A stretch of 36,147 bases of DNA from positions 1 through 36,147 of IMG/VR virus record IMGVR_UViG_3300035682_000098. One strand, written 5' to 3'. Positions 1 through 36,147 of this stretch are shown here, in pieces (position 1 is the first letter of the stretch; every line of letters starts with the position of its first letter). This stretch comes from a virus. Both the position numbers and the translations under genes were made by a program. A model generated the notes under the pieces. The model ran no database searches and was not told where the DNA came from. It saw only the letters and a program-made list of their open reading frames with translations.

Positions 1-127
1 AAACCTCTAAGAAGTTTCCGCTAATGTTTGGGCTTGGCTCTTCAATATCTTGTTCATCTCCTTCAATTTCTTGAGGGAATAGTCTTGGATAATTCTTGGT
101 GACAAGTTGTATTTGCGAAAAAAAAAA
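1..127. repeat. Terminal direct repeat, left copy
   Basis: These 127 bases are identical to 36021-36147 and both copies end inside the same run of ten A. A 127-bp overlap is what a de Bruijn assembler using k=127 leaves at the ends of a circular contig, so it most likely marks circular closure rather than a biological terminal repeat. The unit genome is then 36,020 bp. Confidence 0.95.
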
Positions 128-588
128 TCACTTATTCCTTTTGCAACTGTAATCGGGCAATTATGTAATATGTCATCCGATTTCGTATCAAACTCTTTAT
201 CTCCAGTGTCAAGGATGGCAAGTATAATATGAATCTTATCTGATAAGTCTTCCTTGCAGGTTTCTAAGAAGTCAATCATTTGCCCTGCCTTCATATCACT
301 TAGCTTGATGACAAAGTTATATCCGTTCCACTTAGTTACTAACTTGGTTTTAATCGGTTGCTCTAAAAAGCCATACTTAGCCGTTAGCTTAGTTATCTCA
401 CTTATCTTTAACTCTAATGCCTCATCAAAGGTTAAACCCTCTATCGCTGCTAAGACTGCTAACTTTTTATCAAACTCATCTTCATACAACTCACTTGCTT
501 TTTGAAGTTCGTATGATTGCTTAATACTAATGTTTTCCCAATTCATTGTTTCAAATATAATACTTTTACCTAATATCATACTTTCCAT
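7..588 (-). CDS. Tail assembly chaperone, short form (gpG-like)
   Basis: A 193-residue soluble, charged protein encoded directly after the large terminase, overlapping its end by 23 bases if the first Met is used. Met4 and Met15 are alternative starts; Met15 (position 546) would clear the overlap. I infer the role from position and from a frameshift arrangement rather than from a clear domain. Codons 154-157 read GAT TTT TTT TTT, giving ten consecutive T (118-127 on this strand), and the -1 frame opens there and runs 86 codons to the start of the next gene. That is the lambda G/GT pattern, in which the longer product guides tape-measure and tube assembly. No other function is visible. Confidence 0.6.
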   Translation of the reverse strand: MESMILGKSIIFETMNWENISIKQSYELQKASELYEDEFDKKLAVLAAIEGLTFDEALELKISEITKLTAKYGFLEQPIKTKLVTKWNGYNFVIKLSDMKAGQMIDFLETCKEDLSDKIHIILAILDTGDKEFDTKSDDILHNCPITVAKGISDFFFRKYNLSPRIIQDYSLKKLKEMNKILKSQAQTLAETS

Positions 589-1744
589 AGTTCTTATTTA
601 ACGATGTAAAGTAATAACGTAAACTGTCAATTCCGTGATTATAGGCATCAATAGGCTTATTAATTTGTTTTCCTGACCTATCTGTATCCCAAATATAACT
701 TCGTAGTTCTTTGATTAGGTTTGTTGATTGTTTAGTTACTAAGAACTTTTGTTCTTGCATAAGACTAATTCCAAACATAACGCTATCCTTTCCTTTGTCA
801 GCACCTTTAATTCTGTATCCATAGTTTGATATGTCTTGAATCGTTTTAGGCTCTGCACTATCTCCCCATATCGTTACACTTCTATCTACTCCCTTTGCTT
901 TATACATATTTGCTATCTCACTATTGACTAATCCTTTTTGGTAGATTATTTCATCAAAGATATATTGTCCGTTCCATTTGTAGATACCTATTAACGTTGT
1001 TGGGTCGTTAGTAAATCCCCAGTCTGCACCGTAACCCAATAGTTTAGCTTCCTGTGGTAATTGTTCAATGTCTGTCCAATTACTAAACACTACACCTCTA
1101 AGGCTTCCAATGTTTCCAAGTCCATATACGTTCCAAAGGTTTGCCCAATACTCATTTAATATAGTGCCATCGGGGTTATATCCTTTATCTTTATAGCTTA
1201 GTATCTCTTTTCTTTCGTTCTCATCTAATAACTCATTATCAGCATAGGTAAGTTGAAGGAAGTCACAATCATCTCTACCTATTACCTCCTTGTCTATAAA
1301 GAACTCTGCATCGGGATTGTAGTCACAAAATATCTTATTTGCTCTACTTGCCACTTGTCGGTAGCTTTCAAAGTCTATTTTATTTACCTCATTAAAATAA
1401 GCTATGTCACATCTTAATCCTTTGCCTATGTCTTCCTTATCTAATCCAATAAACTTAATGAATGAACCATTTTTAAATCTATATAAAGTACCTGCTAAGA
1501 AATGGCTCTCTTGATATATTCCTGCTAACTGCATCACTTTAACAAAGTCTTTGATGACCGTTAAACGCATCTTAGTTAGTTCTTCAGATACTATTAAAAT
1601 CTCTTTGTTGGCTTTGCTACTGGCGTGATTGATTAATAGAATTAATATTGAAATTGTCTTACCTGCACCTTGACCACCTCGTATTACTTTAATACGCTTC
1701 TTTAATCCGCTTATCTTTCTTAGTGCTGTGGTCTGCTGAATCAT
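566..1744 (-). CDS. terL: Terminase large subunit
   Basis: The packaging motor of 392 residues: an ATPase that drives DNA into the prohead, followed by a nuclease that cuts the concatemer. The Walker A motif GGQGAGKT is at residues 23-30 and the Walker B-like CDIAYFNEV at 112-120. The C-terminal nuclease has its acidic residues in GADWGF (Asp241), WGDSAEP (Asp295) and NHGIDSLRYY (Asp373). Length is slightly short for the family but complete. The start overlaps the stop of the small subunit as ATGA, so the two are probably translationally coupled. It heads the late structural region. Confidence 0.96.
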   Translation of the reverse strand: MIQQTTALRKISGLKKRIKVIRGGQGAGKTISILILLINHASSKANKEILIVSEELTKMRLTVIKDFVKVMQLAGIYQESHFLAGTLYRFKNGSFIKFIGLDKEDIGKGLRCDIAYFNEVNKIDFESYRQVASRANKIFCDYNPDAEFFIDKEVIGRDDCDFLQLTYADNELLDENERKEILSYKDKGYNPDGTILNEYWANLWNVYGLGNIGSLRGVVFSNWTDIEQLPQEAKLLGYGADWGFTNDPTTLIGIYKWNGQYIFDEIIYQKGLVNSEIANMYKAKGVDRSVTIWGDSAEPKTIQDISNYGYRIKGADKGKDSVMFGISLMQEQKFLVTKQSTNLIKELRSYIWDTDRSGKQINKPIDAYNHGIDSLRYYFTSLNKNYGKYDIR

Positions 1745-2163
1745 TCAAGAGGGTCTATGTTTAAAATGTTTACGTTAGCGGTAACATCTGACTTTGTTTG
1801 TTCAGCAAGTCCTACAATTCTATTACCCATATTTGAATTAAAAAACCCTAATAAAGTTCCTGTTTTTATATTATCATTACGTTCTGCATATATGTGCGTA
1901 ACGATACCCAAGAACTCAGGCTCATATTTATCTGTTTGTTCAAAATATTGATGAATAAAATGTCCATACTTATTGTGATACCAAGCAAAAAACCCATCTA
2001 AATCATAAGGCATAGGTGGTTTGTCTTCTACTCTATTTCCATCTTTACCTACATATTGAATTTTAGCCCATTTAATAGCTTCACTATCTTTATGTTGTTT
2101 AAATTCTTCCCACGCATCTTTTAGTTCTTGTCCTTTTTTAAATACTCTTGTTGGGTGTGGCAT
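1741..2163 (-). CDS. terS: Terminase small subunit
   Basis: A 140-residue protein directly upstream of the large terminase, with a four-base ATGA overlap. Position and size fit a DNA-recognition small subunit. The N-terminal part (about residues 5-80) is basic and aromatic, with FKKGQELKDAWEEFKQ and WYHNKYGHFIHQYF, and resembles the small terminases of Bacteroidota phages (gp3-like). The tail contains KTGTLLGFFNSNMGNRIVG. No classical HTH is obvious, so the assignment rests mostly on context and general resemblance. It is preceded by 58 AT-rich non-coding bases. Confidence 0.8.
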   Translation of the reverse strand: MPHPTRVFKKGQELKDAWEEFKQHKDSEAIKWAKIQYVGKDGNRVEDKPPMPYDLDGFFAWYHNKYGHFIHQYFEQTDKYEPEFLGIVTHIYAERNDNIKTGTLLGFFNSNMGNRIVGLAEQTKSDVTANVNILNIDPLE

Positions 2164-2221
2164 AATTATATCTTTTTAAATACTCTAATATACAATTTTT
2201 TTACCGCCATAGCAATTATAC

Positions 2222-2410
2222 TCATATATTTTTATCTTTAATTATTCGGGTTAATGCTCTACCAATACAACCGCTACAATTCAAATCTACTGAAGCATGA
2301 TATGTTTGTTGGTAGTAATGTCTTAACTCACCTCCGTATTCTCCTAAACTAACTGCTTGGGAAGTTTTATATTCTTTTACTTTTTCAAGTAACCCTTTGC
2401 TTAATTCCAT
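2222..2410 (-). CDS. Small conserved-type protein with a CxxC motif
   Basis: A 62-residue protein overlapping the end of the glycosyltransferase gene by ten bases, just before the terminase pair. An amphipathic N-terminus is followed by LNCSGCIGRALTRII (about residues 43-57), whose Cys-x-x-Cys pair may bind a metal or simply be structural. I do not recognise a named family. Its place before the terminase suggests it is expressed with the packaging genes. Confidence 0.75.
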   Translation of the reverse strand: MELSKGLLEKVKEYKTSQAVSLGEYGGELRHYYQQTYHASVDLNCSGCIGRALTRIIKDKNI

Positions 2411-3396
2411 TTGTTTAATATTTCTAATCTACGTTCATTAACTGTATCAATCAAATATCTTTTTCTTATATCTTCGTGGAGTTTACTACTTAAATCATTT
2501 TGCATATTAGCATTGTTTAACAGCATTGTAGCATACTTTTGGAAGTCTGCCTTATCTTTACACACCAAACTATTAACCATGTGATTTGAAAGCATAGAAT
2601 AAGGGTGTATGTCTGATACTATTACCGCCTTCTTTGCCCATCCACTTTCAATCATCTTTAATTCGGATTTGTTTTTGTTAAACTGATTATTTTTTAAAGG
2701 TATTAGACTAATAGAAGTATCGTGATAATGATTCATATATTCATTCACATTTAACATATCTTTTTTTAACGGGTGCTTTATTTTACCGCACATTTTAAAC
2801 CATTCATCAGAGTAATGATAACCGCATAAAGTAATCGGTTCTTCTATTTCGCCCAACAGTTCCAAGTCCATTGCATGGGTGCTTGAACCTTGCCACATTA
2901 TTTTATTATCAACTGTAAAATCTTGATTGTATTGTGGTTCATTTGGGTCTATTGCATTTCGACAAACTGTTATCTTTCGCTTATCAATTCCTAATTTGAT
3001 TATTTGACTTCGTAAATGTGAATGTGTTGTCGTGATGTGGTCAGCATATTTCAATTGGTCCTGAATACATTTTGCAAAGTTAGTTTTACGGGCAAAACTA
3101 TACATTGGGTGACCGGGTACTATATCCCAATAATCATCCAAATCCATTATTATCTTTACTCCTGCTATTTTAGCTTTGGCAAATATTGGTGAAGGGTCTA
3201 AGATGTCTGATATGTTACGGTTAAAAACAATCACATCAAACTGTTTAAGTTCTTCAATAGTTACCATGCCACCTTCCCAGTGTAGAGATGGTGTTTTTAA
3301 AACATCATGTCCTGCACTTTGCAAAGCATTATAAGGCACTTGCAGTCTGTGATAGAATACACCGTTGTTAAAACTACCTACTAATAATATTCTCAT
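2401..3396 (-). CDS. Glycosyltransferase (GT-B, family 4-like)
   Basis: A 331-residue enzyme expected to transfer a sugar from a nucleotide-activated donor. The N-terminal Rossmann half starts MRILLVGSFN and carries MDLDDYWD at 84-91. The C-terminal half has the donor-binding signature of group 1 transferases, KSELKMIESGWAKKAVIVSD (243-262), with the acidic residues spaced as in the E-x7-E motif. It lies between the sigma-like gene and the terminases with short overlaps on both sides, so it belongs to the middle/late operon. The acceptor cannot be read from sequence; candidates are virion protein, modified phage DNA or host surface polysaccharide. Confidence 0.88.
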   Translation of the reverse strand: MRILLVGSFNNGVFYHRLQVPYNALQSAGHDVLKTPSLHWEGGMVTIEELKQFDVIVFNRNISDILDPSPIFAKAKIAGVKIIMDLDDYWDIVPGHPMYSFARKTNFAKCIQDQLKYADHITTTHSHLRSQIIKLGIDKRKITVCRNAIDPNEPQYNQDFTVDNKIMWQGSSTHAMDLELLGEIEEPITLCGYHYSDEWFKMCGKIKHPLKKDMLNVNEYMNHYHDTSISLIPLKNNQFNKNKSELKMIESGWAKKAVIVSDIHPYSMLSNHMVNSLVCKDKADFQKYATMLLNNANMQNDLSSKLHEDIRKRYLIDTVNERRLEILNKWN

Positions 3397-3862
3397 TCAA
3401 CTGTTTTTTTACTTTTTTTATTGTTTGATGGATTGCACCGTATTTAATTCCTGTTTTTGCTGATACTTTTCTTAAACTTCCAAACTCAATATATAATTCA
3501 AATATCTTTTTGTCATACCAAAATAACTTTTCTAAATTTGATTTTACTTTTATCAGATTGGTTTCAAATTGTGCATCTTGTTCTTTGTCGTATTCTTCAG
3601 CAAAAGTAAATTCAAATTCAATGTGTTTATGACTTTTTAAAAATGAATTGTTTTTGTTCCGGGCTTCGTTTACTATCATTCTGTAAATATAAAATTGAAG
3701 ATAACCTTTTAAATAAATCTGCTCTAACTTTACTTGGTCAAATTCTAATATCTTAACCCAAATGTGTTGAAATAAATCATCCGATAAATGCCCTGCAATT
3801 TGACAGGTATCTTTAATATATGATACCTGTGTCAAATGCTGTATTATACAATCTCTGTTCAA
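3374..3862 (-). CDS. Phage sigma-70-like (ECF-type) factor
   Basis: A 162-residue protein with the two-domain plan of small sigma factors. A region 2-like helical segment is at about 20-73 (DDLFQHIWVKILEFDQ, then GYLQFYIYRMIVNEARNK). A C-terminal HTH like region 4 is at about 128-155 (SLRKVSAKTGIKYGAIHQTIKK). The only upstream start in frame is TTG at 3862; the first internal ATG lies inside region 2, so TTG is preferred. A perfect TATATTTG (3868-3875) sits just upstream. It overlaps the glycosyltransferase start by 23 bases. Placed immediately before the late genes, it probably redirects host RNA polymerase to them; this is inference. Confidence 0.8.
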   Translation of the reverse strand: MNRDCIIQHLTQVSYIKDTCQIAGHLSDDLFQHIWVKILEFDQVKLEQIYLKGYLQFYIYRMIVNEARNKNNSFLKSHKHIEFEFTFAEEYDKEQDAQFETNLIKVKSNLEKLFWYDKKIFELYIEFGSLRKVSAKTGIKYGAIHQTIKKVKKQLNENIISR

Positions 3863-3867
3863 CCATA

Positions 3868-3875
3868 CAAATATA
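3868..3875 (-). promoter_or_regulatory. Bacteroidota -7 motif before the sigma-like gene
   Basis: The minus strand reads TATATTTG, a perfect match to TAnnTTTG, six bases from the TTG start. No TTTG lies 19-21 bases further upstream (the nearest is 12 away), so this is only half of a consensus promoter. If active, the transcript would be almost leaderless. Confidence 0.35.
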
Positions 3876-3884
3876 GTGTTTAGT

Positions 3885-4043
3885 TTACAAATGTTTCATT
3901 GCCTTAAATTCAAGTTCCCGTTTATGATTCAGAAGTTTTACAATAGTACGGCATATTAAAATTTGCTTATCTACTGACCTTTCACTTACCATCTGCTCGG
4001 ATAGTTCTTTTATTCCGTTGTTTATGCTTTCTATTTCTTCCAT
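3885..4043 (-). CDS. Small hypothetical protein, 52 aa
   Basis: An open frame of 52 codons beginning ATG GAA GAA ATA GAA. It encodes a helical, charged peptide (MEEIESINNGIKELSEQMVS at its start, ending LEFKAMKHL). It overlaps the end of the upstream 63-aa gene by 13 bases, the usual spacing in this genome, and fills what would otherwise be a 168-base gap. The predicted product looks coiled-coil-forming. No family is recognised. Confidence 0.6.
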   Translation of the reverse strand: MEEIESINNGIKELSEQMVSERSVDKQILICRTIVKLLNHKRELEFKAMKHL

Positions 4044-4222
4044 CTTCCAATATTTAGGTAAAATTCGGGGTCTTTTTTCACTCTATCTCCTAATGCTTTA
4101 TTAAATATTTCTACTCGCTTCCAATGGGGAATGTTTAACCATCGTTTTCCCAAAAGTTCTTTTCGCCCAATTTTGTTTGTTAGCTTCCAAAAATCAGAAA
4201 AGGTTGGATAATCTTCTATCAT
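4031..4222 (-). CDS. Hypothetical protein, 63 aa
   Basis: A small basic, tryptophan-rich protein (MIEDYPTFSDFWKLTNKIGR at the N-terminus, LNIPHWKRVEIFNKALGDRV in the middle). It overlaps the upstream HTH gene as ATGA. No recognised domain; the basic and aromatic make-up would fit nucleic-acid binding, but that is a guess. It is part of the tight string of small genes between the DnaA-like protein and the sigma-like factor. Confidence 0.7.
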   Translation of the reverse strand: MIEDYPTFSDFWKLTNKIGRKELLGKRWLNIPHWKRVEIFNKALGDRVKKDPEFYLNIGRWKK

Positions 4223-4467
4223 CTTATTAAGTGATAAGTTGTAACTTCTGTTTCTATATTGTATCGGGTCATAACTTTCTTTTCGGTGGTTTCAAAGTTT
4301 ACGCCTTGACGTTTCAGTCTGAACATAATCCCTGACAATCTCCAGTTCCCGTACTTGTCTAAACATTCACGTTGATTAATACTACCATAATGGTTTAGAT
4401 GCCATCTTACTGCTTCGGTTGCGTTTTTGTGGCTTGGTTCGTTTTTAAAAATGTTAAATATGCTCAT
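4219..4467 (-). CDS. Small winged-helix/HTH-type protein
   Basis: An 82-residue protein. Residues about 15-60 (EAVRWHLNHYGSINQRECLDKYGNWRLSGIMFRLKRQG, here split over two helices and a recognition helix) look like the helix-turn-helix proteins common in phages of Bacteroidota. The C-terminal residues (KKVMTRYNIETEVTTYHLI) could form the wing. It lies two bases after the XRE-type gene, so the two are probably co-transcribed regulators. The target is unknown. Confidence 0.65.
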   Translation of the reverse strand: MSIFNIFKNEPSHKNATEAVRWHLNHYGSINQRECLDKYGNWRLSGIMFRLKRQGVNFETTEKKVMTRYNIETEVTTYHLIR

Positions 4468-4469
4468 AT

Positions 4470-4673
4470 CTAATTAAAGTAAAAGTCTGTTTGTTTTTCC
4501 ATCCATTTGACACAAAGATAATATACACTTATTCTTGGTTCGTGGACATTTTCCTCAAGGGTTTGAACCGTTGATTTGTTTATCCCTATTTCTTTTGCTG
4601 CCGTTGCTCTGCTTAGTCCTTTTGAATTTCTAAACATAAATAGGTCTTCGGCAAATTGTTTTCTGTTAAACAT
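4470..4673 (-). CDS. XRE/Cro-type HTH regulator
   Basis: A 67-residue protein that is essentially one Cro/C1-type helix-turn-helix. LSRATAAKEIGINKSTVQTLEE (about 19-40) has the expected spacing of the two DNA-contacting helices. It is the first gene after one copy of a repeated operator-like element (4701-4740) that recurs before three other gene groups, so this protein is a reasonable candidate to bind it. That link is inference from position only. Repressor or activator cannot be told from sequence. Confidence 0.75.
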   Translation of the reverse strand: MFNRKQFAEDLFMFRNSKGLSRATAAKEIGINKSTVQTLEENVHEPRISVYYLCVKWMEKQTDFYFN

Positions 4674-4700
4674 TTTTCAAATATCTATTTTTATATAATA

Positions 4701-4740
4701 CGATTATCACTTTTGCTAATTTGTAATCAATCTAAATAGC
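4701..4740 (-). promoter_or_regulatory. Repeated operator-like element, copy 1
   Basis: First of four related copies (others near 7822, 14531 and 15941). The shared core on the plus strand is ctaattt-n-n-aat-y-a-n-tctaaata, usually preceded by tatcggg. The element overlaps the stop codon of the DnaA-like gene and precedes the XRE-type gene by under 30 bases. Likely an operator or upstream promoter element. Confidence 0.55.
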
Positions 4741-5202
4741 TTCTACTTTTTCAGTCAATGCTTTTTCAATATAATAGAATGCCCGGTTTACAGCTACTTT
4801 GTAAATGTCATCAACTTCATACAAGTCTTTATGTTTGCCTATTCCATAAATCGCACTGGTGTGGTCACCCATTCCTTTGTTGGTCTTGAATCCTAACTGC
4901 AATGCTAAATCTGAAAGGTTGTACTTAGGGAAGTATTGTTTATGAATAAAGAAATAACAGAACCTTGCTTCCGGGTATGGTCTTCGCCTCGTTTGGTTTG
5001 CTATTTGAAAACTTGGAATGCCAAAAGCTAATTCAATATTTCGCTTCATCATATCTTCTATTTCAGGTCGTGATAAATGACTTTCATCGGCTTTGTTGTA
5101 ATCTACTACCAATAGTCTTATTTTTCTTCCTGTAAAGGCTGCTAATTGCTTTTCAAACGTTGCAATCATATCACTAATCATTTCTTTTTTTGTCATTCTC
5201 AT
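4732..5202 (-). CDS. Stand-alone DnaA domain IV-like protein
   Basis: A 156-residue protein lacking any ATPase motif. Its C-terminal half (about 74-145) matches the DnaA box-binding domain: RPYPEARFCYFFIHKQYF, NLSDLALQLGF, then MGDHTSAIYGIGKHKDL, where DHTSAIYG (113-120) corresponds to the DnaA signature DHTTVLHA. In DnaA this domain binds DnaA boxes. Here it may bind the phage origin, or compete with host DnaA. It follows the exonuclease and a 39-aa ORF with overlapping starts and stops. Met3 is an alternative start. Confidence 0.82.
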   Translation of the reverse strand: MRMTKKEMISDMIATFEKQLAAFTGRKIRLLVVDYNKADESHLSRPEIEDMMKRNIELAFGIPSFQIANQTRRRPYPEARFCYFFIHKQYFPKYNLSDLALQLGFKTNKGMGDHTSAIYGIGKHKDLYEVDDIYKVAVNRAFYYIEKALTEKVEAI

Positions 5203-5293
5203 AATAAGTTTGTAAATCTTTAATTGTTACTTCGTCAATTTCTATATTGTGAAATTCTGCTGCCTGTTTTATTATTAGTTCAAAGTCTATCAT
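5174..5293 (-). CDS. Small hypothetical protein, 39 aa
   Basis: A 39-codon frame whose ATG overlaps the exonuclease stop as ATGA and whose end overlaps the DnaA-like start by 29 bases. It encodes an acidic N-terminal stretch (MIDFELIIKQAAEFHNIEID) and a basic tail (YYENDKKRND). It exactly bridges two genes that would otherwise be separated by 87 bases, which supports it as translated. No family recognised. Confidence 0.55.
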   Translation of the reverse strand: MIDFELIIKQAAEFHNIEIDEVTIKDLQTYYENDKKRND

Positions 5294-6012
5294 GATTTTA
5301 TTTGATAGTAAAATTCGTTGTCTAATCTAAATGCTTTTCTAATCGTGTTTTCAATACTTGAAGCCGTTTTTAACTTTCGGTAAATATTGCCGCCTTTCAT
5401 TTGCTCATAAAAAAACTCATCACGTTCTTTGGTTGGTGCATTGGCTAATACTTCAAACCAATCCATCAAAATTAAATAGCCACGTTCTGATTCTTTTAAG
5501 ATTCGTTCTTGTGCTTCTTCATCTTTTGTGGTTGGATGTATAAAATATCTGTCTTCTAAAGGGTATGGGTATTCTATCTTATTGCCATACATATCTATTT
5601 CAGGGCTTGTCAGGTAAAGTATAACACCTCCACAATCTTTGCCTTCTGCAATCATTTGCATTTGATTTTGGAAGTAGTATTTTTTAGGTAGTCGTTGGCA
5701 TTGTTCAAGGTAGGTATCCACGTAGTAAGGACATTTTATGTCATAAACTCCAATATCTCCTATGCAGTCAGCAGATGCACCACACCAATCATTAATAGGT
5801 GTGTAGATGTCGTGCCACTTGCAGTTGTCCATTTCGCTTACAATTAACTCGTATGCTTCGTACTGGCTTATTGTTCCGTGCTGCATTGGCTTGGTATCTA
5901 AGTTATCTGATATGCCTAATGATTCCATTGTTTTGCGAAGGAGATAAGATTCTGCTGTCTTACCTCCCGTTAATAGTTCGCCTATTCCTGATGCACTTAT
6001 TTTAGAGTTCAT
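5290..6012 (-). CDS. YqaJ/lambda-exonuclease-type recombination nuclease
   Basis: A 240-residue 5'-3' exonuclease of the PD-(D/E)XK superfamily, expected to chew double-stranded ends and leave 3' tails for annealing. Expected motifs are present: QHGTISQYEAYEL (Glu52), GASADCIGD (78-86), the catalytic DIK at 91-93, and YFQNQMQM (113-120), the conserved Gln helix of the YqaJ family. It is translationally coupled (ATGA overlap) to the ERF annealing protein upstream, forming a two-component recombination pair. Confidence 0.88.
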   Translation of the reverse strand: MNSKISASGIGELLTGGKTAESYLLRKTMESLGISDNLDTKPMQHGTISQYEAYELIVSEMDNCKWHDIYTPINDWCGASADCIGDIGVYDIKCPYYVDTYLEQCQRLPKKYYFQNQMQMIAEGKDCGGVILYLTSPEIDMYGNKIEYPYPLEDRYFIHPTTKDEEAQERILKESERGYLILMDWFEVLANAPTKERDEFFYEQMKGGNIYRKLKTASSIENTIRKAFRLDNEFYYQIKS

Positions 6013-6590
6013 TTGCTTAGTTCTACTTTTTTCTTAGTTAGCATAGCTTTGATAGTTGGGTTTGCATCTATTGTGGCTTTGTTACCGTTGTAAAGTGCCA
6101 TAAGTTCATCAATAGTTTTAACCTTGTTTATTTCACTTGCCCATTCTGAATATTCGTAAATGTCGGATTGGTTTTCGGTAATTGGGTTTTTCTTTTGTGG
6201 TTCAGGCTTATGACTATCAAAGTCTAAATTATTGTCAGTAATACCGAATGCAGAAGTCTTTAAATAACGTTCTGTATATGTCATACAACCGCCTAACTGT
6301 TGACTTATATTGGTAGCCTTTATTTCAGGTATTGCACTTGCCATTGTGTATTCTAATTTATCTTCTGTTTCACAATCAAATATTGTCAGAACTCCAAATA
6401 CTCCTAAACTATCCCTTATCAGGTCAAACTTAGTAAGCATCTTTTGACTTTGGCAAACTTGCTGAACCAAGAACTCTATTTGCGAAGGTGTAAAGTAATC
6501 GTAATTTGAAAACTTGTTAGTACCTTCTTTTTTAAGTTTGGTTTCCTTAATCTCTTTTTTTGCTGCTGATATTTTTTCTATTAACTTCAT
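6009..6590 (-). CDS. erf: ERF-family single-strand annealing protein
   Basis: A 193-residue recombinase that anneals complementary single strands. Diagnostic ERF features are FSNYDYFTPSQI near residues 27-38 and GGCMTYTERYLKTSAFGI-x-D (about 100-119) followed by the acidic NLDFDS. The C-terminal 60 residues are a linker and a small helical domain. The stop overlaps the exonuclease start as ATGA, so both should be made in similar amounts for double-strand-end repair or circularisation. Confidence 0.88.
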   Translation of the reverse strand: MKLIEKISAAKKEIKETKLKKEGTNKFSNYDYFTPSQIEFLVQQVCQSQKMLTKFDLIRDSLGVFGVLTIFDCETEDKLEYTMASAIPEIKATNISQQLGGCMTYTERYLKTSAFGITDNNLDFDSHKPEPQKKNPITENQSDIYEYSEWASEINKVKTIDELMALYNGNKATIDANPTIKAMLTKKKVELSK

Positions 6591-6591
6591 A

Positions 6592-6897
6592 TTAATTTAT
6601 GTCTTTATAATTTTGTTCGTTTACTACTGTCATCTTTGCATTAATAAGCATTTCTCTAAATTTTGGGTTATCGTGCATCAATTTTACAATAGCACTTATA
6701 ATTACTAATGGGCTTGTATTTTTACCACTTTCCATTAGTCCCTGAAATTGTGCTTCAAATGCTGATGCCATTATTGATAAATCTTCACCATCTACACAAT
6801 TATTGTAAACAAAGTGCTTATCTCCATCATATACGCCTACAACATATAATAATTCACTACTTTCCATTAATCTTTTTAGTTTTGTTTCTATTTTCAT
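6592..6897 (-). CDS. Hypothetical protein, 101 aa
   Basis: The frame is open up to 6963, but the ATG at 6897 forms an ATGA overlap with the stop of the upstream gene and gives MKIETKLKRLMESSELLYVV, so I choose it. The product has VVGVYDGDKHFVYNNCVDG and a helical C-terminus (SAIVKLMHDNPKFREMLINA). It is next to the ERF gene and may work with recombination. No domain is recognised. Confidence 0.7.
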   Translation of the reverse strand: MKIETKLKRLMESSELLYVVGVYDGDKHFVYNNCVDGEDLSIMASAFEAQFQGLMESGKNTSPLVIISAIVKLMHDNPKFREMLINAKMTVVNEQNYKDIN

Positions 6898-7127
6898 AAT
6901 AATACTGTTTCGGGTGTTACTTGGTATTTTGATACTATTGTTAATTTTGTATTTTTTTTGCAACTATACTCATAATGATTATTTGGTGTTTCTTCAAAAT
7001 ATAAAACTACTTCATTTTTGAATATATCTTTATCATCAATAAACATAAACCTTTTTTCTTTTGGCAGATATACAAATACATCCATAGGACAATTTTTAGC
7101 CATTACTTCTATTGTATCTAATCTCAT
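6894..7127 (-). CDS. Hypothetical protein, 77 aa
   Basis: A small protein (MRLDTIEVMAKNCPMDVFVY at the start, DDKDIFKNEVVLYFEETPNN in the middle) with predicted beta-strand character. Its start overlaps the stop of a 35-aa basic ORF as ATGA, and its stop overlaps the next start the same way, so it sits in a coupled run of small genes. No family recognised. Confidence 0.68.
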   Translation of the reverse strand: MRLDTIEVMAKNCPMDVFVYLPKEKRFMFIDDKDIFKNEVVLYFEETPNNHYEYSCKKNTKLTIVSKYQVTPETVLL

Positions 7128-7231
7128 ATTAATTTAATTGGTTTTTGTATTTGTTTAATTCTTTTTTTTAACTTTCGTTTTTCAATTTTACGAAAGATTG
7201 ATTTAATCCAGTTGTTAATTAGCTTTTCCAT
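7124..7231 (-). CDS. Very basic small protein, 35 aa
   Basis: A 35-codon frame starting MEKLINNWIKSIFRKIEKRK and continuing with LKKRIKQIQKPIKLI. It has about a dozen Lys/Arg and almost no acidic residues. The start overlaps the previous gene by 13 bases and the stop overlaps the next ATG as ATGA, typical of real genes here. It could bind nucleic acid or membrane; neither is proven. Confidence 0.5.
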   Translation of the reverse strand: MEKLINNWIKSIFRKIEKRKLKKRIKQIQKPIKLI

Positions 7232-7488
7232 TGTATGTCTTTAATTATGTAGTTAATTAATTGATGTTGCTTTTCAGTTGAGTTAATAAATAAGTCAGAG
7301 TAAATAAACTCCTGTGGATTCAAGTCGATAATTTCGCCTTCAGAACATAGTAGTTCGTTTGCTCCAGTTGCTTCTATCCACTCATATACTTTTTCTATGC
7401 TTATTTTTAGCTCTGTTACATCGGGAATAGGAAACTCATATCCTTTTGGAAATATAACTTGATATTCGTTGATTAATGGAAACTTCAT
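7219..7488 (-). CDS. Hypothetical protein, 89 aa
   Basis: An acidic small protein (MKFPLINEYQVIFPKGYEFP at the start, ATGANELLCSEGEIIDLNPQ in the middle). It overlaps the upstream 95-aa gene as ATGA. No recognised domain. It belongs to the early operon that begins after the repeated element at 7822-7860. Confidence 0.68.
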   Translation of the reverse strand: MKFPLINEYQVIFPKGYEFPIPDVTELKISIEKVYEWIEATGANELLCSEGEIIDLNPQEFIYSDLFINSTEKQHQLINYIIKDIQWKS

Positions 7489-7772
7489 AATTCTAAAACT
7501 TCAATACTTTTCATAGTGGTTTCAAAAAACTTTTGATTAGCTTTAAATACTTGCTCTACTTCTGATTTGTCGCAAAGTACCAATTCTTTAAATACAATCA
7601 TTGATGATTCTGGTGTAGTTTGATAAGTAAAACCTTCAGTAATACATAACCCTAACTTTTCGCTAAAAAAAGCATAGTAAGTCTGTTTGGAATAATTGTA
7701 ATTTGTTTTGTAAAAACTTGGAAATGTAACTTCAATTTCCGTGGCAATTGTTTCTTTTACTGTTATTTTCAT
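7485..7772 (-). CDS. Hypothetical protein, 95 aa
   Basis: First gene after a non-coding gap that carries copy 2 of the repeated element and an AACGTATTTTG motif. It encodes a beta-rich protein beginning MKITVKETIATEIEVTFPSF. No family recognised. As the first gene of its operon, it also marks the promoter position. Confidence 0.7.
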   Translation of the reverse strand: MKITVKETIATEIEVTFPSFYKTNYNYSKQTYYAFFSEKLGLCITEGFTYQTTPESSMIVFKELVLCDKSEVEQVFKANQKFFETTMKSIEVLEL

Positions 7773-7780
7773 TTTTTTAA

Positions 7781-7805
7781 TTGTTTAATTGTAGAGCAAA
7801 ATACG
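7781..7805 (-). promoter_or_regulatory. Shared promoter/leader motif, copy A
   Basis: On the minus strand AACGTATTTTG is followed after a few bases by ACAATTAAACAA, then the start of the 95-aa gene. The same two blocks recur in order at 14487-14512 before the 87-aa gene. TATTTTG is one base short of the TAnnTTTG consensus. A shared early promoter plus leader is the simplest reading. Confidence 0.5.
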
Positions 7806-7821
7806 TTCATTCATTTCATAT

Positions 7822-7860
7822 ATTTATCGGGTTTGCTAATTTGGAATCATTCTAAATAAT
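7822..7860 (-). promoter_or_regulatory. Repeated operator-like element, copy 2
   Basis: Plus-strand tatcgggtttgctaattt followed by ggaatcattctaaata matches the four-copy element. It overlaps the stop codon of the HNH gene and lies about 50 bases before the 95-aa gene start. Confidence 0.55.
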
Positions 7861-8115
7861 ACGTGATAAATTATCTAAATGAACTTTCTTTAACATTTCT
7901 TTATGCTGCTTCTTATCTCCGTATTCAATGTGATGTTGCCTACATAAACACATTAAGTTGGTAATATCTTCATCCTTTTTAGTTCCACCCATTCCCCGAC
8001 ATTCAATATGATGGATATCAACTCCACGTTTACTACAAGTTGGAATTTCGCAAGGGATATAATCATGTATATCATATCCAAATACTTTTAAATACAATTT
8101 TGTATGTGGCTGCAT
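7852..8115 (-). CDS. HNH endonuclease
   Basis: An 87-residue single-domain HNH protein. The core DIHHIECRGMGG (33-44) holds the catalytic His pair, NLMCLCRQHH (53-62) the Asn and final His, and Cys22, Cys27, Cys56 and Cys58 probably hold a structural metal. Its start lies inside the end of the RusA-like gene (28-base overlap). Next to RusA and a PD-(D/E)XK nuclease it is likely part of DNA recombination or processing. It is not clearly a terminase-linked HNH, since it lies far from terL. Confidence 0.85.
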   Translation of the reverse strand: MQPHTKLYLKVFGYDIHDYIPCEIPTCSKRGVDIHHIECRGMGGTKKDEDITNLMCLCRQHHIEYGDKKQHKEMLKKVHLDNLSRII

Positions 8116-8426
8116 ATTTTAAATTTAATATATTCTAAACCTTTTTTTACCATTACCTTTTCTAAAACCATTCGGTTAATATATCGGTCATCTATTCCGT
8201 ATCGTTTACAAATTATATCCGTAATTGGTTTTTCAGGATTAAGCAAATCAGATAATTTAGAACTAAATCCAAATTCATAATAAAACTCATAAGGTGCTGC
8301 TGGTATTTCTATTGTAGGTAATAACCATAAACAACTTGTTTCATAGCTTTTATAAATAGGTGTTTTAAATCGTTTGCCCTGCCAAACTTGATTAACCGAT
8401 AAAGGCTTAATATTTATTTTTATCAT
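8088..8426 (-). CDS. rusA: RusA-like Holliday junction resolvase
   Basis: A 112-residue endonuclease of the RusA type, which cuts four-way junctions. The N-terminus IKPLSVNQVWQGKRFKT matches the family opening. The acidic active-site region is SDLLNPEKPITDII (59-72: Asp60, Asn63, Lys66, Asp70) followed by GIDDRYI (Asp79, Asp80). It would resolve branched intermediates before packaging, together with the ERF/exonuclease pair. Confidence 0.87.
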   Translation of the reverse strand: MIKINIKPLSVNQVWQGKRFKTPIYKSYETSCLWLLPTIEIPAAPYEFYYEFGFSSKLSDLLNPEKPITDIICKRYGIDDRYINRMVLEKVMVKKGLEYIKFKICSHIQNCI

Positions 8427-8432
8427 TATTTT

Positions 8433-8966
8433 TTAAAATCTGTATTGGTTTGCTTTTTTAATTGCTGTTGTAAACGGTTCTGCATCACTCCAGTCTTCAT
8501 CACCTCCTGAATGCCATAGAAATCCATAGCTTTCTTTTATCTTGTCAGCAAAAGGAATAATATCGTATTCAATGCCTCCTTTGCCATAATATTTAGTTGG
8601 TCTTATGTTCGGTATATCTTGCAATAAAAGTAAGTTGTATTTTTCTGTAAACATAATCCATTTGTAAATATCTTTAAAATTATGGTTGATTGGTTTTATT
8701 TCTACCCAAATATCATAATCGGTAAAATAAAAATCAGGTAAATATTTTATTCCGTTATTTTCAAAACCTTCTTTTTCGTATTCCCATCTAACGCCTATTT
8801 CATCAAAAAATATTGCCCATTTAGCCTCTAATCTTGACCTGAATAAATGTCCTTTATATTCTGTGTTAATAGCTTTTGGTAAAGGGTTAGATAGTTTTTT
8901 ATTGCGAATAATATCCTTAAATTCTTCAGGATGTTCTTCTATATATTTTAAATTTCTTATTCTCAT
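8433..8966 (-). CDS. PD-(D/E)XK nuclease-like protein
   Basis: A 177-residue protein with YKGHLFRSRLEAKWAIFFDEIG (37-58, Glu47), YLPDFYF (Asp78) and IWVEIKP (Glu89, Lys91). This is the E...D...ExK arrangement of the PD-(D/E)XK fold seen in phage endonucleases. The C-terminus is tryptophan and aspartate rich (FLWHSGGDEDWSDAEPFTTA) and of unknown role. It abuts the primase-helicase gene with one base between them. Confidence 0.75.
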   Translation of the reverse strand: MRIRNLKYIEEHPEEFKDIIRNKKLSNPLPKAINTEYKGHLFRSRLEAKWAIFFDEIGVRWEYEKEGFENNGIKYLPDFYFTDYDIWVEIKPINHNFKDIYKWIMFTEKYNLLLLQDIPNIRPTKYYGKGGIEYDIIPFADKIKESYGFLWHSGGDEDWSDAEPFTTAIKKANQYRF

Positions 8967-8967
8967 A

Positions 8968-10818
8968 TTAAAAAGGAACTTGGTCGGGTGGTAATGGTTC
9001 TAACATATCTCTAATTCCGTAAGATTGTGGTAATGTTTTATCTGAATAAATATAGTCTGCCATATAATCCTTACCGTTAAATAAATATCTTCTTTTGCGC
9101 CTATTCAATTCAAACTCCAAAACTCCTTTCTTACCTACTGTTTTTTGCCGTCTTATTTTTTTAGTATGCAATTCACAATCTTGACTATCAGGTTCTGTTT
9201 GATGGTTAGGTCTATGGTAAATTAATATGTTATCCATTTTATTATTCCACATTGCCCCGTCTGCTATTTCAAATACATCAGGACATGGATAATTCTTTTC
9301 GCCTTGTTCCTTTCTTAATTTATGTGGATGTGCTACAATTACAAAGTAAACGTTATTTGTTTGAGCAAACCTCGTACAATCAGCTAAAAAAGTTTCTAAA
9401 TACTTATCTGACCTTCCAACCTTACTGTAATCGTTCGCCATTTGGTTAAATGGGTCTATTATACAACCGTCTACTTTTTCTTTAATAATTAATTCCAAAA
9501 ATCGTTCTTTTATATATTCAGGTGTAGGTGAAATATCTTTTGGGTAAATATAAAAAATGTGTTTTGAAATCCAGTCGTATGCTTCTTTATATGTCATTTC
9601 AGAAGGTTGATTTGGGTTAAATGTCGTGCAATCGCAACCTAAATATATTTCAGTCATATCGTGATAAAATTCTTCAGCAGGATTATCTTCAGGTGTAAAA
9701 AATGCAAATCTATTACCGCTAATAATTGCCTTCATCAATAGTAGGTATTTTAACATTGTAGATTTTCCATAATTACCTATCCCTGAAAGTAGTGTTATTT
9801 CGCCTCTTTTAAATTTAAAGTAATAATCTAATTCTGGTATTCCTGTACTTTCAACACTTTCATATCCATTTCTAAATATATTTATTGCACGTTCTTTTAC
9901 ATCCTCGCCATAAATAACATCCTTTGGTCTAATATCTTCATTGTAAATGTCAGGGTTAATTTCTTCTTTTACTTCGCTTCGTGTTACCTTATCAACTAAT
10001 ATGTCTTTTTCAAATGCAGCCGACCCGGCTAATTGTCTATTAGCCCTAAAAGCGCTTTTTATTGCTGCATAACATTCTGATTGAGAAAAACTGCTATCTT
10101 GATTTAAAAATGTAGAATCGCAATTTGATTGACAACTTAATTCAGACATACCAAATCTGCAACAAGCAGAAGCTAATTTAAAAATAAAAGCATTTCTTTC
10201 ACCAGTTACAAAAGCATTACCTCTATTTGTAAGCCATTTTAAAATATTATTAAAAATTTCTGAACTATCCTCAACCCTTTCCTTTATCTCAATACGTTCT
10301 GTTTTTTGCGTTTTAAGGTATGTTTTAGCCTCATGGTTGATATAAATACCTTCATCCCAACTTTCGTAGCATACACGACTTGTATTCTTGCCACTATCAT
10401 CTATTTCGGGTAATTCTTTTTTTAATGAATGGAAATGCTCTAAATGTTTTTTGCCGTCTGCTATTTTTACAAGCATCTTTAACCCATTACCACTTGGACT
10501 AACCCAACAAGCATAACAATAGGCTAAAGATTGCAATTCTAATCTTTTATTTGGTACATCATAAATATTGTCAAAATCTAAAACAATAAATCCTGAATGC
10601 TCTATTATACTTGAATCTGTCCTTTCGTTGGTAAATTTACCTGAAAAACATACAGAAGGCAAATTCTTTTTTAAGGTATTTGCACGTTCTTTATCAAGTT
10701 GTTTTCTTATCTCTAATACTTTATCTTTACTAACACCAGTCTTAATCCTTTCAAGCACAAACTCAATAGGTCTATGATATGCTTTCTTGCTGTATATATC
10801 TGAATATATTGTTACCAT
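8968..10818 (-). CDS. Primase-helicase fusion (AEP-type primase + RecA-like helicase)
   Basis: A 616-residue protein joining two replication activities. The N-terminus (about 1-165) looks like the BT4734/VirE-type archaeo-eukaryotic primase domain, with FIVLDFDN (77-84) providing the metal-binding acids and SPSGNGLK (107-114). A PriCT-like helical domain follows (about 188-262). The C-terminal half is a DnaB/RecA-like ATPase with Walker A SGIGNYGKST (345-354) and IIDPFNQMA as Walker B. It should unwind and prime DNA at the fork. No phage DNA polymerase is seen, so the host enzyme probably elongates. Confidence 0.85.
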   Translation of the reverse strand: MVTIYSDIYSKKAYHRPIEFVLERIKTGVSKDKVLEIRKQLDKERANTLKKNLPSVCFSGKFTNERTDSSIIEHSGFIVLDFDNIYDVPNKRLELQSLAYCYACWVSPSGNGLKMLVKIADGKKHLEHFHSLKKELPEIDDSGKNTSRVCYESWDEGIYINHEAKTYLKTQKTERIEIKERVEDSSEIFNNILKWLTNRGNAFVTGERNAFIFKLASACCRFGMSELSCQSNCDSTFLNQDSSFSQSECYAAIKSAFRANRQLAGSAAFEKDILVDKVTRSEVKEEINPDIYNEDIRPKDVIYGEDVKERAINIFRNGYESVESTGIPELDYYFKFKRGEITLLSGIGNYGKSTMLKYLLLMKAIISGNRFAFFTPEDNPAEEFYHDMTEIYLGCDCTTFNPNQPSEMTYKEAYDWISKHIFYIYPKDISPTPEYIKERFLELIIKEKVDGCIIDPFNQMANDYSKVGRSDKYLETFLADCTRFAQTNNVYFVIVAHPHKLRKEQGEKNYPCPDVFEIADGAMWNNKMDNILIYHRPNHQTEPDSQDCELHTKKIRRQKTVGKKGVLEFELNRRKRRYLFNGKDYMADYIYSDKTLPQSYGIRDMLEPLPPDQVPF

Positions 10819-11423
10819 TGGTTATCTTCTGTTGAAACGTATGAAACTTTTTTGTTATCTTGCTTTTTTAGGTTTTCAGGCTTAAACCAAACACCAATTG
10901 CCTTTTGTTTCCAACTCTTTACTTTCTTGCCATTTGTATCTACCCAATTGGATGAATCGTAATAGTTATAAAACTTTATTGCGCTATCTTCCGAATATCC
11001 ATTGCTTGAAAAATAATCAATGACAAATTGTAAAGTTATTTCATTATTATTTACATTATCATTTTTATTATCATTATCCTTATCACTATATTTATCTTTA
11101 TCCTTATCTTTATCCTTATCGGTATTTTTGGTATTTTCAATTATACCAATTTTACCACTCGTATTTTTGGTATTATTTTTATTCCAACGTTTACCAATAT
11201 TTTCCTTATTTTTTTCACATACATTATTATACTTAATTCTATTCCTATCAATGCTTTGCCTTATTGGAATAAATACAATTTTAAGTAATCCTTGCAAATC
11301 AGGCAATATATTTGTTTGTTCATATTCAAATATTGCTTTGATTAACTGCCCTGCTTGGTCATCAGAAAGTGTATCAAACACCTCCTTTAATTCAGTAAAT
11401 AAAATTAATGTTTTTTTTATCAT
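10812..11423 (-). CDS. Replication protein, DUF6291/loader-like
   Basis: A 203-residue protein. The N-terminal region (MIKKTLILFTELKEVFDTLS to about 85) resembles the DUF6291 group found before replication genes. A low-complexity linker of alternating Asp/Lys/Asn (about 100-126) comes from tandem GATAAG/GATAAA units. The C-terminal domain (FVIDYFSSNGYSEDSAIKFY, then WKQKAIGVWF) resembles the tail of DnaD/DnaT-like helicase loaders. It overlaps the primase-helicase start by seven bases, which fits a loader. Its AUG lies in an inverted-repeat element that may control translation. Confidence 0.68.
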   Translation of the reverse strand: MIKKTLILFTELKEVFDTLSDDQAGQLIKAIFEYEQTNILPDLQGLLKIVFIPIRQSIDRNRIKYNNVCEKNKENIGKRWNKNNTKNTSGKIGIIENTKNTDKDKDKDKDKYSDKDNDNKNDNVNNNEITLQFVIDYFSSNGYSEDSAIKFYNYYDSSNWVDTNGKKVKSWKQKAIGVWFKPENLKKQDNKKVSYVSTEDNQW

Positions 11424-11529
11424 GTTGCATATTTTTTATAAAATAGATAGGAGGCAAAGAAATTGCAACATGACTTATCTCGCTTTGAGATTGAAGCCCC
11501 CTATCTATAAATGTCTTTATTTGTATCAT
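11392..11529 (-). CDS. Leader ORF, 45 aa, possibly regulatory
   Basis: A 45-codon frame starting ATGATACAAATAAAG (MIQIKTFIDRGLQSQSEISH) and ending NINFIY. It overlaps the next gene by 32 bases. The first bases, TTGCAACATGATA, are nearly the same as those around the next start codon. It lies within a fold of inverted repeats, so it could be a leader peptide that couples ribosome position to RNA folding, or just a chance frame inside a regulatory RNA. Confidence 0.4.
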   Translation of the reverse strand: MIQIKTFIDRGLQSQSEISHVAISLPPIYFIKNMQHDKKNINFIY

Positions 11530-11536
11530 GTTGCAA
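11420..11536 (-). promoter_or_regulatory. Interleaved-hairpin leader of the replication operon
   Basis: On the RNA-like minus strand there are five blocks in order: A UUGCAACAUGA (11526-11536), B UAGAUAGGGGGC (11496-11507), A' UCAUGUUGCAA (11463-11473), B' GCCUCCUAUCUA (11444-11455) and A'' UGCAACAUGA (11420-11429). A pairs perfectly with A' (11 bp). B pairs with B' over 12 positions including one G-U, which pairs only in the minus-strand RNA. A' can also pair with A'', which contains the AUG of the 203-aa gene. A small hairpin (11477-11491) sits between B and A'. A:A' with B:B' would form a pseudoknot; A':A'' would bury the start codon. Confidence 0.6.
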
Positions 11537-11539
11537 GTA

Positions 11540-11572
11540 CAAATATATAATCTTTTTTTTAAAATGGACAAA
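11540..11572 (-). promoter_or_regulatory. Consensus Bacteroidota promoter
   Basis: Minus-strand TTTG (11569-11572), 21 bases, then TATATTTG (11540-11547): a full match to the -33/-7 consensus. The predicted start of transcription is near 11533-11536, so the RNA would begin at or just before repeat arm A of the leader. The -33 box lies at the end of the 73-aa gene. Confidence 0.65.
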
Positions 11573-11780
11573 TTATTTTTTCAATCTTAATTAATTCTTT
11601 TCGGAGTTGCAATACACTTCTGAATTTACCGTTTATACAATAGCCTTTAGTGCCACTTACAACTACTTTTCTAACTATCTTGCCTCTTAATGTATTAATA
11701 CATATTCCATTGTCCGTAAATTGATAATTCGGGGCTGTTTTTAGATGCCATTTCAGGTCGTAATTAATTGTAACTTGCAT
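11559..11780 (-). CDS. Hypothetical small protein, 73 aa
   Basis: A 73-residue basic protein (LRGKIVRKVVVSGTKGYCIN, then GKFRSVLQLRKELIKIEKII). The arrangement of YQFTDNGICINTLRGK and GTKGYCINGKFRS recalls the short NUMOD/AP2-like DNA-binding modules of phage HNH proteins, but no nuclease domain is present. It lies between the methyltransferase cassette-like block and the replication leader. I cannot assign a function. Confidence 0.65.
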   Translation of the reverse strand: MQVTINYDLKWHLKTAPNYQFTDNGICINTLRGKIVRKVVVSGTKGYCINGKFRSVLQLRKELIKIEKIICPF

Positions 11781-11819
11781 ATTTTTAAAAGTTTAATATT
11801 TAGTTTTATCTCTCTTACA

Positions 11820-11909
11820 GATTAGTTAGTGGCAAGCGGGTGGACGTGTTCCAAATCAACATTTGTGCAGGAAAGTTTTTTAAAAATGCCCCACCGCACT
11901 TTTGTTTTT
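11820..11909. repeat. Palindrome after the N-methyltransferase gene
   Basis: A GC-richer stretch in a 129-base gap. gcgggtggac (11836-11845) is imperfectly inverted at gccccaccgc (11888-11897). The centre atcaacatttgtg (11855-11867) is repeated exactly in the centre of the palindrome at 12756-12857. This copy lacks clear GTTRRRY/RYYYAAC boxes at both ends, so it is weaker as an attC-like site than its relatives. Confidence 0.5.
11872..11889. repeat. 18-bp inverted repeat, left of methyltransferase gene
   Basis: aaagttttttaaaaatgc here is perfectly inverted as gcatttttaaaaaacttt at 12695-12712. The two copies bracket the N-methyltransferase gene; the right copy contains its ATG. They may be the ends of an inserted unit or pair in the mRNA. 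Confidence 0.6.
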
Positions 11910-12698
11910 TCAAAACAATTTGGTTTGTGCTGTTTCATCTTTTATTCGTTTTAGTGCTTTTTTGAAATATTCCTCATTTAATTCACTTCCTATAAAGTTT
12001 CTATTTTCAATTTCACAAGCAATGGCAGTTACTCCACTTCCACTATAACCATCAAAAACTAATTCGTGTTGGTTGCTAAAAGTCTTAACAAACCATTGCA
12101 TTATTTCAGTAGGTTTTTGTGTTGGATGCCAGCGATTAACACTATTGCACTCATCTTGCTTTGCCATTATTGAAAGTAAATTTGTCGGGTAGTTTTTTGT
12201 TGGGTCGTAATCGTCTGAATATTGACCGTTATGTTTTCCGTATGTAGTTGTTTTGTCTTGTGGCTTCCTGTTCCCAATCGGTCTTATATTGTGTTTTGGT
12301 TTATCAGTTAAAATAGGGTTGTATGTGTATTGCCCATTTTTTACGCTTGAAAATATCACTACATCTTCAGTTTGTTTTAATGGCATTTTTTTAGCGTTCA
12401 AAAAGTTTGAGCCAGTCATTTTATCCCAAGTAATTCTAATCTTAAACCAATCTAAATTTGACATAATTAAACGGCTTGTAAACGGTTCATCTGCAAAAAC
12501 AGATATTACACCGTTTGGCTTTAATATCCTTTTCCATTCAGCCCATAAAGCCGTTAAATCAATATCGTATTCCCATTCACACTGTGTTGTATTGTATGGT
12601 GGGTCTGTCAATATTAAATCAACCGTTCCAGATGCTATCCTTTTCATAGTTAGCATACAGTCCTCATTAAACAATTCTATTTTTCCCTCGCTTCGCAT
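11910..12698 (-). CDS. DNA N6-adenine/N4-cytosine methyltransferase (beta class)
   Basis: A 262-residue methylase. DPPY is at residues 32-35, HPTQKP at 191-196 and the AdoMet-binding FDGYSGSGVTA at 215-225. With DPPY before the FxGxG motif the order is that of beta-class enzymes. DPPY makes N6-adenine slightly more likely than N4-cytosine. No restriction enzyme is adjacent, so protection of phage DNA from host restriction is the likely role. The gene is bracketed by an 18-bp inverted repeat and by palindromic gaps, suggesting it arrived as a unit. Confidence 0.9.
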   Translation of the reverse strand: MRSEGKIELFNEDCMLTMKRIASGTVDLILTDPPYNTTQCEWEYDIDLTALWAEWKRILKPNGVISVFADEPFTSRLIMSNLDWFKIRITWDKMTGSNFLNAKKMPLKQTEDVVIFSSVKNGQYTYNPILTDKPKHNIRPIGNRKPQDKTTTYGKHNGQYSDDYDPTKNYPTNLLSIMAKQDECNSVNRWHPTQKPTEIMQWFVKTFSNQHELVFDGYSGSGVTAIACEIENRNFIGSELNEEYFKKALKRIKDETAQTKLF

Positions 12699-12712
12699 TT
12701 TTAAAAAACTTT
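12695..12712. repeat. 18-bp inverted repeat, right of methyltransferase gene
   Basis: Perfect inverted partner of 11872-11889. It covers the start codon of the methyltransferase (ATG at 12698-12696 on the minus strand). Confidence 0.6.
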
Positions 12713-12755
12713 CTTTAGTGTTCCAATTAAACTTTAGTGCTGAAAATCCCGCCAG

Positions 12756-12857
12756 CTACTAACAGCGGTTTTGTGCTATTTGCCCCATCAACATTTGTGG
12801 TAACTTAAAACTTTGTGCAAGGGGCAAACAGACACAAAGCCGCAAAACGTTAGGTGC
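12756..12857. repeat. attC-like palindrome after the 67-aa gene
   Basis: Read on the minus strand, it starts four bases after the stop of the 67-aa gene. ACCTAAC fits RYYYAAC. Long imperfect arms follow (12821-12843 with 12765-12786, sharing GCGG, TTTGTG and TTTGCCCC) and the site ends GTTAGTA. Length is about 100 bp and the centre shares 13 bases with the site at 11820-11909. The plan (outer 7-mers, inner arms, unpaired centre, immediately 3' of an ORF) is that of integron attC sites. Ordinary terminator or REP-like palindrome are alternatives. Confidence 0.5.
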
Positions 12858-12859
12858 AA

Positions 12860-13063
12860 TTAATCGAGATAGCACTTAACATCAGTAAATCTATATTTGT
12901 TTCCTATTACAAACTTACCATCCTTAAATACCGTATAGGTTTGGTCATTAGCATTGAAGTAAACATTAAAACCTTTGTTGCTTCCAACTAATTTAAGGTT
13001 ATTAACTGCACCTAACAGCACATTGGCGTTATTGCTTTGTTCTTCGTTTGATACTTTTGTCAT
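12860..13063 (-). CDS. Hypothetical protein, 67 aa
   Basis: A small soluble protein (MTKVSNEEQSNNANVLLGAV, then LKLVGSNKGFNVYFNANDQT) with beta-hairpin-like C-terminal sequence. No family recognised. It is the second unit, counting from the left, of a block in which each gene is followed by a palindromic gap, which is the layout of gene cassettes. Confidence 0.62.
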   Translation of the reverse strand: MTKVSNEEQSNNANVLLGAVNNLKLVGSNKGFNVYFNANDQTYTVFKDGKFVIGNKYRFTDVKCYLD

Positions 13064-13098
13064 AATATTAAAGTTTATTGTTTCTAATTAAATTCTGT

Positions 13099-13136
13099 GG
13101 CAACAACGCCAATCTGCAAACCGTTATCGGCAACCC
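13099..13136. repeat. Short cassette-boundary-like site after the ASCH gene
   Basis: gttatcggcaaccc (13123-13136) is the inverted partner, 12 of 14 bases, of gggcagccgataac at 13607-13620. The pair therefore brackets the ASCH-domain gene. If the unit were excised and circularised at GTT, the two ends would form a palindrome. The inner arms expected of a full attC site are missing. Confidence 0.4.
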
Positions 13137-13567
13137 TAAAAGACAGTGCTACCATCATCATTTGCGACTAATTCAAAGTTTTTCCAATAAATAATTTTTC
13201 CGAAATATTGACCATCAGGATTTACAAACCAATGTTTCATTTGTTGCCAATTTTCAAAACCATCTCTTATAGCTAATTCATTAAGCCCTTCAATAGTATT
13301 AAATTTGCAATCTCCAATATAAACTACATCATTTTGCCAATCTTCTGCACAAGCAAAATCCATTTGTATAGTTTCAACTCTCGAAACTTCACCTACTCCA
13401 AATTGATAAGGTTTGTTTTTACCTCTTGTATTTCGTGGATTTCCTAACCAAAAATGTATTTTAGTTCCTACTTTCCATCGGTTGTGCTTATCATCTCTGA
13501 TAGTATGCACCTTCACGCCTTTTTTTATTAGCGTTCTAAATTCTGTTTTTGAAAATGTTAATAGCAT
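13136..13567 (-). CDS. ASCH-domain protein
   Basis: A 143-residue protein with the PUA-like ASCH fold. LLTFSKTEFRTLIKKGVKVH and TIRDD at the N-terminus, GTKIHFWLGNPR and the GVGEVSRVETI strand, and the C-terminal GFENWQQMKHWF with GKIIYW, follow the family pattern. ASCH proteins bind RNA or modified nucleosides, and some are nucleases or deaminases of modified bases. The substrate here cannot be told. The gene sits in the cassette-like block, bracketed by 14-base inverted repeats. Confidence 0.72.
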   Translation of the reverse strand: MLLTFSKTEFRTLIKKGVKVHTIRDDKHNRWKVGTKIHFWLGNPRNTRGKNKPYQFGVGEVSRVETIQMDFACAEDWQNDVVYIGDCKFNTIEGLNELAIRDGFENWQQMKHWFVNPDGQYFGKIIYWKNFELVANDDGSTVF

Positions 13568-13606
13568 ATTGTTTTTATTTAGTTGTTAGTAATCATTCCG
13601 AAAGAA

Positions 13607-13755
13607 GGGCAGCCGATAACAGCACATAAGCTAAAACGCAATAGGGAGTGTCCTGCTATGAACATAAGGTAATGCACATTTACCGTCTGTTGCTTCCATC
13701 TTATCTGCTGTGCTGCTGTCATCCTACTGCGTTTAGCCCAATTCCGTTATGTTCA
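13607..13755. repeat. attC-like palindrome after the 149-aa gene
   Basis: About 145 bp in a 193-base gap. Plus-strand ccgataac (13613-13620) and gctaaaacgcaatagg (13630-13645) pair with cctactgcgtttagc (13723-13737) and ccgttat (13744-13750). On the minus strand this reads ACATAAC, inner arm, a roughly 75-base centre, inner arm, GTTATCG, directly after the stop of the 149-aa gene. Size and plan resemble the long Vibrio-type attC repeats. Confidence 0.5.
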
Positions 13756-13760
13756 ATATT

Positions 13761-14210
13761 TTAAACTTTTGCCACCGAACGGATAAGTCTTTTATTTTGT
13801 GAAATTTTAATCCAATCATATTTATTTTTGAATTTGTAAATGTATTGCTTGTAAGTTTTTTCATCTTTCAAAAATTTCTCAACTGACTGAAATCCTATTT
13901 GAGAAAAATCAACATCAAAATAATAGTGTCCGCCTCTTTCGGTTTTCCACCACCACATAATCCAAAACATTTTATTCTTTTGTAACGCTTCAATTATATC
14001 TTCATTTCCACTCCATCCGCCAGTATGTAATTCAAGCATTAAAACTGGTCTTTCTTTATGTATATGGTCAAATCCCCAATTTTCAATAAAGTAGTTTTTG
14101 TATTCCCACATATCTCTTAATTTTTCAATTAAATTATGAGCATCTTTTACATCCCAATTTTGGATTTCTTTCAATTCTTTTTCTATGTGATATTCGCTAT
14201 TATAAGCCAT
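13761..14210 (-). CDS. Hypothetical protein, 149 aa
   Basis: An aromatic-rich soluble protein with a striking central segment LELHTGGWSGNEDIIEALQK followed by FWIMWWWKTERGGHYYFDVD (about 57-100). I recognise the GGWSGNE...GGHYYF pattern only as that of an uncharacterised family. The N-terminus is helical. It is the first gene of the accessory block, nine bases after the 87-aa gene, and is followed by an attC-like palindrome. Confidence 0.68.
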   Translation of the reverse strand: MAYNSEYHIEKELKEIQNWDVKDAHNLIEKLRDMWEYKNYFIENWGFDHIHKERPVLMLELHTGGWSGNEDIIEALQKNKMFWIMWWWKTERGGHYYFDVDFSQIGFQSVEKFLKDEKTYKQYIYKFKNKYDWIKISQNKRLIRSVAKV

Positions 14211-14219
14211 CGTAAAAGT

Positions 14220-14483
14220 TTAAAATAAATCAGGGTTAGATTCTAACTGGTCCTCCACTAATCGTTCAACTTCTTTTAATGTCTTATGGTTGTAAATTCC
14301 CAACTCAAATCCGTTTATCTTTAATTTATTGATGGTCTTACACCAATATTCGGTTATCGTTAATTGGTTGGGGTCATCGGGATGTGTCGCAGGATTGTCA
14401 GTTTCAATTCTAAGTACATCGCAAGATACTTCAATCTTTACTCCTTCGCTTTCGCATAATGTTAGTTCTAATGTCTTTTTCAT
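14220..14483 (-). CDS. Hypothetical protein, 87 aa
   Basis: The frame is open to 14534, but the region before the ATG at 14483 carries a promoter-like AACGTATTTTG and a leader motif shared with 7781-7805, so the start MKKTLELTLCESEGVKIEVS is preferred. The protein is acidic with strand-rich sequence (NKLKINGFELGIYNHKTLKE). No family recognised. It may be the true first gene of the operon that continues into the accessory block. Confidence 0.65.
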   Translation of the reverse strand: MKKTLELTLCESEGVKIEVSCDVLRIETDNPATHPDDPNQLTITEYWCKTINKLKINGFELGIYNHKTLKEVERLVEDQLESNPDLF

Positions 14484-14486
14484 GTT

Positions 14487-14512
14487 TTGTTTAATTGTTG
14501 GTTCAAAATACG
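14487..14512 (-). promoter_or_regulatory. Shared promoter/leader motif, copy B
   Basis: Minus-strand AACGTATTTTG and then ACAATTAAACAA, ending four bases before the 87-aa gene start. Same order and nearly the same spacing as at 7781-7805. Confidence 0.5.
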
Positions 14513-14530
14513 TTGTTCTGATTTTAATAA

Positions 14531-14568
14531 TCAAGTAGTTTGACTAATTTAAAATTAATCTAAATAAG
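14531..14568 (-). promoter_or_regulatory. Repeated operator-like element, copy 3
   Basis: Plus-strand ctaatttaaaattaatctaaata is identical over this core to copy 4 (split here as ctaatttaaaattaat plus ctaaata). It overlaps the stop of the C5-methyltransferase gene and precedes the 87-aa gene. The tatcggg flank is degenerate in this copy. Confidence 0.55.
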
Positions 14569-15913
14569 AAAATATATAAGCAATAACATCTACTGTCCAA
14601 CCGTTGCCAAGCATCTTGTATCGTTGAGAATCTGAAACGTGAGCGGTGTATCCATCTTTAACCGTCTGCAATCTTTCGCATTCTGTTGGCGTTAGTCTGC
14701 GGATGCGTGAGGTAATATTAGCAATCTTACTAATTGAATCCATATACTCACTACTACTTCCTGCTCTCCCTTGTGCAAGTGTCAGCGCATTGGCTTTGTC
14801 TGAATTTATATTTGGATTAAATTTCTTTTCTTGATTTTCATTAAGAGCTTTAACCTCCACAGCGTGACTTCTTCCATCAGTATTTAAAGCAGGGCTAATT
14901 CCATCAATATCATAAATTCTATCTTCGATTGCATTGGTGCTACCTGTTGGTGCAATTATAAATCTATCGTTATGTGGTAATTTTAATGCAGGACTTTTAT
15001 CTTTATCTATTGTTTGATTATATGTATCAAGGTGTGCAACTTCTCCATTAGTAAATATATTATTATCAACTATTTTTTGCAATCTTTTATCTTTGCTTGT
15101 AAGAACAATGTTTTGGATTATAAAATTATCATCCATTCTGCTACCTTCTTTTGTTGTTACTGCCTTTCCTTTTTTATTTCCATCAGTAGGTAAATAATTA
15201 AAACCATTTTTATTAATTTTTTGTTTTTCTGAATTTGTTTCTAAATAATTTAACATCTTCTCACTCAAAAAATACTTTTCATCAACTTCCGTTTCCAAAA
15301 TATCTTTTAATAATATTTTTTTGTCTTTTGGTTTTCTTATAATAGACATTGGATAACCAAATAATCCTGCTGGTTCTAATCCTATATTTGTCCAATAAAT
15401 ACGCTTACGATTCTGAGCAGAAACTAAAGCTGAGTTTATATGGATACCATTAACTCCAATTGCCTTACTTAATACTTTTTCCCACTTTTCGCCCATCTCA
15501 ACATTTTCAAGTAAAAAGTATTTAGGTTTGCATTCATATAGTAACCGCATAAATTCCCAAAACAAATAAGACTGCCCTTCAAATTCGTAGCCTTCTGCTT
15601 TTAATTCAAGGTAATGCTTTAAGGTTAATATCTCAGTTTCGCATTTGGTAGACATTCCTTTTCTTTTACCTGCAAATGAAAACGATTGGCAAGGACTTCC
15701 ACCTATTAATAAATCAATTTTAGGTAAACTATACCCATCCACTCCTACAACGCTCCCTAATTGAATTGTATTGGGGTAATTTGCCATAGTAACTTGGATT
15801 GCATACTTATCAATCTCTGATGCAAAATAATTATCTACTTTAATACCAGTTCTTTCAAGTGCTTGTTGTCCGCAAGACATCCCATCAAACAGGCTCAATA
15901 CATTTATTTTCAT
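14555..15913 (-). CDS. dcm: DNA C5-cytosine methyltransferase
   Basis: A 452-residue methylase with all the main motifs. Motif I is LSLFDGMSCG (6-15), motif IV GGSPCQSFSFAGKRKG with catalytic Cys75, motif VI LENV (135-138), motif VIII QNRKRIYW (167-174), motif IX RRLTPTECERLQ, and motif X GNGWTVDVIAYI at the end. The long region between VIII and IX (about 200-390) is the target-recognition part and has two similar SPAL-containing stretches. No partner endonuclease is adjacent, so defence of phage DNA against restriction is likely. It is the first gene after the large non-coding region. Confidence 0.94.
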   Translation of the reverse strand: MKINVLSLFDGMSCGQQALERTGIKVDNYFASEIDKYAIQVTMANYPNTIQLGSVVGVDGYSLPKIDLLIGGSPCQSFSFAGKRKGMSTKCETEILTLKHYLELKAEGYEFEGQSYLFWEFMRLLYECKPKYFLLENVEMGEKWEKVLSKAIGVNGIHINSALVSAQNRKRIYWTNIGLEPAGLFGYPMSIIRKPKDKKILLKDILETEVDEKYFLSEKMLNYLETNSEKQKINKNGFNYLPTDGNKKGKAVTTKEGSRMDDNFIIQNIVLTSKDKRLQKIVDNNIFTNGEVAHLDTYNQTIDKDKSPALKLPHNDRFIIAPTGSTNAIEDRIYDIDGISPALNTDGRSHAVEVKALNENQEKKFNPNINSDKANALTLAQGRAGSSSEYMDSISKIANITSRIRRLTPTECERLQTVKDGYTAHVSDSQRYKMLGNGWTVDVIAYIFSYLD

Positions 15914-15940
15914 ATTTTCAAAAGTAATATTTCAACTAAT

Positions 15941-15983
15941 ACGTTTTATCGGGTTTTCTAATTTAAAATTAATCTAAATAAGG
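15941..15983 (-). promoter_or_regulatory. Repeated operator-like element, copy 4
   Basis: Contains tatcggg and the full ctaattt...tctaaata core, 28 bases before the C5-methyltransferase start. Minus-strand TACTTTTG (a TAnnTTTG match) lies between the element and the ATG. Confidence 0.55.
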
Positions 15984-16012
15984 TTTATTGTTTTATCTAT
16001 TTATGATGCATA

Positions 16013-16195
16013 GAAGGGGTTTTATCTTGGGTAATACCTACCTGATTTTATTATCTCTAATCCTTACGCCAAATAAAACTGCTTGGGACTTCTTTTGAAG
16101 TTAGTATTATAGTCCTCACTACTTACTATTTCAGTTTCTTTTAATAGTATTGCCTTATTTATTGAATATTACCCGCCATAACCGCAAACCCCTTC
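16013..16195 (-). ncRNA. Candidate structured RNA, about 180 nt
   Basis: Nested complementary arms on the minus strand. GAAGGGGUUU (16186-16195) pairs with AAACCCCUUC (16013-16022), 10 bp perfect. GGGUAAUA (16167-16174) pairs with UAUUACCC (16029-16036), 8 bp. UUAAAAGAAACUG pairs with CAGUUUUAUUUGG deeper in, 12 of 13 positions including three G-U pairs that exist only in minus-strand RNA. A GGACU/AGUCC hairpin is at the tip. A promoter-like pair lies just upstream. The rod with internal loops is about the size of 6S RNA, but I cannot identify the class. A replication origin is the main alternative. No coding frame of note lies here. Confidence 0.45.
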
Positions 16196-16214
16196 AGAAA
16201 ACGTCTATGGACTT

Positions 16215-16247
16215 CAACAATAACTATTTATTGGTATGTATTTCAAA
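16215..16247 (-). promoter_or_regulatory. Near-consensus promoter before the structured RNA
   Basis: Minus-strand TTTG (16244-16247), 21 bases, then TATTGTTG (16215-16222), one mismatch from TAnnTTTG. The predicted start is near 16209, about 14 bases before the outer helix of the candidate RNA. Confidence 0.4.
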
Positions 16248-16298
16248 TTCGCCTCTTAGGATTATTTTTGATTTGATTAATCCGATACATCAAAGGCA

Positions 16299-16398
16299 TA
16301 AAAAAAGCCCATCTATTGGAGGTAGAGGGCTAATTTTGAGGGTTTATATTATTTGATAATATTATAAAGTCAAATTTTCACGTTACCTCCAATAACTT
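16299..16398 (-). ncRNA. Candidate small RNA, about 100 nt, with its own terminator
   Basis: Bounded by a consensus promoter (16404-16435) and an intrinsic terminator (16300-16331). Near its 5' end UAUUGGAGGUA (16384-16394) is perfectly complementary over 11 bases to UACCUCCAAUA (16314-16324), which spans the terminator loop and inner stem. The two foldings exclude each other in part, so it could act as an attenuator; since the downstream methyltransferase has separate promoter signals, a free small RNA is equally possible. No ORF of note lies inside. Confidence 0.5.
16300..16331 (-). terminator. Intrinsic terminator
   Basis: Minus-strand AGCCC+TCTA, 7-base loop, TAGA+T+GGGCT, then seven T (16300-16306). 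Nine base pairs with one bulged base. It would end the candidate small RNA and any read-through from the phosphoesterase gene. Confidence 0.78.
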
Positions 16399-16403
16399 GA
16401 TTT

Positions 16404-16435
16404 CAAAATTACAACATAGGTTTTAATTATGCAAA
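16404..16435 (-). promoter_or_regulatory. Consensus Bacteroidota promoter
   Basis: Minus-strand TTTG (16432-16435), 20 bases, then TAATTTTG (16404-16411): a perfect -33/-7 pair. There is no gene for about 490 bases downstream, which is why the transcript is likely non-coding. Confidence 0.6.
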
Positions 16436-16630
16436 TTTATTTTAAAATAAGGTGCATTTACTAATTAATGGGTGCTATTCTAATCATTGAACCCAAATAT
16501 CGGGATTAATGATGTATATTAACTACAATTTGTAAGGTTGTAATATTACTTTTTTAAAAATTAGTAAGATTCTAATATGTCTTTCTTTGAATCTATAATC
16601 ATATTTTGTCCAATTTTTTTACATAAAAAC
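16436..16630. other. Non-coding stretch downstream of the phosphoesterase gene
   Basis: About 195 AT-rich bases with no convincing frame on either strand. A plus-strand gggt...accc pair (near 16470-16494) is too short to call. Together with 15914-16435 it makes the largest intergenic region, 717 bases, and is the best place to look for a replication origin. I saw no clear array of DnaA boxes. Confidence 0.5.
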
Positions 16631-17608
16631 TTACAATAGTTTTCCTTCGTGGATTCTTTTATTCTGCACCTCAAACGAACCATCATCTTCAATCTCAACC
16701 ATACTAAACCCGTGATTCCATTTGTTGATTGGCATATATGCAGGATGTAATTCACTTAAACACCCTACACTCCAAGTAGTTGTTATCTTACCCTCTAAGT
16801 CACGTTCTGAATGTTCCGATGTCTGATGGTTATGTCCTTGCATAGCGTTTACTTTTGCTTTAAGGAATAATCCCCTTGCAATATTTACAGGACTAAATAC
16901 ACCGCCCTGAAATTCGTGTCCGTGTAAGATATTAAGGTTACCTGCTTTGATTATTCTTTTGTCAGAGATAACTTCAACATTGGCTCTTTTCTTAATTATC
17001 GCCTCCAAATTAAATTCTTCAACTCCAGTTAGTTCATTTGCCTTCATCCAAAGAAAATGATTATATCTTTCCTCGTGATTACCAAGTTTGAAATAAATAG
17101 GCACATCCCATATCTTTTTTAAAATGACAAAGAACTCCGCAAAGGCATCTAATTCTTCCCCAAAGTTTCGGGCTTTTGGGTCACGGACAAAACGACTAAG
17201 CATATGACAATCTATGGTGTCACCGTTTAAAAGAATAGCATCTACTTTTCTTCCCGATACATAATCGAAACAAGTTGATAAAGCACTTATAGAATGATAA
17301 GGGATATGAATGTCACTTAAAACTAAAAGATTGTGACATTTTAATTCAAATGGGCTATAATCGCATTCAAAGGATTCAGGTAGGTTGTAAGGATTCAAAG
17401 GTTTAGCATCCATAAATAATGATTTATCTTTTTGTATTTCTTTTCCTGATTGTCCTAATAATTTTCTGATGTTTGACCTTACATTTTCTTCATTGGTGTA
17501 TAATAATGGATTTTCCTTATAAAACATTCGTGCTAATTTCTTATTAGGATAATTAGGGTATAATTTGATAAATTCTCTTAGCTGTTTTGTTTTTTCTAAT
17601 TCTTGCAT
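16631..17608 (-). CDS. Calcineurin-like metallophosphoesterase
   Basis: A 325-residue phosphoesterase with two metal ions. The family motifs are in order: LSDIHIP (Asp99, His101), NGDTID (Asp130), GNHEER (Asn177, His178), LHGHEF (His229 or His231) and GHNHQ (His259, His261). The first 80 residues look like a helical, HTH-type nucleic-acid-binding region (MQELEKTKQLREFIKLYPNY). The substrate may be nucleic acid or a nucleotide. It overlaps the DUF3310 gene by 13 bases and is the last gene before the large non-coding region. Confidence 0.88.
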   Translation of the reverse strand: MQELEKTKQLREFIKLYPNYPNKKLARMFYKENPLLYTNEENVRSNIRKLLGQSGKEIQKDKSLFMDAKPLNPYNLPESFECDYSPFELKCHNLLVLSDIHIPYHSISALSTCFDYVSGRKVDAILLNGDTIDCHMLSRFVRDPKARNFGEELDAFAEFFVILKKIWDVPIYFKLGNHEERYNHFLWMKANELTGVEEFNLEAIIKKRANVEVISDKRIIKAGNLNILHGHEFQGGVFSPVNIARGLFLKAKVNAMQGHNHQTSEHSERDLEGKITTTWSVGCLSELHPAYMPINKWNHGFSMVEIEDDGSFEVQNKRIHEGKLL

Positions 17609-17805
17609 TTTAGTTTGTTAATTTCTCTTTCTAAATACCACTTTGCCTTTTCTAAATCTTCAACTATTTTATCCGATTTTTTTCCTGCCCTTGAAACATA
17701 TTTTATAACGTTACCTAAATTATAACCAAAGCCTTTATCTTCTATAAAGTCAATCACTTCTATTTTTCCATCTCTATAATGTGCCGGGTTAATTGCGTCT
17801 GTCAT
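17596..17805 (-). CDS. DUF3310 protein (T7 gp1.7-like)
   Basis: The start MTDAINPAHYRDGKIEVIDF at 17805 is chosen because upstream codons run into the T-run of a terminator. The 69-residue protein has NPAHY, GNVIKYVSRAGKK and DLEKAKWYLEREI, the DUF3310 signature shared with a T7-type nucleotide kinase. It therefore probably acts in nucleotide metabolism, though alone it lacks an obvious ATP site. It is the first gene after the lysis cassette terminator. Confidence 0.8.
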   Translation of the reverse strand: MTDAINPAHYRDGKIEVIDFIEDKGFGYNLGNVIKYVSRAGKKSDKIVEDLEKAKWYLEREINKLKCKN

Positions 17806-17811
17806 AATATT

Positions 17812-17849
17812 AAAAAAAAACACCAACTACTTCGCAGCAATGGTGTTTG
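17812..17849 (-). terminator. Intrinsic terminator of the late operon
   Basis: Minus-strand AACACCA, an inner CTGC/GTAG hairpin, TGGTGTT and then a run of T (17812-17820). It lies 27 bases after the spanin-like gene and seven before the DUF3310 start, so it separates late from early transcription. The stem overlaps the only upstream region available for a promoter of the next gene. Confidence 0.82.
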
Positions 17850-17875
17850 TACAATTAAACTTAAACATTTCAAAT

Positions 17876-18433
17876 TTACTTTATTAAACTGAAGCTAACT
17901 AATATCGCAGCTACTATTCCTGCAAACAATTTATTTCGTTTAGTATTTGCATTAATTTTGTCGTATTCGTTTAGTAATTCTATTTTCTGCTTTAACAATA
18001 TATCCGCATACCCTTTGTTTAGTTCTACTTGGTTTTTTAAGTTCCCAACTTGGGAATTGCAGGTTATTAAACTACGACTTTGTACTTTTATTAGTGTATC
18101 CTGACTTAAAATTATAGCATTTGCCTGTTCAACTACTTCAGAACATTCATTGGTAGTAACAACTGAATCTGCCCAAACTTGAACTATTTTAGTCTTGTAT
18201 ATCGTTTTAGCTGTTTTAACGTTCTTATTTAAATATTCTATACTATCATACAACTTTATGATTTGATTGCTGTATTCGCTCTCTAAATGGTCATAAATAG
18301 CATTTGAATCAGCTACTTCATTAATCACAATCGGTCTATCTTTGTATTCAGGGTTGCAACCGTATTTAAACACGAATAAAAAAAGCCCAACCGCTAAAAA
18401 TACATTTAAATAATAACTAAATTTTTCTTTCAT
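17876..18433 (-). CDS. Spanin-like (Rz-type) protein
   Basis: A 185-residue protein. An N-terminal membrane segment (YYLNVFLAVGLFLFVFKYG, about 7-25) is followed by CNPEYKD, a long periplasmic coiled coil (about 45-160) and a second hydrophobic stretch at the very C-terminus (LFAGIVAAILVSFSLIK). Position last in the lysis cassette, after the lysozyme-like gene, fits a spanin that disrupts the outer membrane. The second membrane segment suggests a single-protein spanin bridging both membranes, which is inference. Confidence 0.65.
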   Translation of the reverse strand: MKEKFSYYLNVFLAVGLFLFVFKYGCNPEYKDRPIVINEVADSNAIYDHLESEYSNQIIKLYDSIEYLNKNVKTAKTIYKTKIVQVWADSVVTTNECSEVVEQANAIILSQDTLIKVQSRSLITCNSQVGNLKNQVELNKGYADILLKQKIELLNEYDKINANTKRNKLFAGIVAAILVSFSLIK

Positions 18434-18435
18434 AA

Positions 18436-18888
18436 TTAATCTTTAACAATTCTTACTTTAATTTTATCAAGTTCGTGGTTATATGCTAACTGCTGAACTG
18501 CATTCTTGCTAAACCAAGCACCAAAATTACCACCTCTTAATTTAATCAGATGTGCAACTGTCATCATACTTGCTTCCACGCTACCAAACTTAATAAAAGT
18601 TCTTACACCTCTTTTTTTTGCTAATGCTGATGTGTTTTCGGCTTGGCTGTGTGTTCCTGTTGGTTTGTATTGCGGATTATTTTCCCAAAATTCAAACAAA
18701 GAACTCCACCCATAAGGATATATAACTTTTGCACCAACCTCCATACCTGGACTTAAAGTTTTTAAGAAGTTCCCCGACTTAAAATGTGCAGTTTCATTTC
18801 TAAATAGTTGTTCCAATCTCTTGGCGTAATTTACACCGTAAACTTCTTTAACTTTATTTAGTGCTGATTCTATTTCTTTTTCTATCAT
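18436..18888 (-). CDS. Lysozyme-like peptidoglycan hydrolase (endolysin)
   Basis: A 150-residue globular protein without a signal peptide. LEQLFRNETAHFKSGNF (about 25-41) places a Glu in a helix followed by a strand, as in lysozyme-like transglycosylases and muramidases. WSSLFEFWENNPQYKPTG and GGNFGAWFSKN further resemble that group as found in phages of Bacteroidota. With holin-like and spanin-like neighbours, the role as endolysin is likely. The exact bond cut is not readable. Confidence 0.68.
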   Translation of the reverse strand: MIEKEIESALNKVKEVYGVNYAKRLEQLFRNETAHFKSGNFLKTLSPGMEVGAKVIYPYGWSSLFEFWENNPQYKPTGTHSQAENTSALAKKRGVRTFIKFGSVEASMMTVAHLIKLRGGNFGAWFSKNAVQQLAYNHELDKIKVRIVKD

Positions 18889-18891
18889 AAA

Positions 18892-18975
18892 TTAATCAGG
18901 GTAATAATTAAAGTCATCGTAAGGTTCAATATCCGTTACCGTCTGTCCAAGTTGTGTCGGGTCTTTCTTCTTCAT
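18892..18975 (-). CDS. Tiny ORF, 27 aa
   Basis: MKKKDPTQLGQTVTDIEPYD followed by DFNYYPD. It fills the gap between the holin-like gene and the lysozyme-like gene, three bases before the latter's start. Codon composition looks like its neighbours, but length makes this weak. No function assigned. Confidence 0.35.
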   Translation of the reverse strand: MKKKDPTQLGQTVTDIEPYDDFNYYPD

Positions 18976-18978
18976 CCA

Positions 18979-19230
18979 TTACTTAGTCACGCCGAACATC
19001 TTAGACAAGGTAAACACAAACATATCTACACCCTTTAAGTAAACACCTATTTGAACTTTTAAAGTGTCTTCAATACTTGGGTCGCTTGCTATGATAAAAG
19101 TTGCTACACCCGTAATAGCAAATACTATTCTAAATGTCCATTTTGCCCAATCAGGAGTTTGGCTTACTATTGCCTTTCGGGTAAAAGGTCTTATTGCTTT
19201 ACTGCTCGTTTTTAACTGCTTTTTCAACAT
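18979..19230 (-). CDS. Holin-like small membrane protein
   Basis: An 83-residue protein (start MLKKQLKTSSKAIRPFTRKA; the frame also has an ATG at 19242). A basic N-terminus is followed by a membrane segment WTFRIVFAITGVATFIIAS and an amphipathic helix VYLKGVDMFVFTLSKMFG. Size, charge and position two genes before the endolysin are holin-like. Either this or the 58-aa protein may be the active holin. Confidence 0.6.
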   Translation of the reverse strand: MLKKQLKTSSKAIRPFTRKAIVSQTPDWAKWTFRIVFAITGVATFIIASDPSIEDTLKVQIGVYLKGVDMFVFTLSKMFGVTK

Positions 19231-19552
19231 GATATGGGTCAATTTTATTTAAAATCCAAGCAATGGCTGAACCTAAAGGATAAAGTGTTCCTTTGGCTTT
19301 GTTCATTCCTAATACATAACTTACCGTTTCATCAGGGTTTCCGCATCTGTGTCCATTTGGTTTAATCATAAAGTCATTAAATAGAAATTGACATACAGTA
19401 TTTCCTGTTTGGTCAATACTTAAAGCACACTGCCAAAAATAATAACTTAAACCTTTGTGGAAGATAGAACGAATTAATCCATAAACTAAAGAGATTGGCA
19501 TTAAAATAAAAGCCATAACACTGGCAATTATTAGTAATATTAAATTTATCAT
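19199..19552 (-). CDS. Membrane protein, conserved in Bacteroidota phages
   Basis: A 117-residue protein with an N-terminal membrane anchor (LILLIIASVMAFILMPISLV). A soluble part contains LSIDQTGNTVCQFLFNDFMI, then GHRCGNPDETVSYVLGMNKA, and a further hydrophobic stretch ends it. The DQ-x-GN...GN-DETVS pattern is one I associate with uncharacterised proteins of phages from this phylum. Its role in the lysis region is unknown. Confidence 0.7.
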   Translation of the reverse strand: MINLILLIIASVMAFILMPISLVYGLIRSIFHKGLSYYFWQCALSIDQTGNTVCQFLFNDFMIKPNGHRCGNPDETVSYVLGMNKAKGTLYPLGSAIAWILNKIDPYHVEKAVKNEQ

Positions 19553-19553
19553 A

Positions 19554-19730
19554 TTATTTCTTTAAAGTTGCTTTGTATTTTTTATATTCGTTAAGAGTTC
19601 TTCCTAATGTATATATTATTGTAGCTAACAATAAAATTGTCTGCAATAGAATATTTAGGTCAGCCGTATTTATCGTTATAAAACAAAGGACATTTGCCCC
19701 AAGTACTTTTAGGTCTTCTAATTCTATCAT
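19554..19730 (-). CDS. Small one-pass membrane protein, possible holin
   Basis: The start at 19730 overlaps the upstream stop as TAATG and gives MIELEDLKVLGANVLCFITI; the frame upstream to 19799 is a shadow of the previous gene. The 58-residue protein has one or two hydrophobic segments (VLGANVLCFITI and ILLQTILLLATIIYTLG) and a Lys-rich tail (NEYKKYKATLKK). This layout fits a small holin. Confidence 0.6.
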   Translation of the reverse strand: MIELEDLKVLGANVLCFITINTADLNILLQTILLLATIIYTLGRTLNEYKKYKATLKK

Positions 19731-19957
19731 TATTCGGTTGGTGGGAATGGTGGTGGTAAAGGTGGTGTATATTCTCCTTGTGGTAAATCTAAAACCCAAG
19801 CATATTGACTTGCTTCAACTTCTGGTGTATCTTCATCAGTAAGCATTAAATACCAAACTCCGTTAATGTCTTGAACACAATTTAAAAATTGATATTGGGT
19901 ATAATATTGACCTTGTACTTGGTCTTTTTCTTCGGGTGTTAAAATATATCCTATCAT
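19730..19957 (-). CDS. Hypothetical protein, 75 aa, proline-rich C-terminus
   Basis: A small protein (MIGYILTPEEKDQVQGQYYT, NGVWYLMLTDED) ending in YTPPLPPPFPPTE. It lies directly after the LamG-like structural gene and may be a small virion or fibre-associated protein. No family recognised. Confidence 0.7.
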   Translation of the reverse strand: MIGYILTPEEKDQVQGQYYTQYQFLNCVQDINGVWYLMLTDEDTPEVEASQYAWVLDLPQGEYTPPLPPPFPPTE

Positions 19958-20752
19958 TTATACATTTCTTGAAAGTGATGTTTGAAATGCTTGAACCGCA
20001 GTATAATAATTACCTGCTTGGGTGTCCGTTAATGAATCTCCCATATAAGCAAATGCACATTCTCTATTAGTGTAATATTCGCCACCTGCCGCAACGTGCC
20101 TTGCACCTAAATAAACTGAAAGATTAACACTTCCGAATGCTACTGTTCCTGAATAACTTGTTGAATTTCTTCTTCCTCCTATCGCTGTTGCACTTGTTCT
20201 AAATCCTTGATAAAATCCTGAAGAATTTGTATTTGTAACTGCTATATATCCTACTGCCGCAATAGTATTTGGCATTATGTAAAATGTATTACTCAAACAA
20301 ACGTGCATAAAAAAATAATTTGTAGCCAAAGCACCCATTTCAACCATATTTTGAGGACCATTATTTGTTCTTGAATAATAACCCAAACACCCACTATTTG
20401 TACTTGCGTGTGTGCTTGAATTAAAATTAGTTTCCATATATGCACTTGTACCATTTGGTGTTGCTCCCGTACTTGCAAAAGTCCAACCCGAAGTAAAACT
20501 TCCCGTAAAACTTGAACTCTTCAAATTTTGAGCACACGCTGCGGCACTTGCCCCTACCATTGGGTAAATGGCTTTCATATTTGCCCAAATACCATAGGAC
20601 TTTAAATCTAAAACAAGTTGCAATGTTGCACTTTGTTCGGTTGCATTCAATGAACCACCTGCGGCAATTACCCTATTATAAAATGCTGCATAATCTGCAT
20701 CTACACCACTTTGGATTGAACTTGCTAATATTCCGTTACTTGCTAATATCAT
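19958..20752 (-). CDS. Virion surface protein, probable receptor-binding/tail-tip component
   Basis: A 264-residue Ser/Thr/Gly/Ala-rich protein. The N-terminus MILASNGILASSIQSGVDAD leads to a beta-rich core, and it ends FAYMGDSLTDTQAGNYYTAV. Such composition and the closing motif resemble concanavalin/LamG-like surface proteins of phages of this phylum. It lies between the fibre gene and the lysis cassette. Receptor binding is inferred from context. Confidence 0.6.
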   Translation of the reverse strand: MILASNGILASSIQSGVDADYAAFYNRVIAAGGSLNATEQSATLQLVLDLKSYGIWANMKAIYPMVGASAAACAQNLKSSSFTGSFTSGWTFASTGATPNGTSAYMETNFNSSTHASTNSGCLGYYSRTNNGPQNMVEMGALATNYFFMHVCLSNTFYIMPNTIAAVGYIAVTNTNSSGFYQGFRTSATAIGGRRNSTSYSGTVAFGSVNLSVYLGARHVAAGGEYYTNRECAFAYMGDSLTDTQAGNYYTAVQAFQTSLSRNV

Positions 20753-20755
20753 AAT

Positions 20756-22762
20756 TTATGCTGCTATATCGCCAAATAAATACCATTCGTCTGTGGCTAT
20801 TTTAATTAAAGTTGCACCGCTATATTGAACATTTAATTTTAATTTACCACCACTACTTCTTATTGTTACTCCACTCGTTGCCACTACCGTTGTTTGTCCT
20901 GCTCCATATTGTGCCAAAAGTATTTGTGTACCCGTTGCAAATGCAACTGAACTATTTAAAGGAATTGTCAAGTTGTTGGCACTTGCAACATTCATCTCAA
21001 CTAATTTATCTGCATCGCCAATTACTAAAGTATAACTTGCAGTTTGTCGGTTGGTAGTTATTAGTTTTGCACTTTTTGTATCTATTTGTGTTTGGATGGC
21101 TGAAGTAACCCCATTGACATAACCTATCTCCGTTGATGTTGTTGTTGCTACTGCAACCTTGCCACTTGCGTTAGATACTAATGCTCTTGAAACTGTTAAA
21201 TCACTTGTTGTGATTGTAGTTGCTGCACCCGTTATAGTTGCTTGAACTGCAACATCTCCTGAACCAAGTAATGAAGTAGAATTTACAGTTTTAATACTTG
21301 TTCCGCTTACTAAAGCATCCTGTTTCCCATTAAATGTACTCCAATTAGCAGAAGATAATGCACCCCTATTTGAAGCACTTGCATCTGGCAAATTAAAAGT
21401 ATGAGTTGCAGTTGCCGAAGATATATTAAAATCAGTTCCTGTAGTACCCGTTGCTAATGATTGTATTTGTGCGGTTAATCCATTTAAAGCTGTTAAGCCA
21501 CTTGTAAAAGTTGTTATTATTTGACCTAAATGACTATTCTCAGTATGTAATGTAATTGTGCGACCACTATTATTAACATAAAATCTAATTGCTAACCTAT
21601 CAGTTAAAGTTAATACAGTTTGTGGAACTGCTAAAGCTGTTATATATAAATCAATAGCTGTACCTCCTGTAATGTTTTCAGGTGTTGCTGAATTACTTGC
21701 AATTAATGTTAAACTAGTACCATCGTATTTATATAATTCTACATAAAAACTTGGTGAGCCACCACTTGAAGATGCACTAAAATATGCTTCAAAATTCCAA
21801 TTACCTCCTGGTATTAATAATTGATTGGGATCATTTGCATCGGTAATAAAACTTTGAATATAACCATTGGATGAAATTGTAAAATCAGTTCCAACTCCGA
21901 TAATAGGTGTTTTATTTAATTCTTTAAAAGCTACTCCACCTAAAGTTCCTTGAGCTACCGAACCATTAAGATAGTAAGATACTGAAGAACCACCACCACT
22001 TGATTGTGGGAAGTTAGCAAGTGAACCATCGCCCCTTACATATTGAGAAACCACTCCAGCTCCTGTTATTGCTATTGTGCCACTTGTTGTTATCGGACTA
22101 GATGCAACACTAAAAGCACTCGGCATCGAAACCCCTACACTTGTAACCGTTCCACTTCCACCGCCACCCGTTGAAGCAATAGTTATTATTCCATCGGCAG
22201 TTGTTCCCGTTGTTGTTAAAGTTATACCGCTACCTTCTACTAATTTTACACTTCCACCTGTTGCAGATAAAGTTGTTGTGTGCGAAGTAGAATCTGATGT
22301 ATTTGCTAATGTCTGATTGCCGCTATTAGTTCCACTTGTATTACCTATTACGGTAGCTTGTGCATCCGTTACATAGTTCTTATTGGTACTTGCTGCAATG
22401 TCGGCTGTGGTTGCATCTGCACCTGCCGTAACAAGTCCTTTGGCATCATATGTTATTTTTGTCTTTGTTGCACCCGTAATAGCAGCATTCTCATCTACCT
22501 TGCCATCTAATGCAGTTTGTGTTGCAGTAGAAACAGGCTTGTTAGCATCCGAAGTATTATCTACGTTACTAAGTCCTATATCGGTTTTAGTTAATACAAC
22601 AACGCCAATATTAGAGTTAACGGATTGAACAGGTGATTGTGCCTTAATCTGTGTAATATCTATTTTCTTAGTGGTGTTATCACTTATATCCACAATAGGA
22701 AATACATCATCATTTGCGATGGTTACTATTGCACTTAATTCGGTTATTTTTTTATCTGCCAT
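20756..22762 (-). CDS. Tail fibre/receptor-binding protein
   Basis: A 668-residue low-charge protein rich in Thr, Ser, Gly and Ala. The N-terminus (MADKKITELSAIVTIANDDV) is the virion-attachment region common to phage fibres of this group. Fibre-type repeats follow (VVLTKTDIGLSNVDNTSDAN and GALSSANWSTFNGKQDALVS), then glycine-rich linkers (GGGGSG, SSGGGSS). A globular beta domain at about 290-430 could bind the receptor. It abuts the 264-aa surface protein, so both are probably host-range genes. Confidence 0.78.
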   Translation of the reverse strand: MADKKITELSAIVTIANDDVFPIVDISDNTTKKIDITQIKAQSPVQSVNSNIGVVVLTKTDIGLSNVDNTSDANKPVSTATQTALDGKVDENAAITGATKTKITYDAKGLVTAGADATTADIAASTNKNYVTDAQATVIGNTSGTNSGNQTLANTSDSTSHTTTLSATGGSVKLVEGSGITLTTTGTTADGIITIASTGGGGSGTVTSVGVSMPSAFSVASSPITTSGTIAITGAGVVSQYVRGDGSLANFPQSSGGGSSVSYYLNGSVAQGTLGGVAFKELNKTPIIGVGTDFTISSNGYIQSFITDANDPNQLLIPGGNWNFEAYFSASSSGGSPSFYVELYKYDGTSLTLIASNSATPENITGGTAIDLYITALAVPQTVLTLTDRLAIRFYVNNSGRTITLHTENSHLGQIITTFTSGLTALNGLTAQIQSLATGTTGTDFNISSATATHTFNLPDASASNRGALSSANWSTFNGKQDALVSGTSIKTVNSTSLLGSGDVAVQATITGAATTITTSDLTVSRALVSNASGKVAVATTTSTEIGYVNGVTSAIQTQIDTKSAKLITTNRQTASYTLVIGDADKLVEMNVASANNLTIPLNSSVAFATGTQILLAQYGAGQTTVVATSGVTIRSSGGKLKLNVQYSGATLIKIATDEWYLFGDIAA

Positions 22763-22767
22763 TATTT

Positions 22768-23451
22768 TTAATTTATTACTAATTTGCTACTATCCTGCTG
22801 CAATAAGAATCCTCCATCTTGTGTAAGTATATAGTCTACTAACCCTGTTGGAATATTTGACAAAGTTAATACATTACCTACTAAGGTGTATGTTGCATTT
22901 ATTATATTAAGGTTGGTGTCTTTTGCTATTACTTGTAAGTCATCTCCTGCTACCGTTCCAACAAATACTAAATTATTGTCATAAACAGTAAACAAAGGTT
23001 GTGGTGTTGGTGTTGGTGTTGTTCTTTCAGGTATCCAACATTCATTCCACTCATAAGGTGTATTTATTGTAAAAGATAAAGTATGTCCTGCGTAATCCGA
23101 TAAATATTTATGCTCTACTGGTTGTATTGAACTCTTTTTTGGTAAGTCAAATTCAATTTCACCATCGTAATTATATATCGCAGAGGAAATATCTTGAGCA
23201 ACTTGAAGTGTATCACTCATTATATCTTTTAAGTTGCTTAAATCAGGGTTAAGAACGTCTAAAAACGCTAACTCAAAGCTATAATTTAATTGTGTTCCAT
23301 CTGTGTTTCCCTGACTTACGTCATACCACATTAAAATCCCATCAACATCAGAGTTGTCAATTTCAGAATTAGCACCAAATATTACAGTATTAATATTACT
23401 GTGACTATTTGCAAATCCTTCTATTATCTTGAAAATCTGATTTAATGTCAT
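22768..23451 (-). CDS. Minor structural protein with a linker and an extra C-terminal domain
   Basis: A 227-residue protein. The first 145 residues (MTLNQIFKIIEGFANSHSNI onward) look like a conserved head/neck-region protein. A TPTPTPQP linker, encoded by tandem GGTGTT-type units, leads to a beta-rich C-terminal domain (FTVYDNNLVFVGTVAGDDLQ to the end). The linker suggests a domain added to a conserved core, possibly exposed on the virion. Function unknown. Confidence 0.65.
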   Translation of the reverse strand: MTLNQIFKIIEGFANSHSNINTVIFGANSEIDNSDVDGILMWYDVSQGNTDGTQLNYSFELAFLDVLNPDLSNLKDIMSDTLQVAQDISSAIYNYDGEIEFDLPKKSSIQPVEHKYLSDYAGHTLSFTINTPYEWNECWIPERTTPTPTPQPLFTVYDNNLVFVGTVAGDDLQVIAKDTNLNIINATYTLVGNVLTLSNIPTGLVDYILTQDGGFLLQQDSSKLVIN

Positions 23452-23548
23452 TTAGTTTTATATATGCTTCTAATTTGGCAAGATTTTCTTTGTTCTTACT
23501 ATTACCTCTACCTTTATTTATTTCTCTTTGTTTACGAACAACAGTCAT
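23405..23548 (-). CDS. Small basic protein, 47 aa
   Basis: A 47-codon frame starting within the end of the connector gene and ending 47 bases into the next gene. It encodes MTVVRKQREINKGRGNSKNK and then ENLAKLEAYIKLNDIKSD. It fills an otherwise empty 80-base gap and is rich in Lys and Arg. Overlap on the 3' side is long, which lowers confidence. Confidence 0.42.
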   Translation of the reverse strand: MTVVRKQREINKGRGNSKNKENLAKLEAYIKLNDIKSDFQDNRRICK

Positions 23549-24095
23549 CATCATCATCTATTCTTTCAAAGTTTGAATAATTACGTCTGATACCTCCTAA
23601 GTAAATTGAACTTTTAAACAAATCCTTTTTTGGAAGTATGTCATCATCTTTTGTTCCCGAAGTTAAATATTCAGGGAATAAAGTTTCATTTGCACAAAGG
23701 TACTTTCTTGTTCTGTCTGCAAAGTATTCAGCTTTGTTCATCATATTGCCGTAATCACTTAACAGATTTTCTCTATCTACATTGCTTGAATTTTCGCTGT
23801 ACTTTTCTTGGAATCCAATGTTGGTAAACCTTCTTGATAGGATGCTTCCAATTTCAGCCATAATCCAATACCTCATTCCTTTATGCAAATAGTCTTGAAG
23901 TAAAATCTTATAGTTACCAGTTACGTTTGGACAATCAGTAATTAACTTGTTGTAAAGGTCTGTTCCTATTATTTCAACGACATACATATCCTGACAAGCT
24001 AAGATAGATTGTTGGATAAACTTATCATCCACGTTACCGTGAACGGGTGTATAAGTCTTAAAATCTGCTGCACTTAATAAATATACTACTGCCAT
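23532..24095 (-). CDS. Head-tail connector (gp6-like)
   Basis: The start at 24095 overlaps the portal stop as TAATG and gives MAVVYLLSAADFKTYTPVHG; the frame is open to 24125. Helices with LYNKLITDCPNVTGNYKILL and YLHKGMRYWIMAEIG fit the small all-helical connectors that dock below the portal. It ends in a run of Asp (DDDDDCCS). Position right after the portal supports the role. Confidence 0.7.
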   Translation of the reverse strand: MAVVYLLSAADFKTYTPVHGNVDDKFIQQSILACQDMYVVEIIGTDLYNKLITDCPNVTGNYKILLQDYLHKGMRYWIMAEIGSILSRRFTNIGFQEKYSENSSNVDRENLLSDYGNMMNKAEYFADRTRKYLCANETLFPEYLTSGTKDDDILPKKDLFKSSIYLGGIRRNYSNFERIDDDDDCCS

Positions 24096-25840
24096 TACTT
24101 TTGTCTTACTACTACTTGATTCCAAATGTGCCTACAAAAAGGAACTGCCACCTCTTTATTCGGGTCACGATACCAACCACCACGATATAACCACGCACTT
24201 GAATTATTGATAATATCAAAGTTATCCATATCGTTTTTGATTCCTTCAATCTCTTGTTTTGTGTAGAGTTTGTTTAAACTCATCATTTTTTGACAAAATT
24301 CCCTACTTTCACTCAATAATGCAGGTGCATCTGGTCTTAATCCATACCTATATTTGATGACTAAAGGGCTTAATTTAGGTGTTTTTGGCTCTATTTTAGG
24401 TATGTTCCCAGTTGTTGTGCCTGTTGTTTTCTCATCTTCTTCTGCTAATTTGATAAATTCCTGCTCATTATACTTAAAAATAGGGCTTAAATCTTCTCCA
24501 TATTCCACGTGATGGCACTCTATTTCTTCATAATTGTCTGCACTTTCACCTACTGTTTCAAAATAAAAAGGCTTTGTTTCGCTTAATTTAACGGGTTGTA
24601 CTGCTTCAGGTATAGTTAATCCATACATTTCAGTAACATAATCCAATAGAACTTGTTTAGGCACTATTTGTGCAATAGTAGATTCCGTTAATGGTAGAAT
24701 ATTAGCTAAAGGTTTCAGTTCTTTAACCTCTACTATTGGACTTAATCCAAATATTTCAAATATCTTATTTACAGAACCTAAAACAGTATCTTGTCTTGGC
24801 TTTACGTAAGTTTCTTTAAATAGTTCGTATGATTCTAATATCTCGGTTCTACCTCCTAATTGTCCTTCGGTCTTAATACCAAATAACATTCCACTTACTG
24901 CTCTATGTCCTATAATTATGTTTTCAGGAACTGCCTTAGCTCTTAGTTCAAATTGCTTATCTAAAGTGTTTGGTTGTAATGGTAAAACTTCGGCTGCTTG
25001 GTCTTTACCGTCTGCAAAATTATAAAGTATTTTACTCCCGTTCCCGTTGGCAAACTTTGCATTAAATCTTTTTTCTATTTGGTCTTTCTCTGCATCGGTT
25101 GCATTACCGTTTAAGAAATTAACCATCGTGCCACCAACAAAACCGTTCTTAACATTGTTAAGATGAAATTGAGCTATCTCTATTTCTTCTTCAATAGCTT
25201 CTAAGGCATTAATGTAAGGTGGTAATGAATAATGCTTCATACCGGGTCTTGGTTCGTAATGAACCAAAATACATCTATCGTGAATTACCTTTGGGTCATA
25301 CTTTGGTAGTTCTAATATTTTAGGATTAAAATTAGTTTGTCGGTTTATAGGTGTTGAGAATCTTGTTTCCCAATCTAAAGAATAAAGATAAACAGAACTA
25401 TCGTTTCTGTCTTCTGCAATCCTATCTATGTCTATATTATAAACCTCAATAGGTTTGCCAAATTGGTTTCTTAATATCTCAAACGCATAAGAGTTATGTA
25501 TCTCAAAGTTAGTCCAAGTCTTTTTAATTAAGGCATCCCAACTTTCAAATGGATTAGGTCGCTTTAAAAATTGCATTGCCTTAGCAACTTCAATCATATT
25601 AGCTTTTTCAGGATTAATAAACAATCCCCTTCCTACTCCATAACTTATCTTACCATCTACTACTGCTCCATGCGTGTTGCCTTGATTGTAAAGGTCAATA
25701 AGATAAATAGGAAATAGGTTATCTATGCCTCTGCTTATCCATCGTTTGCCGTTGGTGTATCCTTCAGCAAATGATGGTCTATTATAAACGGACAAATCAA
25801 CCGAATAAATATTTGGTTCTGTTTTAATCGGTTGTTTCAT
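24095..25840 (-). CDS. Portal protein with MuF-like C-terminus
   Basis: A 581-residue protein. The N-terminal two thirds match phage portals: NLFPIYLIDLYNQGNTHGAV, YGVGRGLFINPE, the helical stem EAIEEEIEIAQFHLNN and the wing region GHRAVSGMLFGIKTEGQLGG. The last 90 residues (ESREFCQKMMSLNKLYTKQE, then WLYRGGWYRD and PFCRHIWNQVV) resemble the C-terminal domain of Mu gpF/SPP1 gp7-like minor head proteins, so a minor head module seems fused to the portal. It forms the dodecameric DNA gate. Its place after the major capsid gene is unusual. Confidence 0.86.
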   Translation of the reverse strand: MKQPIKTEPNIYSVDLSVYNRPSFAEGYTNGKRWISRGIDNLFPIYLIDLYNQGNTHGAVVDGKISYGVGRGLFINPEKANMIEVAKAMQFLKRPNPFESWDALIKKTWTNFEIHNSYAFEILRNQFGKPIEVYNIDIDRIAEDRNDSSVYLYSLDWETRFSTPINRQTNFNPKILELPKYDPKVIHDRCILVHYEPRPGMKHYSLPPYINALEAIEEEIEIAQFHLNNVKNGFVGGTMVNFLNGNATDAEKDQIEKRFNAKFANGNGSKILYNFADGKDQAAEVLPLQPNTLDKQFELRAKAVPENIIIGHRAVSGMLFGIKTEGQLGGRTEILESYELFKETYVKPRQDTVLGSVNKIFEIFGLSPIVEVKELKPLANILPLTESTIAQIVPKQVLLDYVTEMYGLTIPEAVQPVKLSETKPFYFETVGESADNYEEIECHHVEYGEDLSPIFKYNEQEFIKLAEEDEKTTGTTTGNIPKIEPKTPKLSPLVIKYRYGLRPDAPALLSESREFCQKMMSLNKLYTKQEIEGIKNDMDNFDIINNSSAWLYRGGWYRDPNKEVAVPFCRHIWNQVVVRQK

Positions 25841-26201
25841 ATACTATCGGTGCTACGTTCAATGTGCTTTCAAATTCAGTTTCTGTCAATGCTATTACTG
25901 GCACTCGTGCTATTCCTGTTTCCAATAAATAGTCATCACTTGGAATAGTCTGTGTTACTACTGATTTTTCATATACCTGATAAATGTAATCTCCCGAAAT
26001 TAAAGTTACGTTTGCAGGTTCTGTTAAATTAAACCGATTGTATCTTTCAGGGTAAACACTTGTGTCAGTTAAAAAACAAGTACTAACTTTATTGGTTGTT
26101 TTATTCGTAAACACAAATAAATAATATGGATTTGTTAAAGTAACATTTTCTGTTAAAGTCAAATCTAATATACTTGTGGCTGCCCTATTAATTATAACCA
26201 T
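25824..26201 (-). CDS. Structural protein of unknown role, 125 aa
   Basis: A beta-rich protein (LTENVTLTNPYYLFVFTNKT, then PERYNRFNLTEPANVTLISG, DYIYQVYE, LLETGIARV). I associate this pattern with an uncharacterised virion-module protein of phages in this phylum. It is the first gene after the terminator at 26241-26266 and overlaps the portal start by 17 bases, so it is probably assembled with the head or neck. Confidence 0.65.
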   Translation of the reverse strand: MVIINRAATSILDLTLTENVTLTNPYYLFVFTNKTTNKVSTCFLTDTSVYPERYNRFNLTEPANVTLISGDYIYQVYEKSVVTQTIPSDDYLLETGIARVPVIALTETEFESTLNVAPIVYETTD

Positions 26202-26240
26202 TTCTTTAATAAGTAAAATTTTAAAAATTGTTTATAAAAC

Positions 26241-26266
26241 AAAAAAGGCTGTAATTTCTTACAGCC
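26241..26266 (-). terminator. Intrinsic terminator after the tail-tube gene
   Basis: Minus-strand GGCTGTAA, loop GAAA, TTACAGCC (8 bp perfect), then six T (26241-26246). It would cap the abundant capsid and tube messages and lower expression of the portal genes behind it. I see no clear new promoter before the 125-aa gene. Confidence 0.88.
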
Positions 26267-26288
26267 TCCTTTGATAGTTAACTAATGA

Positions 26289-26801
26289 TTATCCTGATAT
26301 GTTTCCACTAAATGCAGGGAAGTATATTGTAGGCATATTACTTGGTTCAGCCGCTTCAAAGTTAAGCGTGTAACCGTTCATATCTCCATACGCTTTACCT
26401 GCTGTTGCTTCACTTGGTGCTAAATTGACACCATTGTCAACTCCTTGAAGCCAGTAGAATCCATTTTGGTCTTTTGCAATCAATAATAGGTCAGCCTGTG
26501 CAAGTAATAATATCTCTCTTTGCTTTCCAACTTCCATTTTACTTAAAAGTAATTGGGCTGTTTGGGCGAAAAATACTGTTCCATTTTCTTCACTTGTAGT
26601 GATTGATTCACCAAAAGTTGAAGTCTGCTTACGTGGTATATATTTATACCACGCAACTGTTCCTGTATAGCTTGTTACTTGACCACTTGCATTCTTTGTT
26701 ACGGCAAAGTCAGTAGGTCGGTTTGCTAAGAAAAACTCCTTAACACCACCTGTTGAATCTTTACAACCTTTAACGAATCCTTGGGTTAATGCACAAGCCA
26801 T
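26289..26801 (-). CDS. Probable major tail tube protein
   Basis: A 170-residue protein directly after the major capsid gene and directly before a strong terminator, as expected for an abundant virion protein. MACALTQGFVKGCKDSTGGV at the start and the closing GKAYGDMNGYTLNFEAAEPS resemble tube proteins, whose last strands carry a D-x-x-GYT-type motif. Repeated beta-strand sequence with an internal helix (AQLLLSKMEVGKQREILLLA) fits the tube fold. A second decoration protein is an alternative. Confidence 0.66.
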   Translation of the reverse strand: MACALTQGFVKGCKDSTGGVKEFFLANRPTDFAVTKNASGQVTSYTGTVAWYKYIPRKQTSTFGESITTSEENGTVFFAQTAQLLLSKMEVGKQREILLLAQADLLLIAKDQNGFYWLQGVDNGVNLAPSEATAGKAYGDMNGYTLNFEAAEPSNMPTIYFPAFSGNISG

Positions 26802-26803
26802 AA

Positions 26804-27739
26804 TTATACTAAAATAAATTCTACAATTTCACTTGGATAAGCAACCTGAACACCCATCTTAAATTTGGCTGTATATCTCATTTTGTCACTTTCCAAAATT
26901 TTCCACTCAACTTTATCAGAATCATCTAAAAGGTCAAAACCTTTGAAGAAGTTACGCTTTTGTCCAAGATAAAGTTTACTTGTTCCTGTTAATCCCGGTA
27001 CTCCTACCAAAGTAACATTCTTACCAATTACACCCATTTCGTAATTAACCCATTTAGTTTGGTCAACGTGATAAAGGTTTGCAGTTTCTAAGGCTTGAAC
27101 GTAAAGGTCAAACACATCAGTTCCTACAAATAATACTTGGTCACTTGCGTGTTTTAGTTTCTCTGTACGTGCTGCACACATTGCGTTAACAATTGCAATA
27201 ACGTTTGAAGTTGTAATACCTGTTGCTACTGTTACGTTACCTGTGTTACCGTTGATTGCTGTTGCTGCTGTGATTATCTTGATAAAGCCATCAAACATTG
27301 CCAATACTGCATCACCTGAAGAGGTGTTACCTTGCCAAGTTGCTACTTCAATATTTTCTACGATTAAGGCTTTAAGTTCATCACTCATTTGAGCAGCTAA
27401 CTGTGCTGTGATTTCATCCTCTCCTGCTGCACCCGGTGCAAGTAACATTTGAGTCCACTTTGGTAACAAAGCATCCATACAAAGTTCATCACGATAACCA
27501 ATTTTGGAAACGGTGATTTCACGCTGTGTGAATGTTGCACTACCTGATGCTACTAAATCACATCCTGTGGCTTCTTGTGGATACGCTGTCAATGCAAATA
27601 ATTGCAAAGCATCTGTCTTTTTTACTCCTGCTATTGGGGTTAAGTACGGTGCTGTCTTACCTTCATAATGCAGGGCTGTTAGCAATTCTCTCGATTGCTC
27701 GTTTACATAGTTTACTAAACTTGATACTACTAATCCCAT
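26804..27739 (-). CDS. Major capsid protein
   Basis: A 311-residue HK97-fold-type capsid protein. An N-terminal helical arm (MGLVVSSLVNYVNEQSRELL) is followed by FTQREITVSKIGYRDELCMD and a P-domain-like spine helix, then NVIAIVNAMCAARTEKLKHA with DQVLFVGTDVFDLYVQALE in the A domain. The C-terminal strand KFKMGVQVAYPSEIVEFILV is typical. It follows protease and scaffold genes as expected. No separate delta domain is needed since a scaffold gene exists. Confidence 0.85.
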   Translation of the reverse strand: MGLVVSSLVNYVNEQSRELLTALHYEGKTAPYLTPIAGVKKTDALQLFALTAYPQEATGCDLVASGSATFTQREITVSKIGYRDELCMDALLPKWTQMLLAPGAAGEDEITAQLAAQMSDELKALIVENIEVATWQGNTSSGDAVLAMFDGFIKIITAATAINGNTGNVTVATGITTSNVIAIVNAMCAARTEKLKHASDQVLFVGTDVFDLYVQALETANLYHVDQTKWVNYEMGVIGKNVTLVGVPGLTGTSKLYLGQKRNFFKGFDLLDDSDKVEWKILESDKMRYTAKFKMGVQVAYPSEIVEFILV

Positions 27740-27744
27740 TTGGT

Positions 27745-28359
27745 TTATTTTTTAAATTTTTCTAATTTCAATTTTTCAAACTTTGCAGTTTGTGCTTGTA
27801 TTAATTCTTGTGCTGACATTTGCACTATATCTGTTTTCACGGGTTGTGATGGTGTGCTTACAGGCACTTCAGATAACGCCACAAATGCTTCGTTTAACAA
27901 TTCATTAATCTTGTTATGATTTGCTATCTTAGCTTCCAATTCCGCAAACTTTAACTCAACCGCTTTTGCATTTTCTACAATGCTCATTTTTAGTTTTTCA
28001 TTTTCGGTTTTTAAAGTTCCCATGTCGCTTTTCATTTCTACCATGTCAGGTGATTCTGCTTCGGGTATTTCTGATTCTACTACTTCTGAAATAATACCAT
28101 CCAAAACTACTACTTGTGTTCCATCTACTAAAGTGTGTGAACCATCAGGTGCAGGAATATCACCATCAGGTGAAATTAAAGACATAACACTTCCAACTGC
28201 TAATGTTGGTGTTGCTCTTACTGCTTCGCCTGATTCTAAAGTTGTTTCAACATAATCAGCCGCTTCTACTTCCTCAACTACTGGTGGGGGTGTATCGTAT
28301 TCTGAAAATGCCACCTTGATTTTGTCACGTAAATTTGTTAATTTTTCTATTGTTGTCAT
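27745..28359 (-). CDS. Scaffold-like capsid assembly protein
   Basis: A 204-residue acidic protein with a long central coiled coil (KSDMGTLKTENEKLKMSIVE through AKIANHNKINELLNEAFVAL, about 108-165). A beta-hairpin-rich segment, DGDIPAPDGSHTLVDGTQVV, precedes the coil. The C-terminus is basic (TAKFEKLKLEKFKK), as needed to touch the capsid protein. It is placed between protease and major capsid. Both features and order fit a scaffold; a protease substrate is likely. Confidence 0.78.
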   Translation of the reverse strand: MTTIEKLTNLRDKIKVAFSEYDTPPPVVEEVEAADYVETTLESGEAVRATPTLAVGSVMSLISPDGDIPAPDGSHTLVDGTQVVVLDGIISEVVESEIPEAESPDMVEMKSDMGTLKTENEKLKMSIVENAKAVELKFAELEAKIANHNKINELLNEAFVALSEVPVSTPSQPVKTDIVQMSAQELIQAQTAKFEKLKLEKFKK

Positions 28360-28381
28360 TTTATTAATAAGTTACTATTTA

Positions 28382-28957
28382 CTATTTGTTTAATTTACTA
28401 AGCATCTGTTCAATTTCTTCAATGATTGAATCCTCACTTACTTGTGGGTCTAAATTAAATTGACCTTCTAAACTGAACCCTACAAACTTGCCCGATTTTA
28501 CATCTTCCCAAACTTGGTCATCTTCTATCTTATATCCTACATACCAAGTTCCATAAGGTAAAGAATCAAACGGTGCAGGATTTGGTATTCCTTTCTTTTC
28601 GTCTGAAATAAAGGATTCCATAAGGTAGGCTTGAACTGGTGAACCTTGATGGTTAGTATTTACTGCTGTGGTGTTTTGAGATTTAAAAAACTTTTCTCTA
28701 ATCTTACGAATGTTCGCTTCTGTACAGGTAACATTACATTTACCTATCCCTTCAAACTCTCTATAAATTAATTGGTTTGGTATTAAAACTGCACCAAAGA
28801 CAATTCGTTCTTCCTCATTTTCTATTGAGAATTTTACTTGTTGTTCTTCAAATGCAATCCAACCTACCTTTATTGCAGGTCTATCTACCAATGACATACA
28901 AGTAATTCCTATCTGTACGCTGTCATCTACTGACATTTGTAATACTGGTAATTCCAT
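28382..28957 (-). CDS. Prohead protease, XkdF-like (S78_2)
   Basis: A 191-residue serine protease that matures the prohead by cutting scaffold. IVFGAVLIPNQLIYRE at about 52-67, the His-containing NTNHQGSP (His103) and the Ser-containing KFVGFSLEGQF (Ser162) are the expected landmarks of the XkdF group, together with GTWYVGYKIEDDQVWEDVKS. It is followed by scaffold and major capsid genes. The acidic third residue of the triad cannot be fixed by eye. Confidence 0.85.
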   Translation of the reverse strand: MELPVLQMSVDDSVQIGITCMSLVDRPAIKVGWIAFEEQQVKFSIENEEERIVFGAVLIPNQLIYREFEGIGKCNVTCTEANIRKIREKFFKSQNTTAVNTNHQGSPVQAYLMESFISDEKKGIPNPAPFDSLPYGTWYVGYKIEDDQVWEDVKSGKFVGFSLEGQFNLDPQVSEDSIIEEIEQMLSKLNK

Positions 28958-28986
28958 ATCCTAATAAGTACTAAATTTATTTTTGT

Positions 28987-31092
28987 TTATTTTACAACTG
29001 CTTTGGCTGTGATTCTATCGGCTGCTATTGTAGCTTCTTGAATGTCTTTTTGAACCACAAATACTTTAACAGGGGGTTGCTTTTGTTGTGGTTGGTTTGG
29101 GTTCTGTGGTTGTCTTATTTGTGTAAAGCCTGTTGTTGGTGCTTGAATACCTCCACCACCAGTTCCACCGCCACTACCTCCGCTTGTATTTGTGCTGCCT
29201 GTTCCTTTAAAGGTTTGTTTTTTAATAGTTATAACTTTAGCTAATCCACTTGCTACTGCTGCTGCTGCGGCAATTGCACCTCTTATAGGTGATGAAGGGT
29301 CAGGCACACCGGGTATAAATTGACTTTGATATGCTAATTGTGCAGCCATATATGTACTAATTACTGTTTGTGCAATAGATAATGCTTTGCCCCTTTCAAA
29401 TGATTTCTTTTGTTGTTCTTCAGTTGCATTTTCGTTTTGTTGGTTAAGTGCATTTAGCAATTCAAACCCGGCTGTTATTGCTTGAGTTTTTAAAGATTGT
29501 AATGATTCTTCGTACTTTTTCTGTTCTTCTAATGACTTAGTATTTGATTTTGTATTTATCTCATTAGTTGCATTTGCTATCTCTAATTCTGTGGCTGTTG
29601 TATCTATGCCATAATCTTTTTGTGCAACTAATTTAGCATTAAGTTCTCTGATTTTTACATCTTCAAGTTCTTTTGCAAATGCTTCATCACTTGTTTTATT
29701 TTTAATATGATTGTTAGTTATTTCAAGTCTTTGCTTATCAAAATATTGTTTAGTTAATTCTTCAGTTAAAGCTAACTCATCATCTTTTATTTTTTTTAAA
29801 TCATCTTGGAATTTCTTTTCTTGTTCTAATTTCTTTTTATTATTTTCTTCAATTTGATTTCTTTCAATATTTCCTCTCAATAGAAGAGTGGCACTATCAA
29901 ATTTTATCAGGTCAGCATTTACTAATTCAGCCGCCTTTCTTTCTGCTTCCCTCTTTGCATCAAATTCAACAAGTTCTTTTTCATTAGCGTCTTTTATTAA
30001 ATCTAACTTAGACTGAAAATCAATTGCAAGTCTTTGCTTTTCTTTTTCTGCTGCTACTTTTGCATCTTCAATAGCCTTATCAGTGTCCTTTTTAGCTTGT
30101 ATTTTAGCATCATCTTCTAATTTTCTTTTATATTCTGCTTTGTTGTTTTCAATTTCATTTGTTTTATCAGCATACTCTTTAGCTTTATCAATGCCACTTG
30201 CATTTGCTCTGCCTAATATACGTTGCTCTTCTAATAATATTTCTTGTTTCTTTTTGAATATTGCTTCTGCTGATGCACCATTTGCTTCTAATGATTTTAG
30301 TTCACGATTAAGTTGGTCAATTCCACCTTCTCTTGCAGCATTTAATTTTTCAGTTTTATCATATTGTTTTTCAAGTTGCTCATTAAGTTTTTCTTTTTCA
30401 TCTTTAGCTTTTTTATCTGCTATGGCTTCCGCATTTATGGATTCATTGTATTCAAGTATTTTACTAATTAATACACCAACTGCTATTACTAATAATCCTA
30501 TTCCTGTTGATGCTAATGTGGCTCTAAATACTTTCATTGCACCTGTTGATGTTCCAACAGCAAACGCATAAGCCTTTTGTGCTGCTGTCATTGTGCCAGT
30601 TGCTTGAGCATCTGCTATTTTTGCAGCAGTTAAAGATGTAAATGCCTTAACTACTCCACCTTTTATTTGATTTCCTAAATCAACAAATGACTTTCGGGCA
30701 ACCATTACACCCTCAATACCATCAGCAAATGCCATTGTAGCCTGTAATTTAGCTATGGTTTTCTCTATATCTTCGCTTGTATTACCAAATAAAACGGCTG
30801 CACCACTTGCCGCTTGAAATCCTCGTACTACTCCGTTGGTTAATGTTGAAAGTCTTGCAAACTTATCAGGGTTTAAACCATTAACTTTTTCGTTTAAATC
30901 ACCCATCTCATCCTTTAAGGATGCTAATTTAGCTGCTGCCTTTGTAGCTTCAGGGCTTAACTCCCCAAACTTACGGGCTAATGCAATAGCTTCTTCTTTG
31001 GCTTCCCTTAATTCGGTCTTAATACTTTTTACCGACTTATCAGAACTACCTTTGTTTATTTCTAAGTCTAAACTTATTTTCTTTTCTGCCAT
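28987..31092 (-). CDS. Tape measure protein
   Basis: A 701-residue, largely helical protein that would set tail length and be ejected into the host. Its start overlaps the upstream stop as TAATG. A helical N-terminus (residues 20-70) leads to a hydrophobic membrane-like stretch (TLASTGIGLLVIAVGVLISK, about 192-211). A very long Lys/Glu coiled coil follows (about 225-520), then Ala-rich and Gly/Gln/Pro-rich C-terminal parts (GGSGGGTGGGG and NQPQQKQPPVK). For its length a tail of roughly 100 nm is expected from the usual ratio. It unusually follows the tail-tip genes. Confidence 0.82.
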   Translation of the reverse strand: MAEKKISLDLEINKGSSDKSVKSIKTELREAKEEAIALARKFGELSPEATKAAAKLASLKDEMGDLNEKVNGLNPDKFARLSTLTNGVVRGFQAASGAAVLFGNTSEDIEKTIAKLQATMAFADGIEGVMVARKSFVDLGNQIKGGVVKAFTSLTAAKIADAQATGTMTAAQKAYAFAVGTSTGAMKVFRATLASTGIGLLVIAVGVLISKILEYNESINAEAIADKKAKDEKEKLNEQLEKQYDKTEKLNAAREGGIDQLNRELKSLEANGASAEAIFKKKQEILLEEQRILGRANASGIDKAKEYADKTNEIENNKAEYKRKLEDDAKIQAKKDTDKAIEDAKVAAEKEKQRLAIDFQSKLDLIKDANEKELVEFDAKREAERKAAELVNADLIKFDSATLLLRGNIERNQIEENNKKKLEQEKKFQDDLKKIKDDELALTEELTKQYFDKQRLEITNNHIKNKTSDEAFAKELEDVKIRELNAKLVAQKDYGIDTTATELEIANATNEINTKSNTKSLEEQKKYEESLQSLKTQAITAGFELLNALNQQNENATEEQQKKSFERGKALSIAQTVISTYMAAQLAYQSQFIPGVPDPSSPIRGAIAAAAAVASGLAKVITIKKQTFKGTGSTNTSGGSGGGTGGGGIQAPTTGFTQIRQPQNPNQPQQKQPPVKVFVVQKDIQEATIAADRITAKAVVK

Positions 31093-33980
31093 TATACTAT
31101 TACTATTTTATAAAACACTACTAACTTTAAATCTCTGTTACCTGCTGAATATGTACCATCTGCTTCAATCGTTATATTATCAGCAAAATCTGTATTAACA
31201 TTTGTAGAACCTACTGCTATAACTCCTGAACCTTCACCTAACCACTCTGTACCTAACACCGTTCCTACTGTTGTTCCTGATAATGTTTTTAGTTTTATAT
31301 CTCCTGTTCCTGTAAAAGAATAATTAGTTGTTCCGCCAGTTATTGATAAATATAATTTTGTTATTTCATAATGTTCGTTTGAATCTAATATTGGGAGTAA
31401 TGCCGTAATTGTTGAACCATCTATTTCTTGAACAAATGTTTCATCAAATTCTAATTCAAACTTTCTTTCTAAGTCTACTCCATTAATCATTGCTCCATCC
31501 CTAATAATATTTGCGTTATCTGAATTATGAACAAATACATTTGGTGCAGATACTTTAACATTATCAGAACCGTATATGTAAACCTTATCCCCTACATTTG
31601 TTATAACATTCCCTGTTCCGTTGTTTACTGTGTCTGCTCCTGCATTATATCCTCCTGCTCCTTTGTAAACATTATCTACTCTGATAATATTACCATCTTT
31701 TCCTAATGGAACACCTTTGGTTGGTATTTTACCACCTGCATCAAATATACCGTTTCCACCTCTTAATGATTTTGAACTGGTTGTGTAAGATGCTTCTCTA
31801 TCTACTTTTAGTAATCGGCATTTAACTAATTGTGTTCCTTCTATATTGTAATCAGATACATCAATTAATCTGTAATATGCTTCTTTAATAAAGTATTGTT
31901 TTCTAAAATTTAAAGTTATAAAATCATATACCGATAAATAAAAAAATGCTTCTAATACTTTGGAGTTTTTATTTGTTAATTCCTGTAATGTTTTATACCA
32001 ATATTGTGAATATAAATTTGAATCGGTATAGGTTACATTCCCTGATGCACCAATATTAAAATCATAATAAACTGCCTCAGGTTGTCCGAAACTTAAATCA
32101 AATGTAGGTCTATATGGATTATCTAAATGTCCTGCATACGGATATGAAGTCCAATATCCAACGTCTGCACCTGTTGGTGTGTTTTTAATTGTGTACTGTG
32201 AACAAGATATTAAACCTCCCCAATAAAGTATTCTTAGTTTTGATTGCCCTTGTTTAACATTTGAACCATCTGCATCTGCAAATCTTATATCAGATATAAT
32301 TCTATTGTTAGTACCTCCTAATGTATTGCTTAATGGTGTTGCTGCAAAGATTGGTTTTATTTCTTTTGTTTCGGTTAAGAAATCGTTTGTTATGTCAATC
32401 AATGCAGTTCCATAAACTTCTTTATAGTCTTTTAAATACTTTTCGTTTTGATAATCTTTGTCTTCTGAATATGTTAATCGGTATCTTTTTTGTTGATTCA
32501 TACCCATAGGCGTAAGTTTCACATCTTGACCTATGTCTATTTTATTTGTCCAATCAACTGTGTCGGAAGTAAAGTAATCATCTCTTGGCTCTATCAATAA
32601 AGTGTTATCATTAGTTTGTTCAAAATAAAGATTAAACATTTTGCTCAAACCTAATATAAAATCCTTTTGTAAAATATCATTTGGCAACAAAGCGTTCATA
32701 TCTACCGTATCACCATAAATAATATTTGATTGTGGTATTAATGAGAATGCAGAATTAATAGCTATGGTAACATTTATATTACTTCCATTGCTTAATATTT
32801 TTCTTATAGATGTTCCTGCAAAGATATTACCATAAACTATTCCCCAATATAGTTTATCACCTGCATCACAATTTACAACAAGACTTGTATATTCAATAGA
32901 TGTACTTGCACTTGTTGAACCCGATGTACCAGGTGCTGTATAATAAAAATTAACAAATTTTCCATCAACAATATCTACAACACTTCCTACTTTTTTGAAT
33001 AGCTTTAATTGTGCTGAACCATAAACACCTGATATGCCTGTGTTATTTGTTTGCGTTAAGGATGCAGATATTCCAAACTGATAATTACCTGCTGATGCAC
33101 AAGTCCATATTCCTGTTGTAATATCAAAATCATTACCTACTGTATTGTGTAATGTATAAGCACCTAATAAACCTGAATCATCATTAAAGACTATTGGGTC
33201 TGCTCCTAATACATCATAGTATGTTTTTAAAGTTTGTGTTAATACCGTTGTATTTCTACCAACTAAAAAACTCCTATCATAAATCTCATCATTATCAATA
33301 AATAAATTCTCGGCACTAAACGGAACTATTAAACTTTTAAATCTTGTGCTATTAAAAAACGAACTACTATAACTCCATCCTGCTGCTGCAAATAATCTAT
33401 CTATTATATCCTTGACAAATATTGCAGGTCTAAATGATGTGATACTCCAAACGTTATAATTTGTAGTTAGTCCATAATCAATCATTGGATATACATAACC
33501 TTCGCCCAATGTTGGATTCCAGTTGTCTGTTACGTTGTCATAAGTCCAAGCGTGATTTAAATCTGAAAAGTCTAAAGCGTTTAAGGTTAAATTCTTTATG
33601 TCATTAAAGAAATTACCAATGTTTGCATAAGCATTAATGTTATAAGCTATTTTGTTTCCATCTAATGTTACAATATTTAACATTTGACAATACCCACTCA
33701 TAACTACTGCATTGTCATTCATAACAACACATTTAGCTTTTAAGTTCGGGTTGAAGTCTGCATTGAAGTTTGTTAAAGATGTGTTTTGAATTTCTTTATT
33801 AACCTCAAATATCATCCCGAATAAAGTAGCTACCGCAGGTGTGTTCTGAATAAGAAATCCCTTTGAGTTGTCTATCTGCTTTTGTTCGGGGTTTTCAATA
33901 TCAACTATCTTTTTAGTAATTAATATTGAATCATCATTTACAATCGGGCAATTAACACCATTAATAAATACATTTATCAT
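31092..33980 (-). CDS. Tail-tip/baseplate protein, 962 aa
   Basis: The largest protein here. The N-terminal 120 residues (MINVFINGVNCPIVNDDSIL, then KQIDNSKGFLIQNTPAVATL) look like a baseplate-hub opening. Later parts have FVKDIIDRLFAAAGWSYSSS, a jelly-roll-like insert and a collar region. The C-terminal 200 residues are Gly/Asn rich with strands (NAGADTVNNGTGNVITNVGD, then SDNVKVSAPNVFVHNSDNAN), as in a fibre tip. It overlaps the 432-aa gene as ATGA. A hub or central fibre is likely; the host-binding part is probably near the end. Confidence 0.68.
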   Translation of the reverse strand: MINVFINGVNCPIVNDDSILITKKIVDIENPEQKQIDNSKGFLIQNTPAVATLFGMIFEVNKEIQNTSLTNFNADFNPNLKAKCVVMNDNAVVMSGYCQMLNIVTLDGNKIAYNINAYANIGNFFNDIKNLTLNALDFSDLNHAWTYDNVTDNWNPTLGEGYVYPMIDYGLTTNYNVWSITSFRPAIFVKDIIDRLFAAAGWSYSSSFFNSTRFKSLIVPFSAENLFIDNDEIYDRSFLVGRNTTVLTQTLKTYYDVLGADPIVFNDDSGLLGAYTLHNTVGNDFDITTGIWTCASAGNYQFGISASLTQTNNTGISGVYGSAQLKLFKKVGSVVDIVDGKFVNFYYTAPGTSGSTSASTSIEYTSLVVNCDAGDKLYWGIVYGNIFAGTSIRKILSNGSNINVTIAINSAFSLIPQSNIIYGDTVDMNALLPNDILQKDFILGLSKMFNLYFEQTNDNTLLIEPRDDYFTSDTVDWTNKIDIGQDVKLTPMGMNQQKRYRLTYSEDKDYQNEKYLKDYKEVYGTALIDITNDFLTETKEIKPIFAATPLSNTLGGTNNRIISDIRFADADGSNVKQGQSKLRILYWGGLISCSQYTIKNTPTGADVGYWTSYPYAGHLDNPYRPTFDLSFGQPEAVYYDFNIGASGNVTYTDSNLYSQYWYKTLQELTNKNSKVLEAFFYLSVYDFITLNFRKQYFIKEAYYRLIDVSDYNIEGTQLVKCRLLKVDREASYTTSSKSLRGGNGIFDAGGKIPTKGVPLGKDGNIIRVDNVYKGAGGYNAGADTVNNGTGNVITNVGDKVYIYGSDNVKVSAPNVFVHNSDNANIIRDGAMINGVDLERKFELEFDETFVQEIDGSTITALLPILDSNEHYEITKLYLSITGGTTNYSFTGTGDIKLKTLSGTTVGTVLGTEWLGEGSGVIAVGSTNVNTDFADNITIEADGTYSAGNRDLKLVVFYKIVIV

Positions 33981-35275
33981 TGTCTTCTATCTTGGTTATC
34001 AATCTCAAAACTAAACGAAAGGTTAAATAATTTATCTACGGTGTTTGTTTTATGTTCAAATACATTTGGGTCTTTAACGGTAATGTTTACAAACCCATCG
34101 GCACTATTCCAATAAACCATAGGAGAAGTAATTAAATCTTCTAATCCATCAAGTTCCCATTGCTTTAATATATCTGAATTTAGTGTGTAGCTTTCTTTGG
34201 TGCTTACAATAAAATTCTTTCCTGTTATATCGTAGCTGTTTCTTACTATCGTGCTTCCTGATATTGGAAGGAATGTTGGATTGTAACTCTGCCGTTCTAT
34301 TTCGGTTGTATGACGTGAACGCTTGTTAAAAATCCAACTATCCCATCCACCGTATCTATTCAACCAATGTATCTCAAAGGTTTCAAATTTGGAACAAGGT
34401 GTCCAGTCTATTTCAAATAAATATGTTCCTGATAATTGATAACCTGCTGACTGTTTTAAACAAATATAAAAATACTTATCTGTACTATTTAAACTCAATA
34501 TACTTCCACTTCCTATTGCTAACATTGCAGCCGTTCCTATGTTTTGTGATGCTACCATTTGTGCAGAAGCAATAGAACTGCCATAACTAAAATGCAAACT
34601 AAAATCACTCTTAAAATATGCAAATTGAGAAACAGCATACGAACCACCCGAACCAACCCAATTCCACATCATTTGGACTAATTGTGATGATGTTATTTTT
34701 CGGACATTATACCCACCTCCAAAATATGTAGATGGTGCTGATGATACTTGGGCATCGTTTGCTTGAACCATATTATTAAACCCTGTTAATAATCTTTGTG
34801 TTAAAGTATTTGCACCTACACTTGTATTTAATTGGTAGTCTAACCAATCACCAACACTCCACCCTTGATATTTTAATCCTGCATTACTAAACCCAAATAC
34901 GTTTGATGCTGTTGGGCTTCCTGTTACTGATGGAATTGCACCATAGCTTTCTCCAAATGTTACCTTTGCTGTTTTGTACTTTGTGTTTTCATTTTTTATC
35001 CCTGTTGCACTTGTTCTTAAATTAGTAATTCCCTCTGTTATCTTTGACTGTAAGATTTGTCGTGCATCAAATAAGATTTGAGTAGTTGAAGGGATAATGT
35101 CATATCGTAAAGTTGCAATAGGTGTAGCATCTGTATCAGGTGAATATACCTTAACCTCTATTTTAAAATTAGGGGCTGTACTTAAAGATGAACTTACTAA
35201 AAACTCAATAGGATTACCTACTGGTCTTATATAGTTGTAAGTTGTATAAGGTTGCTGTTGAATAGTAATTGCCAT
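33977..35275 (-). CDS. Distal-tail-type protein, 432 aa
   Basis: A beta-rich virion protein starting MAITIQQQPYTTYNYIRPVG. The region YLFEIDWTPCSKFETFEIHW, then LNRYGGWDSWIFNKRSRHTT (about 285-325), is a pattern I associate with tail structural proteins of phages from this phylum. It is followed by a C-terminal domain with ITGKNFIVSTKESYTLNSDI. It sits between the neck-like protein and the large tail-tip gene. Dit-like function is inferred from position. Confidence 0.62.
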   Translation of the reverse strand: MAITIQQQPYTTYNYIRPVGNPIEFLVSSSLSTAPNFKIEVKVYSPDTDATPIATLRYDIIPSTTQILFDARQILQSKITEGITNLRTSATGIKNENTKYKTAKVTFGESYGAIPSVTGSPTASNVFGFSNAGLKYQGWSVGDWLDYQLNTSVGANTLTQRLLTGFNNMVQANDAQVSSAPSTYFGGGYNVRKITSSQLVQMMWNWVGSGGSYAVSQFAYFKSDFSLHFSYGSSIASAQMVASQNIGTAAMLAIGSGSILSLNSTDKYFYICLKQSAGYQLSGTYLFEIDWTPCSKFETFEIHWLNRYGGWDSWIFNKRSRHTTEIERQSYNPTFLPISGSTIVRNSYDITGKNFIVSTKESYTLNSDILKQWELDGLEDLITSPMVYWNSADGFVNITVKDPNVFEHKTNTVDKLFNLSFSFEIDNQDRRQ

Positions 35276-35296
35276 ACTATCCTAAAAAGTAATTAT

Positions 35297-35881
35297 TTAA
35301 GATTTGTTTTTAAAAACAAACTCAATGTCGTTTAAAACCTTATCACCGTAAACATCTAAGAAGTTAGTTTCAAAAGATTTGAAAAAGTCATCAGTCATAA
35401 CAGAAGAATAAAACGGCACTCCTTCTGTTCCTTTTCTTTTTATTGACCTCCCTATTATGTAGGCTAATTGGTTTAGTTTGTCTTTGATGGATTGTTTACT
35501 CTTAACACCTTTCTTCTTTTTGTCATCTTGGAATCCGTCATAAACTATTCCCCTGTTTCGCATAAAAGATAATATTGCTTCACGTGGTATCGGTCTGCCA
35601 TTCTTTTTAAACTTAAACCTTCCTGTGTTCTTTTTCTCGTTTGCCCAACCACTTACACCTTCATCAATAAACTCGTAGTAGTAGGGCATATATATTTGAA
35701 CCACCCACTTAGTTGCATACTCTGTTATCTGTTGGTTATCGGGTTGTCCTACCTCCTGTGCTGTTACACCACTACTAAACCTGTTGTGACCTTTACTATC
35801 TTTCATAGTTGAAAGGTTATCTACTATTTTATCAATAGCTGTTTGGAAAAACGTTTCTAAAAAATCTAATTCTTTACTCAT
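35297..35881 (-). CDS. Neck or tail-completion protein
   Basis: A 194-residue basic protein. It starts MSKELDFLETFFQTAIDKIV, has YEFIDEGVSGWANEKKNTGR in the middle, and then IIGRSIKRKGTEGVPFYSSV and DDFFKSFETNF near the end. The helix plus IDEGVSG...GTEG arrangement resembles the gp10/gpZ-like tail-completion proteins that join head and tail. Its ATG overlaps the stop of the frameshifted chaperone extension as ATGA, so its translation may depend on frameshifting ribosomes. Confidence 0.6.
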   Translation of the reverse strand: MSKELDFLETFFQTAIDKIVDNLSTMKDSKGHNRFSSGVTAQEVGQPDNQQITEYATKWVVQIYMPYYYEFIDEGVSGWANEKKNTGRFKFKKNGRPIPREAILSFMRNRGIVYDGFQDDKKKKGVKSKQSIKDKLNQLAYIIGRSIKRKGTEGVPFYSSVMTDDFFKSFETNFLDVYGDKVLNDIEFVFKNKS

Positions 35882-36147
35882 TTTTGTAAACTTTCAAATG
35901 CTTCCTTATTCAAAATGTATTCCATCCAATTTAATAACTCTGCTGCCTTCCAATCGTATATCTCAACTGTCCGACAATTACATACCTTTGATAACTTCTC
36001 CAACCATATAAACCAACTATAAACCTCTAAGAAGTTTCCGCTAATGTTTGGGCTTGGCTCTTCAATATCTTGTTCATCTCCTTCAATTTCTTGAGGGAAT
36101 AGTCTTGGATAATTCTTGGTGACAAGTTGTATTTGCGAAAAAAAAAA
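35878..36147 (-). CDS. Tail chaperone frameshift extension (gpT-like), -1 frame
   Basis: The -1 frame opens at the ten-T run (36138-36147, equal to 118-127) and runs 86 codons to a TGA that overlaps the next ATG. It encodes SQIQLVTKNYPRLFPQEIEG, an acidic DEQDIEEPSP and a helical end (VEIYDWKAAELLNWMEYILN). It has no ATG of its own except one near the end, so it should be made as a fusion of about 243 residues with the 193-aa chaperone (first 157 residues). A sequencing slip in the homopolymer is the alternative. Confidence 0.6.
   Translation of the reverse strand, partial: FFFSQIQLVTKNYPRLFPQEIEGDEQDIEEPSPNISGNFLEVYSWFIWLEKLSKVCNCRTVEIYDWKAAELLNWMEYILNKEAFESLQK
36021..36147. repeat. Terminal direct repeat, right copy
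   Basis: Exact copy of 1-127. Genes crossing this point are continuous when the contig is closed: the 193-aa chaperone ends at 36027 in this copy and its frameshift extension runs on to 35878. Confidence 0.95.

Follow-up and report, generated by a model that had tools for sequence, protein, structure and literature searches.

Interleaved helices ahead of a phage replication operon belong to a class of Bacteroidota phage leaders that likely attenuate transcription

An RNA leader that can fold in alternative ways over the first codon of a replication operon raises the question of what such folding does to the genes behind it and whether it is peculiar to one virus. Such a leader (11392–11572) is present in the window, a 36,147-base IMG/VR virus record, in which the coding strand at the leader locus is the minus strand. 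It lies directly upstream of a gene for a DUF6291 protein, followed by a primase/helicase gene (Table 1). The DUF6291 protein, which shares PHROGs with the gene in the same position in phages hattifnatt and 11b, is likely engaged in replication initiation or loading. The promoter, described in a first-pass annotation of the locus as a full consensus, matched the Bacteroidota-type consensus in full (TTTG, 21 nt, TATATTTG) and scored only 9/12 as a sigma-70 promoter. It can be classed as Bacteroidota type, not sigma-70, and transcription would start just before arm A.

The pairings reported in the same annotation were also recovered. A and A' form a perfect inverted repeat of 11 nt, and A' is also able to pair over 10 bp with A'', which contains the ATG (11423–11421). 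The B:B' hairpin, with A' within its loop, interleaves with A:A' and has the single G–U pair described; its length is 13 positions rather than the 12 given. The helix stacking sums were -18.4 kcal/mol for A:A', -24.6 kcal/mol for B:B' and -16.5 kcal/mol for A':A''. Directly after B', there is a short U-rich stretch (11442–11437), which makes a weak U-tract. Because arm A forms no credible hairpin by itself inside the RNA, an H-type pseudoknot whose A:A' helix is longer seems the better depiction of this leader; a pseudoknot had indeed been proposed as a possibility. The view that interleaved helices with an A' common to two partners head the replication operon, and are likely regulatory, was upheld.

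In 5,000 dinucleotide shuffles of the window leader, any 11-bp perfect inverted repeat was found 14 times and an A–A'–A'' triple of 8 + 7 bp seven times, and no shuffle gave an interleaved helix pair at -40 kcal/mol or better. Plain secondary-structure folding of the leader was only modestly unusual (z = -1.85) because it is blind to interleaved helices. A terminator scan detected none at the window leader; it allows loops of 3–8 nt only, so the B/B' hairpin is undetectable by it. The possibility of an operator motif spread through the window was considered and rejected, sites resembling TTGCAACATGA being present elsewhere at chance level.

Table 1. Features of the two leaders in the window and of the genes behind the first of them.
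Feature	Position	Strand	Remark
Window leader, -33 element TTTG	11569–11572	-	promoter of window leader
Window leader, -7 element TATATTTG	11540–11547	-	Bacteroidota TAnnTTTG; 21 nt from -33
Window leader, arm A TTGCAACATGA	11526–11536	-	putative RNA 5' end; unchanged in L028
Window leader, arm B	11496–11508	-	hairpin 5' side; unchanged in L028
Window leader, arm A'	11463–11473	-	within hairpin loop; partner of A or A''; unchanged in L028
Window leader, arm B'	11443–11455	-	hairpin 3' side; unchanged in L028
Window leader, arm A''	11420–11430	-	second A copy over start codon; one substitution in L028
45-aa open frame across leader	11392–11529	-	unsupported as selected protein
DUF6291 protein, 203 aa, first operon gene	10812–11423	-	Pfam PF19808, E = 1e-22
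Primase/helicase, 616 aa	8968–10818	-	
Second leader, -33 element TTTG	16432–16435	-	
Second leader, -7 element TAATTTTG	16404–16411	-	
Second leader, arm A	16384–16395	-	loop of 5' hairpin GTTA-TTGGAGG-TAAC
Second leader, arm B (AGCCC)	16327–16331	-	
Second leader, arm A' TACCTCCAATAG	16313–16324	-	terminator loop
Second leader, arm B' (GGGCT)	16306–16310	-	

Direct homologues of the window leader in the viral collection represented two alleles only: identical copies in L001 and L030, and a single diverged allele (L028, the same as L029 and L002). The latter was 92.6% identical to the window in a stretch of 457 nt reaching from the -7 box through the first 110 DUF6291 codons, with unrelated sequence immediately flanking this stretch on both sides. 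In the L028 promoter, TTG and the 21-nt spacing are kept and the spacer sequence is different. The first-pass annotation had pointed out a 45-aa frame over the region, which does exist, and had named it as the competing cause of conservation. In its 138 nt, 10 substitutions distinguished the two alleles, none of them in A, B, A' or B' and one in A'', where it costs one end base pair and the adjoining G–U becomes G–C. With eight nonsynonymous and one synonymous changed codons, in a comparison of these two alleles only, the frame does not account for the conservation and was rejected as its cause. As two alleles are too few for covariation, scanning was based on topology.

Helicase relatives in viral contigs have operon-head leaders of unrelated sequence and common layout. 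The layout scanned for comprised a promoter, a 5' segment A, a B-loop-B' hairpin with the complement of A in the loop, a U-rich stretch and a start codon; the scan was anchored on TAnnTTTG promoters, with a cut-off of -30 kcal/mol or better and shuffles as the control. The cut-off was reached by 12 of 302 promoters in the first set, compared with 0 of 302 shuffled ones and 4 of 1,320 random positions. Among the 12, L064 consists of repeat sequence and is not a credible member. Once two more primase families and a number of named phages had been added to the scan, 44 of 2,056 dereplicated sites were retained, whereas the three shuffled sets gave 1, 2 and 0. The curated collection contained 50 leaders with 47 distinct loops. 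Since most leaders were picked by complementarity, a comparison of own and cross loop pairing is biased, and it is the counts in shuffles that allow a fair judgement. The window leader can be regarded as a real member of a group of several dozen related Bacteroidota phage leaders, most of which precede replication genes and many of which have a stable hairpin ending in a classical U-tract shortly before the ATG.

The leader is not universal, and some DUF6291 or helicase relatives have none or a very short one. No match was obtained in the first half of Bacteroides crAss001, which was the part scanned, and only a poor candidate was noticed in B124-14. A pattern search with free loop letters added one new copy with the same arms and no further covariation. 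None of the leaders tested matched an Rfam family, permissive thresholds included. The only Rfam match was a DUF805b RNA (RF02914, E = 5e-12) upstream of a ParB-like gene in Flavobacterium phage morran9-1 (L111 17281–17315, minus strand).

Covariation in related phages, by which the first-pass annotation proposed to judge the helices, was detected in two alignments of related leaders. In the Moomin alignment (n = 6), A/A' read GTGAGAAG/CTTCTCAC, GTGAGACG/CGTCTCAC or GTGGAACG/CGTTCCAC, and all 28 pairs of four helices form in six of six sequences. Double-sided changes affected eight pairs (A:A' helix 3/8, hairpin stems five more), and slid registers were 33–45% paired with zero double changes. 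In the alignment of the compact group (n = 4), with CTCTCAC/GTGAGAG, CTACTAC/GTAGTAG or CCACTAC/GTAGTGG as the arms, the A:A' helix was 100% paired and four of its seven pairs had double-sided changes. Over both alignments, slid registers gave 28–47% pairing and at most one double-sided change. In both groups, a 5' hairpin carries A in its loop and a terminator-like hairpin carries A' in its own, which makes their contact a kissing loop; the terminator loop of the compact group has 11 nt only, seven of them in the kiss. Across groups, the promoter and the topology alone are common, and the arm sequences differ with the pairing kept. The class is invisible to sequence similarity because only complementarity is kept. 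Its structure can be considered near certain, and a role in attenuation is likely. The original observation was confirmed and became part of something larger, and its interpretation was partly supported.

Members of the class were present ahead of replication genes in Flavobacterium phages morran9-1, hattifnatt9-1, snusmum6-1, mumin6-1 and others. In morran and hattifnatt, the leader is followed by a small gene, by one with PHROGs in common with the window DUF6291 protein, and by a primase. Hattifnatt has three leaders with different arms and -7 boxes at 14334, 13299 and 9358, each heading a gene or operon: the helicase gp034, the endonuclease gp041 and the replication genes gp044–046. Flavobacterium phage 11b carries one (A CGGGCAGGT, A' GCCTGCCCG) before genes 62–63, of which gene 63 shares PHROGs with the window DUF6291 protein. 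One leader each was found in the stretches scanned of Cellulophaga phages phi19:1 and phi18:3 and of Flavobacterium phage elemoE. An annotated 47-aa gene, MN812219 gp042 (L111 15853–15996), lies on top of a leader RNA and is probably not a gene.

A second leader was identified in the window itself, between 16435 and 16297. It has a stable hairpin with a U-tract and resembles an intrinsic terminator: seven T (16306–16300, the first being the last T of B') are followed by the ATG (16299–16297). Its kiss would join the 5' hairpin GTTA-TTGGAGG-TAAC to the loop of GCCCTCT-ACCTCCAAT-AGATGGGC. The next long gene after this leader is a DNA cytosine methyltransferase-like ORF about 390 nt further.

A clear A'' was found in four of the 47 leaders, namely the window leader (W1) and the homologous L028, L158 (CCACTACGAAATG) and L089 (CACACGAAATG), and a weaker one in L055. 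Leaders with a clear A'' had weak U-tracts, with 3–4 T in 8, compared with a mean of 6.2 in the others (Mann–Whitney p = 0.003, with a 6-nt cut-off and homologues counted separately in a small, partly non-independent sample). This suggests two alternative outputs, termination of transcription or masking of the start codon. Because the A/A'/A'' layout is the minority and the hairpin that closes the commoner form resembles an intrinsic terminator, the main output of the class is probably transcription attenuation.

These features are best accommodated, with a probability of roughly 0.6, by a conditional attenuator of the downstream operon, in which the terminator loop would be captured by the 5' end of the RNA. 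This reading starts from the promoter motif, topology, covariation and position of the leaders and extends them to termination, polarity and a trigger. With transcription starting just before it, A would emerge first, in many relatives as the loop of a small 5' hairpin. B would emerge next and then A', before B' is made, so A:A' would be able to form before hairpin closure. Once B' has emerged, the B:B' hairpin with A' in its loop, together with the U-rich sequence, would halt RNA polymerase immediately ahead of the first codon, and capture of the loop would decide whether this hairpin takes effect. Where the U-tract is weak, as in the window leader, A' would mask A'' at the start codon and the output would probably be translational. 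There, A:A' must free the start codon, and by extension A:A' is proposed to be the open state in terminator leaders as well. A:A' would thus be the default, and the operon would be turned off when A is taken, most simply by another copy of the leader RNA in trans. Candidates for shifting the balance are such a second leader RNA, a protein, a ribosome or transcription speed. In the compact group with its 11-nt loops, the kiss and the terminator could coexist, and pairing there might promote termination.

Comparison of closely related contigs pointed to exchange of leaders as modules. L089 and L092 share 93% identity as far as the first bases of the transcript and 96% from the beginning of the helicase onwards, and between these flanks the leader and the first gene are unalignable. 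In L048 and L070, the leader and the first gene, or its N-terminal part, are swapped as a block between flanks of 90% and 97% identity. The window and L028 represent the reverse of a block swap, with leader and gene start in common and unrelated surroundings. Within one phage, the mean A:A' energy was -16.2 kcal/mol for own and -6.7 kcal/mol for cross pairing, with single exceptions reaching -13 kcal/mol, which indicates that leaders within one phage are probably mostly orthogonal.

Among known systems, the phage P4 CI RNA appears to be the nearest working model and the pT181 attenuators the nearest mechanism, with neither matched in full. The gene behind the pT181 attenuator is a replication gene. 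Similarly to the leaders described here, pT181-type attenuators have a 5' hairpin, loop contacts and a terminator/antiterminator choice (PMC4878617). However, it is the stem of the terminator that their antiterminator binds, and their antisense is a separate RNA, whereas here the 5' segment A pairs in cis with the terminator loop. Compared by description, P4 CI differs in that many carriers of the present leaders look virulent and usually lack A'', the terminator-like hairpin adjoins the start codon, and a phage may have several mostly orthogonal copies. The C4 antisense RNA of P1/P7 is another self-encoded antisense segment in a leader and can cover a start site. Its leader layout is different, and the Rfam covariance model of C4 gave no match among the scanned leaders up to E = 5.

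Self-antisense control of the P4 CI kind is a possible but doubtful alternative. The B-A'-B' hairpin or a short terminated leader would hit A and A'' of other transcripts in trans, and the accumulating RNA would shut the replication operon, with timing, copy control or the exclusion of related phages as the outcome. CI acts on a replication operon through premature termination, from a leader segment complementary to sites up- and downstream in the same transcript (PMC4825925), and A', complementary to A upstream and A'' downstream, mirrors seqA-CI-seqC. Such a double match was found in the window, L028, L089 and L158, but not in most members, which have no A''. Mostly orthogonal leaders and the block swaps of leader and gene 1 start in L089/L092 and L048/L070 are as expected of specificity modules, although the swaps could merely track the exchange of replication genes, and cis pairing should compete strongly. 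Moreover, no tyrosine integrase was present in most carriers or in the 36-kb window, records that may be fragments, and the Moomin isolates (Lillamy, Hattifnatt and Mumin phages) were isolated as virulent (PMC7077304). In a broader scheme, modular, mutually orthogonal self-kissing leaders would be distributed among Bacteroidota phages, virulent ones included, their terminated products would repress early genes in trans, and exchangeable specificity would set phage exclusion. This scheme is somewhat more doubtful than P4-like control alone.

Control of the operon by its own first protein through binding of the leader fold, a mechanism used by T4 gp32 and ribosomal proteins, is unlikely. The leader and the N-terminal part of gene 1 do travel together between phages, but leaders of one and the same topology stand before gene types that are unrelated, among them a helicase, an HNH endonuclease and replication genes. 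Slightly less likely still is processive antitermination as by the put RNA of HK022, in which the leader would modify RNA polymerase to read through its own and later terminators. The put RNA is a two-hairpin cis RNA placed right after early phage promoters, and the present leaders have a compact two-hairpin fold in that very position. It is not known to be built around a terminator of its own or to form a loop–loop kiss; the fold studied here closes with such a terminator, and its sequences lack the conservation expected of a polymerase-contacting element. That A, A' and A'', three near-identical sites near a promoter, are repressor operators on the DNA whose RNA pairing is incidental is highly improbable, as the relatives keep a strict A-[B-A'-B']-U order and covarying stems while the arms change, and slid registers fail. 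A small-molecule riboswitch, at which the alternative pairings in a leader adjoining the start codon might hint, is the least probable of all. Apart from the promoter, no sequence core that could form a conserved ligand-binding site was shared between groups, complementarity being kept instead, and Rfam gave no match even at permissive thresholds.

Judged from the sequences, the class suggests that early phage genes are widely subject to an RNA switch of a hitherto undescribed kind; no description of it was found in the literature, the coverage of which was incomplete, and one may exist elsewhere. If the attenuator reading is true, early genes in many Bacteroidota phages are controlled by a class of RNA switches for which Rfam has no model. 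As the leader is carried by cultured phages with cultured hosts, termination, polarity and action in trans are directly testable. RNA circuits in Bacteroidota would also gain useful parts from naturally orthogonal loop–terminator pairs.

Two members of the collection stood out by their arms. An extreme one (L038 3127–3300) has 15-bp complementarity between the loop of its 5' hairpin and a CCGGAGG/CCTCCGG terminator loop. L093 and morran (L111), which are unrelated phages, have the arms GTGAGAAG and CTTCTCAC in swapped order, A of one being A' of the other, which may reflect chance or preferred kissing sequences.
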